From Actinokineospora enzanensis DSM 44649 (GTDB lineage: Bacteria > Actinomycetota > Actinomycetes > Mycobacteriales > Pseudonocardiaceae): a stretch of DNA of 64,000 bases. Below are positions 1-64,000 of this stretch, one piece after another. Position 1 is the stretch's first letter, and each line of letters begins with the position of its first letter. The position numbers and the translations under genes are program-made. Where the stretch lies: NCBI RefSeq assembly GCF_000374445.1, contig NZ_KB894414.1:115569-179568 (forward strand). Direction: 5' to 3'. Below the pieces are notes generated by a model. The model made no database searches and was not told the DNA's origin. It worked only from the letters and a program-made list of their open reading frames with translations.

Positions 1-12
1 GAAACAGGCCAG

Positions 13-75
13 GACTCGGCAAAGAAAAGCCCCGACCTGGTAGTCCAGGCCGGGGCTTTCGTTTCTTGCCGAGTC
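13..75. terminator. Extended hairpin downstream of rpfB
   Basis: The inner stem pairs 26-40 with 45-59 (AAAGCCCCGACCTGG against CCAGGCCGGGGCTTT, one mismatch, TAGT loop). An outer stem pairs GACTCGGC at 13-20 with GCCGAGTC at 68-75. Both flanks of the inner stem are A/T-rich, so it could terminate from either side. It begins 3 bases past the rpfB stop and most simply terminates rpfB. Confidence 0.75.
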
Positions 76-77
76 GG

Positions 78-1945
<1,868 letters not shown>

Positions 1946-2797
1946 TCATGCACTGCCCGCATCGTCGGATGTCACGTTCCGCAGTCGGAACACGCGGTCC
2001 GCGGTCGCGGACACCGCGCTCGCCAGCTCGGCCACGTCGGCACCGCGCAGCGCGGCGAGGTCGCGGAGCGTGTACGCGGCGCAGTACGGCTCGTTCGGCC
2101 TGCCGCGGAACGGGTGCGGGGTGAGGAATGGCGCGTCGGTCTCCACCAACAGCTGGTCGACGGGCGTGAACGCGGCCGCCTCGCGCAGCGGCGCCGCGTT
2201 GCGGAAGGTCACCGGACCGGCGAAGGAGAGTACGAAACCGCGCTCGACGCAGGCCCGCGCGAACTCCAGATCACCGGAGAAACAGTGGAACACGACCGAC
2301 TCCGGGGCGCCTTCCTCGGTGAGGATGCGCAGGATGTCCGCGTGCGCGTCCCGGTCGTGGATCATCAACGGCTTGCCGACCCGCTTGGCGAGGTCGATAT
2401 GCCAGCGGAATGCCTCGTGCTGGGCCTCCGGCGGGGAGTAATCCCAGTAGTAATCGAGCCCGGTCTCCCCCACCGCGACGACCCGCGGCCGCCGGGACAG
2501 CTCCTCCAGCACGGCCTTGTCGGCGTCGGAGAAGTCCTTCGTCCTGGTCGGGTGCACCGCGACCGCGGCGAACACCCGACTGTCCCAGGTGGACGCCTCG
2601 GCCGCCCAGCCAGCCGAAGCCAGGTCGTCCGCGACGGTGATCACCCGGTCCACCCCGGCCGCCCCGGCCCGGTCGAGCATTGTGGACACATCGGCGGCAT
2701 CCTTGGCACCGCAGGCATCCAGGTGGGTGTGGGCGTCGACCACCGGCGCCGGAAGCCGCTCCGGCACCGGCGGCCGCTCGCCCTTGCGCGGGGTCAC
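1946..2797 (-). CDS. tatD: TatD-family metal-dependent DNase
   Basis: TIM-barrel metallohydrolase of the TatD family (3'-5' exonuclease or deoxyribonuclease in characterised members). The metal-binding signatures are in order: VDAHTHLD near the N-terminus, [13 protein letters not shown], then [17 protein letters not shown], and ETDAPFLTP near the C-terminus. The protein is 283 aa, close to family size. The GTG at 2797 is preferred because it overlaps the metG stop as GTGA, implying translational coupling; a second in-frame GTG lies at 2815. It is the middle gene of metG-tatD-rpfB. Confidence 0.93.
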
Positions 2798-4584
2798 TTG
2801 ACGATCGGCGCCCACTCCGGACCGGTCTCGCCCAGCTCGGCGTCGAGCTTGGCGAACAACGGCACCGGCTTGTCCAACGGCCTGCCGACCTCGATCTCGG
2901 TCGACGCCCAGCGCGCCTGCTCGCCCGCGTAGTCGCCGGTGAGGACCGGGTAGTCGATGCCCGCGTTGTCGAGGTCCTCGACCTCACGGACCTCCGGCTG
3001 CGCCGCCCACACGCCGGTACCGCCGAGCGCCTCGTGCACCTTCTGCGCCGAGTGCGGCAGGAACGGGGTCAGCAGCGTGTTCGCGTCGGACACGACCTGC
3101 AGCGCGGTGTGCAGGATGGTGTCGCGGCGCGCCGGGTCGTCCTTGCGCTTCCAGGGCTCCTCGTCGGACAGGTACTTGTTGGCCGCACCGACCACCCGCA
3201 TCGCCTCGCCGATGGCCGCCTTGAACCGGGACCGGCGCAGATTGTCGCCCACGGTCGCGAACGCACCCCTGGCCAGCGCCTTCAGCTCCTCGTCCGCCGC
3301 GGTGGGCGCGGTCGGCGCGGGCACGGCGCCGACGTTCTTGTGCGCCATCGACACCGACCGGTTGACCAGGTTGCCCCACTCGTTGGCCAGCTCGAAGTTG
3401 GTCCGCCGGACGAACTCGTCCCAGGTGAAGTCGGTGTCCTGGTTCTCCGGCCCGGCCGCCGCGATGAAGTACCGCAGCGCGTCCGGCCCGAACTCCCGGA
3501 GGAAGTCCCGCACGTAGATCACGGTGCCGCGGGAGGTGGACACCTTGGAGCCGCTCATGGTGAGGAACTCGCTGGACACCACCTCGGTGGGCAGGTTCAA
3601 CGTGCCGAACGCACCCGGCTGCCCGCCCTTGTCCCCCGCGCCGTTCTGGCCGAGCAGCAGCGCGGGCCAGATCAGCGAGTGGAAGACGATGTTGTCCTTG
3701 CCCATGAAGTAGTAGCCCTGGGCCGGGTCGGTCCAGAACTCCTTCCAGGCGTCCTTGTCCCCGGTGCGCCGCGCCCACTCGACACTCGCGCTCAGGTACC
3801 CGATCACCGCGTCGAACCACACGTAGAACCGCTTCATCGGCGCGTCCCGCCAGCCGTCCAACGGCACCGGGATCCCCCAGTCGAGATCCCGGGTGATGGC
3901 GCGCGGCCGCATGTCGTCGAGCAGGTTCTGGCTGAACTTGAGCACGTTCGGCCGCCACTCGGTGCGCGTGGACAGCCAGTTGCCGAGCGACTCGGTGAAC
4001 GCGGGCAGGTCGACGAACAGGTGCTCGGTCTCGATGAACTGGGGAATCTCGCCGTTGATCCGCGACCGCGGGTTCTTCAGGTCGACGGGGTCGAGCTGGT
4101 TACCGCAGTTGTCGCACTGGTCGCCGCGCGCGCCGTCGTAACCGCAGATGGGGCAGGTGCCCTCGATGTAGCGGTCGGGCAGCGTGCGGCCGGTGGACGG
4201 ACTGATCGCCCCCATCTGCACCTTCGCCTGCACGTAGCCGTTGCGGTACAGCGCGAGGAACAGGTCCTGCACCACCTGGTAGTGGTTGCCGGTGGTGGTG
4301 CGGGTGAACAGGTCGTAGGAGAGCCCGAGCCCATGCAGATCCTCGGCGATGACCCGGTTGTACTTGTCGACCAGCTGCCGGGTGATCAGCCCCTCCTTCT
4401 CGGCCTGCACCAGGATCGGCGTCCCGTGCTCGTCGGTACCGCTGACCATGAGCACGCGGTGCCCGGACATGCGCATGTAGCGGGAGAAGACGTCCGAAGG
4501 GACACCGAATCCGGAAACGTGACCGATGTGGCGGGGGCCATTGGCGTAGGGCCAGGCCACCGCGGTCAACACGGGGGCACTCAT
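2794..4584 (-). CDS. metG: Methionyl-tRNA synthetase
   Basis: Class I aminoacyl-tRNA synthetase that charges tRNA-Met. It has the HIGH motif near the N-terminus ([13 protein letters not shown]) and GTDEHGTPI. The zinc knuckle [18 protein letters not shown] has two CxxC-type pairs. The KMSKS-equivalent loop reads [12 protein letters not shown]. At 596 aa it lacks the C-terminal EMAP-like extension of longer enzymes, as is common in actinobacteria. It is the first gene of the metG-tatD-rpfB operon, and its TGA overlaps the tatD GTG by four bases. Confidence 0.97.
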
Positions 4585-4668
4585 GGTTGCCTAGGGTACG
4601 GAGCCCGGGCGGGTGGGGGACACCGGGTTATCCCCTGCTCACGCGACCGGGATCAGGCGCGCCGGTAG

Positions 4669-4838
4669 TCGCCCGCGCGCCGCCGGGGACAAACCTTGGC
4701 GCTTCCCGGCCTGAGGGCCCAGCTCGCTTCCGACTTCGGAACACCGGACCACCACCGAGTATTCAAATTTGACTAGTTGGACCTCGGTCGGCCATCCTCG
4801 TCTGGCTCAAGTATTCAAACTTGACTAGAGGGGTGGGC
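4669..4838 (+). promoter_or_regulatory. Two operator-like repeats before the ABC operon
   Basis: The 19-base sequence AGTATTCAAATTTGACTAG (4758-4776) recurs with one change at 4810-4828. Each copy has a near-palindromic core (TCAAATTTGA and TCAAACTTGA). Copy starts are 52 bases apart, close to five helical turns, so both would face the same side of the DNA. The second copy ends just before the ATPase ribosome site. Likely binding sites for a repressor, perhaps the PadR protein encoded downstream. Confidence 0.65.
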
Positions 4839-5791
4839 ATGATCGAGGCGCGCGGGTTGGCGCGGGAGTTCGCCGGTAGAGGTCGGACTGTGCAGGCCGT
4901 TCAAGGGGTGGACATCGATGTGGCGGCTGGGGAGCTGGTCGGCTTCCTAGGCCCCAACGGAGCCGGGAAGACGACCACGTTGCGGATGTTGACGACCCTG
5001 CTCCGGCCGACATCGGGAGCCGCCACCGTGGCCGGATGCGATCTGGCGACGGATCCCGTCGGGGTGCGACGGAACATCGGGTACGCGGACAGGCGGGTGG
5101 TGCGCAGTTCGACGCCCGGGTCGGCGAGGAGTTGGCGGCCCAGGCGAGGCTCTACGGCCTGTCGGCAGCCAAGGCACAAGAGCGGGCGAAAGCGCTTGCG
5201 GGGCAGTTCGAGTTGGACGATCTGCTGGCCAGGCCGGTGAAGACCCTGTCAGGCGGGCAGCGGCGGCGGATGGATATCGCCAAAGGACTGGTGCATGGGC
5301 CGCGGCTGGTGTTCCTGGATGAGCCGACCGCCGCGTTGGATCCGCGGAGTCGGGCGAATGTGTGGCAGCACATCCGGACCATGCACGCCGAGCTGGGCAC
5401 CACCGTCTTCCTCACCACTCATTACCTTGACGAGGCAGACGCCCTTTGCGACCGCGTGCTCGTGATCGACAGCGGCCGGATCGTGGCCACCGGCTCGCCC
5501 ACGGAGCTCAAGGCGCGGATCTCCGGTGACCTCGTCACCGTCGGGGTCGACGCGGTGGATCTGGTGAAGACGGCGGATATCGCGGGCAAGTTCGCCGATG
5601 AGGTCGACACGAAACCGGACACCGTCAGTTTCCGGGTGCCGCGCGGCGATCTGGTCATGCCGGAGCTGCTCCGCGCCCTCGACGCGCACGACATCAGCAC
5701 GACCTCGCTCAGTGTGCAGCGGCCGACGCTGGACGACGTGTTCCTCATCCTGACCGGGCGCACCCTCGCGGAGGCCGACCATGCCGCGTGA
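4839..5791 (+). pseudogene. ABC transporter ATPase (DrrA-like), frameshifted
   Basis: ATP-binding subunit of a daunorubicin-resistance-type exporter. Walker A (GPNGAGKTT) lies in the first frame, starting at ATG 4839 with GAGGGG upstream. The signature LSGGQRRR, Walker B LVFLDEPTAALDP and the H-loop TTHY lie in a second frame. After RNIGY the reading frame must move by one base at about 5085-5086, where TAC-GC-GGA-CAG lacks one base, to reach GQAGGAQFDARVGEEL. Repaired, the protein has the normal DrrA length of about 317 aa. Either a real inactivating deletion or a sequencing error. The second segment overlaps the permease start, as in intact operons. Confidence 0.85.
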
Positions 5792-6548
5792 CACCTGGCT
5801 TGTGTTCTCCCGGGCGATGAAGCTGTCCCTGCGTAACCCGACCTGGACCGTGGTCGGGCTGATGCAGCCCGTTCTGTACCTCTTCTTCTTCGGCCCCCTC
5901 CTGGAACGGATGACCGAACACACCCCAGGCTTCCCGACCGGCACGTCCTGGCAGATCCTCACCCCGGCGCTCATCGTGCAGCTGGCGCTGTTCGGTGCGT
6001 CCTTCGTCGGCTTCTCTCTCCTGGCCGAGCTGCGCATGGGTGTGCTGGAACAGTTGCGCGTCACTCCGGTGAGCCGCTCAGCGCTGCTACTCGGCAGGGT
6101 CATGCGGGACACCGTGCACACCCTCGTACAGGCGAGCCTGATTCTGATTCTCGCGTTCACCGTGTTCGACCTGCGCGCGTCTGTGGGCGCGGTAGTGCTC
6201 ACCCTCGTGATGGTCGCGATGCTGGCGGTAGCACTGTCTTCCTGTTCCTACGCCCTAGCACTCGCGCTGCGCAGTGAAGAGGCGTTCCCCGCAGTGCTCA
6301 ACACGGTATTGCTGCCGATCCTCCTGCTGTCCGGGATCTTCATCCCGATCACCCAGGGCCTGGCGCCGGGCTGGCTGTACACGGTCTCCCGGTGGAATCC
6401 GTTCACGCACGTGGTCGACGCCGAGCGCGCGTCCTTCCGTGGTGAGTTCACCACCGACGCGCTGCTAACCGGGTCTCTGGTGCTCATCGCGCTGGCCGCG
6501 CTCAGTCTCCTGTGGGGCACGCGCGCGTTCCGCCGCGAGGACGCGTAG
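5781..6548 (+). CDS. ABC-2 type transporter permease (DrrB-like)
   Basis: Membrane subunit of the exporter, 255 aa. Six hydrophobic stretches can be picked out: the segment around residues 22-40, the segment starting ILTPALIVQLALFG, and four later ones. The family signature is near the C-terminus (NTVLLPILLLSGIFIPI, then GWLYTVSRWNPFTHVVDAERASF). The ATG at 5781 overlaps the ATPase 3' end by 11 bases, which indicates coupling. With the upstream ATPase gene frameshifted, this permease may have no partner unless the frameshift is an artefact. A PadR-type regulator gene faces it. Confidence 0.88.
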   Translation: MPRDTWLVFSRAMKLSLRNPTWTVVGLMQPVLYLFFFGPLLERMTEHTPGFPTGTSWQILTPALIVQLALFGASFVGFSLLAELRMGVLEQLRVTPVSRSALLLGRVMRDTVHTLVQASLILILAFTVFDLRASVGAVVLTLVMVAMLAVALSSCSYALALALRSEEAFPAVLNTVLLPILLLSGIFIPITQGLAPGWLYTVSRWNPFTHVVDAERASFRGEFTTDALLTGSLVLIALAALSLLWGTRAFRREDA

Positions 6549-6580
6549 ACACCTGAGGGCGTCCGGTGGTCCGGGCGCCC

Positions 6581-7132
6581 TCAGGACTCCGGGGGTTCGA
6601 ACGTCGCGTAGGTGCCCGCGTCCAGCTTGTCGATCAGGCGGTTCGCCCAGGCGATCTCGTTGTCGACGTTGCCCGCCCACAGCTGGAACTGCTCGGCCAC
6701 GTGCGCGGGCTTGACCGGCTCGACCAGCCGCTCGTCGAGGTCGGCCCGTTGCCGGTGCAGCGCGGCCACCCGCTCGCGCAGGATCCGCGCGGCGGTCGGA
6801 CTGTCCAAGATGGGCAGCATGGCGATGGCCGCGTTCAGCATGAACGGGTCGCCCGGCTCCCGCAGGCCGTTCGTGACCAGGCGTTCCAGTTCCGCGCGGC
6901 CCTTGCCGGTGATCGTGTAGACAGTCCGGTCGGGACCGCCGTGGCCGGGTTCGTGCGAGTCGACCAGCAGACCGTCGGCCACCGCCTTGCGCAGCGCGTG
7001 GTAGAGCGAGCCGGGTTTGACGCGGGCCCAGTCGTCCGCTCGCCAGCTCAGCAGCTCGGCCCGGATCTGGTACATGTGGGCACGCTTGGCCCAGTGCACC
7101 ACGCCCAACGCCAGCATTCGCGCCGCCGACAT
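6581..7132 (-). CDS. PadR-family transcriptional regulator
   Basis: 183-aa PadR protein. The N-terminal winged helix (MLALGVVHWAKRAHMYQIRAELL, then VKPGSLYHALRKAVADGLL, and a beta wing around TVYTITGKGRAELERLV) is followed by a helical C-terminal dimerisation region (Vir-like). It faces the ABC exporter genes, an arrangement typical of PadR repressors of drug-efflux operons. The ATG at 7132 was chosen because the winged helix starts immediately after it. A 14-base palindrome at 7163-7176 lies just upstream and may be its own operator. Confidence 0.9.
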   Translation of the reverse strand: MSAARMLALGVVHWAKRAHMYQIRAELLSWRADDWARVKPGSLYHALRKAVADGLLVDSHEPGHGGPDRTVYTITGKGRAELERLVTNGLREPGDPFMLNAAIAMLPILDSPTAARILRERVAALHRQRADLDERLVEPVKPAHVAEQFQLWAGNVDNEIAWANRLIDKLDAGTYATFEPPES

Positions 7133-7162
7133 CCAGCCTCCACCGGTCGGGTTTTGAAACAC

Positions 7163-7176
7163 CAGGCTAGAGCCTG
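7163..7176. promoter_or_regulatory. Palindrome CAGGCT-AG-AGCCTG
   Basis: Perfect inverted repeat with 6-base arms and a 2-base centre, midway between the divergent PadR gene (starts 7132) and the gene starting near 7220. A candidate PadR operator. It does not match the two repeats before the ABC operon. Confidence 0.45.
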
Positions 7177-7219
7177 ATATTCGCGGGGTCGCGTGGACCG
7201 CACTCGCTACGCTTGGCCG

Positions 7220-7684
7220 GTGAGGGTGATCTCGGAGCACAGGCCGCGCTGGTCGTACGTGTTTCTCATGACGCTGCTGTACCTCGCCATGATGGCTTGC
7301 CTGTTCGCGCTGATGGCGCTGCTGCCGTGGGAGTGGGCGGGGTTCCGCTGGAGTGAGCTCGCCGCCGGGGTCGTTGCCAGTGGGTTCCTCGCCTACATGG
7401 TCCGGACGCGGGTCCTGTGCATCACCCAGGCCGGGGTCTTCGTCGAGGGCAGCGGTTCGCGCGTCACGGTGCGCTGGACGGACTTCGAGCGGGTGCGGGA
7501 GCGCTCGCACGGGCGGGTCGAGCTGTGGTTCACCGACGGCGAGGTCGAGTTCGCCAACGGGGGACCCAACCGCCGGATGGACCGCAGACTGCGGAGGCGG
7601 GACGCGCAACGGCGGGTGTTCATCTCCCGGTACTTCCGCGACTGGCGGACCTCGCCGGTCGGTGTGGCGTTGGGAGACCGATGA
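7220..7684 (+). CDS. Membrane protein with a PH-like domain
   Basis: About 154 aa with two adjacent hydrophobic segments (SYVFLMTLLYLAMMACLFALM and WSELAAGVVASGFLAYMV) followed by a cytosolic beta-rich half resembling bacterial PH domains (CITQAGVFVEGSGSRVTVRWTDFERV). Role unknown. The GTG at 7220 is preferred over GTG 7193: TACGCT at 7208-7213 fits a -10 box seven bases before it, so the message could be leaderless. The stop overlaps the rsmI start as ATGA, implying co-translation with rsmI. Confidence 0.7.
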   Translation: MRVISEHRPRWSYVFLMTLLYLAMMACLFALMALLPWEWAGFRWSELAAGVVASGFLAYMVRTRVLCITQAGVFVEGSGSRVTVRWTDFERVRERSHGRVELWFTDGEVEFANGGPNRRMDRRLRRRDAQRRVFISRYFRDWRTSPVGVALGDR

Positions 7685-8517
7685 CCGGGCAGCTCATCCT
7701 GGCCGCCACCCCGCTCGGCGAGATCGGCGACGCCTCGCCCCGCCTGGTGGCCGCGCTCGGCTCGGCGGACGTGATCGCCGCCGAGGACACCCGCCGCGCC
7801 CGCAACCTCGCCTCCGCACTCGGGGTCACCACGACCGGTCGCATCGTCAGCTTCTACGACGCGGTGGAGGCCAACCGGGCGCCGGGCCTGGTGGCGGCGG
7901 TCCGCGACGGCCAGACGGTCCTGTTGATCACCGACGCGGGTATGCCCAGCGTGTCCGACCCCGGCTACCGGATGGTCGCCGCGTGCGTGGCGGAAGACCT
8001 GCCGGTGACGTGCCTGCCCGGCCCATCGGCCGTGACGACCGCGCTCGCGCTGTCCGGCCTGCCGTGCGACCGGTTCTGCTTCGAGGGGTTCGCGCCGCGC
8101 AAGTCCGGCGAGCGACGCAAGTGGCTGGCCGCGCTGCTGGACGAGCCGCGCACGGCGGTGCTGTTCGAGGCCCCGCACCGGATCGACGACCTGCTGGCCG
8201 ATGCCGTCGAGGTGCTGGGCGGCGAGCGGCGGGCGGCGGTGTGCCGGGAGCTGACCAAGTCGCACGAGGAGGTCCGCCGGGGCACGCTGGCTGAGCTGGC
8301 GGAGTGGGCGCGCGAGGGCGTGCGCGGCGAGATCACGGTCGTGCTCGCCGGGGCCGAGCCGCGCGCGGTCGACCTGGACACCCTGGTCGAGCGGGTACGC
8401 GAGCTGGCCGACGCGGGCGCCCGGCTCAAGGACGCCGCCGGTGAGATCGCCGCGGCGACCGGGGTGAGCAAGAAGACCCTGTACGACGCGGCCGTGCGCG
8501 CGGGGAGCCGCGCCTAG
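7681..8517 (+). CDS. rsmI: 16S rRNA (cytidine-1402-2'-O)-methyltransferase RsmI
   Basis: SAM-dependent tetrapyrrole-methylase-fold enzyme that 2'-O-methylates C1402 of 16S rRNA. Signatures include LILAATPLGEIGDASPR, VIAAEDTRRARNL, TDAGMPSVSDPGYRMV, the LPGPSAVTTALALSGLP loop, and RELTKSHEEVRRGTL. The protein is 278 aa, normal for the family. The ATG at 7681 overlaps the preceding stop by four bases. Its TAG stop is formed at the left edge of the 166-bp palindromic element that follows, so the original 3' end may have been altered by that insertion. Confidence 0.95.
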   Translation: MTGQLILAATPLGEIGDASPRLVAALGSADVIAAEDTRRARNLASALGVTTTGRIVSFYDAVEANRAPGLVAAVRDGQTVLLITDAGMPSVSDPGYRMVAACVAEDLPVTCLPGPSAVTTALALSGLPCDRFCFEGFAPRKSGERRKWLAALLDEPRTAVLFEAPHRIDDLLADAVEVLGGERRAAVCRELTKSHEEVRRGTLAELAEWAREGVRGEITVVLAGAEPRAVDLDTLVERVRELADAGARLKDAAGEIAAATGVSKKTLYDAAVRAGSRA

Positions 8518-8680
8518 GCGCTGTCCTGTAAGTCTGGTGCGCGGGATTCGTGATCCGCGTGGCCTCTGGGCGTGCGGGCGGGAAGCCGCACGTACCGGGT
8601 TGTACTTGGGCTTTCCGCCCGTGCGGCCAGAGGCCGCGCGGGCGCGGATAGCGCGTGCCGGACTTGCCGGACAGCGCCTA
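8515..8680. mobile_element. 166-bp MITE-like palindromic element
   Basis: The whole stretch between rsmI and the DUF4185 gene is an imperfect long inverted repeat. The outer ends GGCGCTGTCC (8517-8526) and GGACAGCGCC (8669-8678) are exact complements bounded by TA on both sides. The inner arms continue with AAGTC, GCGCG, GCCTCTGG and GGCGGGAAGCC matched by their complements with a few mismatches, leaving a small central loop. TA flanks, exact termini and no coding capacity suggest a non-autonomous transposon remnant (TA target type). It supplies the rsmI TAG and abuts the next ribosome site. A transcribed hairpin is the alternative. Confidence 0.75.
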
Positions 8681-8689
8681 GGAGGACAA

Positions 8690-9712
8690 GTGCTGACTGA
8701 GACCGAGCTGGTCGCCCGGGTCACCGGGCCGGGGTCGGCGAACCGCACCGACCGGTTCGGTGTGCACGGCACCGACCTGGGCATCACCTGGGACGCCGAC
8801 GACGGCCGCACCCTGATCGTCTTCGGCGACACCTATGGCGAGCGTTGGGGCGGCCATGGCGCTGGGCCGCGCGAGGCGGACTGGCGCTGCAATGTGCTCG
8901 GCTACTGCACGAACCGGGATCTCTCCGCCGGTCTGACGATCGACTCGATGGTGGCCCGCCCGGATGGGCATGCGCGGCAGATCATCGAACGAGATCCGCG
9001 GGTGAAAGAGGAGACCGTCATTCCCTGTTCCGGGATCTCGATCGGCGGGAAGCACTATCTGCAGTACATGTCCGTACGGACCTGGAGTGGGCCAAGGCGC
9101 TGGTACACCAACTATGGCGGGATAGCGGTGTCCAGCGATGGTGGGGCTACCTGGGACAAACCGTCGTCCGCGATCTGGCGCAACCACATCAGATCCTTCT
9201 GGCGTAGACGGTCCAGGCGTGACAGCCCGTTCCAGATGGGAGCTTTCGCACGGGCCGACAACCATCTGTACCTGCTCGGCACTCCGAGCGGGCGTCTCGG
9301 TCACGCCTATCTGGCCAGGGTCTCGCCCGATCATGTTCTCGACCGACGTGCCTACGAATACTGGACCGGAGCGACTTGGCACCCGAGCGACGAATACCGC
9401 GCGCAACCGGTAATGCGCGGGCCCGTGGGTGAGCTGTCGGTGATCTACTCCGCGCATGCCCGCCGGTGGCTGGCGATCCACCTCGATGAGTCGTTGGCGG
9501 CGTTGGTGCTGCGGACGGCGACGGATCTCGCCGGTCCGTGGACTGATCCGCTGCCGCTGGTCACCGGCCAGGAGTTTCCCGCCTTGTATGGCGGCTTCCT
9601 GCATCCGGTGTCCGCGACCGGCCCGGACGTCTACTTCACGATGTCCCAGTGGGGTCCGTACAACGTGTTCCTGATGCGCACCCGGCTGACGTTCGATAAC
9701 CCAAGCCGCTAG
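8690..9712 (+). CDS. DUF4185 domain protein
   Basis: 340 aa, no signal peptide seen. The N-terminus (FGVHGTDLGITWDADDGRTLIVFGDTYGERWGG) and the recurrent tryptophan/glycine blades (GGIAVSSDGGATW, LYLLGTPSGRLGHAYLARV, YGGFLHPVS...YFTMSQWGPYNVFLMRT) match the DUF4185 beta-propeller-like family, often sugar-binding or glycosidase-like. Substrate unknown. The GTG at 8690 has GGAGG at 8681-8685, directly next to the palindromic element's right end. The stop shares the palindrome CTAG with the stop of the convergent regulator gene. Confidence 0.8.
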   Translation: MLTETELVARVTGPGSANRTDRFGVHGTDLGITWDADDGRTLIVFGDTYGERWGGHGAGPREADWRCNVLGYCTNRDLSAGLTIDSMVARPDGHARQIIERDPRVKEETVIPCSGISIGGKHYLQYMSVRTWSGPRRWYTNYGGIAVSSDGGATWDKPSSAIWRNHIRSFWRRRSRRDSPFQMGAFARADNHLYLLGTPSGRLGHAYLARVSPDHVLDRRAYEYWTGATWHPSDEYRAQPVMRGPVGELSVIYSAHARRWLAIHLDESLAALVLRTATDLAGPWTDPLPLVTGQEFPALYGGFLHPVSATGPDVYFTMSQWGPYNVFLMRTRLTFDNPSR

Positions 9713-10560
9713 CCCGCGCGGTCGGCCAGGTCGGTGATCAGTTTGGCCGAGTCCTCGACCGACAGGGCCAGTTCGGAGACCCGCTCCCACGCCAGCCGAT
9801 GGGACTCGACCTCCAGCACCTCGTCCAGGAACAGGCTGCGCGAGCGGTGTTCGGTGTAGACGACGGTCTGCCCCTGCGGCAGGTCCATCACCACGAACGA
9901 GCCCTCCAGCCCGGGGTGCGCGCCGACGTCCTGGGGCACCACGCGAACCAGGACGTGCGGTTTGCGGATGATCTCCAGCAGGTGCCGCAGCTGGGCGGAG
10001 GCCACCGCCGTGCCGCCGACCGGGATGCCCAGCGCGGCCTCGCCGAGCAGGGCGTGCAGGGTCGGTGGGTACTCGCGGCTGAGGATGCCCTGGCGGGCGA
10101 GGCGGGCGGCGACCTTGCCGTCCAGTTCCGCCGCCGACGGCATGGTGGGGGCGGTGTCGCGGATGGCGGCGCGGGCGTAGTCGGCGGTCTGCAGCAGGCC
10201 AGGGACCAGGACCGGGTGGTGGACGCGCAGCGCGATCGCCTTGGACTCCCAGTCGATCAGGGTCTGCCACTGGTCGGGGAGGCCGCGGCCGTGCACCTGG
10301 ACCCAGCCGGGTTCGGCGGCCTGCCGGACCAGGTCGAGGATCTCCTCCTGGCGCGGCTCGGGCACCCGGTAGAGGCCGAGCATCGCCTCCACGTCGCGCA
10401 GGCGCAGGCCGCTGGTGCCGGTCTCCACCCGGCTGACCTTCGCCTGGGACAGGCCGAGGCGGGCGCCCACCTCGCCGGTGGTGTAGCCGGCCTGTTTGCG
10501 CAGTCGCCGCAGTTCGCCCGCGACCTGCCGGGACCGGATGGTCGGCCGTCCAGGAGGCAC
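9709..10560 (-). CDS. XRE-family regulator with DUF5753 domain
   Basis: 283 aa. The N-terminal helix-turn-helix (RLRKQAGYTTGEVGARLGLSQAKVSRVETG) is followed by the DUF5753 effector region (VHHPVLVPGLLQTADYARA, then ARLARQGILSREYPPTLHALLGEAAL and VRVVPQDVGAHPGLEGSFVVMDLP). This is a widespread Streptomyces and Pseudonocardiales regulator type. Such genes are usually followed by a short DUF397 gene; none is seen here, and the gene instead converges on the DUF4185 gene with stops sharing CTAG (9709-9712). Confidence 0.88.
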   Translation of the reverse strand: MPPGRPTIRSRQVAGELRRLRKQAGYTTGEVGARLGLSQAKVSRVETGTSGLRLRDVEAMLGLYRVPEPRQEEILDLVRQAAEPGWVQVHGRGLPDQWQTLIDWESKAIALRVHHPVLVPGLLQTADYARAAIRDTAPTMPSAAELDGKVAARLARQGILSREYPPTLHALLGEAALGIPVGGTAVASAQLRHLLEIIRKPHVLVRVVPQDVGAHPGLEGSFVVMDLPQGQTVVYTEHRSRSLFLDEVLEVESHRLAWERVSELALSVEDSAKLITDLADRAG

Positions 10561-10748
10561 CTCGTCCCCCGCCCGTTCCTCGCGCCGACGTCCCCGTACG
10601 ACAGCGGCTTATGATCTCTTGTACCGCGCCTGAACTGGGCAAACAACTACACGATCAGATGATGCGGACGGTGACCGCGCGCCGCCGGACCACCCGAACG
10701 GGAAGTTCCGACGCGGACCGCACACCGCGCACCCTACGATCTCCCCCC

Positions 10749-12317
10749 GTGAGCGCCCTCGTAGCCGACGACGAGGCCAGCCGGACCCCGTCACCCGAAC
10801 CGGTGACCCCGGCGGCCGACCCTGCCGACGTCGCGCGCGCGCGGTTGCTCGGCAGACCCATGCCGACCGACCGCCTGCGCGGCTGGCTGGTGACCGCGTT
10901 CATCGGCGTGCTCGCGGGCATCATCCGCTTCCAGAACCTTGGCTTCCCCACCGACAAGGGGACGCCGGTCTTCGACGAGAAGCACTATGTGCCGCAGGCG
11001 TGGCAGATGCTGCGCAACGGCGGGGTCGAGGACAACCCGGCCTACGAGCTGACCGTACACCCTCCGCTCGGCAAGACGATGATCGCCATCGGCGAGTACC
11101 TCTTCGGCTACAACGGCTGGGGCTGGCGGTTCACCGGCGCGCTGTGCAGCGTGCTGATGGTCATCCTGGTGGTGCGCATCGCCCGCAGGCTGACCCGGTC
11201 GACCCTGCTCGGCGCGGTCGGCGGCGTGCTGCTGATCGCCGACGGCGTCTCGCACCTGCAGGCCCGGATGGGCATGCTGGACATCTTCCAGGCCTTTTTC
11301 GTGCTGGTCGCGTTCGCCTGCGTGCTGCTCGACCGCGACCAGGTGCGCGACCGGCTGGGCCGGGCGCTGGACGAGGGCTGGCTGCACGAGTCCGTCTACG
11401 GCCCCCGGCTCGGTGTGCGCTGGTGGCGGGTCGCGGGCGGTGTGTCCCTCGGCTTGGCCTGTGGGGTCAAGTGGTCGGGCCTGTACTTCATGGCCGCCTA
11501 CGGGCTGCTGACGCTCGCGTTCGACCTGTCCGCGCGCCGCACCGCCGGGGTCCGCAAGCCCTGGGTCGCGGTGCTGCTGCGCGACCTGCTGCCCGCGCTC
11601 TGGTCGTTCCTGGTGCTGGCCGTGATCACCTACCTGGCCTGCTGGTGGGCGTGGTTCGGCAGCGAGACCGGGATCGACCGGCACCTGGTGGAGACCATGG
11701 GCACGGACCCGTGGTCGGTGACCAAGGGCGCGATCGGCTCGCTGTTCAACTACCACGAGCACGTGCTCAACTTCCACGAGACGCTGAAGACGAACCCGGA
11801 GAAGCAGCACCCGTGGGAGTCCAAGCCGTGGGTGTGGCCGATGAGCCTGCGGCCGATGCTCTACTACTACGACGGCTCGACGCTCGGCTGCGGCGAGGCC
11901 AAGTGCGTCTCGGCGACGATGTTGATCGGCACGCCCGCGCTGTGGTGGCTGTCGCTGCCGATGCTGGGCTGGGGTCTGTGGCGGATGGTCACCCGCTTCG
12001 ACTGGCGCTACGCCGCGGTGGTCACCGCGTACCTGGCCGGGTACCTGCCCTGGTTCCTGAACCTGGACCGGCAGATGTACTTCTTCTACGCCACCCCGAT
12101 GGCGGCGTTCCTGGTGCTCGGGCTGACGTTGTGCGCGGGGCACCTGCTGGGCAAGGAGGGCGATGGACCGGAACGGCGGCGTACCGGTCTGCTCGCCCTC
12201 GCCCTCTACGTCGGCCTGGTGGTGGCCAACTTCGTCTGGCTGTGGCCGATCCTCAACGGCGACTCGATCACCGAATGGCGCTGGCAGGCCGAACTGTGGC
12301 TGCCGTCCTGGCGGTGA
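10749..12317 (+). CDS. pmt: Protein O-mannosyltransferase (PMT)
   Basis: Integral membrane glycosyltransferase (GT39) that moves mannose from polyprenyl-phosphate mannose to Ser/Thr of exported proteins. The DE motif sits in the first outer loop (TPVFDEKHYVPQAW), followed by VHPPLGKTMIAIGE and about ten membrane segments. The second outer loop holds the conserved HPWESKPWVWP segment, and the C-terminus has the WFLNLDRQMYFFYATPM helix. GTG 10749 gives 522 aa, the usual length. TACGAT at 10735-10740 with no ribosome site suggests a leaderless start. In mycobacteria pmt lies beside rsmI; here the two are separated by accessory genes. Confidence 0.94.
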   Translation: MSALVADDEASRTPSPEPVTPAADPADVARARLLGRPMPTDRLRGWLVTAFIGVLAGIIRFQNLGFPTDKGTPVFDEKHYVPQAWQMLRNGGVEDNPAYELTVHPPLGKTMIAIGEYLFGYNGWGWRFTGALCSVLMVILVVRIARRLTRSTLLGAVGGVLLIADGVSHLQARMGMLDIFQAFFVLVAFACVLLDRDQVRDRLGRALDEGWLHESVYGPRLGVRWWRVAGGVSLGLACGVKWSGLYFMAAYGLLTLAFDLSARRTAGVRKPWVAVLLRDLLPALWSFLVLAVITYLACWWAWFGSETGIDRHLVETMGTDPWSVTKGAIGSLFNYHEHVLNFHETLKTNPEKQHPWESKPWVWPMSLRPMLYYYDGSTLGCGEAKCVSATMLIGTPALWWLSLPMLGWGLWRMVTRFDWRYAAVVTAYLAGYLPWFLNLDRQMYFFYATPMAAFLVLGLTLCAGHLLGKEGDGPERRRTGLLALALYVGLVVANFVWLWPILNGDSITEWRWQAELWLPSWR

Positions 12318-12546
12318 GCTGAGCGGTCCGCTCCGCCGGGCGGTCCGGGTGGCCGACCACCTGGGCCGCCCGGATCTCGTCGGCGACCCGGATCACGTCC
12401 CGGTCCTCGATGTCGGTGGTGCCGGTTAGGGTGCGGGTGGACTGTCGGGTGTGGCGTGAGTGCTGGTGAACGCGGTCCAGGCGGTAGATCACCAGGGCCG
12501 CCATGGCGATGAGGACCAGGCCTCCGATCAGGTCAGATGCGGTCAT
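12268..12546 (-). CDS. Small membrane protein, unknown function
   Basis: 92 aa with one N-terminal hydrophobic segment (DLIGGLVLIAMAALVIYRL) and a hydrophilic Arg/Thr-rich tail (RVADEIRAAQVVGHPDRPAERT). Its 3' end overlaps the convergent pmt gene by 50 bases. ATG 12546 faces away from the GlxA-type gene. No family recognised. The transmembrane start makes a real gene plausible, but the tail could be fortuitous. Confidence 0.45.
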   Translation of the reverse strand: MTASDLIGGLVLIAMAALVIYRLDRVHQHSRHTRQSTRTLTGTTDIEDRDVIRVADEIRAAQVVGHPDRPAERTAQLTARTAATVRPASAIR

Positions 12547-12632
12547 GGCACTAAGTTTGCGTTGGCCGAAATCCCGCCAACAGTGGCAGTTACGACCTTG
12601 TCCGCAAAGATCCTGCCAGTTACCCTGACCGC

Positions 12633-13589
12633 ATGCTGACCACCGTGGCGGCCGTCCTGATCGACGGTGTGGCCCCGTTCGAGTTCGGCGTGCTGTGCGA
12701 GATCTTCGGTATCGACCGCACCGAGGACGGCGTGCCGCCGATCGAGTTCCGGGTGTGCGGGGAGAACCCCGGCGCGCCCCTGCCGACCAGCATCGGCGTC
12801 CCGCTGATCCCGCCGCACGGGCTGGACGCGCTGGCCGGTGCCGACCTGATCGCGGTCCCCGCGACCGTGATCCGCGAGAAGTACCCGCCCGCCGTCCTGG
12901 CGGCGCTGCGGGAGGCGAGCGCGCGCGGGGTGACGCTGCTGTCCGAGTGCAGCGGCGCGTTCATCCTCGGCGCGGCCGGGCTGCTCGACGGTCGCGCGTG
13001 CACCACGCACTGGCGGTACGCGTCCCTGTTCGCCGAGCGGTTCCCCGCCGCCCGGCTCAACCCGGACGTGTTATTCGTGGACGACGGCGACATCGTCACC
13101 AGCGCGGGCACCGCCTCCGGCATCGACGCCTGCCTGCACGTGGTGCGTCGCGAACTGGGCTCGGAGGTGGCGATGGCGATCGCCCGCCGGATGGTGGTGC
13201 CGCCGCAGCGCGACGGCGGCCAGCGCCAGTTCGTGGACCTGCCGATCCCGCAGTGCTCCAGCGACAGCCTGCAGCCGGTGCTGGCCTGGCTGGTGGAGAA
13301 CCTCGCCGAGGAGCACAGCGTGGCCGCGCTGGCCCGGCGGGCGCGGATGTCCGAGCGCAGCTTCGCCAGGCACTTCGTGGCCGAGGCCGGCACGACCCCG
13401 CACAAGTGGCTGTCCGCGCAGCGCATCCTGCACGCGCGCAGGCTGCTGGAACAGACGACGCTGGGCGTGGACGAGGTGGCCCGCCGGTGCGGGTTCGGTA
13501 GCGGCGCCCTGCTGCGCCACCACTTCCAGCGCATCGTCGGTGTGTCCCCCACCGACTACCGGCGCACTTTCGCAGGCCAAACCGGCTAA
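12633..13589 (+). CDS. GlxA-family regulator (DJ-1/PfpI plus AraC domain)
   Basis: 318 aa. The first 180 residues form a class I glutamine amidotransferase-like domain with the nucleophile-elbow Cys (LLSECSGAFILGAAGLL). The C-terminal AraC HTH pair is clear (EEHSVAALARRARMSERSFARHFVAEAGTTPHKWL and GVDEVARRCGFGSGALLRHHFQRIVGVSPTDYRRTF). Members sense small metabolites and activate neighbouring catabolic genes. TACCCT at 12621-12626 sits six bases before the ATG, so the transcript may be leaderless. No obvious catabolic target is adjacent. Confidence 0.92.
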   Translation: MLTTVAAVLIDGVAPFEFGVLCEIFGIDRTEDGVPPIEFRVCGENPGAPLPTSIGVPLIPPHGLDALAGADLIAVPATVIREKYPPAVLAALREASARGVTLLSECSGAFILGAAGLLDGRACTTHWRYASLFAERFPAARLNPDVLFVDDGDIVTSAGTASGIDACLHVVRRELGSEVAMAIARRMVVPPQRDGGQRQFVDLPIPQCSSDSLQPVLAWLVENLAEEHSVAALARRARMSERSFARHFVAEAGTTPHKWLSAQRILHARRLLEQTTLGVDEVARRCGFGSGALLRHHFQRIVGVSPTDYRRTFAGQTG

Positions 13590-13620
13590 CCGCGGGTGAC
13601 GGATTAGGTACGTTTCCAGC

Positions 13621-14040
13621 ATGGATATCCTGGTGACCCCGATCACGGCCGACCCGAGGGACGCCGACGCCCTGGCGGACATCGCCGCCTGGCTGCGCCT
13701 GGAGGACGAGCTGCGCGGTCGGATCGATCTGCGGTCCGCACCGCCACGACCGGGCGAGATGGGGTCGCTGTGGGAGGTGCTGGTGGTCGCGGCGGGCGCG
13801 GGCGGCGCGGTCACGGTGCTGGTGCAGTCGCTGTTCGGCTGGCTGCAGAGCAAGCGGCGGGACCTGTCGATCAGGCTGACCATCGGCGGGGACGAACTGG
13901 TGCTGGACGCCAAGCAGCTCAACGCCGACCCCGCGGCCGTGCTCCGGCTGACCACGGCGGCGATCGAGGCGATGCAACGCGCACAGCAAGCGCACGGGGC
14001 ACCGGGGCGGATCGAGGGGCGGCCGGATGCAGCTGGGTGA
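13621..14040 (+). CDS. EACC1-type effector-associated component
   Basis: 139 aa. The layout matches effector-associated constant component 1 of bacterial conflict systems: a short N-terminal beta element (MDILVTPITADP), a central hydrophobic helix (LWEVLVVAAGAGGAVTVLVQ, about 50-70), then a beta-strand pair (RRDLSIRLTIGGDELVLDAKQL) and a final helix. EACC1 is thought to couple a sensor to an effector at the membrane. The gene overlaps the caspase-like gene by 14 bases, so the two are co-translated. TACGTT at 13609-13614 lies six bases before the ATG, suggesting its own leaderless promoter. Confidence 0.75.
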   Translation: MDILVTPITADPRDADALADIAAWLRLEDELRGRIDLRSAPPRPGEMGSLWEVLVVAAGAGGAVTVLVQSLFGWLQSKRRDLSIRLTIGGDELVLDAKQLNADPAAVLRLTTAAIEAMQRAQQAHGAPGRIEGRPDAAG

Positions 14041-15331
14041 TCCGCGACGCTCGCGGGTGATCCTGGTCGGCAGCGCGCACTACGAGGACGCGCGGCTGGC
14101 GGCCCTGCCCGCGGTGGCCAACAACCTCGCCGACCTCGCGGCCGTGTTCACCGACCCCGCGCTGGGCGGGCTCGCGCCCGAGTCCTGCCACGTGCTGCTG
14201 GACATCACCGCAGACCAGACCACCCGGGTGCAGCGCCTGGCACGGGAGGCCGAGGACCTGCTGCTGATCTACTTCGCCGGGCACAGCGTGTTCACCTCGC
14301 AGGGCCAGATCGCCTTCGCGATGCGCAACACCGAGAGCGACCTGGCGGACTACAACGTGTGGACGGTCGGACAGCTCCGCTCGGCGATCACCAACAGCCC
14401 GGCCCGGGTCTGCGTGCTGGTGCTGGACAGCTGTTACTCCGAGCGCGCCCTGCGTGAGCTCGGTGCGATGGGGCCGACGGACGCACAGCTGGAGATCGTC
14501 GGCACCTACACGCTCGCCTCCGCCTCCAAGTACCACCCCGCGGTGGCCCCGCCGGGCGCCCGGCACACCGCGTTCACCGGCGAACTGATCGACCTGCTGC
14601 GCACCGGCGTTCCCGACGCAGGCGACCTGCTGTCCATGCACACGATCTTCCGCGACCTGAACCGCAGGCTGCTGCGCCAGGGCCTGCCCTCGCCCAAGCA
14701 GCTGAACACCAACACCGCGGAGAACCTCGCCCTGGTCCGCAACCGTTCGGCCACACCGGTGGTCGCGATTCCCGCGCAGATCCCGCGCTGGCAGCTGACC
14801 CGGTCGCGGGCGCTGGACCCCGCCGCTGAGCTGGGCAGCCGGATGGCGGCGGTGGACGAGCTGGCCTCGCTGGCAGGCGCGCCGGAGATCGCGCAGGCGC
14901 TCACCACGCTGGCAGGCGACCTCCGGCTGCCGATCCTGTTGCGGATCCACTGTGTACACAAGGCAGGCCTGGTGCTCGGGCCCGCGGTCGCCTCCGTCCT
15001 GCTGACCTCGTTCGACCGGGATCCGAGCATCCGGCCGGAGTGGGCGGCGGTCGCCGCGTTCCTGCGGCTGTTGGACGACCACGACGCCTGGTACGCGGCG
15101 ATGTCCCCAAGCTGGGACATCGACCCGGTGCTTGGCTCGGACGACCCGGACCAGGTATGGGGTCTGCTCATGGCCATGACCCTGCACGCCTTCGGCCTCA
15201 GCGAGAAGGCCCGGCACCAGGCGGTGCACGAGCTGGCGGTGCTGGGCAAGCCCGCCCAGGCCGAGGCCCTCCTGAACGGCCTATCCGGATACCGGGCGAA
15301 TGCCTACCACTCGCGCGGCAGCAATCGGTAG
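14027..15331 (+). CDS. Caspase-like (C14) peptidase effector
   Basis: 434 aa. The N-terminal 230 residues are a caspase fold: VILVGSAHYEDARLAALPAVANNLADL, catalytic His86 in LLIYFAGHS, catalytic Cys136 in CVLVLDSCYSERA, and the following TLASASKYHPA strand. Both dyad residues are intact. The rest (about 240-434) is helical, with no recognised domain, and may sense or bind a partner. Together with the overlapping EACC1 gene this forms a two-gene conflict module in which proteolysis would be the effector activity. The 3' end overlaps the convergent membrane-protein gene by 28 bases. Confidence 0.85.
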   Translation: MQLGDPRRSRVILVGSAHYEDARLAALPAVANNLADLAAVFTDPALGGLAPESCHVLLDITADQTTRVQRLAREAEDLLLIYFAGHSVFTSQGQIAFAMRNTESDLADYNVWTVGQLRSAITNSPARVCVLVLDSCYSERALRELGAMGPTDAQLEIVGTYTLASASKYHPAVAPPGARHTAFTGELIDLLRTGVPDAGDLLSMHTIFRDLNRRLLRQGLPSPKQLNTNTAENLALVRNRSATPVVAIPAQIPRWQLTRSRALDPAAELGSRMAAVDELASLAGAPEIAQALTTLAGDLRLPILLRIHCVHKAGLVLGPAVASVLLTSFDRDPSIRPEWAAVAAFLRLLDDHDAWYAAMSPSWDIDPVLGSDDPDQVWGLLMAMTLHAFGLSEKARHQAVHELAVLGKPAQAEALLNGLSGYRANAYHSRGSNR

Positions 15332-16281
15332 ACCGGATCGGTACGCGCGGAGAGATCGAGGAGGTGGTCGGACAACCGCCGCACCGGCGGTATCTCGCCG
15401 ATTGCCGCCACCCAGTCCCACCAGACTCTCCGACCCGCGAAATACGCCGAACCGGAACCCGCCACGGCGAGCGGGATGAACAACCAGAGCAGCCAACCGC
15501 ACAACGCGAGGACGACCGCGTAAATACCCACACCCGCCGCCACAATCCCCAATGGCAGGTACTGACCCAGGTCGAGTTTCGTCTGGACAGGATGGCGCCA
15601 CCACAACAGCGCGGCGAAGGCGAGACCCAGCACGGCCGCCGCCGCGGCCGCGCCCATGAGCCAGACGAGCGCGGTCACCCAGGCCGCCGGTCCCGCCACG
15701 ACCACCACGGCGGCCGCACCGGCCAGCCCGGCCAGCAGCGCCGGGAAGATCGGCTCGATCGGCTGGGCCTGGCCGGAATACCGCATTCCGTCGGCGAGTA
15801 CCGCGGTGACACCGCCTGCCAACAGGGACACGCCGACCCCGTCCAGGGACGGATCCCATCCCGGGCCCAGGTCGAGGAAGGCCCCCACCAAGACCGCGAT
15901 GAGCCCGACCGTGGCGGCGACGCCGCCGGACGCCTCGGTCCCGAACTCCTCGTCCAGGACCAGAAGGCCGACGCCGACGCCGATCAGCGCGCCGAGCACG
16001 ATGATCGCCAAGGTCGTCCACAGGACCCAGGGGCGCAGCTGCGGGGAGAGCCAGTGCCCGAACAGTTCACTGGCGCCGAAACCGACGACCGCCAGCGCCC
16101 AGAAACCCGCGCCGTATTCCTCGGTGGCGCCGATCGCGAAGATCAGCGCACCCACCGCGATGAAGGCGATGGCGCCGCCGTGGACGTAGGGGATGACCTC
16201 GTGCGGGATGGTGGTGATGACTTTGTCGATGAACAGGCCGCCCACCCCGAGAACGGCCAAGAGCAAGCCACCGAGAATCAT
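15304..16281 (-). CDS. Multi-pass membrane protein, unknown function
   Basis: About 325 aa with roughly eight hydrophobic segments (for example ILGGLLLAVLGVGGLFI, VLWTTLAIIVLGALIGVGVG, LLAGLAGAAAVVVVAG, LGIVAAGVGIYAVVLALCGWLL) and a charged C-terminus. No family recognised. ATG 16281 is preferred to GTG 16293 because GGGAG lies five bases upstream. It overlaps the caspase-like gene tail to tail; whether it is part of that system or simply a neighbour cannot be told. Confidence 0.7.
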   Translation of the reverse strand: MILGGLLLAVLGVGGLFIDKVITTIPHEVIPYVHGGAIAFIAVGALIFAIGATEEYGAGFWALAVVGFGASELFGHWLSPQLRPWVLWTTLAIIVLGALIGVGVGLLVLDEEFGTEASGGVAATVGLIAVLVGAFLDLGPGWDPSLDGVGVSLLAGGVTAVLADGMRYSGQAQPIEPIFPALLAGLAGAAAVVVVAGPAAWVTALVWLMGAAAAAAVLGLAFAALLWWRHPVQTKLDLGQYLPLGIVAAGVGIYAVVLALCGWLLWLFIPLAVAGSGSAYFAGRRVWWDWVAAIGEIPPVRRLSDHLLDLSARTDPVYRLLPREW

Positions 16282-16383
16282 CCGCACTCCCACCCAAGGC
16301 TCTGCCCGCCCAGTGTCTTACCCCGAACACCCCCGGTCAAGCAGCGGGAAAACGTAACCGGCGCTCGGGTTTCGCCTCGGGTG

Positions 16384-18276
16384 TCAGCGCATTGGACGGG
16401 TGCGTTCCTCGGCTTCGATGTGCTGCCGCCGAACGATCTGGGTGACCGGGCCGGTCTCGGTGTGCCCTTCCCGCGCCAGCCAGTCGCTCAGCTCCCTGGC
16501 GACCGCGTTCAGCGTCGGCCTGCGCGCCGGGTCTGCCTCCAGCGAGGCCCGCAGCAGCCGCTGGTGCGCGCTCTTCGTGGGCAGCTCCGACAACGGCTCG
16601 CCCTTGGCCGCGGCCATCAACGCGGCCATCGCGTTGTCCCGCGTGCCGCGCGGCGGCTTCCCGGTGAGCGCGTAGCTCACCGTCGCGGCCAGCTGCCAGG
16701 CGTCCGAGGCCGGGGTGGCGTTGGCGCCCGCGGCCGTCTCCGAGGCGAGGAAGTCGGGTGTGCCGACCATCATCCCGGTGGCGGTCAGCGTGGAGTCGCC
16801 CTTGGACCGGGCGATGCCGAAGTCGATCAGGTGCGCGTTGCCGTCCGGGTCGATGATGATGTTCGACGGCTTCACGTCCCGGTGCAGCACGCCCTTGGCG
16901 TGCGCGGCGGACAGCGCGCCCGCCATGGTGATCCACAGCCGGGCGACCGCCACATCGTCCAGCGGGCCGCCGCTGGTGACCCGGTCGGCCAGCGGCTGGC
17001 CCTCGATGTACTCCATCACCAGGCCGAGGCCGTCCGGCTCGGAGACGATGTCGTAGACCCGCACGCAGTTCGGGTGGTGCACGGCCGCCAGCGCGCGGGC
17101 CTCGCGGAGCATCCGCTCCTCGGTCTCGGCGTCCGGCGCGTGCGCGGTCTTCACCGCGACCGTGCGGTCCAGCTGGGTGTCGACCGCCAGCCAGACCGTG
17201 CCGAAACCGCCGTGCCCGAGCGCCCGGACCTTGCGGAAGCGGCTGCCGGACGGCTTGATCGGCGGAGGCGGCGGGGCGGCGCCGCGCGGGGCGAACGGCA
17301 GCGGGCCAGGGTCGGCGGCGAGCCGGGCGAGCGCGGCACGGTCCGGCTCCGGTTCGCGCCGGGTCGGGTTGAGCGGCGGGAACGGCGGCTGGCGCATCGA
17401 CTGCGGCGGCGGCACGTACTTCGGCACCGGCGGCGGGGGCTGGTACGGCGGCGGCTTCTGCTGCCCCGGCTGCTGCGCGCCGACCGGCTGCGGGTGCTGG
17501 GCCCCCTCCGGCTTCTGGTAGTTCCGCTCGACCGTCGACCAGCTCGGCGGTCCGATCACCAGCACCGGCACCAGCCCGAGCACGCTGATCGGCAGGAAGC
17601 CCAGCCAGAGGAACGCGGCCGTGTTGGCCTCGACCGGCAGGCTCAGCAGGGCGAACGCGGCGAACGGGATCCAGACGAACCGGCCGGGCCACTTGGGGCC
17701 GCGGCGCAGGGCCATCCTGGCCTGGAGCATCACGAACAGCAGGCACACCGCGGGCACGACGACGAGACCGCCGAGCCGCAGCAGGTACATCGGCCAGTCC
17801 TCGTACGGGTGGAACAGCAGCTCGTAGCCGGTGGCCTGGCCGCCGAGGAAGGAGCTCTGCGTGCCGACGCAGTGGCTCTCGCTGAACGACGCCAGCTCCG
17901 CCCTGGTGAAGTCGACGACACCCTCGTTGGCGAAGACGCTGCGGTACACGCTGCCGATGCCGTTGAACAGCAGCCAGGGGAACAGGAACGCGGTGAGACC
18001 GCCGATGATGCCGAACACCGTCAGCGTCGTGGCGTTGTATGTGTTGCCGGTCCCCTTACGGACGATCGCGATCACCACCGTGCCGAGCACCGGCAGCAGC
18101 GCGACCAGCGCGCCCGCCATGCTGGTCGCCCACACCCAGTCGCCGGGGCAGAACCCCGGTCCGAACACGGTGTGCGCGAACGACAACAGTGAGGCAGCGA
18201 GCTCCAGCACCGCGTCCACCAGCTCCTTTCTCGTCCAACCGGACAACATCCGACCGGGTACCGGCGCACCGGTCAC
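16384..18276 (-). CDS. Membrane Ser/Thr protein kinase, TM-first architecture
   Basis: 630 aa with the reverse of the usual PknB layout. About five to six hydrophobic segments fill the first 235 residues, then a Pro/Gln-rich linker (about 250-340), then a C-terminal Hanks-type kinase domain. It has the Gly loop ALGHGGFGTVW, the VAVKTAH lysine, catalytic HRDVKPSN, LIDFGIARS, and an activation end GTPDFLASE in place of the usual APE. The catalytic residues look complete. It was probably exposed to the membrane environment before the domain arrangement fixed. No phosphatase or PASTA neighbour is present. GTG 18276 is uncertain; ATG 18249 is possible. Confidence 0.9.
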   Translation of the reverse strand: MTGAPVPGRMLSGWTRKELVDAVLELAASLLSFAHTVFGPGFCPGDWVWATSMAGALVALLPVLGTVVIAIVRKGTGNTYNATTLTVFGIIGGLTAFLFPWLLFNGIGSVYRSVFANEGVVDFTRAELASFSESHCVGTQSSFLGGQATGYELLFHPYEDWPMYLLRLGGLVVVPAVCLLFVMLQARMALRRGPKWPGRFVWIPFAAFALLSLPVEANTAAFLWLGFLPISVLGLVPVLVIGPPSWSTVERNYQKPEGAQHPQPVGAQQPGQQKPPPYQPPPPVPKYVPPPQSMRQPPFPPLNPTRREPEPDRAALARLAADPGPLPFAPRGAAPPPPPIKPSGSRFRKVRALGHGGFGTVWLAVDTQLDRTVAVKTAHAPDAETEERMLREARALAAVHHPNCVRVYDIVSEPDGLGLVMEYIEGQPLADRVTSGGPLDDVAVARLWITMAGALSAAHAKGVLHRDVKPSNIIIDPDGNAHLIDFGIARSKGDSTLTATGMMVGTPDFLASETAAGANATPASDAWQLAATVSYALTGKPPRGTRDNAMAALMAAAKGEPLSELPTKSAHQRLLRASLEADPARRPTLNAVARELSDWLAREGHTETGPVTQIVRRQHIEAEERTRPMR

Positions 18277-18556
18277 GGAGTAGGTCGAGCTGTGACCGGG
18301 CCCCCGGCTCGTCGTCTATACGACGCGGACCGGGGCGCCCGGGTTGTGGTGGCCTCGCCCACGCAGTCACCCGCGGCACCCAGTTTATCCGCCCGGGGTA
18401 GCACCCCAGGGCGGTTGGGCGCCCGGATCGTTGACGGATCGTGGTCATCCGGGCACGAACCGGGGTCCGGTTCACGTTTCCCGGAATCGGGTGATACTCG
18501 GTGGCACGCCACTGCCAGTGGCACAGTGAAGCCGGGGGAAGGCGATCGGAGGTCCC

Positions 18557-18769
18557 GTGCACCGCAGACCCGTCGCGTCCGCGAGCATCGCCGCCGTCGG
18601 CTACGACGCCGACCACCACGTGCTGGAGGTCGAGTTCCACCACGGCGGCGTCTTCCAGTACCTGTCGGTCCCGAAGAAGGTCTACTGGCAGTTCGCCTCG
18701 GCGCCCAGCCTCGGCTCGTACCTCAACCACGAGATCAAGGGCCGCTACGAGGTGCGCGAGGTCGACTGA
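18557..18769 (+). CDS. KTSC domain small protein
   Basis: 70-aa single-domain protein. It has the KTSC pattern: SIAAVGYDADHHVLEVEFHHGGVFQYLSVPKKVYWQFASAPSLG split into conserved strands, followed by GSYLNHEIKGRY. KTSC is linked to lysyl-tRNA synthetase C-terminal segments and to RNA metabolism, but its biochemical role is unknown. The GTG start has GGAGG a few bases upstream. It ends at a shared hairpin with the convergent thioredoxin gene. Confidence 0.85.
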   Translation: MHRRPVASASIAAVGYDADHHVLEVEFHHGGVFQYLSVPKKVYWQFASAPSLGSYLNHEIKGRYEVREVD

Positions 18770-18775
18770 ACGCCG

Positions 18776-18804
18776 ATGGGCCCCGGCTCGTCGCCGGGGC
18801 CCAT
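18776..18804. terminator. Bidirectional terminator hairpin
   Basis: ATGGGCCCCGGC (18776-18787) pairs perfectly with GCCGGGGCCCAT (18793-18804) around a TCGTC loop. It sits between the stops of the KTSC gene and the thioredoxin gene and can serve both. There is no strong T tract, as is common in high-GC actinobacteria. Confidence 0.75.
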
Positions 18805-18820
18805 CGGGGAGATCCTGGAC

Positions 18821-19216
18821 TCAGTCCTCGCGGCCCGCGAGCTTCGCGTCCGCCTCGTCCCGCGCGGCCGCCACCTGCGCGTGCACCTCGGCCATGTCCA
18901 CCGACTTGACCTGGGTGATCAGGTCCTCCAGCGCGGGCGCGGGCAGCGCGCCGGGCTGGGCGTAGAGCACGACACCTTCGCGCACGGCCATCACGGTGGG
19001 GATGGAGGAGATGTTGAACGCCTGCGCCAGCTGCTGCTGGGCCTCGGTGTCGACCTTGGCGAACACGACGTCCCCGTGCTTCTCCGAGGCCGCGTCGTAG
19101 ACCGGGGCGAACTGACGGCACGGTCCGCACCAGGATGCCCAGAAGTCGACCAGCACGGTGCCTCCGCCACCGACCACCTCGTCGAAGTTCTCGCTGGTCA
19201 GCTCGACCGTTGCCAC
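18821..19216 (-). CDS. Thioredoxin
   Basis: 131-aa cytosolic thiol-disulfide oxidoreductase. It has the WASWCGPCRQFAPVYD active site with the CGPC motif, the cis-Pro loop SSIPTVMAVREG, and a C-terminal extension of about 25 residues rich in Ala and charged residues beyond the usual fold. GTG 19216 is supported by AAGGAGG five bases upstream. The gene stands alone, with no thioredoxin reductase beside it, so it is probably a secondary thioredoxin. Confidence 0.93.
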   Translation of the reverse strand: MATVELTSENFDEVVGGGGTVLVDFWASWCGPCRQFAPVYDAASEKHGDVVFAKVDTEAQQQLAQAFNISSIPTVMAVREGVVLYAQPGALPAPALEDLITQVKSVDMAEVHAQVAAARDEADAKLAGRED

Positions 19217-19305
19217 AGTGCCTCCTTGTGTCCGGTGCTCGGGTCCCCCGGTGTGCGCGCTACAGCCCTACCAACGAGGCACGGGCGGCAAACATTCCCG
19301 CCCGA

Positions 19306-19899
19306 TTACCGCCCCAGCCGGGCGCGCACGGCCGCGATGGCCCGCTCGTAGGGGGCATCCTCGCGGGTCAGCAGGCCCTCGTGGTTGGCGGCCCGGCCGA
19401 ACGCGACGATCTCGAAGACCAGCTGGACGACATCGGTGTCGGCGGGCAGGTGCCCCTCCTCGACGGCCTCGGTGGCCAGCCGGACGAGCAGGTCGCGGTA
19501 GCCCTGGCTGCGTTCGGCGAGCGCGTCGCGCACCCGGCCGTCGCGGGCGTCGAACTCGGCGCTGACCGCGGAGAAGAAGCAGCCACCCTGGCACACGCGT
19601 GCCCGGGAGAAAACCATCCACCGCTCGAACAGGCCCAGCAGCCGCGGCACGCCGCGGGGCTCACTCAGCGCGGGGGCCAGGACGTTGCCGGTGAACACCT
19701 CCTCGGCGAAGGCGACCGTGGCCAGCTGCAGCTCCTCCTTGGAGCCGAACTGGGCGAAGATGCCGCTCTTGCTGGACCCCAGGTCGGCGGCGAGCCTGCC
19801 CACGGTCAGCCCCTCCAGGCCGTCCACGCCCGCGATGTCCATCGCACGGGCGAGGATGGCGCGCCTGGTCTCCGCGCCGCGGGCTCGTCGTCCGTCCAT
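19306..19899 (-). CDS. TetR-family transcriptional regulator
   Basis: 197 aa. N-terminal TetR helix-turn-helix (ETRRAILARAMDIAGVDGLEGLTVGRLAADLGSSKSGIFAQF, with the recognition helix ending SKSGIFAQFGSKEELQ) and a ligand-binding C-terminal half of the TetR_C_11 type with a Cys-containing FSRARVCQGGCFFSAVSAEF stretch. Target unknown. A perfect TetR-type palindrome at 21013-21032 is the nearest candidate site, but no matching copy lies before this gene itself. Confidence 0.9.
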   Translation of the reverse strand: MDGRRARGAETRRAILARAMDIAGVDGLEGLTVGRLAADLGSSKSGIFAQFGSKEELQLATVAFAEEVFTGNVLAPALSEPRGVPRLLGLFERWMVFSRARVCQGGCFFSAVSAEFDARDGRVRDALAERSQGYRDLLVRLATEAVEEGHLPADTDVVQLVFEIVAFGRAANHEGLLTREDAPYERAIAAVRARLGR

Positions 19900-19971
19900 G
19901 GCTCCAATCTAATCGGACACCGGAACCCAATCGGCCACGAGCTGCGGGAATGGCCGGATAGCCTGTCGCCC

Positions 19972-20958
19972 GTGGACGAGCGGGGCAAGCCGAACTGGGG
20001 GCACCGGTACGGCATCAGGAAGGCACTGGAGGGCCGGGCCGAGCTGGCGCGCGCGTACGGCTGGCAGTTCGCGGAGGAGGCGCCGTGGCTACCGGAACGG
20101 TGGCCGGTGATCCCGTTCTCGCAGCGCGGTGACATGCGGCACGCCTACGGCGTGATGACCGGGGCGTTCCAGGGGATGTCGTTCACCGTGGTCGACTTCT
20201 TCCGCAGGCCGACGGTGATCGTGCGCAAGGAACTGGGCATCAAGGTCTCCGAGCGCGACCAGTACGACATCGACACGGTGTGGGTGTTCCACAATCTGCC
20301 GCGGATGCCGTTCTTCCAGATCGCGCGCCGGTGGACCTATCACGAGGACAACGGTTCCAACCCGCGCCCGGCGACCGGGGACAAGAAGTTCGACAAGAAG
20401 TTCCGGCTGGTCGACACCGATCCGTACGCGGCGGGCCAGGTGCTGACGCCGTGGGTGCAGGCGTGGCTGCGGGACGGCGAGGGTGACTCGTTGTCACTGC
20501 TCGGCACCGATGTGTTGTACACGCGCAAGCACATGATTCCCGCGACGAAGCCGGAGATGATCCTGTCCGGCCTCCAGGCACTCGCGTACCTGGTGCCGCT
20601 GCTTCCCGGTCAGGCAGGGCAACCGCCGGTGCAGCAGTACCCGCAACAACCGGGCTACCAGCAGCCGCAGGCGTACCCGCAACAGGCGCCGGTCCCGTAT
20701 CCGCAACAGGCACCTGTGCCGCAGCAGGCCTATCAGCAGCCGTACCCGCCGCAGCAGTACCCACAACCGGCCTATCAGCAGCCCTATCCGCAACAGCCCA
20801 GCGCGCAGCAGCCATATCCCCAGCAGCCGTATCCCCCGCAGGGCTATCCGCAACAGCCCGGCCACCCGCAGCAGCCTTACCCGCACGGGTATCCGCAGCA
20901 GCAGTACCCGCCGCAGCCCTGGTATCCGCAGCAGTCGGGGTATTCCCCGCCCCGCTGA
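19972..20958 (+). CDS. Conserved protein with Pro/Gln/Tyr-rich tail
   Basis: 328 aa. About 215 residues form a globular N-terminal part (WGHRYGIRKALEGRAELARAYGWQF, then FQGMSFTVVDFFRRPTVIV, LPRMPFFQIARRW, and WLRDGEGDSLSLLGTDVLYTRKHM), a conserved actinobacterial hypothetical type. The last 110 residues are degenerate repeats of PQQPY, YPQQ and QQPYPQQ, a disordered low-complexity tail resembling those of actinobacterial scaffold and membrane-associated proteins. GTG 19972 is chosen because the preceding in-frame sequence is antisense to the TetR gene; TAGCCT about seven bases upstream would allow a leaderless start. Confidence 0.75.
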   Translation: MDERGKPNWGHRYGIRKALEGRAELARAYGWQFAEEAPWLPERWPVIPFSQRGDMRHAYGVMTGAFQGMSFTVVDFFRRPTVIVRKELGIKVSERDQYDIDTVWVFHNLPRMPFFQIARRWTYHEDNGSNPRPATGDKKFDKKFRLVDTDPYAAGQVLTPWVQAWLRDGEGDSLSLLGTDVLYTRKHMIPATKPEMILSGLQALAYLVPLLPGQAGQPPVQQYPQQPGYQQPQAYPQQAPVPYPQQAPVPQQAYQQPYPPQQYPQPAYQQPYPQQPSAQQPYPQQPYPPQGYPQQPGHPQQPYPHGYPQQQYPPQPWYPQQSGYSPPR

Positions 20959-21012
20959 TCCTGACGAAAGATCGCCGACACCTGGACGTGGCGTCCTGTC
21001 CCGTGGAACTAT

Positions 21013-21032
21013 TTGACCGAACGTTCGGTCAA
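21013..21032. promoter_or_regulatory. Perfect 20-bp TetR-type operator palindrome
   Basis: TTGACCGAACGTTCGGTCAA is its own reverse complement and carries the ACCGAACGTTCGGT core typical of TetR-family operators. It ends 6 bases before the ribosome site (GGGAGGG) of the gene starting at 21050, where a bound repressor would block transcription. Confidence 0.8.
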
Positions 21033-21049
21033 CATCAGGGAGGGTAACG

Positions 21050-21616
21050 ATGGGCGTTCGCGCATTGCACCGACGGGCGGTCGAGGCCACCGGCAAGCTG
21101 GTCGACGGGCTCACCGACGCGCAGCTCGACCTGCCGACGCCGTGTTCCAAGTGGACGGTCCGGGAGGTCGTGGGGCACATGGTGGACAACCACACGCGGC
21201 TGATCGCGGCGCTCGGCGGCACCGCCCCGGAGACCGCCGACGACGTGCGGGTCGGGTACCGCAGGGCCACTGACGCGACCCAGGCGGCGTTCGCCGACGG
21301 CGCCGCGCTGTCGGCGACCTACGAGCTGGCGGGCAAGTCCCGCACCGGCGGCGAGGTGCTGGGCATCATGTTCGGCGACGTGCTCGTGCACGGCTGGGAC
21401 CTCGGCCGGTCCATCGGGGTGGAGGTGCGGTTCGAGGAGGAGCTGGCCGAGCAGATGGTCCAGACGCTGGAGGCGTTCCCGAACACGCCGGACGTGTGGG
21501 GACCGGACGCCGCGTTCGCCGGACGGTTGCCGGTCGCCGAGGGGTCGTCCGCGCACGATCGGCTGCTCGCGATCACCGGTCGGCAGGCGGACTGGGCACC
21601 GGCCGGAACGAACTGA
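21050..21616 (+). CDS. TIGR03086-family DinB-like protein
   Basis: 188-aa four-helix-bundle protein of the mycothiol-dependent/DinB-like group. The N-terminal signature is AVEATGKLVDGLTDAQLDLPTPCSKWTVREVVGHMVDNHTR, split around the conserved PTPCSKW motif. The later metal-type His lies in GDVLVHGWDLGRSIG. Members may use mycothiol, but the substrate is unknown. ATG 21050 has GGGAGGG upstream. The TetR-type palindrome immediately before it suggests ligand-induced expression. It overlaps the convergent methyltransferase gene by 44 bases. Confidence 0.87.
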   Translation: MGVRALHRRAVEATGKLVDGLTDAQLDLPTPCSKWTVREVVGHMVDNHTRLIAALGGTAPETADDVRVGYRRATDATQAAFADGAALSATYELAGKSRTGGEVLGIMFGDVLVHGWDLGRSIGVEVRFEEELAEQMVQTLEAFPNTPDVWGPDAAFAGRLPVAEGSSAHDRLLAITGRQADWAPAGTN

Positions 21617-22412
21617 CAATGACCGAGGCGGTGACGGCTACCGGTTCCGGTAGTACTGCCACCCGTGCGGCGATGGTGTCGGCGTCCGCATGGAACGCCG
21701 TCGGCCCCATCCCGACCAGGGCGGCGGCGTCGCGATGGGACAGCACAAGCTCGAACTCGCACACCACCTCGGTTTCCGGCTCGAAACCAGGCGCCAACCG
21801 GGCCGCCACCTGCTCACGCTTGTCCGCCGCGACGGTCACCATATCCACAGTGGACACCAGCGCGGCCAGGTGGTGCCCGGTCGGCGCCACGACCACCAGC
21901 CGCCCCTCGGGGTGCAGCACCCGGTGCAGCTCGGCCGGGTTGCGCGGGGCGAACACGTTCAGCGCCAACCCGACCGAGCCCGTCCGGATCGGCAGCGGCT
22001 GCCAAGCGTCCGCGAGGACCGCGCCCACACGTGCATGCTTGGCTGCCCGCCGCAAGGCCGGTTTGGCTGCATCCAAGGCAATACCGACGCGATCGGGGCG
22101 CGCGTCCAGCACACGTGCAAGGTAGTGCCCGATACCCGCGCCGACATCGACCACACACCCCGGCCCCGGTTGCACTGTCGCGAGCGCGCGCTCAATCGGC
22201 GCGTAATGACCGGCACCGAGGAACGCCGCGCGCGCCTCGACCATCGCCGGGGTGTCGCCGGTGAACGCGGTCGCGGCGCGCAGCAGGCTCACATAACCCT
22301 GACGGGCGATGTCGAAGCTGTGCCGGTTGGCACAGCGCAAGGTGTTGCCCACCTGGTCGAGTCCATCCGAGCAATGTGGACAGACCAGGTAAGGCAGGAC
22401 GTCGGCGAGCAC
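21573..22412 (-). CDS. RlmA-type rRNA (guanine-N1) methyltransferase
   Basis: 279 aa. N-terminal zinc finger (LVCPHCSDGLDQVGNTLRCANRHSFDIARQGYVSLL with C-x2-C and C-x3-H spacing, written here only in outline) followed by a SAM-binding Rossmann domain (VVDVGAGIGHYLARVL). This matches the RlmA(I)/(II) and TlrB/MyrA group that methylates G745 or G748 of 23S rRNA, some members giving tylosin or mycinamicin resistance. The GTG start directly abuts the TAG of the upstream reductase gene, so it is the last gene of that operon. Specificity cannot be assigned from sequence alone. Confidence 0.85.
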   Translation of the reverse strand: MLADVLPYLVCPHCSDGLDQVGNTLRCANRHSFDIARQGYVSLLRAATAFTGDTPAMVEARAAFLGAGHYAPIERALATVQPGPGCVVDVGAGIGHYLARVLDARPDRVGIALDAAKPALRRAAKHARVGAVLADAWQPLPIRTGSVGLALNVFAPRNPAELHRVLHPEGRLVVVAPTGHHLAALVSTVDMVTVAADKREQVAARLAPGFEPETEVVCEFELVLSHRDAAALVGMGPTAFHADADTIAARVAVLPEPVAVTASVIVSSFRPVPSPPADR

Positions 22413-23783
22413 CTACCCGCGCAGATCCGACAGCGCGGCCTCGATGGCGCGGTGGAACGTCGGATAGGCGTAGATCATCTGCCGCAGCCGGTCCACCGGG
22501 ACCTGGGCGTGCACGGCCACCACGAGCGCGCCGAGCACCTCGCCGCCGGTCGGCCCGACCGAGGTCGCCCCGACCAGGACACCCCGGTCGGCGTCTTCGA
22601 TGAGCTTGATCAGGCCCTCCGCCTTGTGCAGGAAACCGCGCGTGGACGCGGAGATCTGCGCGCTGCCGGTGCGCACGGTCAGCCCGGCGGCGCGGGCGGC
22701 GGCCTCCGATAGACCGACCGATCCGATCTCCGGGTCGGTGAATGTCACCCTTGGCACCGCGTGGTACTCCGCGCCCGGACCGCCCTCGCCCAGGATGTCG
22801 GCGGCCGCGATGCCCGCCTGGTACATCGAGATATGCGTGAACGCGCCCGCGCCGGTGATGTCGCCGATGGCCCACAGGCCATCGGCCGCGCGCAGGTGCT
22901 CGTCCACGGTCACGCCACGGGCGGACTCGTCCAGGCCGTAGGCACCGATACCGAGCGCGGCCATGTCGGACCTGCGCCCGGCGGCGACCATGACCTGCGT
23001 GGCGGTGACCGGCTCGGTGCCGTCGAGATCGAGGGTGAACCGCTCCCCGTCGTACCGGGCGGCGGTGATCCTGACCCCGGTCCGCACGTCGATACCCTCG
23101 GCGGCGAACCGCTCGGCCAGCAGCGCGCCCGACTCCGGCTCGTCCTGCGGCAGCAGCCGGTCGTTGGCCTGCAACAGCGTCACCGCGGCCCCGAACCGGG
23201 CGAAGACCTGGGCGAACTCGCAGCCGACCGGGCCGCCGCCGATCACGATCAACGACGCGGGCACCGCGGTGGCCCGGACCGCCTCCCGGTTCGTCCACAC
23301 CGGAGTGCCCGCCAGGCCGGGGATCGGCGGCACGGCCGGGTCGGTGCCCGGGTTCAGCACGATCCCGCGACTCGCCCGGACGACCTGACCGTCGACGTCC
23401 AGCACGCCCGGCGCGGTGATCCTCGCCCGCCCGCGCACGACCCGAACCCCCGCCGCTGCCAGCCGGTCCACCGCGACCTGGTCGTTCCAGTCGTCGGTGA
23501 TCTCGTCCCGGACCCGGGCGGCGACCCGGCCCCAGTCCGGCCGCAGGTCCACCTCGCCCGCGAGGTCCGGTACCCGGCGCGCCTCGGCCAGCACGTCGGC
23601 GGCGCGGATCATGGCCTTGGTCGGGACACACGCGTAGTACGGGCACTCGCCGCCGACCAGGCGGGACTCGATGCCCGCGACGGACAGCCCGGCCCGCGCC
23701 AGCCGGGTGGCCAGCGCCTCTCCGCCGGGTCCGAGACCGACGACCGCCACCTCGACCGAGATTTCCGTGCCGGACACGCGCAT
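22413..23783 (-). CDS. FAD-dependent pyridine nucleotide-disulfide oxidoreductase
   Basis: 456 aa, dihydrolipoyl dehydrogenase/mercuric reductase family. The FAD motif is VAVVGLGPGGEALATRLARAG. The redox disulfide is in GGECPYYACVPTKAM, with normal C-x4-C spacing but atypical PYYA between the cysteines. NAD(P) motif VIGGGPVGCEFAQVF, second FAD motif GLWAIGDITGAGAFTH, and a dimerisation domain with the catalytic His region near YPTFHRAIEAAL. ATG 23783 overlaps the stop of the GT87 gene by one base (TGATG). Substrate unknown. Confidence 0.9.
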   Translation of the reverse strand: MRVSGTEISVEVAVVGLGPGGEALATRLARAGLSVAGIESRLVGGECPYYACVPTKAMIRAADVLAEARRVPDLAGEVDLRPDWGRVAARVRDEITDDWNDQVAVDRLAAAGVRVVRGRARITAPGVLDVDGQVVRASRGIVLNPGTDPAVPPIPGLAGTPVWTNREAVRATAVPASLIVIGGGPVGCEFAQVFARFGAAVTLLQANDRLLPQDEPESGALLAERFAAEGIDVRTGVRITAARYDGERFTLDLDGTEPVTATQVMVAAGRRSDMAALGIGAYGLDESARGVTVDEHLRAADGLWAIGDITGAGAFTHISMYQAGIAAADILGEGGPGAEYHAVPRVTFTDPEIGSVGLSEAAARAAGLTVRTGSAQISASTRGFLHKAEGLIKLIEDADRGVLVGATSVGPTGGEVLGALVVAVHAQVPVDRLRQMIYAYPTFHRAIEAALSDLRG

Positions 23784-24961
23784 CAACTCCTCGTCGCCGT
23801 TTCCACGTCCACCCCAGCACGGCGGACGCGGCCGCGCAGCGCCAGTATCACCACAACGGGCGCGGCCACCAGTGCCGCCACGATGTACGCGTTGCCGAGC
23901 AGCGCGTCGAGACCGGTCCAACGCAGTTCATTCTTCGAGCCGCTGGGGACCAGTGGGAACTGCCAGCCGGTGAACACCACGACCAGCAGCGCGACCTCCC
24001 ACCAGCGCCGCCGCGCCAGCAGGTAGCCCGCGAGCGGCACCACCCACACCCAGTGGTGGGTCCAGCTGACCGGCGATACCAGCAGCCCGGCGAACGCGCT
24101 GACCAGCAACGCGCCCAGGTCGTCGTCCTCACGGTGCCGGGCGCGCACCACCAACGCGCCGACCACCAGCGCGAGCAGCGCGGTGATCGCGAACAGCGCC
24201 AGGGCAGCATGGCCCTCACCGGTGAGCCGCTGGAAGATGCCGTTGAGGGACTGGTTGCCGATCCAGGAGTTGGTAGTGGCGTCGTTGCCGTCGATAAGCC
24301 CCACTGCCCAGAACTCGGCTGTGTCGCGCGGCAGGACCAACGCGGCCAGCACGTTCAACCCGGCAAAGGCGGCCACAGCGCGACCCGCGTCCGCCCAGCG
24401 GCGGGTCAGCACGAGGTGGCCGACGAAGATCAGCGGGGTCAGCTTGATCGCCGACGCCGCCCCGATGAGCAACCCGGACCAGCGGCTGCCGCGCAGGAAC
24501 AGCACATCGGCGAACACCATCGCCATCAGGATCAGGTTGACCTGCCCGAGGCCCAGCGAGCGCCAGACCGGTTCGAGCACGACCGTGGCCACCAACAGGC
24601 CACCGAACTTCCACCCGGTGCGCAGTGACTCCGGCAGGCTCCCCCGCAGCACGAACGCGAGCGCCAGCGTGGACAGCACCGCCAGCGCCCCCCAGCCCAG
24701 TTGTGACGGCACGACCACGAGCGGGAGAAACAATAAAGCCGCGACCGGCGGGTACGCGAACGGCAGCGCGGGCGCCCACGAGTCCTCCGTGGTGAGCGGT
24801 GCGTACAACGGGTCGCCCTTTAACACCGTCAACGCGCCCGCGCGGTAGACCACACTGTCCACGCCAAGGCCGCGGCTGATCGACCAGCTCCAGACGGCCA
24901 GGCCGATGAACGCGGCAGCCAGCAACAACGCGGCGGGCGGCACTCGCCGCAGGACCCCCAT
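23783..24961 (-). CDS. GT87 polyprenyl-phosphate mannosyltransferase-like protein
   Basis: 392 aa, about ten membrane segments. DUF2029/GT87 features include the aspartate in the first loop (GLGVDSVVYRAGALTVLKGDPLYAP), FAYPPVAALLFLPL, GQVNLILMAMVF and AIKLTPLIFVGHLVLTRRW. The family includes PimE-type alpha-1,2-mannosyltransferases acting on lipid-linked mannose outside the membrane. Acceptor unknown. It is followed within a base by the FAD reductase gene, then RlmA; the M48 protease gene precedes it with a 39-base gap. Confidence 0.85.
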   Translation of the reverse strand: MGVLRRVPPAALLLAAAFIGLAVWSWSISRGLGVDSVVYRAGALTVLKGDPLYAPLTTEDSWAPALPFAYPPVAALLFLPLVVVPSQLGWGALAVLSTLALAFVLRGSLPESLRTGWKFGGLLVATVVLEPVWRSLGLGQVNLILMAMVFADVLFLRGSRWSGLLIGAASAIKLTPLIFVGHLVLTRRWADAGRAVAAFAGLNVLAALVLPRDTAEFWAVGLIDGNDATTNSWIGNQSLNGIFQRLTGEGHAALALFAITALLALVVGALVVRARHREDDDLGALLVSAFAGLLVSPVSWTHHWVWVVPLAGYLLARRRWWEVALLVVVFTGWQFPLVPSGSKNELRWTGLDALLGNAYIVAALVAAPVVVILALRGRVRRAGVDVETATRS

Positions 24962-25000
24962 GGCGCCCCACCCTAGTGCCTCGGCCCGGGCCAGATCGGG

Positions 25001-25897
25001 CTAGCGGGTGCCGTGCAACCTTCTGATGCGGTCCGAGGTCGACGGGTGGCTGGCGAGCATGCGCACCCGCAATGACCGCTTTCCCCGTTCCGCGGCGAGC
25101 CAGCCGGAGAGCACGTCGACCAACGCCGGTCCATAGCCGAGGCGGGCGGCGGTGGCGTCCGCGCGGTACTCGCCCAACCGGCTTGACCAGGCCAGGAGCG
25201 GGCTGAGCAACGGCATCAGCAGCAGCCACGGGTTCAGCACGACCAACCCGAACACGAGCAACAGCGCCAGCAACACCGACGCCAACGCGCCCGCGCCGCT
25301 GCCGAAGCGGGCGAAGACGTTGCCGACCATGAGTACCAACCGGACCGCCCACCGGACCAGGAAGATCGATGCGCGCGCGGGCAGCTCGTACCACCAAGCC
25401 AGCAGCGACACCCGGGAGTGGCCGGAGAGGTGGTGCCCCAGCTCGTGCGCCAGGATCGCCTCCAGCGCGCGCGGCGGTAGTTCGAGCGCGCGCCGGGTCA
25501 CCGCGACCGTGCGACCGCCCGCGGCGAACGCGTTCAACTCGCGCGACTGCTCGACCCACAGCGAGTAGCGGCGGCCGTCGACCCCGGCCGCCGCGCACAC
25601 CCGCTCCCACGGCGGCGCGAGCCGGGTCATCTCGCCCACGCTCGGGGCGCGCATGTCGAACATGGCGCGGGCCAGCAGGCTCTCCACCGCGGGCAGGAAG
25701 GTGAGCGCCCCGGAGGCCAGCCACAGACCGATCACCAGCCAGAGCACCCAGGTCCGGCCCGGCCACAGCAGCGACGGCAGCAGCCCGACCACGACCAGGC
25801 TGCTGACGAACGCGGGCAGCCCGAACACCAATCCCATCACCGCCGAGGCGTCCGGCCTGGGGCGCACCGGCTCGCGCGGGATCCAGCTCTGCGTCAC
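25001..25897 (-). CDS. M48-family membrane zinc metalloprotease
   Basis: 298 aa, HtpX/Ste24-like. Zinc-binding HExxH in AILAHELGHHLSGH, with the third ligand in the downstream EYRADATAARLGYG segment. Two membrane segments near the N-terminus (PAFVSSLVVVGLLPSLLWP and VLWLVIGLWLASGALTFL) and a further pair after the active site. Probably a membrane quality-control or signalling protease. It is the first gene of a minus-strand run through GT87, the reductase and RlmA. GTG 25897 is used as start. Confidence 0.9.
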   Translation of the reverse strand: MTQSWIPREPVRPRPDASAVMGLVFGLPAFVSSLVVVGLLPSLLWPGRTWVLWLVIGLWLASGALTFLPAVESLLARAMFDMRAPSVGEMTRLAPPWERVCAAAGVDGRRYSLWVEQSRELNAFAAGGRTVAVTRRALELPPRALEAILAHELGHHLSGHSRVSLLAWWYELPARASIFLVRWAVRLVLMVGNVFARFGSGAGALASVLLALLLVFGLVVLNPWLLLMPLLSPLLAWSSRLGEYRADATAARLGYGPALVDVLSGWLAAERGKRSLRVRMLASHPSTSDRIRRLHGTR

Positions 25898-26158
25898 CGC
25901 ACCTCACAAAGATCGTGTCGGCCCACCCTGGCGGTTCCGGGTGCCCGCTGTCCAGCCGCCCGCCGGGAAACCGCGCACGGCTCGACCCAGACATTTCCGG
26001 CACATGAATTCAGTATGGCTCCATCCCGTTGGTGAAATTCACACCGACCGGGTCACATAGCGATTGATGATAAGTTTTCGAGAGGTCCCAGCGACCGGCC
26101 CCCGCCGGCATCGCGGCGGGGGTTCGTAAATCCACCACCCCGACGAGAGGATACGCAC
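25898..26158. promoter_or_regulatory. Divergent intergenic region
   Basis: No gene in these 261 bases between the M48 protease gene and the secreted-protein gene. A GC hairpin (CCCCCGCC...GGCGGGGG, 26100-26123) lies about 35 bases before the secreted-protein start and may be a leader structure. An AT-richer stretch with TTGATGATAAG near 26064-26074 is the likeliest promoter region. Confidence 0.4.
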
Positions 26159-26551
26159 GTGGGCATCACCAAACGCGCACTCGGATTCCTCGGCGCCGGT
26201 GCGCTGCTGGTTTCCGCCGGAATGGCGGGCCTGACCGCGAGCGCCAACGCCGACGACGACCCGTTGCCCCCGCCGCCGCACCACCCGCGCATCGACTGCG
26301 CTGTCGGCTTCGACCCGCACATGCCCGGCATGGTCATGGGCGGCTGCTTCGGCGAGGGCGCCTTCATCCTGCGCGCCCTGTGCCCGGACCCGGCGCCGCA
26401 CACCAGCTCGCCGATCCACTTCCGCGGCAACGCCGACACCTTCGTGCTGGCCTGCCTGCACGGGCCCACCTGGGCCAAGGTGTACACACTCGGCCCGCAT
26501 GGCGAGGAAACCGAGGTCAGCTCCGCGTCGGTCGCCGTTTCCGCCGAATAA
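26159..26551 (+). CDS. Small secreted protein, unknown function
   Basis: 130 aa. A clear Sec signal peptide (KR at positions 5-6, hydrophobic core FLGAGALLVSAGMAGLTA, probable cut after ASANA near residue 31) leads to a mature domain of about 100 residues with four cysteines (DCAVGF, GGCFGEG, ALCPDP, LACLHG) that could form two disulfides. No family recognised. Exported small Cys-containing proteins are common in these genomes. The GTG start at 26159 is preceded by GAGAGG. Confidence 0.7.
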   Translation: MGITKRALGFLGAGALLVSAGMAGLTASANADDDPLPPPPHHPRIDCAVGFDPHMPGMVMGGCFGEGAFILRALCPDPAPHTSSPIHFRGNADTFVLACLHGPTWAKVYTLGPHGEETEVSSASVAVSAE

Positions 26552-26651
26552 GTGAACGCCACGACCGTCGATTAACAGCACCACACAGGAACTGTTGACA
26601 ATACGGTCGACGTATTCCGCCCGCCGCGCGCTGGCATGCGGACGAAAAAGG

Positions 26652-26684
26652 GGCGCCGGGGTGTCCGCTATACACCCCGGCGCC
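26652..26684 (-). terminator. Rho-independent terminator
   Basis: GGCGCCGGGGTGT (26652-26664) and ACACCCCGGCGCC (26672-26684) form a perfect 13-bp stem with a 7-base loop. On the minus strand the stem is followed by a CTTTTTC tract (26646-26650), so it terminates the GDPD/ThuA-like operon. Confidence 0.85.
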
Positions 26685-26789
26685 ACCTACAAGTTTCCCA
26701 CGGACGGGCTGTGTCCGCCTCCTCCCGCCCCCACTTCCCCGCCCGGCATCGTCCCCGACTCGGCAGGGCACCATCGCCAAGGTCGTGCG

Positions 26790-27626
26790 TCACGCCAGGC
26801 GGATCAGGGCGGCCAGCAAGATGATGAACGGCCGCTCCGGCCGCGCCAGGGATCTCGGCGGGCCACTGCTGTCCGAATCACCGCTGTTGACCCAGTACAC
26901 CCGCCCGTCGCCGATGCTCCGGCGGGTCACCAGCGGTGTGTCGGGCCGGTCGGCCCAGCAGTAGAGGAAGTCGACGTCGCGGTTCCACCTGCCGATGACC
27001 ACCTCGTTGTCGCCCAGCTCCATGGTCTCCGGGAGCGCGGCGAGCAGGTCGGTGTGGTCGGAGGCGCGCGGCCCGGAGTCGACCCGGGTGTAGCGGATCG
27101 GCTCGGTGCTGCGCTCGAAGGTGTCCAGGCTGCAGCCCGCCAGCTTCTGCAGCCGTTCGTTGCGGCTGCGCCGCCAGATGACGTCGTGGCCGAGCACCAG
27201 GCAGCCGCCCCGGTGCACGTAGCGGACCAGGCGCTTCTGCAGCCGGTCGCGGTCGCGCGGGCGGACGCTGAGCTGGGTCACGTCGGTGATCAGCAGGATG
27301 ATGCCGACCACCGACCGGGAGAACGACCAGCGCGCCAGGTCGGCGCCGTCGCGGGCCATCCGGACCCGCACCCGGAAACCCGCAGCCAGCAGGTCCTCCT
27401 GTAATCGGGCGGCGAGGGCCTTGCTGGTGTGCAGCTCGTCGTTGCAGTCGGTGTAGAGCAGGACAGTGCGGGTGCGCCACAGCCTGCGCACCCCGGTGCC
27501 CAGGGCCCGGCGGCCGCGGATGGCGCGGGCGTACACGTCGAACCCGAGCACGCGGGCCACGAACACCACGAAGACGGCGACGAGGTTGACCCCGACCTCG
27601 TCGACGTACTCGGCCAGGTGGTTCAT
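26790..27626 (-). CDS. Class I glutamine-amidotransferase-fold (ThuA-like) protein
   Basis: 278 aa. An N-terminal hydrophobic segment (VGVNLVAVFVVFVARVLGF) is followed by a domain with alternating strands (RTVLLYTDCNDELHTSKALAARLQ, VVGIILLITDVTQLSV, YVHRGGCLVLGHDVIWRRS, GRVYWVNSGDSD). The overall pattern resembles ThuA/trehalose-utilisation-type class I amidotransferase folds, but no catalytic Cys elbow is evident. Function unknown. ATG 27626 overlaps the GDPD stop as ATGA, so the two genes are co-translated. Confidence 0.65.
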   Translation of the reverse strand: MNHLAEYVDEVGVNLVAVFVVFVARVLGFDVYARAIRGRRALGTGVRRLWRTRTVLLYTDCNDELHTSKALAARLQEDLLAAGFRVRVRMARDGADLARWSFSRSVVGIILLITDVTQLSVRPRDRDRLQKRLVRYVHRGGCLVLGHDVIWRRSRNERLQKLAGCSLDTFERSTEPIRYTRVDSGPRASDHTDLLAALPETMELGDNEVVIGRWNRDVDFLYCWADRPDTPLVTRRSIGDGRVYWVNSGDSDSSGPPRSLARPERPFIILLAALIRLA

Positions 27627-28348
27627 CCGGGCCGGAAGCCCTCGAAGATCGGCGTGGCGCGGGTCCGCCGGGCCACTTCCAGCTGGTCGGGCGTACGCAC
27701 GGTCCAGGCCAGCAGCGGCGCCCGCAGCAGCCACCGCCACAGCGACACCAAGACGTTGGGCAGGGCGGTGACCTCGTAGGCCAGGAAGTCGGGCCGGGTC
27801 AGGACGTTGAGGAGCATGCTGCGCAGCAACAGTCTGTGCGTCAACGGCAACCCCTCGCCCCGCATCGACCCGGACAGCTGCCCGCGCACCACCTCCGGGG
27901 CGTGCCTACGCAGCCACAGCACGATACGAGGATCGAAGGACTGCACGGCCACCTCGCCGCGGTACCGACGGATTTCCGCGACCACCGCGGCCCCGATCCG
28001 CTCGACCGGGTTGCCCGCCTTGACCTCCACCAGCACCGGCACCCGCCCGGCCACCAGGTCGAACACCTCCCGCAGCACCGGCACCCCCTCCTCGGTGCCG
28101 TCCAGCCGCAGCCCGCCGAGCTCCGCCGCGGCCACGGTCGAGATCAACACGTCTCTCCCGGTCATCCGCAGCGCGCTCGGGTCGTGCATCACCACCACCT
28201 GCCCGTCCGCGGACAGGTGCACGTCCAACTCGATCGCGTACCCGGCGGCCGCCGCGGCCTCGAACGCGCCCAGGCTGTTCTCCGGCACCCCCGTGCCGTG
28301 CAGCCCCCGGTGCGCCACCGGCCCCGAGAAAACCCACCGCTCCCGCAC
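27623..28348 (-). CDS. Glycerophosphodiester phosphodiesterase
   Basis: 241 aa, GDPD TIM barrel. The N-terminal signature VAHRGLHGTGVPENSLGAFEAAAAAGYAIELDVHLSADGQVVVMHDPSALRMTG supplies HR, E/D and HD catalytic/metal residues (given here in outline). It hydrolyses glycerophosphodiesters to sn-glycerol-3-phosphate plus alcohol. No signal peptide, so cytosolic. The GTG start has GGGAGG a few bases upstream. It is the first gene of a two-gene operon with the ThuA-like gene. Confidence 0.9.
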   Translation of the reverse strand: MRERWVFSGPVAHRGLHGTGVPENSLGAFEAAAAAGYAIELDVHLSADGQVVVMHDPSALRMTGRDVLISTVAAAELGGLRLDGTEEGVPVLREVFDLVAGRVPVLVEVKAGNPVERIGAAVVAEIRRYRGEVAVQSFDPRIVLWLRRHAPEVVRGQLSGSMRGEGLPLTHRLLLRSMLLNVLTRPDFLAYEVTALPNVLVSLWRWLLRAPLLAWTVRTPDQLEVARRTRATPIFEGFRPG

Positions 28349-28423
28349 GTCACCCTCCCTGTCGAGGACTCCGCCGCGGCTCCGTCATGTCTGCGACCGC
28401 GACCCACGAACAGGAGACCACGG

Positions 28424-29209
28424 ATGCCGCTCCGCTACGACCGGTACCGCACCGAGATCACGGCCCAGACCGCCGCCCTCGCCGCCGAGATCCAGACCGC
28501 GGACCTCACCGCCCGCGTCCCCTCCTGCCCGGACTGGAACCTCCACCAGCTCCTCCACCACATCGGCGAGGGCCACCGCTGGGCCGCCGAGGTGGTCCGC
28601 ACCCGCGCCACCGACCCACTACCCGACAACGCTCTGCGCGTGCTCCCCGCCGAGATCACCAAGTCCCCCGCCGACCTGGCCACCTGGCTCCGCGAGGGCG
28701 CCGACGCCCTGACCGAGGCCCTCGGCTCCACTTCCCCGGACACCCCTGTCTGGTCCCCGGTCCCCCGCGACCCCACGGCGTCCTTCTACGCCCGTCGCTT
28801 CACCCACGAAACCCTGATGCACCGGGTCGACGCCGCGCAGGCCGTGCGCCAGTCCACGGCCGACCTCCCGGTTCCGGCGGGAGTTCTGGAGGACGCCGTC
28901 GACGAGTACTTCGACCTGGCCACCCTGCCCGAGATGTTCGACTTCTTCCCAGCGCGGCGGGAGCTGCTCGCTCCTGGCCGAACGCTTCTGTTCCGCACTC
29001 CCGATACCGCGCCCTGGCTGCTGGACCTGTCCGGGACGACCATGACGTACTCGCGCCCCACCGAGGCCACCGAGACTACGGCGACCATCGAGGGTTCCTT
29101 GTTCTCCCTGCTCCTGGCCCTCTACCACCGCCCCCCTGCCACGCCGGTGGTCTCCAGCGGCGATGCGGGCGTGCTTTCCCTCTGGGACAAGCACTCCACC
29201 TTCGGCTGA
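28424..29209 (+). CDS. Maleylpyruvate isomerase-family DinB-like protein
   Basis: 261 aa, mycothiol-dependent-enzyme-like. The N-terminal DinB bundle has VPSCPDWNLHQLLHHIGEGHRWAAEVV, with the conserved SCPDW and the metal-type His residues in HHIGEGH. A further His lies in RRFTHETLMHRVDA. A C-terminal SCP2-like region follows (LFRTPDTAPWLLDLSG, TATIEGSLFSLLLALYHR). Substrate unknown. ATG 28424 with AGGAGA upstream. It is divergent from the GDPD operon. Confidence 0.85.
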   Translation: MPLRYDRYRTEITAQTAALAAEIQTADLTARVPSCPDWNLHQLLHHIGEGHRWAAEVVRTRATDPLPDNALRVLPAEITKSPADLATWLREGADALTEALGSTSPDTPVWSPVPRDPTASFYARRFTHETLMHRVDAAQAVRQSTADLPVPAGVLEDAVDEYFDLATLPEMFDFFPARRELLAPGRTLLFRTPDTAPWLLDLSGTTMTYSRPTEATETTATIEGSLFSLLLALYHRPPATPVVSSGDAGVLSLWDKHSTFG

Positions 29210-29267
29210 GCGGCCGGTCGTACTATCGGCATCGCATTGTTCCCGACGCCGATGGACTGGACAGGCA

Positions 29268-29972
29268 GTGAGCGAGTACCAGTACTACGAGTTCGTAGCG
29301 ATCGACCGTCCGCTGGACGACGACGAGCGGGCCGAGATCGAGGCGCTGTCGTCCAGGGCGACGATCACATCGACCCGGTTCGTGAACGAGTACGACTTCG
29401 GCGACTTCAAGGGCGATCCGAACGAGCTGATGGAGAGCTACTACGACGTCCACCTGTACCTGGCGAACTGGGGTATGCACCGGGTGATGTTCCGGCTGCC
29501 GTGCGATCTGCTCGATCCCGACACCGTCGCGGAGTACTGCGTCGGGGAGCAGGTGAGCGCCTGGGTCGTGGACGAGTTCGTGGTGCTCGACTTCGCCAAT
29601 GAGGACGAGGACAGCGAGATCGATCGCGAGCCCGAGTCGCTGTTGTCGGCGATCGTCGGTGTCCGGGGCGAGCTGGCGGCAGGCGATCTCCGGCCGCTCT
29701 ACCTGGCCTGGCTGGCCGCCTACGGCACCTGGGAACGCGACGAGGACGCCTTCGACGACGAGGCCGATGGCGACCTGGAACCGCCGGTGCCGCCCGGATT
29801 GGGCTCACTCACCCCGGCCCAGCAGGCCCTGGCCGACTTCCTACGGCTCGACGCGGTTCTTCTCGCGACCGCCGCCGAGACCGGCCTGCCTGCTGCCCCC
29901 GATGTCCCGCGTCGAACCGTCGCCAACCTGCTCGACGGTGCCGCCCACCGCCGGACAGGCAGCGGACACTGA
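29268..29972 (+). CDS. Conserved actinobacterial hypothetical protein
   Basis: 234 aa, no signal peptide or membrane segment, strongly acidic. The opening YYEFVAIDRPLDDDERAEIEALSSRATIT, then RFVNEYDFGDFKGDPNELMESYYDVHLYLANWG and ESLLSAIVGVRGELAAGDLRPLYLAWL, is a recognisable conserved pattern of unknown function, shorter than related proteins, which usually have another C-terminal helical segment. GTG 29268 follows GGACAGG. TACTAT at 29221-29226 is a plausible -10 box. Confidence 0.75.
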   Translation: MSEYQYYEFVAIDRPLDDDERAEIEALSSRATITSTRFVNEYDFGDFKGDPNELMESYYDVHLYLANWGMHRVMFRLPCDLLDPDTVAEYCVGEQVSAWVVDEFVVLDFANEDEDSEIDREPESLLSAIVGVRGELAAGDLRPLYLAWLAAYGTWERDEDAFDDEADGDLEPPVPPGLGSLTPAQQALADFLRLDAVLLATAAETGLPAAPDVPRRTVANLLDGAAHRRTGSGH

Positions 29973-30023
29973 TCGGGAGAGTCCACAAAGCACTGTCCGA
30001 TATGGACATTACCGACGGAGAAA

Positions 30024-30063
30024 GTGACGCCCTGGTCCCGACTTTACGGGACCAGGGCGTCAC
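30024..30063. terminator. Bidirectional terminator after vanX
   Basis: GTGACGCCCTGGTCCCG (30024-30040) pairs perfectly with CGGGACCAGGGCGTCAC (30047-30063) around ACTTTA. It lies between two convergent stops and serves vanHAX and probably the gene ending at 29972. Confidence 0.88.
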
Positions 30064-30082
30064 CTGCGATCACCCGTCGCGA

Positions 30083-30691
30083 CTAGACGATGGGGAAATC
30101 GAAATACGTGTCCGGATACGGCTCGCCGGTCAGCGAGTAATGCCACCACTCGTAGTCGTAGCGGGCGAACCCGCTCTCCGCCATGATGGCGCAGAGGTGC
30201 TGACGGTTCGCCGCCTCCTCCGCCGTGACCCCGCTCGCGCCGTGGTGCGAGATCGGGTCCATCACGTCGTGGTCACCGCCCATGGCGGCGAGTTCACCGG
30301 AGTCCAGGTGGTAGATCGTCAGGTCGACGGTACTACCGCGGCTGTGCCCCGACTTGGTGGCCACATAACCCTGCTCGAACATGTCGGGCCGGTCGATGTT
30401 CGGGTAGTGCCGCGCCTTCTTCCGGCCGTCCTCCGGCAGTTCCGCCCAGCGCATGAAGCAGTCCACCGCGCGCTGCGGGCGGTACCCGTCCCACAGCAGC
30501 AGACCGAAGCCAAGGGCCGCGGCCTTCTCCTGTGCCAGCGCCAGAGCGGCGCACAACGCCTTCGTGCCGACGATCCGGTTCACCACGTAGCCGTCCACCG
30601 GCTTGCCGGTGAAGTTGTCCCAGGTGGCGTACTTGGCGTCCCAGCGAATCCCGGGTACCAGCTCGTCTACGTAGGCGAAGTCGTCGTTCAT
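30083..30691 (-). CDS. vanX: D-Ala-D-Ala dipeptidase VanX
   Basis: 202-aa zinc dipeptidase that destroys D-Ala-D-Ala so that only D-Ala-D-Lac enters peptidoglycan precursors. It has the M15D active site: SGHSRGSTVDLTI (zinc ligands His and Asp) and YEWWHYSL (catalytic Glu and the third zinc His). Length equals characterised VanX. ATG 30691 overlaps the vanA stop as ATGA. It is the third gene of vanHAX and ends before a strong terminator. Confidence 0.96.
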   Translation of the reverse strand: MNDDFAYVDELVPGIRWDAKYATWDNFTGKPVDGYVVNRIVGTKALCAALALAQEKAAALGFGLLLWDGYRPQRAVDCFMRWAELPEDGRKKARHYPNIDRPDMFEQGYVATKSGHSRGSTVDLTIYHLDSGELAAMGGDHDVMDPISHHGASGVTAEEAANRQHLCAIMAESGFARYDYEWWHYSLTGEPYPDTYFDFPIV

Positions 30692-31728
30692 CCGGGCTGT
30701 CCGGCCAGGGCCAGCGTCACCAGCCGGTCGACCACGTCGCCGAGCGGCACGCCCGCGGCGGCCATCATCCGCGGGTAACGGCTGTAGGAGGTCAGGCCGG
30801 GCAGGGTGTTGACCTCGTTGAGCACGACCTCGCCGTCCTCCTTGAGGAACATGTCCACCCGGGCCAGGCCCCGGCAGCCGAGGGCGTGGTAGAGCAGCTT
30901 CGCGGTCGCCTGGACGCGGTCGCGCGCCTCGTCCGGGATATCCGCGGGCACGATGAACGTCGAGTTCTCGGAGCCCTTCTCCGGCTCCTTCTCCTGGTGG
31001 ATCTTGAAGAAGCCGTGGGTCAGCGCGACCCGGTCCACCTCACCGGCGAACAGCTCCGCGCCGTTGCCCAGGATGGCGCAGCCGATCTCGCTGCCCACGA
31101 CCGCGGCCTCGATCAGCACCTTGGTGTCGAACTCGCGGGCGGTTGCCAGCGCCTCCGCCAGCTCCTCCTTGCGAGTCACCTTGGTGACGCCGAAGGACGA
31201 GCCGGAGCGGGCAGGCTTGACGAACACCGGGTAGGTCAGCTCGTCCGCGTCGACCTCCTGGTCCGCGACGACGATCCAGAAGTCCGGGGTGGGGATCCCG
31301 GCGTTGCGGGCCACGAGGTAGGCGAGCGACTTGTCCATGCACAGCGCGGAGCTCTGAACGTCGCAGCCGACGTAGGGGACGCCGGAGATCTCCATCAGGC
31401 CCTGCATCGCGCCGTCCTCGCCGAGCTTGCCGTGCAGCACCGGCACCAGCGCGTCGAGGCGGACCGTCTCGTACTTGCCCTCGTCCAGGACCAGCAGCCC
31501 GTGCACCTCGCGGTCCGGCGACAGCACGGCCGGGCGGGTGTCGCGGGTCTCCCAGTCGCCCTCCGGGCTGTCGCAGAGCAGCCACGACCCGTCCTTGGTG
31601 ATCCCGATGTAGAACGGTTCGTACTTCCCGGTGTCGAGGCTCTTGGCGACCTCGCGTGCGGACTTGACAGAGATAGGGTGCTCCTCGGAACAACCGCCGA
31701 AGATGATTCCGATTTTCAACCTACCCAT
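30688..31728 (-). CDS. vanA: D-alanine-D-lactate ligase VanA
   Basis: 346-aa ATP-grasp ligase of the VanA class. N-terminal KIGIIFGGCSEEHPISVKSA, PVLHGKLGEDGAMQGLMEISGVPYVG, VKPARSGSSFGVTKV, and the C-terminal VNTLPGLTSYSRYP loop. An omega-loop segment THGFFKIHQE replaces the Tyr-containing loop of normal Ddl, which favours D-lactate over D-alanine. ATG 31728 is chosen because MGRLKIGI is the conserved start; it overlaps vanH by 8 bases. Confidence 0.95.
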   Translation of the reverse strand: MGRLKIGIIFGGCSEEHPISVKSAREVAKSLDTGKYEPFYIGITKDGSWLLCDSPEGDWETRDTRPAVLSPDREVHGLLVLDEGKYETVRLDALVPVLHGKLGEDGAMQGLMEISGVPYVGCDVQSSALCMDKSLAYLVARNAGIPTPDFWIVVADQEVDADELTYPVFVKPARSGSSFGVTKVTRKEELAEALATAREFDTKVLIEAAVVGSEIGCAILGNGAELFAGEVDRVALTHGFFKIHQEKEPEKGSENSTFIVPADIPDEARDRVQATAKLLYHALGCRGLARVDMFLKEDGEVVLNEVNTLPGLTSYSRYPRMMAAAGVPLGDVVDRLVTLALAGQPG

Positions 31729-32761
31729 GCTGCTTCCTGCTTTCGAATTCCAGGCAATTGATGATGGAGTTTTCCACGGTGTCACTCAGTGCATGGTCCG
31801 TGTAATAGGCGGTATGCGGGCTGATCAGCACGTTCGGGAGTTCCTGCAACCGCAGCAGCAGCTTGCTCGGGATGGCCTTGTCCCGACAGTCGGCGTAGAA
31901 GATGCCCTCTTCTTCCTCCAGGACATCCAGCGCCGCGCCGCCGAGCCTGCCGCTGTCCAGGGCCGAGATCAGGGCCTCGGTGTCGATGAGGGGACCGCGC
32001 CCGGTGTTGATGACGTACGCGCCGGGGCGCATGTGCTCGATGCGGTGCCGGTCGAGGAGATGGTGGCTTTCCGGGTTGAGCGGGGTGTGCAGTGTGACGA
32101 TATCGCTCTGCCGGAGTAATTCGTCGAGCGGGACATAATGGGCGTCGGCCTTGGGGTAGCTGTCATATGCCAGCACCCGGCAGCCGAACCCGCGCAGCCG
32201 GTCCATGACCGCGACCCCGATTCGCCCGGTGCCGACCACCCCGATGGTCAGGTCGCGCAGCTCTTTTCCGCGCACCTCGTCCAGCCGGTAGTCGTGCACC
32301 TCGACCCGGCGGAGCATGGCCTTGATATTGCGCACCACCATCAGCATCAGCATCAACGTGTAGTCGGCGACACTGTCCGGCGAGTAGGCCACATTCCCGA
32401 CGGAAATCCCAATGCTTTCCGCGTATTCGACGTCGATATGGTTGAACCCGATACTGCGCGTGGAGATATAGTCCACACCCGCTTCGTTGAGCGCACGCAG
32501 AATGGAATGGGTCACCTTGGTCTTGTGCCCGATGCTGATACACCGGTTCCCGATGGCCAACCCGATATTGTCCTCGGCCAGCGCCGCCGAGCTGATGGTC
32601 GGCACGATCCCGAAGCGGGGCGCCATTTCCCGGAACAGGACGGCCTCGTCCGCGCAGCACCCATAGATCGTGATCCCCGTTGCCGGGGCGGCCGTGGCGG
32701 ACGCGGACGCCAGCGATGACGTGCGGTGGGCCGCTGTTCGTGCTGGTTCGCTGTGGGCCAT
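31721..32761 (-). CDS. vanH: D-lactate dehydrogenase VanH
   Basis: Reduces pyruvate to D-lactate for VanA. D-2-hydroxyacid dehydrogenase features: ISTRSIGFNHIDVEYAES, the NAD site LTIGVVGTGRIGVAVMDRL, NTGRGPLIDTEALISALDSG, and the ISPHTAYYTD catalytic His segment. The start ATG 32761 gives 346 aa, with about 30 extra Ala/Ser-rich N-terminal residues before ITIYGCCADE. TACAAT (32769-32774) lies seven bases upstream with no ribosome site, so the operon may be leaderless. First gene of vanHAX. Confidence 0.94.
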   Translation of the reverse strand: MAHSEPARTAAHRTSSLASASATAAPATGITIYGCCADEAVLFREMAPRFGIVPTISSAALAEDNIGLAIGNRCISIGHKTKVTHSILRALNEAGVDYISTRSIGFNHIDVEYAESIGISVGNVAYSPDSVADYTLMLMLMVVRNIKAMLRRVEVHDYRLDEVRGKELRDLTIGVVGTGRIGVAVMDRLRGFGCRVLAYDSYPKADAHYVPLDELLRQSDIVTLHTPLNPESHHLLDRHRIEHMRPGAYVINTGRGPLIDTEALISALDSGRLGGAALDVLEEEEGIFYADCRDKAIPSKLLLRLQELPNVLISPHTAYYTDHALSDTVENSIINCLEFESRKQHG

Positions 32762-33134
32762 GCCTTCCATTGTAGGCAACCTACCCGCCCCACCCCGTAC
32801 GTGGTTCTAACTACGCCAACAATACGTTACCCACCGGTAACCCCCACAACCAACCCTCCGCACACACCCCACAACCCCCAGTAACCCACCCCAAACCAGA
32901 TCACCCGCACCGGACCTAGCCAGATAGCCACAACAAGATCCTTAGCAGCAACCGCGAACACCCAAGCCACAAACGAACGCAGGCTAAGCGATACCGCGAA
33001 GCGGTGAGAAAAAGCCCCACTTACCCAACACCGCTGGGTCGGACCCGACCGCACCGTGGGGGTCTGAGGGCTCGGCCCCCAGAAATAATGACGCACGACC
33101 CCGCGAAACGGCGAGCAGGGTCGTGCTGAGTGCG
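32762..33134 (-). promoter_or_regulatory. vanHAX promoter region
   Basis: No gene in this stretch between vanH and tRNA-Ala. TACAAT at 32769-32774 (minus strand) is a good -10 box, with no matching -35, as expected of an activated promoter. Two inverted repeats flank it: GTAGG-CAA-CCTAC (32772-32784) and GTTACC-CACC-GGTAAC (32826-32841). Both are candidates for the regulator that takes the VanR role. The rest (32850-33134) holds a hairpin (33093-33101 with 33118-33126) that probably terminates the tRNA transcript. Confidence 0.6.
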
Positions 33135-33207
33135 TGGAGCTGAGGGGAATCGAACCCCTGACCTTCTCGATGCGAACGAGACGCGCTACCAACTGCGCTA
33201 CAGCCCC
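33135..33207 (-). tRNA. tRNA-Ala (CGC)
   Basis: 73-nt tRNA on the minus strand. The acceptor pairs GGGGCTG with CAGCTCC (one G-U), the T arm is AGGGGTTCGATTCCCCT, and the anticodon arm is TCTCG-TTCGCAT-CGAGA with anticodon CGC for GCG codons. Discriminator A, no encoded CCA. It marks the boundary between the accessory region and the conserved sepX-galU block. No integrase lies beside it. Confidence 0.95.
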
Positions 33208-33264
33208 TTGGTTGTGCTCGCAGAGCTTAGCAGTCCGCTCGCACAGCCTCGTGCACCGGGGTCC

Positions 33265-33969
33265 TCATTCGCCCACCGCGCGGCGGTAGGTGGGGGTTCC
33301 CGGCTCGCCGAGCTCGTCGAACCAGGGGTCCTCGTCGTCGAGCTCGACCACGACCGCGCCCGGGTGGATGGCCCGGGCAGGCATCGCGGTGACGGGTTCG
33401 TCGTCCTCGTACGCGTGCTCCGGTGCCGGGCGCGCGTGCGAGCGACGGGTGGTCTGCATGCGGGCGGCGCGGCGGTCGCGGATCTCTTCCTCGATGCGGA
33501 CCTGGCGACGCAGGTAGCTGAGGTAGCCGACCAGCAGTGCGTCCAGCAGCCCGTGCGCCCACCAGAGCATGGGCGCGACCAGACCCGCGCCGACGCCGGT
33601 GGCGATGGCGGCCACGAGCATCAGGACCACGACGCGCTGGCGGAACCCGTACTTGGCGCGGGCGGTGCGGGCCGCGGCCTCCGGGTCGTAGCCGCCGCGG
33701 CCGGGGCGGTAGCGGCGGGTGTCGGGGTCGGTCGCGGGGGTCTCCGGCTCGGGTTCGGCCATGGCGAACTCCTCCTCGGGCTCGCCGTCGGACTCCTCGG
33801 CCGGGGCGGGCCCGGCGTCCTGGTCGACGGCGGCACCGCTGCGGACCACCCGGGCGGAGAGGGCGGTGTCGGTGGTGCGGGCGATCTCCTGGCGCTTGCG
33901 CACGACCATGGGGACGAGCACGACGAGCCACGCCACCACGAGTCCGACCACGATCAACGAGCTCGGCAT
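33265..33969 (-). CDS. sepX: Divisome-associated membrane protein SepX/GlpR
   Basis: 234 aa. The N-terminal membrane helix (SSLIVVGLVVAWLVVLVPMVV) is followed by an acidic linker, then a pair of helices (FRQRVVVLMLVAAIATGVGAG and APMLWWAHGLLDALLVGYL), and a tail containing RRQVRIEEEIRDRRAARM. This matches SepX of Streptomyces and GlpR of Corynebacterium, which tether the MoeA-like Glp protein to the divisome. The gene order galU-glp-rimJ-sepX-tRNA-Ala is conserved in actinobacteria and supports the call. Confidence 0.88.
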   Translation of the reverse strand: MPSSLIVVGLVVAWLVVLVPMVVRKRQEIARTTDTALSARVVRSGAAVDQDAGPAPAEESDGEPEEEFAMAEPEPETPATDPDTRRYRPGRGGYDPEAAARTARAKYGFRQRVVVLMLVAAIATGVGAGLVAPMLWWAHGLLDALLVGYLSYLRRQVRIEEEIRDRRAARMQTTRRSHARPAPEHAYEDDEPVTAMPARAIHPGAVVVELDDEDPWFDELGEPGTPTYRRAVGE

Positions 33970-34131
33970 GTCCCGGCACCTCCCCCTTGCTCCGTCTCCC
34001 CCAGCCTTCCTTCGCCACGTTAGTCACAACAGTCACACGTGTGGCGGAGGCGCGCCGACCAGGCCCACCCGATCGGGTAGTTCGCTTGTGGACCATGTCT
34101 CGTAACGGCACTGATCGAACTTGTCCGCAGA

Positions 34132-34800
34132 TTAACCTGAACCGAGCTGCGGGATAACCGCTTTTCCGGCCGTGACCAGGCGGTTCACCAAACCGGTCGG
34201 AATGTCCTCAGTAGTCAGGGCCAGACACCGGTGATCACGCCAGGCACCCGCGACGTCCAGATAACGACGGAACAGGCCCTCCTCGCGGAAACCCAGCTTG
34301 GCCAGCACCCGCAGGCTCGCGATGTTCTCCGGCCGGACCGTCGCCTCGATCCGGTGCAGCCCCGCCGGACCGAAGCAGTGGTCCACGACCAGGGCCGCGG
34401 CGGCCGTGGCCACGCCCCCGCCACCCGCGTCCGATGCCACCCAGTAGCCCACCCACGCCGAGCACAGCGCGCCGCGCACCACGTTCCCCACCGTGACCTG
34501 CCCCGCCAGCCGCCCGTCCACGGTGATCACGAACGGCAGCGACATGCCCCGCCGGGCCAGCGCGCGCAGCGTGGACCACTGGCCGAGCCAGGCCGAGGTG
34601 GCGTTGCGCTCGGCCCACGTCCCGGGCGCCGTGGGCTCCCACTCCTGCAGGTAGGCCTGGTCGCGCAGGCGTACCCGGCTCCACGCGCGACCGTCCAGCA
34701 GCCTGGGCGCGCGCACCTCGACCACGCCACCGGGCACCGTCAGCGGCCCCAGCCGGGCGGGCCAGCCGGGGTGTCGCCCGATCGGTTGGCCGTTAGCCAC
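34132..34800 (-). CDS. RimJ-like GNAT N-acetyltransferase
   Basis: 222 aa, GNAT fold. Signatures are GQVTVGNVVRGALCSAWVGYWVASDAGGGGVATAAAALVVDHCF (acetyl-CoA loop, outlined) and HRIEATVRPENIASLRVLAKLGFREEGLFRRYLDVAGAWRDH (C-terminal core). It matches RimJ/RimL-type acetyltransferases in the conserved galU-glp-rimJ-sepX order. The substrate in actinobacteria is not established. It overlaps the glp stop region by 8 bases. Confidence 0.88.
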   Translation of the reverse strand: MANGQPIGRHPGWPARLGPLTVPGGVVEVRAPRLLDGRAWSRVRLRDQAYLQEWEPTAPGTWAERNATSAWLGQWSTLRALARRGMSLPFVITVDGRLAGQVTVGNVVRGALCSAWVGYWVASDAGGGGVATAAAALVVDHCFGPAGLHRIEATVRPENIASLRVLAKLGFREEGLFRRYLDVAGAWRDHRCLALTTEDIPTGLVNRLVTAGKAVIPQLGSG

Positions 34801-36016
34801 GCTGGGCGAGGAAGGTGACCCGGACCTGCTCGCCGACGGAGATCTCGGTGGTCTCCTCGTCGACCAGGACCAGGCAGTTGGCCTCGGCCAACGAGGCGAG
34901 CAGGTGCGAACCGGACTGGCCCAGCGGCTGCACGAGGTACTCGCCGTTGGCCTCGTCGCGCAGCAGCTGCCCGCGCAGGAACCCGCGCCTGGCCTTGGTG
35001 GAGCTGACCGGCGACAGCAGCCGCGCGCTCACCACCCGCCGGTGCGGGTTGCGCTTGCCCTGTGCGGCCCGGATCAGCGGCCGCACCACCACCTCGAACA
35101 CCACCAGGGCGCTCATCGGGTTGCCGGGCAGGAGGAACGTGGGCACCGCGTCCGGGCCCAGCCGCCCGAAGCCCTGCACCGAGCCGGGGTGCATGGCGAC
35201 CCGGGTCAGGTCGACCTCGCCGAGGTCGCGCAGCGCGGCGCGGACCTCGTGCGCCAGCTCGCCGCCCACCCCGCCGGAGATCACCACGATCTCGGACAGC
35301 AGCAGCCTGCTCTCCACCACCTCGCGCAGCCGCCGGGTGTCCGTGCTGACGATGCCGACCCGGTTGACCTCCGCGCCCGCGTCCCGCGCGGCCGCGGCCA
35401 GCGCGTAGGAGTTGACGTCGTAGACCTGCCCCTCGCCCGGGGTGCGGTCGATGTCCACCAGCTCGTCGCCGAGCGAGATCACCGACACCCGGGGCCGCGG
35501 GTAGACCAGCACCTTGGACCGGCCGACCGCGGCCAGCAGCCCCACCTGGGCGGAGCCGATCACCGCGCCGCGCCGCACGGCGACGTCGCCGGTCTGCACG
35601 TCCTCGCCGGTGCGCCGGACGTACGCGGCCGACGGCACCGGCTGGTTGATCGTCACCCGGGCGTGGTGGCCGTCTGTGAACCCGGTCGGCACCACGGCGT
35701 CGGCCAGGGTCGGCAGCGGCGCGCCGGTCGCCACCCGGACCGCCTGGCCGGGCTGCAACCGGCGCGGCTGCCGGGATCCGGAGGCGATCTCGCCGACGAC
35801 CGGGAGCACCACCGGCTCGACCCCGGCGGCCTGGGTGTCCACGCTGCGCACCGCGTACCCGTCCACCGCCGCCTGGTCGAACCCGGGCAATGCCCGCTCG
35901 GCCACCACCTCCTCGGCGCAGAGCAGGCCCTGCGCCTCGGAGATGGCGACGCGCACCGGAGCTGGCCGCACCGCGGCGGCCAACGCCCGTGCGACTTGCT
36001 CGTCGACAGACCTCAT
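34793..36016 (-). CDS. glp: MoeA-like divisome protein Glp
   Basis: 407-aa MoeA-fold protein. N-terminal VDEQVARALAAAVRP with FDQAAVDGYAV, the MPT-binding fold with VSVISLGDELVDIDRTP, VYDVNSYALAAAARDAGAE, EIVVISGGVGGE, and FLLPGNPMSALVVFEVVVRPLI. In Streptomyces and Corynebacterium this copy acts in cell division with SepX/GlpR and FtsZ rather than in molybdenum cofactor synthesis. The position between galU and rimJ supports the Glp reading, although MoeA enzymatic activity cannot be excluded. Confidence 0.87.
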   Translation of the reverse strand: MRSVDEQVARALAAAVRPAPVRVAISEAQGLLCAEEVVAERALPGFDQAAVDGYAVRSVDTQAAGVEPVVLPVVGEIASGSRQPRRLQPGQAVRVATGAPLPTLADAVVPTGFTDGHHARVTINQPVPSAAYVRRTGEDVQTGDVAVRRGAVIGSAQVGLLAAVGRSKVLVYPRPRVSVISLGDELVDIDRTPGEGQVYDVNSYALAAAARDAGAEVNRVGIVSTDTRRLREVVESRLLLSEIVVISGGVGGELAHEVRAALRDLGEVDLTRVAMHPGSVQGFGRLGPDAVPTFLLPGNPMSALVVFEVVVRPLIRAAQGKRNPHRRVVSARLLSPVSSTKARRGFLRGQLLRDEANGEYLVQPLGQSGSHLLASLAEANCLVLVDEETTEISVGEQVRVTFLAQRG

Positions 36017-36035
36017 CCGGTCACCTTATGTTCGT

Positions 36036-36926
36036 TCACTGGGAGCCGATTCGTTCCCGCAGCCAAGCCTGCAGGCTGGGCCCATACTCCGGATGGTCGA
36101 GCGCGAAGTCCACGGCGGCGCGCAGGAAACCGCCAGGATTTCCCAGGTCATGCCTGCCGCCCCGGTGCACGACCACGTGCACCGGGTGGCCCTCGGAGAT
36201 CAGCAGCGCGATGGCGTCGGTGAGCTGGAGCTCGCCGCCCGCGCCCGGGGTGATCCGCTTGAGCGCGTCGAAGATCGCCCGATCGAGCAGGTAGCGGCCC
36301 GCGGCGGCGAAGGTCGACGGGGCCTGGTCGGCTGGCGGCTTCTCCACCATCCCGTTGACCTTCTTGACGTCCGGGTCGCCGGTCTCCTCGACGTCGAACA
36401 CGCCGTAGGCGGAGATCTCCGCGCGCGGGATGTCGAAGGCACACAGGACGGTGCCGCCCTTCGCCGCGCGCACCTCGGCCATCCTGGCCAGCACACCGGT
36501 CGGCAGCACCAGGTCGTCGGGCAGCAGGACGGCGACAGCCTCGTCCTCGGGGCGCAGGTTGGGTTCGGCGCAGCCGACCGCGTGGCCGAGACCGAGGGCC
36601 TCCTCCTGGATCGCGGTCTCCACGGCGAGCAGTCCGGGGGCTCGGCGGACCTTTTCGAGCAGGGCCGCCTTGCCACGGTCGGCGAGGGTCTTCTCCAGGT
36701 CGGGCCGGGGCTGGAAGTACTGCGCGACGGCGTCCTTGCCGGGCGAGGTGACGATGATCAGCCGCTCGGCGCCCGCCTCGGCGGCCTCGGCGGCGACGTA
36801 CTCGATGCCGGGGGTGTCGACCACCGGCAGGAGCTCCTTGGGAACGGCCTTGGTGGTGGGCAGGAATCGGGTGCCCAGACCCGCCGCGGGCACGATGGCG
36901 GCGGTGAATGCGGTCGACGCGCTCAT
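36036..36926 (-). CDS. galU: UTP-glucose-1-phosphate uridylyltransferase
   Basis: 296 aa. Makes UDP-glucose from UTP and glucose-1-phosphate. Nucleotidyltransferase signature AAIVPAAGLGTRFLPTTKAVPKELLPVVDTP (outlined) and RLIIVTSPGKDAV, the LPDDLVL Asp-containing segment, GMVEKPP, and the product loop GGELQLTDAIALL. Start ATG 36926 and the divergent cyclo-ligase gene share a CATG palindrome region, so their promoters overlap. It lies head-to-tail with glp. Confidence 0.96.
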   Translation of the reverse strand: MSASTAFTAAIVPAAGLGTRFLPTTKAVPKELLPVVDTPGIEYVAAEAAEAGAERLIIVTSPGKDAVAQYFQPRPDLEKTLADRGKAALLEKVRRAPGLLAVETAIQEEALGLGHAVGCAEPNLRPEDEAVAVLLPDDLVLPTGVLARMAEVRAAKGGTVLCAFDIPRAEISAYGVFDVEETGDPDVKKVNGMVEKPPADQAPSTFAAAGRYLLDRAIFDALKRITPGAGGELQLTDAIALLISEGHPVHVVVHRGGRHDLGNPGGFLRAAVDFALDHPEYGPSLQAWLRERIGSQ

Positions 36927-36951
36927 GGACACGCAGCCTAACCTCAGTCCT

Positions 36952-37560
36952 GTGGCCGGGCCTGGGAATGATCTCGATGCGACTCGCGCGTGGACCAAGG
37001 ACCAATGGCGGCGGGCCCTGCTCGCCGAGCGCCGCCGGGTGCCCGCCGGGGTGCGCTTCGCGGAGGCCATGCGGTTGACGGCGTTGCTGACCAGCGGGCG
37101 GGTGGTCGGGACCGGACAGACGCTGTGCGCGTACGTGCCGATCGGGTCGGAGCCGGGTTCGGTGCAGATGCTCGACGAGGTGGCCGAGCACGGGGTGCGG
37201 ATACTGCTGCCGATCGTGTCCGGGCGGGGTCCGCTGGACTGGGCCTGGTACGACGGCCGGGAGTACCTGCGGCCGGGACCGTACGGGCTGTACCAGCCGA
37301 GCGGTGAGCGGCTGGGCGAGTCGGCGCTGCGGATCGCGGATGTGGTGCTGGTGCCTGCCTTGGCAGTGGATCGCAACGGCACGCGGTTGGGGCGCGGGGC
37401 GGGGTACTACGACCGGTCGTTGTCGTTGGCGACGCCGGGCACACCGCTGGTCGCGGTGGTGCGCGACCCGGAGCTGTTCGACCAGCTGCCCGCGGAACCG
37501 CACGACGTGATGGTGACCGGTGTTCTCACGCCCGGACGGGGCTTACTCCGGCTGCGGTGA
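36952..37560 (+). CDS. 5-formyltetrahydrofolate cyclo-ligase
   Basis: About 202 aa. It recycles 5-formyl-THF to 5,10-methenyl-THF using ATP. N-terminal KDQWRRALLAERRRV (positively charged helix typical of the family), LPIVSGRGPLDWAWYDG, and the signature VVLVPALAVDRNGTRLGRGAGYYDRSL. GTG 36952 gives the usual length; ATG 36925 would add nine residues and shares its bases with the galU start. It is divergent from galU, as in mycobacteria. Confidence 0.92.
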   Translation: MAGPGNDLDATRAWTKDQWRRALLAERRRVPAGVRFAEAMRLTALLTSGRVVGTGQTLCAYVPIGSEPGSVQMLDEVAEHGVRILLPIVSGRGPLDWAWYDGREYLRPGPYGLYQPSGERLGESALRIADVVLVPALAVDRNGTRLGRGAGYYDRSLSLATPGTPLVAVVRDPELFDQLPAEPHDVMVTGVLTPGRGLLRLR

Positions 37561-37708
37561 ACCCGGTGCACGCGCGCGGTCCGTAACAGGTTGTGTCCGT
37601 GCTGCTGTGACTTCTGTCAGGAACATTTGCGCTACGTGTGCGCGTTGCCGCAGAATCGGTTAGCACTCTTTCGGATCGAGTGCCAAGGTCGGAAAGGAAG
37701 ACCACCCC

Positions 37709-38110
37709 GTGCCCACGTACCAGTACGCCTGTACGGCATGCGAGCACCGCTTCGAGGCGGTGCAGTCGTTCACCGACTCGGCGCTGACCGAGTGCCCGGA
37801 ATGCACGGGACGCCTGCGCAAGCTCTACGGCTCCGTGGGCGTGGTGTTCAAGGGCAGCGGCTTCTACCGCAACGACAGCCGGTCCGGCGGCAAGAGCACG
37901 TCAGCGACCACCGGCACCTCGGCCGAGTCCTCGCCGTCCACGGCGAAGAGCGAGTCCACGTCGTCGTCCTCGTCCTCGACCTCCTCGGACTCCGGTTCGT
38001 CGTCGACCACGGCCAAGTCCGGGAGTACGGCCAAGTCCGGGAGTACGGCCAAGTCCGGGAGTACGGCTAAGTCCGCGAGCACCACGACGACGGCCGCCAA
38101 GGCCTCCTGA
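37709..38110 (+). CDS. FmdB-family zinc ribbon protein with repetitive tail
   Basis: 133 aa. The first 50 residues form a zinc ribbon with two CxxC pairs (YACTACEHRFEAVQS, ECPECTGRLRKLYG) and the KGSGFYRND motif. The rest is Ser/Thr-rich and ends with four 18-base tandem units encoding AKSGST-type repeats (38031-38090). Related Rv0991c of M. tuberculosis is reported as a redox-linked chaperone. GTG 37709 has GGAAAGGAAG upstream. Confidence 0.9.
   Translation: MPTYQYACTACEHRFEAVQSFTDSALTECPECTGRLRKLYGSVGVVFKGSGFYRNDSRSGGKSTSATTGTSAESSPSTAKSESTSSSSSSTSSDSGSSSTTAKSGSTAKSGSTAKSGSTAKSASTTTTAAKAS
38028..38095. repeat. 18-bp tandem repeat in the fmdB-like gene
   Basis: About four in-frame copies of ACGGCCAAGTCCGGGAGT, the last with changes. 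Each adds Ala-Lys-Ser-Gly-Ser-Thr to the disordered tail. Copy number may vary between strains by slippage. Confidence 0.85.
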
Positions 38111-38221
38111 GTTATCCACATCCCCCGGAGTTGTCCACAGCCGGACGACGCCGAGTGCCCGCCGCCGGGGTTCCTTCCTAACGTCGAGTCGTAAACCCGA
38201 CCCGACCTGTGGAGGAACCCC

Positions 38222-38836
38222 GTGTCCGGCTTCGACGTGGCCCGCGTGCGCGCCACCATCCGCAAGTTCCCGCGTGCCCTGCGGCCCCGCCGCGTACTGG
38301 CGGTCCTGCTGTGCGCCGCCGCCACCGCGCTGGCCCTGCGCCCGCCGTCCCCCGCCGAGCCGCTGCTGGTCGCCACCCGTGTGCTCGCGCCAGGGACCGC
38401 GCTGACCGCCGCCGATGTCCGGGTACTCCGCGCCCCACCCGACCTGCGCCCGGAGTTCGCGCTCGGCGACCCGCTGGACGCCATCGGCCGGGTGCCCGCC
38501 GCCGCGATCGGACCGGGCGAGCCGATCACCCGGCTGCGCCTGGTCGGCGCGGAGAACACCACCGCCACCGCCGGATCGGGCGCGGCCGCGGTGGCGATCC
38601 GGCTCGCCGACCCCGATGTGGCCGGGCTGCTGCGGCCCGGCGTCCGGGTCGACGTGATCAGCGCCGATCCGGGCGGCCGGGCGGCGGTGCTGGCCCGGGA
38701 CGCGGCCGTGGTGACGGTCCGCCCGGGGCGGCCGGGAGAGCCGGGGAACCTGGTGGTCCTGGCGCTGCCCAGGGAGTCCGCGACCATGGTCGCCTCGGCG
38801 GCGTTGGCCGGTCCGGTGGCGGTTACGCTCCGGTAG
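38222..38836 (+). CDS. SAF-domain protein (CpaB/RcpC-like)
   Basis: 204 aa. One N-terminal hydrophobic segment (RVLAVLLCAAATALAL) precedes a SAF domain with the pattern LVATRVLAPGTALTAADVRVL, and a later IRLADPDVAGLLRPGVRVDVI segment typical of the CpaB/RcpC family. These proteins assist type IV/Flp pilus export, but no pilus genes are nearby. The gene holds the conserved actinobacterial position between fmdB and mscL. GTG 38222 follows GGAGG. Confidence 0.85.
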   Translation: MSGFDVARVRATIRKFPRALRPRRVLAVLLCAAATALALRPPSPAEPLLVATRVLAPGTALTAADVRVLRAPPDLRPEFALGDPLDAIGRVPAAAIGPGEPITRLRLVGAENTTATAGSGAAAVAIRLADPDVAGLLRPGVRVDVISADPGGRAAVLARDAAVVTVRPGRPGEPGNLVVLALPRESATMVASAALAGPVAVTLR

Positions 38837-38888
38837 CCCTGGACCCCGGACGGCTACCCACCGTCCTCGCCGAGAATGGAGCGCAGAC

Positions 38889-39287
38889 GTGCTGAAGGGC
38901 TTCAAGGACTTCCTGATGCGCGGGAACGTCATCGACCTCGCGGTCGCCGTGGTGATCGGCGCGGCCTTCACCGACGTCGTCAAGTCGTTCACCGACGGCC
39001 TGCTCAAGCCACTGCTCAACTCCGCGGGCGGCGCGCGCGCCGCCGACGGGCTGGGCTTCCGGATCATCGGCAGCAAGGAGACGACGTTCCTGGACTTCGG
39101 CGGTGTGATCAACTCCGCGATCAACTTCGTGATCGTGGCGGCGATCATCTACTTCCTGATCGTGCTGCCGGTCAAGCACATCCAGGAGCGCCGCAAGCGC
39201 GGGCAGGAGCCCGGCCCGGCCGAGCCCACCGATGTGGAGCTGCTCAAGGAGATCCGCGACCTGCTCAAGCACCAGCAGAGCCGCTGA
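38889..39287 (+). CDS. mscL: Large-conductance mechanosensitive channel MscL
   Basis: 132 aa, opens under membrane tension to release solutes during hypo-osmotic shock. The N-terminal FKDFLMRGNVIDLAVAVVIGAAFTDVVKSFTDGLLKPLL (TM1) and FGGVINSAINFVIVAAIIYFLIVLPV (TM2) are outlined here by their conserved cores, followed by a short charged C-terminal helix (ELLKEIRDLLKHQ). Normal length. GTG 38889. It follows the SAF gene in the same direction. Confidence 0.95.
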   Translation: MLKGFKDFLMRGNVIDLAVAVVIGAAFTDVVKSFTDGLLKPLLNSAGGARAADGLGFRIIGSKETTFLDFGGVINSAINFVIVAAIIYFLIVLPVKHIQERRKRGQEPGPAEPTDVELLKEIRDLLKHQQSR

Positions 39288-39303
39288 CCATCCGGGGCGC
39301 CGG

Positions 39304-39567
39304 TCAACCGCCGTGGTGCGGCGGACGGTTGCCCAGGTACCAGTCGTCGGTGCCCCGGGAGTCCCGGCCCGGTCCGCGCTCGTCGGACGTGGTGTCCGGG
39401 AGGACGTCCCCGAAGATCCGGTCCAGGTCCGGCCGCGATACCCGCGGCCGGGCCTGCCCGGTCTCGTCCTCGCCGTCGCCCGCGCCCGCCTCGCCCGCGG
39501 CTATCCGCTCTTGGCCGTCGGCCAGCTCTTGGCCGTCGGGCGGTGGGGTGTCGTCGGTGCTCGCCAT
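39304..39567 (-). CDS. Small acidic hypothetical protein
   Basis: 87 aa, hydrophilic and acidic, without a domain. A short conserved-looking segment PRVSRPDLDRIFGDVLPDTTSDERG and a C-terminal WYLGNRPPHHGG stand out. It follows the MoaB-type gene after nine bases on the same strand, which suggests co-transcription. Function unknown. Confidence 0.6.
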   Translation of the reverse strand: MASTDDTPPPDGQELADGQERIAAGEAGAGDGEDETGQARPRVSRPDLDRIFGDVLPDTTSDERGPGRDSRGTDDWYLGNRPPHHGG

Positions 39568-39576
39568 GCCCGTCGG

Positions 39577-40077
39577 TCAGTTGCCCTCAAGACCGGACAG
39601 CTCGCCGATCACGTACGGGACCAGGGCGGACAGGGTGGCCATACCGTCCCGGACAGCGGCCCGGGAGCCCGCCAGGTTGACCACCAGGGTGCTGCCGGAG
39701 ACGCCGACCAGCCCGCGGGAGACGCCCGCGTCCACCGAGCCCGCGGCCAGGCCGGAGGAGCGGATGGCCTCGGCGATGCCGGGGACCGGCCGGTCCAGCA
39801 CGCCCTGGGTGGCGTCCGGGGTGACATCGCGCGGGGACACCCCGGTGCCGCCGACGGTGACCACCAGGTCGGCCCCGCCGATCACGGCGGTGTTGAGCGC
39901 GTTGCGGATCGCCACGGTCTCGCCGACCACGGAGACCACACCGTCGACGATGAAGCCCGCCTCCTCCAGCAGCTCCGTCACCAGCGGGCCGAACGTGTCC
40001 TCGTGCTCCCGATGCGCCACCCGGTCGTCCACGATCACGACCAGTGCCCTGCCAAGCCGCTGCGCGCTGCGTTCCAT
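39577..40077 (-). CDS. MoaB/MogA-family molybdopterin-binding protein
   Basis: 166 aa. Fold signatures are ALVVIVDDRVAHREHEDTFGPLVTELLEEAGF, DLVVTVGGTGVSPRDVTPDAT and VNLAGSRAAVRDGMATL (shown in part). MoaB/MogA proteins adenylylate molybdopterin or are structural relatives with lost activity. It corresponds in position to moaB2 of M. tuberculosis between mscL and pepD. ATG 40077 is chosen; the preceding in-frame residues look untranslated. Confidence 0.88.
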   Translation of the reverse strand: MERSAQRLGRALVVIVDDRVAHREHEDTFGPLVTELLEEAGFIVDGVVSVVGETVAIRNALNTAVIGGADLVVTVGGTGVSPRDVTPDATQGVLDRPVPGIAEAIRSSGLAAGSVDAGVSRGLVGVSGSTLVVNLAGSRAAVRDGMATLSALVPYVIGELSGLEGN

Positions 40078-40276
40078 GCGCTCCACCGTAGCCGCCGGGC
40101 CGACCAGGAGCCCTCGGAGGTGGACCCGGTCACAGCGCGTCGCCACCCGCCCGAACGCGTGCCCGCCTCACGAAAACGTCGCATCCGGACGGCCGATGTG
40201 GACTGATCATCACCAAACCCACCACCCGTTCGGTCTACTGCCCGCGCCGGGCCGGTTCGTCCACCGGCGTTGACGA

Positions 40277-40588
40277 TCAGGCGAAGCTCAACCCGAGCAG
40301 GAAAGCCAGGTACAGCCCCACCGCCACCATCGCCGTCCGGGACAGCACGACCCGCTCCGCGCGCAGCGCGTACTCCAGGCAGACCAGCGCCAACACCACC
40401 CACACGGCCGGATGCGCCCACCGGACGAGAAAGGCATGCGCGGGCGCCAACCCGTCCGGCATCCGCACGCTCAACACGGTCGCGTGCAACAACGCCACCC
40501 CGAGACACACCGCCGCGGCGACCAGCCCGACCGGCAGGCGCACCGGACCCCCGAGGGTGTCGCGCAGTCTCCGCAACGGCGATGCCAT
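40277..40588 (-). CDS. Small membrane protein, unknown function
   Basis: 103 aa with three hydrophobic stretches (LPVGLVAAAVCLGVALLHATV, PAVWVVLALVCLEYALRA, AMVAVGLYLAFLLGLSF) and a short basic N-terminus. No family recognised. It lies between the moaB and htrA genes on the same strand. ATG 40588. Confidence 0.65.
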   Translation of the reverse strand: MASPLRRLRDTLGGPVRLPVGLVAAAVCLGVALLHATVLSVRMPDGLAPAHAFLVRWAHPAVWVVLALVCLEYALRAERVVLSRTAMVAVGLYLAFLLGLSFA

Positions 40589-41111
40589 GACCCCATTGTC
40601 ACGACCACGCTCCCCCTTCCGCGCGCAGCCCCCGATTCGTGATCTCCCGCTGTACACCACAACAACGGTTTGACCGTCCACGTCAGAACCAGCGAATCCC
40701 CGGAACGGCCCATTGGTCGCGCTCCCAACCCGGCGACTCCACAGTGGAACTTCGCGCGAACCCTAGTGAAACGGAGTGGGAACAACCCTTCGACGAGTCG
40801 ATCTACCTGCGGAGACCCAAACTGGGAAGACATCCCGCCTGCCCGTACACCCACGGCAATGAACCGGTTTCACACCAACACGAGCCCGTCTCGCACTGGT
40901 TCAACCACACCCCACCTCGCCACCCGACCACACTGTGTGACCCGACCCGCATCGGCGACCCAGGGGTGGACACGACAGGAGCCGCAGCGGACAGGCGAGG
41001 GGATTGCCATCCGCGTGCGGCTCCTGGGTCGGGCTCCGGGTTCCGGGGCCCTGTCCGGTTCGGGGGCAGCGAACCGGGGCTGGTCTCGGGCGCGGAGCAC
41101 CCGAGCGTCTT
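40589..41111. other. 523-base intergenic region
   Basis: No convincing gene. AT-richer and less codon-like than the flanks, with one long imperfect stem pairing AGGAGCCGCA (about 40978) and TGCGGCTCCT, and a GC stem CTCGGG...CCCGAG at 41086-41106 just past the htrA stop that could terminate it. Confidence 0.5.
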
Positions 41112-43004
41112 CTACTGTGGGTCGACGGGCTGGCCGCCGAGAGTCGCGTCGACCGTGCGGCCGTCGGCGAGAGTCAGGGTGACCTTGTCACCGGGCGCCT
41201 TGGAGCGGACCGCGGCGACGAGGGCGTCGGAGGCGTCGATGCGCCGGTCGTCGAGCTTGGTGACGACATCGCCGGACTTCAGGCCCGCCTTCTCGCCCGC
41301 ACCACCACCGACGACCTCGGAGATGAGCGCACCGCCGCCCTGCTGGTTGTCGCGGACCGAGACGCCGAGGACGGTCTGGGTGGCCTTGCCGGTCTTGACG
41401 ATCTCGTCCGCGGTGCGGCGGGCCTGGTCGATCGGGATGGCGAACCCGATGCCGACCGAGCCTCCGGTGCCGTTGGCGCTGGTCTGCGGGCTGTAGATGG
41501 CGGAGTTGATGCCGATCACCTGGCCCTGCGTGTTCACCAGCGGACCACCGGAGTTGCCCGGGTTGATCGCGGCGTCGGTCTGGATGGCGTCCATGACCGT
41601 GGCCTGGGTGCCGGACTCGCCGCCCGCCCTGGTGGGCCGCTGCAGCGAGCTGACGATGCCCGAGGTCACCGTGCCGGACAGCTCGAACGGCGACCCGATG
41701 GCCACCACGCCCTGCCCGACCCGCAGGTCGTCGGACCGCCCGAGCTCGGACACCGTCAGGTTGTCCACGCCCTGCGCCTTGACCACGGCCACATCCGAGG
41801 TGGGGTCCCGACCGATGATGGTCGCCTTGGCGGTGCGCCCGTCCTGGAACGCCGCGACGATCTGCCCACCGTTGACCGCGCCCTCGATCACGTGGTTGTT
41901 GGTGACGATCAGGCCGTCGGCGCTGATCACGAAGCCGGACCCCTCCCCTGCGGAGGACCGACCCTGCACCTGCAGCTGCACGACACTGGGCAACACCTTC
42001 TGCGCCACCGCCTCCACCGACCCGGCGGGCGCGGCCGCGGTCTGCTTGGCGGGCGGCGCCGCGTCCAACGCGGTCACCGACGAGGAATGCGAGTCGGCGG
42101 CAAGATAGCCACCGGCCGCCCCCGCCGCCCCACCCACCACGAGCGCGAGCGCGGTCAACCCGACGATCAACCCGGTACTCCGCCGCGACTCCCCACGCGG
42201 CTTGACCAAGGTCTGCGTCTGCTGCGGCGCACCCGCGAAGTGCGCGGACCCGAAACGGTGCTCACCAGTGGCGGCACCGAAGTTGTGCTCACCGGTGCCG
42301 GACTGCCAGCCCAGCCCGTGGCCGTGCTGCGCCCCGTGCGTCTGGTCTCCAGGCCGCGCCCAGGAACCAGTCCCCTGATCCCCCTGCCACATTCGCGGCC
42401 AGGACTCCCCGGTATGCCCGACACCACCCAACCCAGGCGGCGCCTGGACCGGCACGGCCTGCCCAGGCGCGATGTGCCCGGCCGCGCCCGATCCCAACGG
42501 CTGCGCCGACCCATCATGGCTCTGCGCACTTGACCCCGGCACACCCTGGCCCGCCGCGCCCTGGCCCGGCAGCGCGTTTCCCGAGGCTGCCTGGTCCGGT
42601 CCGCCGTGCCTCAGCGCGGCCTCACCCGAAACACTCTGCCCCGAAACACTCTGTCCCGGTACACCCTGCTCCGGTGTTCCCTGCTCTGATGTGCTCCCCA
42701 CTGCCTGCTGTCCTGTCGTCTGTCCTGACACCCCACGCCCGTCCGGGCCCGCGGTGTCCTGGGTGTGCTCATGGGCCGGGTGACCGGTCGCCTGGGCGGG
42801 GGTGGAGTCTCCGGCCCCCGGCGCCGCGGGGCCCTGCTCCCCGCGTGCCTGGGGGCCGGACTCCGGTCGGCCGGGGCCCTGCTCCCCGGTCGGCGTCCGG
42901 TAACCCGACTCCCCGCTCGCGCGCGGCGGCGTCGAGTGCGCCGCCCCTCGCGCGGACCACGGGCTGACCTCGCCGGTCGCGTCGTCGGGCTTGTTCTCCG
43001 TCAT
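41112..43004 (-). CDS. htrA: HtrA-family serine protease (PepD-like)
   Basis: 630 aa. About 255 disordered N-terminal residues rich in Gly, Gln, Ser and Pro with short repeats (GQSVSGQSVSG), then a membrane anchor (STGLIVGLTALALVVGGAAGAAGG), a trypsin-like domain with triad His in VTNNHVIEG, Asp in PTSDVAVVK and Ser in NPGNSGGPLVN, and a C-terminal PDZ domain (VLGVSVRDNQQGGGALI...GDVVTKLDDRRI). It degrades or chaperones misfolded exported proteins. Related PepD (Rv0983) lies next to MprAB and is under its control; here galT and a DeoR gene intervene. Confidence 0.93.
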   Translation of the reverse strand: MTENKPDDATGEVSPWSARGAAHSTPPRASGESGYRTPTGEQGPGRPESGPQARGEQGPAAPGAGDSTPAQATGHPAHEHTQDTAGPDGRGVSGQTTGQQAVGSTSEQGTPEQGVPGQSVSGQSVSGEAALRHGGPDQAASGNALPGQGAAGQGVPGSSAQSHDGSAQPLGSGAAGHIAPGQAVPVQAPPGLGGVGHTGESWPRMWQGDQGTGSWARPGDQTHGAQHGHGLGWQSGTGEHNFGAATGEHRFGSAHFAGAPQQTQTLVKPRGESRRSTGLIVGLTALALVVGGAAGAAGGYLAADSHSSSVTALDAAPPAKQTAAAPAGSVEAVAQKVLPSVVQLQVQGRSSAGEGSGFVISADGLIVTNNHVIEGAVNGGQIVAAFQDGRTAKATIIGRDPTSDVAVVKAQGVDNLTVSELGRSDDLRVGQGVVAIGSPFELSGTVTSGIVSSLQRPTRAGGESGTQATVMDAIQTDAAINPGNSGGPLVNTQGQVIGINSAIYSPQTSANGTGGSVGIGFAIPIDQARRTADEIVKTGKATQTVLGVSVRDNQQGGGALISEVVGGGAGEKAGLKSGDVVTKLDDRRIDASDALVAAVRSKAPGDKVTLTLADGRTVDATLGGQPVDPQ

Positions 43005-43119
43005 GCCACCACCCTGCGCCCCCCGACTGAGAAGCACCTGAGACCGTCCTGTGCGAAAGCCGAGATTCCGCCGCCGATCGAGATTTTCGGGTTCAGCACC
43101 CGTCCGGGGTACCCAGCGA

Positions 43120-44196
43120 TCAACGCCTATAACGCGGCGGAGCAGATCGGAGGCGGGCAGCGAGGTCGTCCGGATCCACGTCGTTGATCCAGACCGCCAT
43201 ACCGGACTCGGAGCCTGCCAGGTACTTCAGCTTGTCCGCGGCCCGCAGCACCGAGAACAGCTGAAGGTGCAGCCATCCCAGCTCACGGTCCAGGCGGACC
43301 GGCGCCTGGTGCCAACCGGCGACATAAGGCAGTTCCCGGTCATAAAGACCATCCAGGCGACCGAGTACTCCGAGGTACAAGTCGGCGAAATCGGCGCGTT
43401 CGGCCGCGGTCAACGCGGGCAGGTCGGGCACCTGCCGATGCGGCACGACATGCACCTCGACCGGCCACCGCGCGGCCGTGGGCACATACGCCGTCCAGTG
43501 CGCGGACTCGGCCACCACCCGGGTCCCCGCGGCACGCTCGGCCGCGAGCACCTCCCCCATCGGCGACCCGCCCCGCTCTCGCGCGACCGTGAGCATGCGT
43601 TCGGTGCGCGGCGTCACGAACGGATACCCGTAGATCTGCCCATGGGGATGAGCGAGCGTCACCCCGATCTCGTCACCGCGGTTCTCGAACGGGAAAACCT
43701 GCTCCACACCGGGCAACGCCCCCAACACCGCAGTGCGATCCGCCCACACATCCATGATCGTGCGCACCCGCTCAGGACTGAGCGTTCCGAACGAAGCAGT
43801 GTGGTCAGACGTGAAGCACAGCACCTCACATCGCCCCAGCCCCGGCGCGCGCGCCACTAGCCCAGGCTCAGGCTCACCCATGGCGTGTTGGGAGAACGAA
43901 GGAAACCGGTTCTCGAACACCACCACGTCGTAGTCCGCCTCCGGAATCTCGGTAGGACGACCTGGCGTGGACGGGCACAACGGGCACAGCCCCGCAGGCG
44001 GCTTGTACGTGCGCGTCTGCCGAAACGCCGCCAGCACCGACCATTCGCCGGTCAACGGATCACGACGGATCTGCGACACCGACTCCGCACGCGGCAGATC
44101 CCGCTCGTCAACGGCAACACGCGGGGCAGCACCAGGGGTGTCGTCGAAGTAGACGATCTCCCGACCGTCCGCGAGCCGGGCGGCGGTCCGCCTCAC
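43120..44196 (-). CDS. galT: Galactose-1-phosphate uridylyltransferase
   Basis: 358 aa, HIT-superfamily enzyme of the Leloir pathway. N-terminal DPLTGEWSVLAAFRQTRTYKPP, the zinc site around GLCPLCPS, VFENRFPSFSQH, and the active-site HPHGQIYGYPF with the histidine-proline-histidine triad. C-terminal SAHWTAYVPTAARWPVEVHVVPHR. The GTG start overlaps the DeoR stop as GTGA. No galK or galE is in the window. Confidence 0.93.
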   Translation of the reverse strand: MRRTAARLADGREIVYFDDTPGAAPRVAVDERDLPRAESVSQIRRDPLTGEWSVLAAFRQTRTYKPPAGLCPLCPSTPGRPTEIPEADYDVVVFENRFPSFSQHAMGEPEPGLVARAPGLGRCEVLCFTSDHTASFGTLSPERVRTIMDVWADRTAVLGALPGVEQVFPFENRGDEIGVTLAHPHGQIYGYPFVTPRTERMLTVARERGGSPMGEVLAAERAAGTRVVAESAHWTAYVPTAARWPVEVHVVPHRQVPDLPALTAAERADFADLYLGVLGRLDGLYDRELPYVAGWHQAPVRLDRELGWLHLQLFSVLRAADKLKYLAGSESGMAVWINDVDPDDLAARLRSAPPRYRR

Positions 44197-45005
44197 GCCT
44201 CGGCCTCGGCGAGCTCCGGCAGCTCGGCCGCGACGGTCTCCACGATCACCAGCTCACCCACCCGGTCGCGGAGCACCTCGACCGCCTCCGGCGGCAGCCC
44301 GTCGTCGGTGACCAGCACGTCCGCCTCGTCCAGCGCGGCGACCGTCGAGATGCCGACCACGCCCCACTTCCCGCGATCGGCCAGCACGACCAGCTTGCGG
44401 CCCGCCTCGACGAGCGCGCGTTCGGTCTCACTCTCGTTGATGTTCGGTGTGGTGAACCCCGGCCCCTCGGCCATGCCGTGCACCCCGAGGAACACCATGT
44501 CCAGGTGCAGCGAGCGCAGCGTCCGCACCGCGACCGGCCCGACCAGCGAGTCGGACGGGGTGCGCACACCGCCGGTGAGCACCACCGTGCGGTCGCCACG
44601 GCCGCCGGTGCGCAGCACGTCGGCGACCCGAATCGAGTTGGTGACCACGGTCAGGTCCGGCACGTCCTCAAGGAACCGGGCGAAGGTCCAGGTCGCGCTA
44701 CCTGCCGAGACGCCGATAGCGGTACCGGGGCGGATCAGGCGCGCGGCATGCGCGGCGATCGCCTCCTTCTCGGCCAACGCGCGCACCGAGCGCGGCTCGC
44801 CCGCGCCGTCCTGGGCCGGGCGGCCGACCACCGAGGTGGCCCCGCCGTAGACCTTCTCCACCAAGCCGCGCTTGGCCAGCGCGTCCAGGTCGCGGCGGAT
44901 GGTCATGTCGGACACGCCGAGCCGGGCGACCAGGGCGTGCACCTGGACGGCGCCGGTGCGCCGGATCTCCTCCAGGATCACTTCCTGACGCTGACGAGCG
45001 AGCAC
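44193..45005 (-). CDS. DeoR-family transcriptional regulator
   Basis: 270 aa. N-terminal DeoR HTH (ARQRQEVILEEIRRTGAVQVHALVARLGVSDMTIRRDLDALAKRGLVEKVYGG, with the core VSDMTIRRDLD) and a C-terminal sugar-phosphate-sensing domain (GSATWTFARFL, TVVTNSIRVADVLR, GVHGMAEGPGFTTPNINESETERALV, VLADRGKWGVVG). It probably controls galT with galactose-derived ligand. Co-translated with galT through the GTGA overlap. Confidence 0.9.
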   Translation of the reverse strand: MLARQRQEVILEEIRRTGAVQVHALVARLGVSDMTIRRDLDALAKRGLVEKVYGGATSVVGRPAQDGAGEPRSVRALAEKEAIAAHAARLIRPGTAIGVSAGSATWTFARFLEDVPDLTVVTNSIRVADVLRTGGRGDRTVVLTGGVRTPSDSLVGPVAVRTLRSLHLDMVFLGVHGMAEGPGFTTPNINESETERALVEAGRKLVVLADRGKWGVVGISTVAALDEADVLVTDDGLPPEAVEVLRDRVGELVIVETVAAELPELAEAEA

Positions 45006-45072
45006 AACACAATTCTACGCAGTCAAACGCGCGATGTTGTTGTGGTCGTGTGCGTGTGAACACGATCCACAC

Positions 45073-46467
45073 TCATTCGCCGCTGCCCGGCAACCGCATC
45101 GCCATCAAGGCGCCACCGTCGGCCGAACGGCCCGCGAAGACCGTGCCGCCATGCCGTTCCGCCGCCTGCTTGACGATGGCCAGCCCGAGCCCGGACCCGG
45201 GCAGCGTGCGCGCCTCGCTGGAGCGGTAGAAGCGGTCGAACACGTGCGGCAGGTCGACATCGTTGATCCCCTGCCCGGCATCGGCGACCTGCAGGAACGC
45301 GTACCCGTCGCCCGCCGGGGCGAGGTCGACCCGGACGGTGCCGCCGGGCGGGCTGAACTTGACCGCGTTGTCCAGCAGGTTGAGCACCGCGCGCTCCAGC
45401 GCGGCCGCATGCCCGACCAGGTGCCATGGCTGCAACCGCACGTCGAAATGCACGTCGCCCGCCCGCCGCCGGGCCCGGTCCAGCGCCTGCTCGACCACCT
45501 CGACCAGCTCGACGTGCTCCTGCTCGGCGGGCGCGGCGTCCTCCCTGGCCAGCTCGACCAGGTCGCCGATGAGCTGGGTCAGCTCGCCGAGCTGGGCCCG
45601 CAGGTCGTCCTGGATCTCGGTGCGGTCCAGGGCGGAGAGCCGGGGCGCGCCCGGGGCCTCGGAGGCGAGCAGCAGCTCCAGGTTGGTGCGCAGCGAGGTC
45701 AGCGGGGTGCGCAGCTCGTGGCCCGCGTCGGCAACGAGCCTGCGTTGTCGCTCCTGGGCCTCGGCGACCGCGCCGAGCATGGTGTTGAAGCTGTGCGTGA
45801 GCCGGGACAGCTCGTCGTCACCCGCCACCGGGATCGGCCGGAGTTCACCCGTTCGCGTGACGCGTTCGGTGGCGGCGTTCAGCCGTTGGACGGGTCTCAG
45901 GCTGGCGCGGGCGACCGCCGTGCCAGCCAGCGCGGCCACGATGATGCCCGACCCGCCGATCACGATCAGCACCACGGCCAGCTTGCTCAGCGTGCTCTTG
46001 GTCGTGGCCAGCGGCTGGGCCAGCACCAGCGCGGTGCCGCGCAGGAACGGGTACTGCAACGAGAACACGCGCGTGTTGGTGGCCTCGTCGGTGCGGTAGA
46101 ACTCGGTCTTCTGGCCCGCGGCGACGCGCAGCTCCTCGGTGCTGATCGGCGGGCTGACCACCGCCCGGTTGATCATCGACTGGCCGGTCTGGTCGATCAC
46201 GTCGAACCGGATGTCGGACAGGTTCAGGAAGAACGTGGGCAGCTGGGTGCGCCCCTCGGAGACCACCTGGGTGTTGCTGACCAGGGCCGCGGCCCTGACC
46301 CGCAGGGTGTCGTCGACCTGCTGGTAGATGCCCCGGTAGACGGTGATGTAGGCGCCGAGCGACACCAGGGCCACGGCGCCGCCGACGCAGAACGCGGCGA
46401 GCAGGGTGATGCGGGAGCGCAGGGAGACCCGCTGGTGCGGCCGCTCCCCGGCGTGCGGGAGGGCCAT
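45073..46467 (-). CDS. Sensor histidine kinase (MprB-like)
   Basis: 464 aa. Two membrane helices (ITLLAAFCVGGAVALVSLGAYI and LAVVLIVIGGSGIIVAALAGTAV) bracket an extracytoplasmic sensor of about 130 residues, then HAMP, a HisKA site RRLVADAGHELRTPLTSLRTNLELL with the phosphorylated His, and HATPase motifs (NLLDNAVKFSPPGG, DAGQGI, SGLGLAIVK). Its ATG at 46467 overlaps the response-regulator TGA by one base. It matches MprB, which senses envelope stress, in position and order; the sensor domain sequence itself does not prove the stimulus. Confidence 0.9.
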   Translation of the reverse strand: MALPHAGERPHQRVSLRSRITLLAAFCVGGAVALVSLGAYITVYRGIYQQVDDTLRVRAAALVSNTQVVSEGRTQLPTFFLNLSDIRFDVIDQTGQSMINRAVVSPPISTEELRVAAGQKTEFYRTDEATNTRVFSLQYPFLRGTALVLAQPLATTKSTLSKLAVVLIVIGGSGIIVAALAGTAVARASLRPVQRLNAATERVTRTGELRPIPVAGDDELSRLTHSFNTMLGAVAEAQERQRRLVADAGHELRTPLTSLRTNLELLLASEAPGAPRLSALDRTEIQDDLRAQLGELTQLIGDLVELAREDAAPAEQEHVELVEVVEQALDRARRRAGDVHFDVRLQPWHLVGHAAALERAVLNLLDNAVKFSPPGGTVRVDLAPAGDGYAFLQVADAGQGINDVDLPHVFDRFYRSSEARTLPGSGLGLAIVKQAAERHGGTVFAGRSADGGALMAMRLPGSGE

Positions 46468-47180
46468 CAGGGCGGGGTCTCGCGCAGCACGTAGCCGACG
46501 CCGCGGACGGTGTGGATCAGCCGGGGCTCGCCGGAGGACTCGGTCTTGCGGCGCAGGTAGCCGACGTAGACCTCCAGGGCGTTGCCCGAGGTCGGGAAGT
46601 CGTAGCCCCAGACCTCCTCCAGGATGCGGCCGCGGGTGAGCACCTGCTTGGGGTGCGCCAGCAGCAGCTCCAGCAGCGCGAACTCGGTGCGGGTCAGGCT
46701 GATCTCGCGGTCGGCCCGGCGCACCTCGCGGGTGCCCGGGTCCAGCTCCAGATCGGCGAAGCGCAGCGCGGCGGTGCTGCCCGCGGCCTGCTCCGGGGTG
46801 GCCCTGCGGAGCAGCGCGCGCAGCCGGGCCAGCAGCTCCTCCAGCGCGAACGGCTTCGGCAGGTAGTCGTCGGCGCCCGCGTCCAGGCCTGCCACCCGGT
46901 CGGAGACCAGGTCGCGCGCGGTAAGCACGAGGATCGGCAGGTCGTCGCCGATGCCGCGCAGCCGCCTGCACACCTCCAGGCCGTCCAGCCTGGGCATCAT
47001 CACGTCCAGCACCATCGCGTCGGGCCTGCCGCCATTCTCGGCCGCGGCGCCGGTGCCGAGCACCGACTCCAACGCCTGTTGACCGTCGGTGGCGAGGTCC
47101 ACCTGGTAGCCGTTGAACTGCAGCGACCGCCGGAGGGACTCGCGGACGGCCCGATCGTCGTCGACCACGAGAATGCGCAT
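46467..47180 (-). CDS. OmpR-family response regulator (MprA-like)
   Basis: 237 aa. Receiver domain with phosphoacceptor Asp in [19 protein letters not shown] Thr and the PKPF lysine; C-terminal winged helix with the [33 protein letters not shown] and VYVGYLRRK recognition segments. ATG 47180 is the conserved start ([10 protein letters not shown]). The pair with the adjacent kinase corresponds to MprAB of mycobacteria. Confidence 0.95.
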
Positions 47181-47246
47181 ATCGTCAGTCTTCCCCCTGC
47201 TGCTGAGACGCGCCTGAGAGCAACCCGTCAATTCCCAACACGGATC

Positions 47247-47858
47247 TCACTCCCACCCGCCCCGAGCGACCGGCGCGTTCCACTGCCGCCACACCGTCAC
47301 CAACCGGACCGTGACCACCAGCGCCGCGCCGATGACCGTGACCAGGGCCGCGGGCAAGCCCGCCCTGGTGGCCGCCACGACGAACACGGCGCCCGCGAGC
47401 GCGGCCAACGCGTAGATCTCCCGCCGCAGCACCATCGGGATCTCCCGCAGCAGCAGGTCGCGCAGGGCGCCGCCGCCGATCCCCGCGGTCATCCCGATCA
47501 GGCACGCCGTGTACGCGGGCACGTCCGTAGCCAGCGCGGTAGCCGTACCCGAAACGGTGAACAGTCCGAGCCCCACCGCGTCGGCCAGCAGTACCGCACG
47601 CCGCAGCCGGGCGAACTGCGGGTGGAACACGAACACCACCAGCGCGGCGACCACCGGGACCAGCAGGTACGGCCACCTGCGCAGGCTCGTCGGCGGGTGG
47701 ATGCCCAGCAGCACGTCCCGGATCACGCCGCCGCCGAGCGCGGTGGTCAGCCCCAACACCACGACACCGAACACGTCCAACCGTGCCCGCACAGCAGCCA
47801 GCGCCCCGGAAGCCGCGAACACCGCGAGCCCCGCCAGTTCCAGGACGACGACAAGCAC
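47247..47858 (-). CDS. TRIC-type cation channel (UPF0126)
   Basis: 203 aa, seven predicted membrane segments in a duplicated layout: GLTTALGGGVIRDVLLGIHPP in the first half and GMTAGIGGGALRDLLLREIP in the second carry the conserved glycine-rich re-entrant motif. Prokaryotic TRIC channels are monovalent cation conductors. Single gene, 18 or so bases before the response-regulator operon in reverse orientation terms. Confidence 0.9.
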   Translation of the reverse strand: MLVVVLELAGLAVFAASGALAAVRARLDVFGVVVLGLTTALGGGVIRDVLLGIHPPTSLRRWPYLLVPVVAALVVFVFHPQFARLRRAVLLADAVGLGLFTVSGTATALATDVPAYTACLIGMTAGIGGGALRDLLLREIPMVLRREIYALAALAGAVFVVAATRAGLPAALVTVIGAALVVTVRLVTVWRQWNAPVARGGWE

Positions 47859-47910
47859 GAGAGCGCACGCTACCCAGTGCCCCGACTGCCGTTAGACCTG
47901 CCCTTACCGG

Positions 47911-49068
47911 CTAGAACGCCTCGGCGAGGTGCACCGGATGCGGTGCGCCGGTCAACGCGTCCAACGCCGCCGCGGCAGCCGGATCACCGGTGAGCAGTCC
48001 TACCTGGCGCAGGCTGTCGGTGGTCGTCGATCCGGCGAACCACGGACCGAGCGCACCGGCGTGCAGGGTCACCTCGCCCGCACCACCCGGCTCGCAGGTG
48101 ACCACACCGTCCTCGACCGCGAGCCGCCAGCGACCCGCCTGCCAGGGCGCCCAGGGGTCGATCACCTCGATGTCCACCCGGAACGGCCGGGCGAACGCGA
48201 CCGCGGGCCAGCCGCGCGCGGCGACGGCGGCGGGCAGGTCGACCACGCGGAGCATGAAGGCCTCGGTGGTGTACGACAGCCGCATCGGGAAGATCAGCTC
48301 CAGCAGGGCGCCGTCGAGGATCCGGACGCTCGCGTCGGCGAGCGCACCCGCCCAGCTGGCGATCCCGCGCAGCAGGGCACGCGCGGTGTCCACGTCGTCC
48401 GCGGCCAGGTCGTAGACCTGCAAACGTTTGCCATCCGGGCGGTTCGCACTCAGATAACCCCGCAGACCACTCTCTCCGGGCGCGACCGTGACAACGTCCA
48501 GTTCAAGTACCCGGGACACATCGAACGCGGGCGCCGCACGATCGAACATCCCGTCGATCCGCGACGCCGTCCGCAAATAACACGCGTGCAGGCTGTCCAG
48601 GTCAGTGGCGGTCGCCTGGCGCAGTGGAACATCCGTGTCCGCAACAGCAGCAAGCTCGGACAACGGTACGACCGCCTCACGCCGAGTGCCGACGAGCTCC
48701 CACCCCCGCGCGCGATAGACCGGCACCACATACGGGTACAGCGCCGAAACGCACTGCCCTTCCTCGCGCATCACCTGCAACGCCTCGGCGAGCATCCGTC
48801 CGGCGATCCCGCGCCTGCGCACGTGCGGGGACACCGCGACGCTGGCCACGCCACCCGTAGGCACCGCCCGGCCGCCGAAGAACTGGTTGTACCGCCACAC
48901 GCGCAAGAAGCCCTCAATCGCGCCGCCATCCTCCGCGACCAGGCCGTGCCAGGCCCCGGGCGGATCGACCGGGATCCCCGTCGGCCGCGGCGGTCCGCCG
49001 AACGCGAGCCGGGCGACCCGGTACGCCAGCTCGTGGTCGTCGTCCTGGAACGGGCGAATGGTCACCAT
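47911..49068 (-). CDS. Eis-family N-acetyltransferase
   Basis: 385 aa. Tripartite Eis layout: an N-terminal GNAT domain (GVASVAVSPHVRRRGIAGRMLAEAL, acetyl-CoA binding, and SALYPYVVPVYRARGWELVG), a second GNAT-like domain, and a C-terminal SCP2-like domain ending in the C-terminal Phe typical of Eis (AEAF). Eis enzymes multiply acetylate aminoglycosides or lysines. ATG 49068 overlaps the dehydrogenase stop by 7 bases. Confidence 0.88.
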   Translation of the reverse strand: MVTIRPFQDDDHELAYRVARLAFGGPPRPTGIPVDPPGAWHGLVAEDGGAIEGFLRVWRYNQFFGGRAVPTGGVASVAVSPHVRRRGIAGRMLAEALQVMREEGQCVSALYPYVVPVYRARGWELVGTRREAVVPLSELAAVADTDVPLRQATATDLDSLHACYLRTASRIDGMFDRAAPAFDVSRVLELDVVTVAPGESGLRGYLSANRPDGKRLQVYDLAADDVDTARALLRGIASWAGALADASVRILDGALLELIFPMRLSYTTEAFMLRVVDLPAAVAARGWPAVAFARPFRVDIEVIDPWAPWQAGRWRLAVEDGVVTCEPGGAGEVTLHAGALGPWFAGSTTTDSLRQVGLLTGDPAAAAALDALTGAPHPVHLAEAF

Positions 49069-49907
49069 GTGAAGAACCCCTGTCCGCTCTTGCGCCCCAG
49101 CTCGCCCCTGGCCACCTTGTCGCGCAGCAGCTGTGGCGCGTTGAAGCGCGGGCCCAACCGCGTGGCAAGGTGGTCGGCGATCGACAGACGCACGTCCAGT
49201 CCCACCAGGTCGGTGAGCCGCAACGGGCCCATCGGCCAGCCGTAGCCCAGGCGCATCCCGGTGTCGATGTCCTCGGCGGACGCCACCCGCTCCTCCAGCA
49301 TCCGGATCGCCTCCAAGCCTACCGCCACGCCGAGCCGCGAGGTCGCGAACCCGGGCGAGTCGCGGACCTCGATCACGGTCTTGCCCAGCGCCTCCGCCCA
49401 CCTGCGCGCGGTGGCCACCACCCGATCGGGCAGACCATCGTGCACAACCAGTTCTACCAGCGCCTGCACCGGGACCGGGTTGAAGAAGTGCATCCCGATC
49501 ACCCGCGCACCGGGCAGCCCCTTGGCCAACTCGGCGATGGACAGCGAGGAGGTGTTCGACGCCAGCACCGCGTCCGGGCACCTGGCCGCGACCGCGGTGA
49601 ACACCGCCAGCTTGAGCTCGATCTTCTCCGGCACCGCCTCCACGACCAGCGCGGTGTCCGTCGGCAGCGCGCCCAGGTCGTCCACAACGGACAGACGGGC
49701 GAGCAGCGATGCCGCGGGTTCGGCCAGCTTGCCGCGCTCCTCGGCCTTGCGCAGCGACGCCTCGACATTGGCCGCGCCGACCCGCGCGCGGTCCGCGTCC
49801 GCCTCCGCGAGGGTGACCGCGCTGCCCGCGGCCAGGAACACGTGCACGATGCCCGCGCCCATGGTCCCGCCACCGACTACCGCGACCGCGGCCGGAACCC
49901 CGCTCAC
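49062..49907 (-). CDS. 3-hydroxyacyl-CoA dehydrogenase
   Basis: 281 aa, 3-hydroxybutyryl-CoA dehydrogenase type. NAD motif VAVVGGGTMGAGIVHVFLAAG, EAVPEKIELKLAVF, the catalytic VLASNTSSLSI Ser/Asn region with HFFNPVP His, and RDSPGFATSRLG at the second domain boundary. GTG 49907 gives the usual length; further upstream in-frame residues look non-coding. Co-translated with the Eis-like gene. Confidence 0.9.
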   Translation of the reverse strand: MSGVPAAVAVVGGGTMGAGIVHVFLAAGSAVTLAEADADRARVGAANVEASLRKAEERGKLAEPAASLLARLSVVDDLGALPTDTALVVEAVPEKIELKLAVFTAVAARCPDAVLASNTSSLSIAELAKGLPGARVIGMHFFNPVPVQALVELVVHDGLPDRVVATARRWAEALGKTVIEVRDSPGFATSRLGVAVGLEAIRMLEERVASAEDIDTGMRLGYGWPMGPLRLTDLVGLDVRLSIADHLATRLGPRFNAPQLLRDKVARGELGRKSGQGFFTW

Positions 49908-50026
49908 GCCCGGGATCCCGGGTTCGGGGTGGTTCGCGGCGGTTCGCGCACTGGGTCTGTGATCACGGTCGAACTCCCGGGTAGGTTCGGTGGGGCCACA
50001 CTGCCTCGTGGACATTGGGCACGATA

Positions 50027-50674
50027 GTGAGTGTGCGGATCATTCTGCTGCGGCACGGCGAGAGTCTGGGCAACATCGACGAACTCGCCTACTGCCGCAT
50101 TCCCGACCACGCCCTGCCGTTGACGCCACGCGGTGAGGAACAGGCCGACGCCGAGGGTGCGCGGTTGCGCGCGCTACTGCGAGACACCCCTGTCGCCGCG
50201 TACATAAGTCCGTACGTGCGCACCATGCGGACCTTCGAACTGTTGCGGCTCCCGATAGAGCGGCGGATCCAGGAGCCGCGGTTGCGCGAACAGGACTGGG
50301 GCAACTTGCAGGACCCGGTCGGCCAACAGGTGCAGAAGCAGAAGCGGCACGAGTTCGGGCACTTCTTCTACCGCCTCGAACACGGCGAGTCCGGTGCCGA
50401 CGTGGACGACCGGGTGGCCAGCTTCCTGTCCGAACTGGAGAACCGGGTACGCCACGATCCCGACCACCCCGACACGGCTCTCGTGGTCACCCACGGCCTG
50501 ACCATGCGATTGCTGTGCAGGCGCCTGTTCTCGTGGAGCATCGAGCTGTTCGAGTCCCTGTCCAACCCGCCGCACTGCGACCACCGAATACTGACCGACG
50601 CCGATGGCCGGTGGCGGTTGGAGCGCCCGTTCACGCAGTGGCGGGACTCCCCGGACGGCACCACCCAGGTCTGA
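50027..50674 (+). CDS. Histidine phosphatase family protein
   Basis: 215 aa, phosphoglycerate-mutase-like. Catalytic RHG in ILLRHGESLGN, the acidic partner in LREQDWGNL, and the second His in TALVVTHGLTMRLL. Substrate not predictable. The start is uncertain: GTG 50027 or GTG 50033, both just before the RHG strand and with no clear ribosome site, so a leaderless transcript is possible. Confidence 0.88.
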   Translation: MSVRIILLRHGESLGNIDELAYCRIPDHALPLTPRGEEQADAEGARLRALLRDTPVAAYISPYVRTMRTFELLRLPIERRIQEPRLREQDWGNLQDPVGQQVQKQKRHEFGHFFYRLEHGESGADVDDRVASFLSELENRVRHDPDHPDTALVVTHGLTMRLLCRRLFSWSIELFESLSNPPHCDHRILTDADGRWRLERPFTQWRDSPDGTTQV

Positions 50675-50835
50675 CCTGTCGCGGTGACTTGATCACCTTC
50701 CGTTAACCCGGGGTTCGGTTGTGGACCACTCCGATCGAGTCACGACGGAAGCCCCTTGTAATCTGGCCGTCGCCGTGTCGCAGGCCGCGGACGGGCCGCC
50801 GTTCGATGGAACGTTCGAGGGACGGGTGGGGCACC

Positions 50836-52350
50836 GTGGGGCAGGATGACCGGATCGCCGCCTCGGAGGCGCTGCGGGCGGACAAAGAGGTCCGACTGCT
50901 CATCGACGCGGGCCGCACGGACGAGGCCAACACCCTGTTCGACCAGCTGCTGGCCAAGATCCCACCGGGCCTGGACGCGTGGACCCGGGCCGCGCTGCTG
51001 ACCAGACGGGCGGTCGCGGCGTGGCGGCTGCGGCGCATCCCGCTGGCCCTGGAGCTGGCCGCGGAGGGCTGGAGCGATATCGACGCCGACCAGCCGCACG
51101 GCTCGTTCGCGGCGGACACACTGGGCCGTCTGGGTTACCTGCTGGAGGGAATCGGCCACCGCCGAGCGTCACTGGACATCTCTCGGGTGGCAGTCGATGT
51201 AGCCCGAACAGGGGACGATGTCGAGACCCTCGCGCACTGCCTGCAAGGCTTGGCGGGCACGCTGAACTTCCGCGCCTGCGAGCAGCCGCCGGACGACGCG
51301 CTGGTCACCTACACCGAGGCCGTGCCGCTGTTCGAGGAGGGCCTGGCGCTGGTCTCCGAGGGCCGCATCCATCTTGCGCTGCTGGCTGCCTACGGCGCCG
51401 CGCTGGCAGGCGTCGGCGAGATCGACCGGGCCGAGGGCATCGCGCACGAGACGCTGGAGTTGGCCGCCCGGCACGAGAACCGGTGGGCGCGGTCGGTCGG
51501 CAACTGGGTGCTGTCCCGGATCCGGCACCGGCAGGGCGCCCTCGGGGAGGCCACCGAGCACGGCCGGATCGCGGTCGACGAGGCGGCGCGGATCAACGAC
51601 ACCTCGCTGCTCCAGCGCTATTCCCAGGACCTCGCCGACATCTGCCGGGAAAACGAGGACGCGGCGGGCGAGGCGGCCGCGCTGCGCTGCAACATCACCG
51701 CGCGCCAGACCGCCATGGAGACGTTGCAGGAAGGGCTCGGCCAAGCGCTGGAGCAGCGGCGACTGGCGATTCGCGCGCAACGACTCGCGACTGCGGCGCA
51801 GGAGGCTGCCGCGCGCGACCCGTTGACCGGACTGTCGAACCGGCTCGGGTTGGAGCGGATGGCACCGGGCATCCTGGAGCGCGCGGTCGCGACCGGACGG
51901 GTGCCGTGGCTGGTGCTCATTGATGTGGACTGGTTCAAGGGCGTGAACGACGCCGCCGGACACGCGGCCGGTGACGCCGCACTACGTGAGATCGCGCAGC
52001 TGCTGCGCGCGGAATGCCGTGGTGGGGACGTGATCGCGCGGTGGGCGGGTGACGAGTTCGTAGTACTGCTCACCGAGGCGCGGCTGGACCACTCGGAGGG
52101 ACGCACCAGCCCAGTGGGTGTTGCCGTCGCCGAACGGATCCGCATCGCGGTCGACCACCACGACTGGACAGCGGTACTCGGCGGATCACAACGGCCGACC
52201 GTCAGCGTCGGGGTGGCGACTGGCCAGGACACCCTGGAACGGTTGTTCGCGAACGCGGATGTGGCGCTGTACCGGGCGAAACGCCGTGGACGTAACCGCG
52301 TCGAGGTACACACACCCGACGAGGGCTACGCGATCAGGCCACCGCGATAG
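50836..52350 (+). CDS. TPR-like diguanylate cyclase (GGDEF)
   Basis: About 504 aa. The first 330 residues are tandem helical repeats (TPR-like, e.g. LARLAAYG... and ALAGVGEIDRAEGIAHETLELAARHENRWARSVGNW). The C-terminal GGDEF domain has DPLTGLSNR, DVDWFKGVNDAAGHAAGD, and an active-site AGDEF in place of GGDEF, preceded by a complete RxxD inhibitory site (RGGD five residues before). It should make cyclic-di-GMP with product inhibition. Start GTG 50836 is tentative; ATG 50806 is possible. It overlaps the convergent LuxR gene by 25 bases. Confidence 0.85.
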   Translation: MGQDDRIAASEALRADKEVRLLIDAGRTDEANTLFDQLLAKIPPGLDAWTRAALLTRRAVAAWRLRRIPLALELAAEGWSDIDADQPHGSFAADTLGRLGYLLEGIGHRRASLDISRVAVDVARTGDDVETLAHCLQGLAGTLNFRACEQPPDDALVTYTEAVPLFEEGLALVSEGRIHLALLAAYGAALAGVGEIDRAEGIAHETLELAARHENRWARSVGNWVLSRIRHRQGALGEATEHGRIAVDEAARINDTSLLQRYSQDLADICRENEDAAGEAAALRCNITARQTAMETLQEGLGQALEQRRLAIRAQRLATAAQEAAARDPLTGLSNRLGLERMAPGILERAVATGRVPWLVLIDVDWFKGVNDAAGHAAGDAALREIAQLLRAECRGGDVIARWAGDEFVVLLTEARLDHSEGRTSPVGVAVAERIRIAVDHHDWTAVLGGSQRPTVSVGVATGQDTLERLFANADVALYRAKRRGRNRVEVHTPDEGYAIRPPR

Positions 52351-52973
52351 GCCACCAGGGCGGCCTGCACACGGTTAGCCGCACCGATCTTCCCGAGCAC
52401 AGCGGAGACATAACCCTTCACCGTCGCCTCAGATAGGTGCAGCCGGTGCCCGATCTCCGCGTTGGACAACCCCTCGCCGACCAGGCCCACGACCTCCAGC
52501 TCGCGGTCGGACAACATCGCCAGCAGCCGCCGCGCCGGTTCGGCCGCCCGCGCGCCGACCGCGACCGAGTTGACCAGCCGCGCGGCCACCTTGGGATCGA
52601 GCACGGCACCGCCGCGAGCCAGGTCGCGCACGGCCTGGACCAGGTGGCCGGGCGCGGTGTCCTTGAGCAGGAACCCGCTGGCACCCACCCGCAGCGCCTC
52701 GCGCACGTACTCGTCCACGTCGAAGGTGGTCAGCATCGACACGGCGGGCGGCTCGGGCAACATCATCAGTTCGCGCAGCGCATCGATGCCGTCGGCGGCG
52801 CGCATGCGGATATCCAGCAGGACCACCCGCGGCCGGTGCACACGGACCAGTTCGGCCACCGGCCCACCGTCATCGCACTCCGCGACCACCTCGATGTCGC
52901 CCGCGCCGGACAGGATGGTCCGCAGCCCCGATCGGACGAGGTCCTCGTCGTCGGCGACCAGCACCTTGATCAC
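52326..52973 (-). CDS. NarL/LuxR-family response regulator, orphan
   Basis: 215 aa. Receiver with VLVADDEDLVR, phosphoacceptor in VVLLDIRMRAADG, and a C-terminal LuxR HTH (LSDRELEVVGLVGEGLSNAEIGHRLHLSEATVKGYVSAVLGKIG). GTG 52973 follows GGGGAGG by five bases. No histidine kinase gene lies beside it. The ABC exporter genes upstream on the same strand are possible targets or co-transcribed partners. Confidence 0.9.
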   Translation of the reverse strand: MIKVLVADDEDLVRSGLRTILSGAGDIEVVAECDDGGPVAELVRVHRPRVVLLDIRMRAADGIDALRELMMLPEPPAVSMLTTFDVDEYVREALRVGASGFLLKDTAPGHLVQAVRDLARGGAVLDPKVAARLVNSVAVGARAAEPARRLLAMLSDRELEVVGLVGEGLSNAEIGHRLHLSEATVKGYVSAVLGKIGAANRVQAALVAYRGGLIA

Positions 52974-53082
52974 ACGCGCCTCCCCGGTTGACGTCAACCT
53001 GTCACCAACAATATGTATATAACGTTGGATTCTACCGTCCGATACCCGACCACCGCCGCACGACCATCACCCCGGAAAAGAA

Positions 53083-53113
53083 CATTCCCACCCGCATCGG
53101 GCGGGTGGGAATG
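53083..53113 (-). terminator. Rho-independent terminator after the ABC exporter
   Basis: CATTCCCACCCG (53083-53094) and CGGGTGGGAATG (53102-53113) form a perfect 12-bp stem with a 7-base loop. On the minus strand it is followed by TTCTTTTCC, so it terminates the exporter operon before the LuxR gene. Confidence 0.8.
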
Positions 53114-53168
53114 GGAGAGCGGCAGAGCGGGTGGGAATGGGAAAGCCACAGTGCGGGTGGGAATGGGA
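53101..53168. repeat. Three copies of a 26-bp-period repeat
   Basis: GCGGGTGGGAATGGGA occurs at 53101-53116, 53127-53142 and 53153-53168, exactly 26 bases apart, with differing 10-base spacers. The first copy overlaps the right arm of the terminator. Too few and too short for CRISPR. Confidence 0.85.
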
Positions 53169-53181
53169 ACGTGAGACGTGT

Positions 53182-54390
53182 TCAGGCCGCGCGCAGTGCG
53201 TCCGACAGCTTGACCTTGGCCCCGCCGCGCACCACTGCGTTGCGGTAGATCCGGCCGGACAACCAGACCAGGGCCGGGATCAACGCCAGCACCAGCACCA
53301 CGGAGACCGCCGCCTGCCAGACCGGCACCCCGCCCATGGCCAGCCGGATCGGCATCAGCGTCGGGGCGAACAGCGGGACCAGCGACAGCACCTCGGCCAG
53401 CTGGTTGCCGGGGTCGCTGGGCAGGATCGAGATGCCCAGCACGTAGCCGAGGATCACGAACATCAGCGGCGGCGTGATCACCCCGCCGACGTCCTCCTGC
53501 CGGGACACCAGCGCGGCCAGCGCGGCGAACACCAGCGAGTAGGCGAAGAAGCCGAGCAGGAACCACACGATCAGCCAGATCACAGTGCCCAACGCGGCCG
53601 AGACCGAGACCGTCAACACCCCGGTGGTCAACGCCGCGGCCACACCGACACCGCCGATCACCACCATCTGGATCAACCCGACAATGCCGATCCCGAGCAC
53701 CTTGCCCGCCATCAGCTGCCATGGCCGGATCGTGGCCAACAGCAGCTCGACCACCCGGCTGGACTTCTCCTCCACCACGCCCTGCGCCACGGCCTGGCCG
53801 TTGATCAGCAGGGACATGTAGATGAGCACGCCTGCGATCGCGCCGAGCGCCACCTGCTGGCCGTTGTAGTCGAAGGGCTGCTCGATCGGCTCGACCACGG
53901 CGCGGGCGTCCGAGACCGCCTGACCCACCTCGGCCGGGTCACCGCCGATGGCGGTGATCTGCTGGTTCAGCGCGACCTGCCCGGCCAGCACGTTGAGCAC
54001 GTTGCGGAGCTTCTGGTCGATGTCCTTCTTGACCACCACGGTGACCGTGGTGCCGTCACCGACCAACAGCGCGTCCAGGTCACCCTTGGCCACCTGATCC
54101 CGCCCGGCGGCCTCGTCGACCTGCTCGACATCCACGGTCTGCCCGATCGCGGCCGCCGTCCCCTTGAGCGGCGCCGACAGGGCCGTCGCGCCACCGGACA
54201 CACCGACCGTGGCGTCGGAGCCGTTGGTGGAGACGAACTTCATGACCACGCTGAACCCGATCAGCAACAGCAGCGTGACCGCCGTGGTGATCACGAACGC
54301 CTTGGACCGCAGCCGAGTCCGGACTTCACGCCCGGCGACCAGCCCGACAGCCTCCCAGTCTCCCACCTTGACATCGACCGACGCGCTCAC
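53182..54390 (-). CDS. ABC transporter permease (NatB-like)
   Basis: 402 aa. One N-terminal membrane segment (FVITTAVTLLLLIGFSVVMKF), an extracytoplasmic domain of about 150 residues, and five or six C-terminal segments (ALGAIAGVLIYMSLLI, then GIVGLIQMVVIGGVGVAAALTTG, LIVWFLLGFFAYSLVFAALAALVS and FVILGYVLGISILP). This ABC-2/NatB layout exports ions or antibiotics. ATG 54390 overlaps the ATPase stop as ATGA. Confidence 0.88.
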   Translation of the reverse strand: MSASVDVKVGDWEAVGLVAGREVRTRLRSKAFVITTAVTLLLLIGFSVVMKFVSTNGSDATVGVSGGATALSAPLKGTAAAIGQTVDVEQVDEAAGRDQVAKGDLDALLVGDGTTVTVVVKKDIDQKLRNVLNVLAGQVALNQQITAIGGDPAEVGQAVSDARAVVEPIEQPFDYNGQQVALGAIAGVLIYMSLLINGQAVAQGVVEEKSSRVVELLLATIRPWQLMAGKVLGIGIVGLIQMVVIGGVGVAAALTTGVLTVSVSAALGTVIWLIVWFLLGFFAYSLVFAALAALVSRQEDVGGVITPPLMFVILGYVLGISILPSDPGNQLAEVLSLVPLFAPTLMPIRLAMGGVPVWQAAVSVVLVLALIPALVWLSGRIYRNAVVRGGAKVKLSDALRAA

Positions 54391-55304
54391 GCCGCCACCT
54401 CCTCGGTGTGCTCCGAGACGACATTCCGGAACAACTCGGTCAACGACTGCCGCCGCCTGCTGAACTCCACCACCGGCCCGGTCGCCAACGCGGCCCGCAA
54501 CACGGCCTGGTCATCGGCCCCGTCCGCCAACTCCAACACCGTCCGACTACCGAGATGCTCCGTCACCGTGACCCCCGGCACCCCATCCGCCCACCCCGGC
54601 ACCGCCCCCGGCGCCTCAACCACGAGATGCACGGTCCCCCCGGCCCGCAACGCGTCCACGGTGTCACAGGCCACCATCTGTCCACTCCGGACAATGCCGA
54701 CCCGATGGCACAGCCGCTCGACCAGATCCAGCTGGTGACTGGAGAACACCACCGGCACCCCCTCCGCCGCCTTGTCCAACAACACCCGACTCATCACATC
54801 CACGGCCACCGGGTCCAACCCGGAGAACGGCTCATCGAGAACGAGAATCGACGGATCATGCACCAGCGCCGCGGCCAGCTGCACCCGCTGCTGATTCCCC
54901 AGACTCAACTTCTGCACCTCATCCCCGAGCCGCTCCGCCACCCCCAGCCGTTCCGTCCACTCCACCACGGACCGCTTAGCCGTCACAGCTGACAAACCGT
55001 GCAACCGAGCCAGGTAGACGAGCTGCTCCCCCACCTTCATCTTGGGATAAAGCCCCCGCTCCTCCGGCATATACCCGATATGCCGCCGAGTTTCGAGGGT
55101 AATGGGCTCCCCACCCCACCGAACCACCCCACTATCGGCCGCAAGCACCCCCAACGCAATCCGCATCGTGGTCGTCTTCCCGGCCCCGTTGGACCCGACA
55201 AACCCGAACAACTCCCCCGCCGCGACCTCGAACGCCATCTCCCGCAACGCCACGACGTCCCCGTACCTCTTGGAGACCCGATCGATCTCCAACCGCCGCT
55301 CCAC
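54387..55304 (-). CDS. ABC transporter ATPase (NatA-like)
   Basis: 305 aa. Walker A GSNGAGKTT, signature LSLGNQQRVQLAAALV, Walker B ILVLDEPFSGLDP and H-loop FSSHQ, all intact. DUF4162-type C-terminal tail. GTG 55304 has GGAGGGG upstream. Its 5' part is overlapped, in another frame, by the read-through portion of the serine integrase frame. Partner of the following permease gene. Confidence 0.92.
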   Translation of the reverse strand: MERRLEIDRVSKRYGDVVALREMAFEVAAGELFGFVGSNGAGKTTTMRIALGVLAADSGVVRWGGEPITLETRRHIGYMPEERGLYPKMKVGEQLVYLARLHGLSAVTAKRSVVEWTERLGVAERLGDEVQKLSLGNQQRVQLAAALVHDPSILVLDEPFSGLDPVAVDVMSRVLLDKAAEGVPVVFSSHQLDLVERLCHRVGIVRSGQMVACDTVDALRAGGTVHLVVEAPGAVPGWADGVPGVTVTEHLGSRTVLELADGADDQAVLRAALATGPVVEFSRRRQSLTELFRNVVSEHTEEVAA

Positions 55305-57445
55305 CTGGCAGCCACCCCTCCCACGTCGACCCTGACCTGCGCACATCCTGCCCGCCCGCAAGCGGACCGACATCCGGTATCACCCCTAGTGGACCACCCC
55401 GGCCCACCCGCCACACCCGGACCCCGGACCCGGTAGGGTGTGGGCTGCCAGCCCTCGTAGCTCAGGGGATAGAGCATCGGTTTCCTAAACCGTGTGTCGC
55501 AGGTTCGAATCCTGCCGGGGGCACGTACAGCATCCACACAAGCGCCTGAGCCGCCCTGGCCAGGCGTTTCGTGTTTGTCGATCATGGTGTTGATGGATTC
55601 CGCCGTGCTGATGATCTCCGGAAGGTTGTCGCCCGGCAGGCGAACGCTGATGGTCACGTGGTCACCATCGTCAGAGAGAGTGACGGACAGACTGACCGCC
55701 TCGAACAGACGGCGCAGCAACGGTTCCGGCGCCTCGGACAGATGTCCTACCAGGTAGGGAAGCGCGTCCAACAGATCTACGTCCGCCGTGTCGGGGCGGG
55801 CAGGTTCCGCGTCGTCAGCAGCGTCTAGGGCAGCGACAAGGGACAGGGCCGCGTGGCGTTCAGCTTCCAGGTCGTTGTAGGTGCCCCGCAGTGCCCTGGT
55901 GAACGGGTCGTCAGGATCGCCATCTTGTGCCTGTCGCATGATCGAGTTCTGGCGTCGGGACAGGTCCGCCAATACCCGCCGCAACCGGTCGCGTTCGGCG
56001 TCTCGTGCTTGGGCTTCCCGGTCATCCACGGTGGACAGGTCAGCCGCCAGGATGGTGCGGCGGTTCGGTCCCAGGACCCTGTCGGCGAAGAACCGGGACA
56101 CCGCGTCCAACACGGCGTCTTCCCGCAGGTAGACCGCTTTCGGGTGACCTGCGTACTTGTCCGGGCGTCCTCGGTTGTTGTTCTTCGGCCAGCACATGTA
56201 GTAGGCGGATTGGTGCCGGACGTTGCCGTTCATCCGCCTACCGCAGTGGCAGAACAGCAGACCTCGGAACACGTAGGTCCGTAGCGTTTCCGGGTGGGCG
56301 TTCGGGGTGTTGGCGTCGCGTGAGCCGCGTCGGGCGGTGCGGCGGGCGTTGAGTTCGTCGTACATCCATTTCGGGATCAACGGCTCATGCGCCGGTTCCA
56401 GCGACCAGACCCACAGCGCCGGGTCGTTGACCTTCCCTCCGCGTGAGCGTGAGGCGCGGCGGTTGAACACCTGGTATCCGGTGTACTTGGGGTTCCGCAG
56501 GATCTCGTACACCGACGTCTTCCCCCACGCGCCACGCGCACGCCGCCCACCGGGCGGGGTCGGCGGCGGGTACTTCACCGGGTCGGCGTTGAGCCGGTCG
56601 GCGATGGTGTCATAGCCGATGCCCTCGTGATACCGCCACAGCACGATCTGAGTCACCGTTTCACCCAGCACACCGTCGGGCTCAAGCCGAGTCTTGGTCT
56701 GCCCCTTGTCGGCTTTCGTCGGGTTGGGGTGGCGGAAGGTCTTCGCTTTGTAGCCGTAGGGGGCTTTGCCGATGTTCCACCCTTCCCGCACGTGGGTACA
56801 GAGCCCGCCCCACGATTGCTCCAGGGTGTTCAACACCTCGTATTCGGCGACGGACTGGTTGATGCGCCGTTGCAGAATCCGCTGAGCACGGCTACCGGTG
56901 AGCGTGATGGGCTCGTTGGCCGCGAACAGCGGCACGCCCGCGTTTTCCAACTCCCGCTCGATCGACAGACCCTCGAACGTGCGCCGCGCCACCCGAGAGA
57001 CGCTTTCGCAGATCACCACATCGAAACGCCGCCCAGGATGCGCCGCTTCCGCCAGCAGGTCGGCCACACCACCGTCACGTGGGATGGGGATGTCGTACTT
57101 CTCGTAGTCGGTGCGCTGTCCGCGCGCGTCCAGTTCGAGCCGCCCGGACTCGACGTCGTAGAAGTGGGCGACGATCACCCACGACTCCGGGATCGCCGTA
57201 CGGCTGTTGCCCAACTGCCGCATCGCCGACTGGCGCGGGTCTTGTTGGTCGTCGGTCGAGGTCCGCCCGAGCCACGCGACCCGGATCTCGTCACGCATGA
57301 GCGCCAGCGGCGCACCCAGCGGCGACACCGCGTAGTCGGACAAGCCGGATGGGCCGGACACTGGCACGGACGCCGCCAGCGACACAGCCCGTCTCGTCAA
57401 GCCGGGAGCGGGCGGGTTGACCACCGGATCATCTGATCGCCTCAT
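55037..57445 (-). CDS. Large serine integrase; frame runs out of the element
   Basis: Catalytic N-terminal resolvase domain with nucleophile Ser in WLGRTSTDDQQDP, ICESVSRVARRTFEG, then a recombinase domain (GKAPYGYKAK), a zinc ribbon (LLFCHCGRRMNGN...YYMC), and a coiled-coil helix region. ATG 57445 overlaps the upstream gene's stop as ATGA. The frame does not stop inside the element: it crosses the attachment site, reads through tRNA-Arg antisense and continues in host DNA to 55037. The element-encoded part ends near residue 641. In the circular form the same frame would stop 31 codons past the junction (see findings). Confidence 0.85.
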   Translation of the reverse strand: MRRSDDPVVNPPAPGLTRRAVSLAASVPVSGPSGLSDYAVSPLGAPLALMRDEIRVAWLGRTSTDDQQDPRQSAMRQLGNSRTAIPESWVIVAHFYDVESGRLELDARGQRTDYEKYDIPIPRDGGVADLLAEAAHPGRRFDVVICESVSRVARRTFEGLSIERELENAGVPLFAANEPITLTGSRAQRILQRRINQSVAEYEVLNTLEQSWGGLCTHVREGWNIGKAPYGYKAKTFRHPNPTKADKGQTKTRLEPDGVLGETVTQIVLWRYHEGIGYDTIADRLNADPVKYPPPTPPGGRRARGAWGKTSVYEILRNPKYTGYQVFNRRASRSRGGKVNDPALWVWSLEPAHEPLIPKWMYDELNARRTARRGSRDANTPNAHPETLRTYVFRGLLFCHCGRRMNGNVRHQSAYYMCWPKNNNRGRPDKYAGHPKAVYLREDAVLDAVSRFFADRVLGPNRRTILAADLSTVDDREAQARDAERDRLRRVLADLSRRQNSIMRQAQDGDPDDPFTRALRGTYNDLEAERHAALSLVAALDAADDAEPARPDTADVDLLDALPYLVGHLSEAPEPLLRRLFEAVSLSVTLSDDGDHVTISVRLPGDNLPEIISTAESINTMIDKHETPGQGGSGACVDAVRAPGRIRTCDTRFRKPMLYPLSYEGWQPTPYRVRGPGVAGGPGWSTRGDTGCRSACGRAGCAQVRVDVGGVAARWSGGWRSIGSPRGTGTSWRCGRWRSRSRRGSCSGLSGPTGPGRRPRCGLRWGCLRPIVGWFGGVGSPLPSKLGGISGICRRSGGFIPR
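55451..55523 (+). tRNA. tRNA-Arg (CCT), integration target
   Basis: 73-nt tRNA. Acceptor GCCCTCG with CGGGGGC, D arm GCTC...GAGC, anticodon arm TCGGT-TTCCTAA-ACCGT with anticodon CCT for AGG, T arm GCAGG-TTCGAAT-CCTGC. Discriminator A, no encoded CCA. The 3' end abuts the integrated element at 55524; the tRNA remains complete. Confidence 0.95.
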
Positions 57446-58122
57446 GCCGCATTCCTTTCATCAGATGATCTCCGGGCGTCAGCCCAATTCAGCAAGTCAA
57501 GAACAGCAGCGGCAAGCTCGCCTCGAATACGCTTACCCTCGCCGCCATTCACCCGGGAGACGTGGCCGGAATAGATTCGGCCTGACTTCCCGCGCCGCCT
57601 TTCATGATACCGCCATACACCCCCATCGGTCACGCATTTACTGGCGTCATCAAGCGCATACGACTTACCGAGTGGGATGACAGTCGCGTCCGGACCGTCC
57701 GGCACAGGAACGGACTTCCCGTTCGCAAGATCGAACACCGCGGCCTGACCGGCAGCGCGTCCCAGCGTCAACGCATCCGACAGGGTCCGCACAACCACCG
57801 CCACGAACAGCCACACCTGCCCGGACGCGAGGTCGCGCCAGCCACTGAGCACGCGTCCGGGCAACGCCAGGGCGCGGTCCGCGTCGGTCAGGTAGCGGAC
57901 AAGGTCGTCAGCGATCACGGGTTCGTTGTAGACCCGCTCCCAGTACGGATCGACCGACACCGCGTAGCCCTCGACCACATCGGCCCCGGTGGCAGGGTCG
58001 ACCACGAAGCCACCGTCAGGCACCGCCAGCGCAGCGGCCAGTGTGGACCAACGGGCGGCGGGCAAGGATGGCCACGACCTGACTGAGGGTGGTTGGTGGC
58101 GTGGAGCGGGTTGAGCAGACAA
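57442..58122 (-). CDS. Element-encoded protein, unknown function
   Basis: 226 aa, no recognised domain. A WSTLAAALAVPDGGFVVDPATGADV segment, ALPGRVLSGWRDLASGQVWLFVAVVVRTLSDAL, and a C-terminal ERRRGKSGRIYSGHVSRVNGGEGKRIRGELAAAVLDLLNWA helix-rich part. TTG 58122 is preferred because GGAGGG lies seven bases upstream. Co-translated with the integrase through ATGA; it could be a recombination directionality factor, but that is a guess from position only. Confidence 0.65.
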   Translation of the reverse strand: MSAQPAPRHQPPSVRSWPSLPAARWSTLAAALAVPDGGFVVDPATGADVVEGYAVSVDPYWERVYNEPVIADDLVRYLTDADRALALPGRVLSGWRDLASGQVWLFVAVVVRTLSDALTLGRAAGQAAVFDLANGKSVPVPDGPDATVIPLGKSYALDDASKCVTDGGVWRYHERRRGKSGRIYSGHVSRVNGGEGKRIRGELAAAVLDLLNWADARRSSDERNAA

Positions 58123-58568
58123 CGGGACGCCCTCCAGCGAACACGGCGGGTTCGCCTTCGGCGAACTGACATCCCTGAAAACCAATCGTAACGCCGTTTT
58201 TGGACACGGCGGTTCCTGTGAGTTTCTGACGCCGCGGAGCCAGCCCGGCGCGGCAGTCGAATCGGCCCGACACTACTCGTTCTGATGCCGAGTTGGCCGA
58301 CGCACGGGAGGACCCCACACCCCCGCCTGCCAGGCACTATGCAATCCCTGCCCTCCCCTCACCTAATGGGAGGAGGCGTCGGTGGAGTAGGCGGAGGAGG
58401 GGTGAGACGAGAGGCCGCCGAGTCGGCGTCGATCTATGAAAGACGGGCCGTGAATAGACGGCAGTGCGGCATCCGCTGCCGGTTTCCGTCGTCGTCAGAG
58501 ATCGGCCAAGTCTGCCTGAAACGTCTCTTGACCTGCACCGCTAGTAGATCGCTAGTCGGGCACCACGC
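58123..58568. other. Intergenic stretch between element genes
   Basis: About 450 bases without a convincing gene. A purine-rich run (GGAGGCGGAGGAGGGG type) and a small palindrome around GCCGTTTTTGGACACGGC near 58190 are visible. Lower coding character than the flanks. Confidence 0.4.
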
Positions 58569-60023
58569 CTATCTGAGAAGATCAATTCGGTGGCGCCACG
58601 CTAGTTCGAGTGCCGCGGCGGCTCCCGGTGACAGTCGCTGGGAGTCTCGTAGCCAGGTGAGGGTGTTTTCCTCGAAGGGCAGCGCGCGGCTCGGTACGGT
58701 TCCTTCGGTGTTGGAGTCTACTGCGTCGGCGAAGAGTTGGTCGTAGAGTTCGGGTTGGAACACGGCCACTGTGAGGATGTCGCAGGCGAGGGTCAGGGCG
58801 TCGAGGGTGAGGCCCAGGCACCACACGCGGATGCGGCCATCGGCCAGGGCCTGGTCCATGGTGGCGAAAGGTTCAAGCTGCCCGTACCGGATGGGTTTGC
58901 CGCTGCCGTCGTATTCGTCGTGTCCCAGCAGTTCCTCGGCGTACTCGCGTTGGATGTTGCGCCAGAGGGAGAAGTCTTCGGCGATGGCTTCTGGGATCAC
59001 CGACGATGGTTGGAAGATACCGGCGGGTAGCAGGTGGATCATGCCGCCGCCTCCGGCCACCTTGTCGCTGTCGCGTTGGTGCAGCACGACGCAGGGGCTT
59101 TCGCCGCCTCGGATGGTCAAGGTGCCGACCGCGCCCATGACGGGTCGGCGGGTCAGGTCGAAGGGGTTTCCGATCAGCTTGCGGAAGGGCAGGCGCCGCC
59201 AGGATGCTCGGGGGACCAGGGTTTCGCCGGTCAGGTGTTGGGTTGCGAACTCGTGGGCGAGGGCTTCGTTGGTGTCGATGGCGTCGAAGAAGCCCATCTG
59301 TCCGAACGACATGCGCAAGGTTGGGACCGACCAATCTAGGGCGACCGTGCGGAAGCAGAGTCGGTTCTCGAACAGCCGCGGGGCGGCCAAGTCCCGCACC
59401 GCAGCGTGGTAGCTGCGGAAGCGTCGTTCAGAGCTGAGCAGTGGGCGTAGCAACGCTGTCGCGTTCTCGGTTCCGGACACCGCTGACTGTGGTGCGTCGG
59501 GGTCGAGCACGAGGGAAATGCGGTCCAGCGGGATCGGTTTCTGCGGCAGCCAGTCTGGCGCTGCGATCACCCCAGAGTGCTCAAGTCCTGGTACTCGAAA
59601 GTCCGGGTAGAGCCCTTCGGCCAGGCAAGCAAGTGACTGGCGGTTGCGACCCAGCGCCGCTCGGGTGGCCCGCCAAGTTGCTTGGTCGGCCTCGACCCGA
59701 GGGTCCGGTTGGTCGGCGGCGACCGGGAACATCAGCGGTTCGGTCGGCACACCGACCACTGGCGAAGCTGGTTGTCCCGTCTTTCGGAAGCCCAGTTCGT
59801 CGGCTGCCACGTCGAAGTACTCCGCCAGCAGCCGCCGGTAGAACGGTTGGGGCCAGACGACTTCGCCGCGTTCCCAGCGGCTGATGGTCTTGCGGGTGAT
59901 CTGAGGGTGCTGGTCGTGTCGTTGGGCAGCGTGGTTGTTGAGCGCGTCCGCCAGCTCCTGCTGCGAGAGTCCGGCGTTCTCCCGGAGCTGGTTCAACGCG
60001 GCGTTAGGCACGCGAGCAGGCAT
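58569..60023 (-). CDS. XRE regulator with large Nudix-like C-terminal region
   Basis: 484 aa. N-terminal HTH (ALNQLRENAGLSQQELADALNNHAAQ, then ITRKTISRWERGEVVWPQPF). The remainder (about 110-484) has a Nudix-like segment, with the helix NIQREYAEELLG matching the REUxEExG core, in a context of beta strands GGESPCVVLHQRDSDKVAGGG and GMIHLLPAGIFQPSS. It may sense a nucleotide-like or peptide-derived ligand. It reads away from the peptide-oxygenase operon with a shared 272-base control region, so it is the likely regulator. Confidence 0.8.
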   Translation of the reverse strand: MPARVPNAALNQLRENAGLSQQELADALNNHAAQRHDQHPQITRKTISRWERGEVVWPQPFYRRLLAEYFDVAADELGFRKTGQPASPVVGVPTEPLMFPVAADQPDPRVEADQATWRATRAALGRNRQSLACLAEGLYPDFRVPGLEHSGVIAAPDWLPQKPIPLDRISLVLDPDAPQSAVSGTENATALLRPLLSSERRFRSYHAAVRDLAAPRLFENRLCFRTVALDWSVPTLRMSFGQMGFFDAIDTNEALAHEFATQHLTGETLVPRASWRRLPFRKLIGNPFDLTRRPVMGAVGTLTIRGGESPCVVLHQRDSDKVAGGGGMIHLLPAGIFQPSSVIPEAIAEDFSLWRNIQREYAEELLGHDEYDGSGKPIRYGQLEPFATMDQALADGRIRVWCLGLTLDALTLACDILTVAVFQPELYDQLFADAVDSNTEGTVPSRALPFEENTLTWLRDSQRLSPGAAAALELAWRHRIDLLR

Positions 60024-60295
60024 GGACACATCCCCACCGTAGAGGCCAGAACGCGCCGGGGCAGGCATGTCCCGTCAATGTCCCACGACCGTCCCGCAGG
60101 TGGGCGCTCGAAGTGGTTGGGCACAGCCCCGCTGGTTGGTGGAATTGATCTCGTCGCCCCCGAATTGACAAGGCCAGCCGTGCCGACCCCTGTACGCCTC
60201 CGCCGCTGGCCTTGTCTCCACAAGAGAAACGAACGGGCGCGACCTGACACCGCACTCGACGGTCGTCAGCAACTCGCACGAGGAGGAACCTGCCC
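60024..60295. promoter_or_regulatory. Divergent control region with long inverted repeat
   Basis: GACAAGGCCAGC (60167-60178) and GCTGGCCTTGTC (60205-60216) are exact 12-base inverted copies with a 26-base gap, and TTGACA at 60165-60170 forms a -35-like box at the left copy. Probably operator sites for the XRE regulator. AGGAGGA (60281-60287) is a strong ribosome site for the peptide gene. Confidence 0.65.
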
Positions 60296-60466
60296 ATGAA
60301 CGAGACCGACAACCAGACCGGCGGCGGCGTGGTCGTCGCCGTCCAGCGACTCGGCACCATCCGGGGTCGAATGGACGCCCAGCACTCCGACGGCGCGCAG
60401 GACGCGGGCGGCGACGGCCACGGCAGTTCCGGTGGCGACGGGCTGAACATCCCCGAGTCGTCCTGA
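60296..60466 (+). CDS. 56-aa candidate precursor peptide
   Basis: 56 residues: a polar start (MNETDNQTGGG), a hydrophobic/basic middle (VVVAVQRLGTIRGRMDAQHS), and a Gly/Asp/Ser-rich second half (GAQDAGGDGHGSSGGDGLN) ending IPESS. No signal peptide or cysteine. ATG 60296 has a strong AGGAGGA site eight bases upstream. It lies 13 bases before the oxygenase gene. A leader-like first half and flexible Gly-rich core would fit a RiPP precursor; it could also be a small regulatory protein. Confidence 0.65.
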   Translation: MNETDNQTGGGVVVAVQRLGTIRGRMDAQHSDGAQDAGGDGHGSSGGDGLNIPESS

Positions 60467-60479
60467 TCTGAGGCCGCCA

Positions 60480-61687
60480 TGCGACACCTCCTGGTTCAGG
60501 CGATCGAGAAGGCGCTCGACTGGTCCGGCCCGGACCGGCTCGGGCAGGGATTCGTCCGCGGCGCGATGGACGATCCCGCCATCTGCGGACGGCTGCTGAC
60601 CCCGACACGGCTGCTGGACACCGTGATGCGGCGCAGCCTCGCGCCGCCGCAGTTGCGGTGCTTCCGCAAGGGCGACGAACTGCACCCGGACGCCTACCTC
60701 ACCCATCAGGTGACCCGACGAGGTCAGACGCTGCCGGTGGCCAACATGGACCGGCTGGGCCAACTGCTCAAGTCGGGGTGCACCCTGGTGCTGGACGCGC
60801 TGGACTCGTTCGACCCCACGATGGAGATCGCCTGCCGGGCGCTGCAATGGTGGTCACGGGAGTTGACACAGGTCAACACCTACCTCACCACCAACGACGC
60901 GGCCGGATTCTCCCTGCACTGGGACGACCACGACGTGGTTATCGTCCAGTTGGCCGGGGAGAAGTCCTGGGAGGTGCGGGGCTCGTCCCGGGTGGCGCCG
61001 ATGTACCGCGACGCCGAACCCAACGACGAGCCCAGTCCCGACATCGTCTGGTCGGGCACCATGCAGGCCGGGGACGTCATGCACATCCCGCGCGGCTACT
61101 GGCACCAAGCGACACGCACCGACTGCGGCGAGGGGTTCAGCCTCCACGTCACGTTCGGGTTCGTGAAGCGCACCGGTGTCGACTGGCTGAACTGGGTGGC
61201 AGATCGCAGCCGGGAACGGGAGTGGTTCCGCCACGACCTCGACCGCTGGGGCAGCCCCGACGACCAGTTCGCCCAGCAGTGCGGATTGGCCGATGGCGTC
61301 TCCGGCCTGCTCAAGACCTACCCCATCGACACGTACCTGGCTGCCCGCGAGCAGGAGCGACAGCCACCCCGCCACGTGGCCACGGGCGGCGTGTTCGGAC
61401 CACCTGAAGCGGTGATCTGCGTGACCGACTTCCCGCCGCACATCGAGCGGGAAGGAACCATGCTCACCGTCTCTGCAGCCGGGCGGCGGATCACCTTCAC
61501 CGACACCGTCGAGCCCGCTCTACGGCTGTTGCTCAGCGGCCGACCGGTCACCGTCACTGCGGCCACGGAAGCAGCGGGCACGAGCGTCACCGACCTGGTG
61601 CAAGTACTGATCAAGGAGGGGTTGTGCGCGGAACTGACCGAGGCGTTGTCCTCGGCCTGTACCGATCTGCTCCCACCCGGGAACTGA
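60480..61687 (+). CDS. JmjC/ROX-like 2-oxoglutarate oxygenase
   Basis: 402 aa. Cupin fold of the ribosomal-oxygenase (RoxA/ycfD) type. Iron ligands His147 and Asp149 in FSLHWDDHD and His209 in IPRGYWHQ; Lys162 in EKSW is positioned to bind 2-oxoglutarate. A C-terminal winged-helix-like region follows (TFTDTVEPALRLLLSGRPVTVTAATEAAG), as in ROX enzymes. These hydroxylate Arg or His side chains of proteins. Next to a small peptide gene, peptide hydroxylation is the simplest role. Confidence 0.82.
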
Positions 61688-62460
61688 TCGAAACCGCGCG
61701 TGACCTCGGCGTGGTGGGCATCGACACCGCCTTCAACTACCAGCGGTTCAACTCCCACCGCCACCTCGCGCACGTCGCCGGCGATCTCCTGGACGACTTC
61801 ACCATCTCCACCAAGGTGGGGTTCTTCCCCGGGAGCGACCCGGCGGCGTGCGCGCTGCACTCACTCGACCCGCGCCGCCTGCGTGAGGCCGTCGAGCAGT
61901 CAGCCGAGAGCCTGGGTCGCGTGCCCGACGTGGTGTTCCTCCACTCCCCCGAACGCAGCCTAACCGGCCGCGCTCCCGAGGAAGCTCTTGATGCAGCCTG
62001 CATCACCCTGGCCGACGCCCAGCGCGCTGGGCTGTGCCGCGCCTGGGGCATTGCCACCTGGGACCCGCGTTCACTCATCACAGCCCCACCACCGACGCTG
62101 CCGTCAGTGTTGCTGCTGCGATCCGGCCTGTCCGTCGCGCACCCGATCCTGACCGCGTGCGAACGCCTCATCGAGCTATGCGACCTACCGGCAACCAACG
62201 TGTGGGGCATGTCCCCTTTCGGTGGCGACGCACGAGAAGCGGCATGGCAAGAGGTCGACCTCACCGACTTCACGCCAGCAAGCGCCCCGAACACCGACAT
62301 CGCGTTCCGCGTGGCCTACGACCTGCCACCGGTCACACGGGTTGCCGTAGGCACCACCAACCGAGATCATCTCCGCAGTCTCGTCGCGGCCACCAACCTG
62401 CCGATCATCCCCGAGGCCGTCACCACCTACCGCGGACTCACCCGGGAGCACGACCGTTGA
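61624..62460 (+). CDS. Aldo-keto reductase
   Basis: 278 aa. Catalytic tetrad visible: Asp34 and Tyr39 in GIDTAFNYQ, Lys64 in ISTKVGF, His107 in VFLHSPE. NADPH-dependent reduction of a carbonyl is expected. The GTG start at 61624 lies inside the oxygenase gene (64-base overlap, different frame) and is supported by AAGGAGGGG at 61613-61621. The N-terminus is short for the family. Its TGA overlaps the next start as TTGA. Confidence 0.85.
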   Translation: MRGTDRGVVLGLYRSAPTRELIETARDLGVVGIDTAFNYQRFNSHRHLAHVAGDLLDDFTISTKVGFFPGSDPAACALHSLDPRRLREAVEQSAESLGRVPDVVFLHSPERSLTGRAPEEALDAACITLADAQRAGLCRAWGIATWDPRSLITAPPPTLPSVLLLRSGLSVAHPILTACERLIELCDLPATNVWGMSPFGGDAREAAWQEVDLTDFTPASAPNTDIAFRVAYDLPPVTRVAVGTTNRDHLRSLVAATNLPIIPEAVTTYRGLTREHDR

Positions 62461-63323
62461 CCACCGAGCCTGCCCACCGCCGCGACCTGCGCAAACAACC
62501 CATCGACGACATCGTCCGCACAGTCGAGCAGCGACTAGGCACCCAACTCGACCCCACCACCTTGGTCCGCAAACGACGCACACTCGGCGCACGCAGCGAC
62601 AGAGACACCTGGGTCCGAATCGAGGCCCGCCCACTCGTGCGGATCATCGCCCACGGACAACCCGGCGACGGCATCGAGGCCAGCGCCCACCTTGACGGCG
62701 TCGCTAAACCTCGCTGGCACGCAGCGGTCACGTGGCTGGACGAGGACACCGTCTGGCGAGCCGACGAAGTCGACCACGTACAGGGCACACCCATCCGCCA
62801 AGGCGCGTCACTGGCGACCGCGTCCACCCTGTCGCCCGCCTGGTGGCACACCTTCAACCAGTCACTCGACGCCCTAGCCGCGCACCACACCACCCGCACC
62901 GCGACCCCGGACACCCAACTCATCACCCAAGACCTAGTCACGACCACCATCGATCAGGTCTTCCCCGGACAGGTCGACACCCGACTGGACATCCTGGACT
63001 GGGTCCCCACCCACGCCGACCTGAACTGGTCCAACCTGCTCGCGCCCGACTGCGCGATCATCGACTGGGAGGACTTCGGGCTGGCCCCACGCGGCCTGGA
63101 CGCCGCAACCCTGTGGATCACCTCACTAAGTGTCCCTGACCTGGCCGAACGCATCCACCAGGAACGCCTAGCCGACCTCGCCAACCCCTCAGGACGACTC
63201 ATGGCGCTGTTCCACTGCGCCAAGATCCTCAGCGACACCACCGAACCTCACGATTCGCTCTATGCATCTGTGCAGGCAGTCGCAGCAGACTTGATGGCGA
63301 AGCAAGACCTTGCTCCCAGTTGA
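62457..63323 (+). CDS. APH-like (aminoglycoside phosphotransferase-fold) kinase
   Basis: 288 aa. Catalytic loop His186-x-Asp188 with Asn193 in THADLNWSNLL, and metal-binding Asp203 in CAIIDWEDFGLAPRGLD. The fold also phosphorylates small molecules and peptides, so the substrate is open. TTG 62457 overlaps the reductase TGA (TTGA), giving tight coupling with the peptide, oxygenase and reductase genes. Confidence 0.82.
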   Translation: MTTEPAHRRDLRKQPIDDIVRTVEQRLGTQLDPTTLVRKRRTLGARSDRDTWVRIEARPLVRIIAHGQPGDGIEASAHLDGVAKPRWHAAVTWLDEDTVWRADEVDHVQGTPIRQGASLATASTLSPAWWHTFNQSLDALAAHHTTRTATPDTQLITQDLVTTTIDQVFPGQVDTRLDILDWVPTHADLNWSNLLAPDCAIIDWEDFGLAPRGLDAATLWITSLSVPDLAERIHQERLADLANPSGRLMALFHCAKILSDTTEPHDSLYASVQAVAADLMAKQDLAPS

Positions 63324-63404
63324 CCGAGCGAGCGTCAGCAACCGGACACGGATGCTTCCAGACAACGACGCTGAGGGATGAGCAAGGTTGTTACTGTCTG
63401 TGTC

Positions 63405-63569
63405 ATGACCGACGAAACCCGCATCGCGTTGAAGAACTACGACAACCTCATTCGCAGCCGCGGGCTCGACGATGTCGAGCTGCACTGGGACAGCGACACC
63501 GTGGTCTACGGCGATGGCGGCGTGGACATCGATGTCCTTCTCGATCCCGGTTTCACTAGTGTCTCCTGA
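63405..63569 (+). CDS. 54-aa hypothetical protein
   Basis: 54 residues, acidic (TDETRIALKNYDNLIRSRGLDDVEL). ATG 63405 is preferred: TACTGT (63392-63397) fits a -10 box eight bases upstream, giving a leaderless transcript. An alternative ATG at 63378 has GAGGG with no spacer. Function unknown; last gene of the element. Confidence 0.5.
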   Translation: MTDETRIALKNYDNLIRSRGLDDVELHWDSDTVVYGDGGVDIDVLLDPGFTSVS

Positions 63570-63884
63570 TACCCGCCCCACGCAAGTCCGGCTGGTCGTG
63601 TCGCATCTCTAGTTCGGGCAGATGTCGTCGGGCAACTGCGGACACGTCTCGGCAAATCTCGTCTGGTAGTGACTCCCCGTGCCGCGCGGACAGCGCCGGT
63701 ACCGCGCGGCACGGGGGTTCGTGCAGGGTTGGCCGACCTGGCTGACTCGCGGTCGGCCCGCGTCGCTGCAGAGCGTCAGTCAGGTACGAATCGCCCAAGG
63801 GTCATTGCGCATCGCGACCTGAGCGTCGTCGGCGCATAACTCCCATCGTGGCAGAAACGCGCAGCTCACGACGGGTGCTGGTTC
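63570..63884. other. Right end of the element, non-coding
   Basis: No convincing gene on the plus strand. Contains a perfect 15-bp stem, CCCCGTGCCGCGCGG (63675-63689) with CCGCGCGGCACGGGG (63702-63716). On the minus strand 63802-63898 is the stretch that would extend the integrase frame to a stop in the circular element. Confidence 0.55.
63675..63716. terminator. Strong 15-bp hairpin near the right end
   Basis: Perfect stem CCCCGTGCCGCGCGG / CCGCGCGGCACGGGG, 12-base loop, no T tract. Probably a terminator for the cassette. Confidence 0.55.
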
Positions 63885-63900
63885 GTGTGGATGCTGTACG

Positions 63901-64000
63901 AGCCTGCCCGGGGGCACTCACTCTGGGCGACCTGTGTTCGCGGAAAGCGCGAACTGGGTCGTTCGTTGTTTTTTCTGGGGTGCGACCCCAGACCCGCCCG
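63901..64000. other. Host flank after the element
   Basis: About 100 bases to the window end without a gene. Holds small stems TTCGCG-GAAAG-CGCGAA (near 63935) and TCTGGGGT-GCG-ACCCCAGA (near 63975) after a T-rich run. Confidence 0.4.

What the first reader, a model, noticed from the sequence alone, without database searches (positions are those of the whole stretch)
58569..63323. Possible undescribed peptide-modifying (RiPP-like) cassette
An XRE/Nudix-like regulator is divergent from a tight run: 56-aa Gly/Asp-rich peptide, ROX-type oxygenase, aldo-keto reductase, APH-fold kinase. The last three overlap, and the peptide precedes the oxygenase by 13 bases. Active-site residues are complete in all three enzymes. 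ROX enzymes hydroxylate Arg or His, and the peptide carries Arg18, 23 and 25 and His30 and 42. One possible order is hydroxylation, redox change, then phosphorylation. I know no named RiPP class with this set. No protease or exporter is present.
Basis: inference. Interest (0 to 1): 0.85.

Follow-up and report, generated by a model that had tools for sequence, protein, structure and literature searches.

The report
Oxygenase-modified micro-peptide cassette of actinobacteria
A gene set conserved across many actinobacteria pairs a tiny uncharacterised peptide with an oxygenase and a kinase that are predicted to modify it chemically, which points to a likely new kind of ribosomally made, enzyme-tailored peptide.

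Summary
The APH-fold kinase lies beside the ROX-type JmjC oxygenase in 80 of 80 loci of one collection scan and 12 of 12 neighbourhoods of relatives; a peptide of one family precedes the oxygenase in 80 of 80 and 11 of 12. The peptide is under purifying selection (pS>pN in 377 of 377 pairs). Arg25, Asp32 and Asp40 are invariant in group A, and a leader register ending in that Arg holds beside oxygenases only 30-37% identical with other partner genes (16 of 16; shuffles at most 3). AlphaFold2 makes leader residues 13-18 a confident strand; the oxygenase ends in a winged helix with RRE-like strand-helix order. The reductase is accessory (70 of 80; 2 of 12) and the XRE regulator is not core (3 of 80). 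Conserved His is lacking; Arg25, or Asp32/Asp40, are better targets. Docking, hydroxylation and phosphorylation are inferred; the kinase could instead be self-resistance. A 2025 RRE paper already notes JmjC proteins in RiPP-like contexts, and a 2025 JACS paper on dioxygenase macrocyclisation in RiPPs could not be read, so priority is open.

The parts
60281..60286 (+). AGGAGG ribosome-binding site of the peptide gene, 9 bases before its ATG
   Evidence: sequence
60296..60466 (+). precursor-like peptide, 56 aa
   Evidence: family members upstream of the oxygenase in 80 of 80 loci, purifying selection
60329..60370 (+). leader motif VVVAVQRLGTIRGR (residues 12-25) ending in invariant Arg25 (60368-60370)
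   Evidence: residues 13-18 form a strand, residues 11-20 mean pLDDT 86
60386..60415 (+). core stretch with Ser31 (60386), invariant Asp32 (60389) and invariant Asp40 (60413)
   Evidence: Asp32 and Asp40 in 67 of 67 distinct peptides, Ser31 in 60 of 67
60479..61687 (+). ROX-type JmjC oxygenase, 402 aa; iron-binding triad H147 (60917), D149 (60923), H209 (61103)
61409..61684 (+). C-terminal winged-helix region of the oxygenase (residues 311-402), strands followed by three helices; proposed leader dock
   Evidence: secondary structure; docking itself inferred
61624..62460 (+). aldo-keto reductase, 278 aa, GTG start with AGGAGG at 61614-61619; accessory member
62457..63323 (+). APH-fold kinase, 288 aa, TTG start
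   Evidence: beside the oxygenase in 80 of 80 and 12 of 12 loci
58569..60068 (-). divergent XRE-type regulator, 499 aa; a local regulator at most, not part of the conserved core
   Evidence: 3 of 80 loci; homologue 50% identical beside a related kinase and a YcaO gene in L173

Best explanation
This is a conserved actinobacterial cassette in which a roughly 50-residue precursor peptide likely docks by its L-V-x-A-V-E-x-L leader on the C-terminal winged helix of a ROX-type JmjC oxygenase, which would hydroxylate it, most likely at the invariant Arg25, before the APH-fold kinase is predicted to phosphorylate it. Shown: conservation of the peptide and its association with oxygenase and kinase, the leader register, purifying selection and complete catalytic residues. 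Modelled: the ROX and APH folds and the leader strand. Inferred and untested: that the leader docks on the winged helix, the hydroxylation and its site (Asp32/Asp40 are the alternatives), that the reductase, where present, reduces an oxidised intermediate, and that the kinase acts on the peptide (on the new hydroxyl or a core Ser/Thr) rather than on a finished product. Leader removal and export would rely on enzymes encoded elsewhere.
For: Peptide-family ORF upstream of the oxygenase in 80 of 80 loci and kinase within 2 kb in 80 of 80; kinase in 12 of 12 relatives' neighbourhoods, a matching peptide in 11 of these 12 (read by eye; in L034 the oxygenase N-terminus is not matched). pS>pN in 377 of 377 equal-length, over 55% identical pairs, and 32 of 32 disjoint pairs; window against five loci pS 0.35-0.63, pN 0.14-0.15. 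Leader register: Arg nine residues after a V-type position in 81 of 81 group-A and 16 of 16 group B-E peptides by a lenient pattern (300 shuffles: mean 2.5, at most 7 of 81; mean 0.4, at most 3 of 16); by a strict pattern (V, then L/I) 73 of 81 and 13 of 16 (shuffles at most 2 and 1). Eight divergent loci L162-L169 have the kinase in 7 and the reductase in 6. AlphaFold2: strand 13-18, residues 11-20 mean pLDDT 86, residues 25-58 under 50. Full-length ROX fold. Related kinases lie beside a YcaO gene (L173) and in line with an AmcB-type radical-SAM gene (L178). A JmjC protein, BipG/BpmG, hydroxylates Orn in biphenomycin precursors (passages of PMC12257519 and PMC12707348).
Against: Of the 16 neighbour clusters shared by at least 6 of the 80 loci, none looks by eye like an exporter or a known leader protease (a beta-lactamase-type serine hydrolase is near in 23 loci; families not scanned). 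Arg25 lies outside the confidently modelled part and no coordinates were available, so neither the dock nor the target residue is seen. Covariation of peptide and oxygenase was not enriched in the winged helix: 0 of the top 10, 3 of 20 and 4 of 40 pairs, 4 of 20 for the leader alone, against a base of 0.29. No RRE structure is among the rows listed. Fixed Arg spacing could mean recognition rather than modification. In 5 of 11 further group-A loci with only 1.5 kb flanks the kinase was not seen, and none of 6 group-B and 6 group-C loci has kinase or reductase. The kinase's best structural matches are drug- or metabolite-modifying kinases.
Confidence: 0.58

Rival explanations
1. The oxygenase matures the peptide, but the kinase is a self-resistance enzyme that inactivates the finished product inside the producer, as the amicoumacin and corramycin kinases do, rather than a maturation step.
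Confidence: 0.27
2. The Asp-rich core is beta-hydroxylated at several Asp/Asn residues to give a metal-binding peptide (metallophore); Arg25 only serves recognition.
For: Asp32 and Asp40 invariant and Asp48 in 62 of 67 distinct peptides, mostly 7-8 residues apart. Group C neighbours include a FhuF-type protein (4 of 6) and a prolyl oligopeptidase (5 of 6), group B a sucrase/ferredoxin-like protein (5 of 6) (clusters; Pfam run on one example each).
Against: No IdeR/DtxR-type iron box upstream: best matches no better than shuffled sequence (consensus recalled). No siderophore transporter was seen among shared group-A neighbours (by eye).
Confidence: 0.1
3. The peptide is a small partner or regulatory subunit of the oxygenase, not a substrate; the oxygenase acts on another protein, such as a ribosomal protein, as known ROX enzymes do.
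For: The fold is that of ribosomal oxygenases NO66, MINA53 and YcfD throughout. The leader is predicted to form a strand while the core is disordered.
Against: The core keeps invariant Asp32 and Asp40 and the peptide is under purifying selection, unexpected for a mere anchor. More than half of the peptide is modelled as disordered and varies by clade, as in precursors. Plasmid location of some oxygenase copies (7 records) fits a specialised pathway better than ribosome maintenance.
Confidence: 0.1
4. The peptide is a scaffold on which a small molecule is built and then released (PEARL- or mycofactocin-like logic, recalled).
For: No leader protease or exporter in the cassette; reductase and kinase could act on a released amino-acid derivative.
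Against: No ligase was seen among the shared group-A neighbours (by eye); the peptide is conserved along its length, not at its C-terminus only.
Confidence: 0.05

Closest known systems
Ribosomal oxygenases (ROX): NO66, MINA53, YcfD
   Same: JmjC_2 catalytic domain and, by model, the full-length fold with C-terminal winged helix
   Different: Encoded with a dedicated co-conserved micro-peptide and a kinase; identity to NO66 about 20%; the solved ROX enzymes are titled as hydroxylases of ribosomal proteins
JmjC hydroxylases BpmG/BipG and PbsQ of biphenomycin-type RiPP clusters
   Same: JmjC/cupin oxygenase that hydroxylates a side chain of a ribosomal precursor (passages)
   Different: Those clusters have MNIO, arginase and B12-radical-SAM partners; none is among the eight window ORFs scanned, whose partners are a reductase and a kinase
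RRE-JmjC (PF08007) fusions and their bacterial homologues in RiPP-like contexts (PMC12710340)
   Same: JmjC domain with RRE-like winged helix, RiPP-like surroundings (section read)
   Different: Its main text does not contain the words kinase, phosphotransferase, cupin or hydroxylase, so this cassette is not described there; its supplement was not seen
Class V lanthipeptide and thioamitide APH-fold kinases (LxmK, TvaE)
   Same: APH-fold kinase tied to a ribosomal peptide (their roles recalled)
   Different: No Cys in any of 81 peptides, no HopA1-like lyase among the window ORFs scanned
AmcB-type cyclophane radical-SAM systems
   Same: A kinase about 32% identical lies in line with an AmcB-type gene in the same genome (L178)
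   Different: Different oxidative enzyme; L178's small ORFs do not resemble this peptide family by eye
Linear polyphosphorylated peptides (LPP, PMC13381572)
   Same: Phosphorylated linear ribosomal peptide (passages)
   Different: HprK-type kinase, discrete RRE, SpI protease, NTP transferase and transporter; no oxygenase in the conserved set quoted

Membership tests
ROX-type JmjC oxygenase | JmjC_2 domain with His-x-Asp...His iron triad | tested here: met
   PF08007 E 2.1e-20; H147, D149, H209 invariant in 23 of 23; the triad assignment itself is recalled knowledge
ROX-type JmjC oxygenase | full-length architecture with C-terminal winged helix | tested here: met
ROX-type JmjC oxygenase | hydroxylates a ribosomal protein | not testable with these tools
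   gene context argues for a dedicated peptide instead
RiPP pathway | precursor peptide gene co-conserved with a modifying enzyme | tested here: met
RiPP pathway | conserved leader recognised by a domain of the enzyme | tested here: inconclusive
   fixed leader register and modelled leader strand, but dock not seen and covariation not enriched
RiPP pathway | post-translational modification of the peptide | not testable with these tools
   needs mass spectrometry
RiPP recognition element (RRE) | three strands then three helices | tested here: inconclusive
   strands 372-375, 382-386, 389-394, 397-402, then helices 403-412, 420-427, 432-440 of the fused model; domain not modelled or searched alone; no RRE in the rows listed
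Class V lanthipeptide / thioamitide | Cys in the core and HopA1-like lyase partner | tested here: not met
   0 of 81 peptides have Cys; no HopA1-like hit among the eight window ORFs scanned; not scanned in the 80 loci
APH-fold kinase | HxDxxxxN and metal-binding Asp, APH fold | tested here: met
Aldo-keto reductase | Asp-Tyr-Lys-His catalytic tetrad | tested here: met
   D34, Y39, K64, H107 invariant in 13 of 13; tetrad assignment recalled

The most novel reading that the evidence does not exclude
A large bacterial branch of the ribosomal-oxygenase family has dedicated micro-peptides, not ribosomes, as substrates: across actinobacteria these oxygenases read a fixed V-x2-L-x5-Arg leader through their winged helix and hydroxylate the peptide, and in several lineages the product is then reduced or phosphorylated, making a RiPP class defined by ROX chemistry plus an APH kinase.
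Probability: 0.45. Interest if true: 0.85.

Novelty: new variant of a known kind. Interest (0 to 1): 0.7.

Why it matters
If true, it adds a widespread RiPP class with few described relatives and moves the question of what many bacterial ROX enzymes do from ribosomes to dedicated peptides. It gives a simple bench system (one peptide, one oxygenase, one kinase) to test whether the ROX winged helix is a leader-binding domain, which would also bear on how NO66 and MINA53 choose substrates. Oxygenase matches at E<=1e-30 (groups A-E together) occur in 32 of 296 genomes sampled from the class, the window's own included. Annotation can miss the peptide: in both plasmid records inspected an ORF with the strict leader pattern lies upstream of the oxygenase but is not in the gene table, which is stated to be incomplete.

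Tried and rejected
Iron-box search for a metallophore reading: nothing above shuffled sequence. Mutual-information test of peptide against oxygenase: no enrichment in the winged helix; three of the top twelve leader pairs (13-376, 11-372, 17-337) fall on its third helix and last strand, noted only as a hint. PADLOC: no hit for regulator, oxygenase, reductase or kinase. NCBIfam and Pfam for six representative peptides: one chance hit far below cut-off and none. PDB sequence search with the kinase profile: chance hits only; with the regulator: none. RRE structures: none in the rows listed, which excludes nothing. Considered and rejected: His hydroxylation (His not conserved); the XRE regulator as core (3 of 80); lanthionine chemistry (no Cys); the 63-aa ORF at 63378-63569 as a member (no tblastn hit at 1e-3 in 103 group-A loci). 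The window's serine recombinase as carrier is unproven: a second copy of recombinase plus neighbour in the same genome (L125) stands without the cassette. Literature: ten searches of open-licence PubMed Central papers; no listed title or abstract start concerns this gene set, but long lists were seen in part (12 of 31, 10 of 18, 15 of 133, 3 of 5). The JACS 2025 paper 10.1021/jacs.5c07332 is not held; only its title was seen.
Full report
OBSERVATION. The peptide (60296-60466) has an AGGAGG site 9 bases before its ATG; the oxygenase follows 12 bases after the peptide stop; the reductase (GTG 61624, AGGAGG at 61614-61619) overlaps the oxygenase by 64 bases; the kinase (TTG 62457, my choice by alignment) overlaps the reductase by 4. 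Pfam gives HTH_31 for the regulator, JmjC_2 for the oxygenase, Aldo_ket_red and, just at cut-off, APH; a Nudix domain was not found. The window ends at the end of its contig, so anything beyond 64000 is unseen. Genomes given as 'same genus' share contig lengths with two Actinokineospora records and one Alloactinosynnema record, so the genus is probably Actinokineospora; this is inference.

RECURRENCE. A scan of 84,980 species genomes with an oxygenase alignment kept the best 80 loci of 229 relatives, from Amycolatopsis, Kibdelosporangium, Lentzea, Nocardia, Nocardiopsis, Frankia, Actinomadura, Kitasatospora, many Streptomyces and others. The kinase lies within 2 kb of the oxygenase in 80 of 80 (opposite strand in 69), the reductase is present in 70, and the window's regulator in 3. 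Among 12 neighbourhoods from relatives (L023-L034) the kinase is present in 12 and the reductase in 2. In 11 further group-A loci with only 1.5 kb flanks (L127-L137) the kinase was seen in 6 and the reductase in 9; short flanks may explain the rest. A sample of 296 genomes of the phylum gave no match at E<=1e-60 besides the window's own.

KINASE OUTSIDE THE CASSETTE. In the 200 relatives eight kinase matches at E<=1e-37 have no close oxygenase match. Three look like decayed cassettes: an 85% identical fragment with an internal stop (G005, L177), a kinase beside a short ORF that by eye resembles the oxygenase C-terminus (L174; no tblastn hit), and a kinase beside a partial reductase (L170). One (L173) has the regulator's homologue (50%) and a YcaO gene beside it. 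In the other four no further cassette member was detected in the 14-15 kb fetched. L178, in the window's own genome, has a weaker kinase match (about 32%) in line with an AmcB-type cyclophane radical-SAM gene (484 bits, cut-off 425). So this kinase branch also occurs in other RiPP-type settings.

THE PEPTIDE. The candidate ORF upstream of each oxygenase was chosen by a score for D, G and N and its start trimmed near the motif, which favours alike peptides. Of 81 rows (67 distinct), Arg25, Asp32 and Asp40 are invariant, Gly39 66 of 67, Asp48 62 of 67, Ser31 60 of 67. Arg18, Arg23, His30 and His42 are not conserved. pS exceeds pN in 377 of 377 equal-length pairs of over 55% identity (the window is in none of these) and in 32 of 32 disjoint pairs (medians 0.30 and 0.09); the window against five loci, last 45 codons, gives pS 0.35-0.63 and pN 0.14-0.15. 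tblastn with the window peptide alone reaches E<=1e-3 in 12 of 80, so the family is recognised by motif and position. A Streptomyces member finds 98 proteins at E<=0.01; those with a name are hypothetical or uncharacterised except one helix-turn-helix protein. No family model fits the window peptide or six representatives.

WIDER FAMILY. Oxygenases 30-37% identical also have related small peptides: group B (L035-L040; sucrase/ferredoxin-like neighbour in 5 of 6), group C (L156-L161, 6 of 6; prolyl oligopeptidase called upstream in 5 of 6, FhuF-like protein downstream in 4 of 6) and the D/E-type loci L162-L169, where a peptide was found in L162, L163, L165, L167, L168 and, as L155, at the place of L164, but not in L166 and L169. 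In those eight loci the kinase is found in 7 and the reductase in 6. Five group-B, six group-C and five D/E peptides (16) and 81 group-A peptides were tested for a leader pattern with Arg nine residues after a V-type position: lenient 81 of 81 and 16 of 16 (shuffles at most 7 and 3), strict (V, then L/I) 73 of 81 and 13 of 16 (shuffles at most 2 and 1). A tree of 52 oxygenases puts group A in one clade (100/100); D/E joins B rather than A only weakly (92/55), so the kinase link is either old or gained twice.

MECHANISM. The solved ROX enzymes are titled Arg (YcfD) or His (NO66, MINA53) hydroxylases. Arg25 is the only residue of those kinds that is invariant in group A, and it keeps its distance from the leader in the other groups, so Arg hydroxylation is my first choice; a recognition role for Arg25 with hydroxylation at Asp32/Asp40 is second. 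Ser31 is Gly in 7 rows, all without reductase; all 71 rows with reductase (window included) have Ser31; 3 reductase-free rows keep Ser. Of the six Gly31 rows in the tree, five group together (94/93) and L074 stands apart, so this may be one or two events; it hints that the reductase works near residue 31. Every peptide keeps at least one Ser or Thr after Arg25, so ordinary Ser/Thr phosphorylation is open.

KNOWN OR NOT. PMC12710340 (abstract, two results sections and part 2 of 3 of the references read) reports RRE-like domains on PF08007 JmjC proteins, with bacterial homologues of about 30% identity in RiPP-like contexts; its main text does not use the words kinase or phosphotransferase. It cites 10.1021/jacs.5c07332 on ketoglutarate-dioxygenase macrocyclisation; title only seen. 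Biphenomycin JmjC enzymes hydroxylate Orn (passages). Ten searches listed no paper on this peptide-ROX-reductase-kinase set (limits under Tried and rejected). Hence: a new variant of a known kind (a RiPP-like pathway), with priority to be checked against that paper.

Noticed in passing
window 55451-57445: A tRNA-Arg(CCT) gene (55451-55524) abuts a large serine recombinase on the minus strand; the same genome has a second copy of recombinase plus the neighbouring 247-aa-type ORF (L125 15176-18144) without the peptide cassette.
   Followed up: partly
L003 1070-1216: Another ROX-like gene of the same genome (35% identical) is preceded by a 48-aa ORF with a tandem VIADDDPTDPIL / VIADDDPSDPVL repeat, possibly a further ROX peptide type.
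   Followed up: no
L178 3633-6648: Own-genome run of genes on one strand with an AmcB-type cyclophane radical-SAM gene and an APH-fold kinase about 32% identical, with small ORFs between.
   Followed up: partly
L173 3956-8146: YcaO gene, homologue of the window's XRE regulator (50%) and a related kinase side by side, without a detected oxygenase.
   Followed up: partly
L156-L161: Group C: a 35-37 aa peptide (MDPIEVEVEDLAEVTSRDITAGGDSDGTDSSSDFI type) before a ROX-like gene, prolyl oligopeptidase called upstream in 5 of 6 and FhuF-like protein downstream in 4 of 6; a separate candidate peptide system.
   Followed up: partly
L002 2613-3473 and L035-L040: Sucrase/ferredoxin-like proteins (PF06999 in the two examples scanned) sit beside ROX-like genes, in the window's own genome and in group B.
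   Followed up: partly
L170, L174, L177: Probable decayed copies of the cassette: partial reductase plus kinase, a short ORF resembling the oxygenase C-terminus plus kinase, and an 85% identical kinase fragment with an internal stop.
   Followed up: partly
L179, L180 (plasmids NZ_CP109567.1, NZ_CP080522.1): Relatives of the oxygenase occur on 7 plasmid records at E<=1e-40; both records inspected list a reductase after it (one also a phosphotransferase) and have an unlisted ORF with the strict leader pattern before it (L179 3649-3990, L180 3673-3882).
   Followed up: partly
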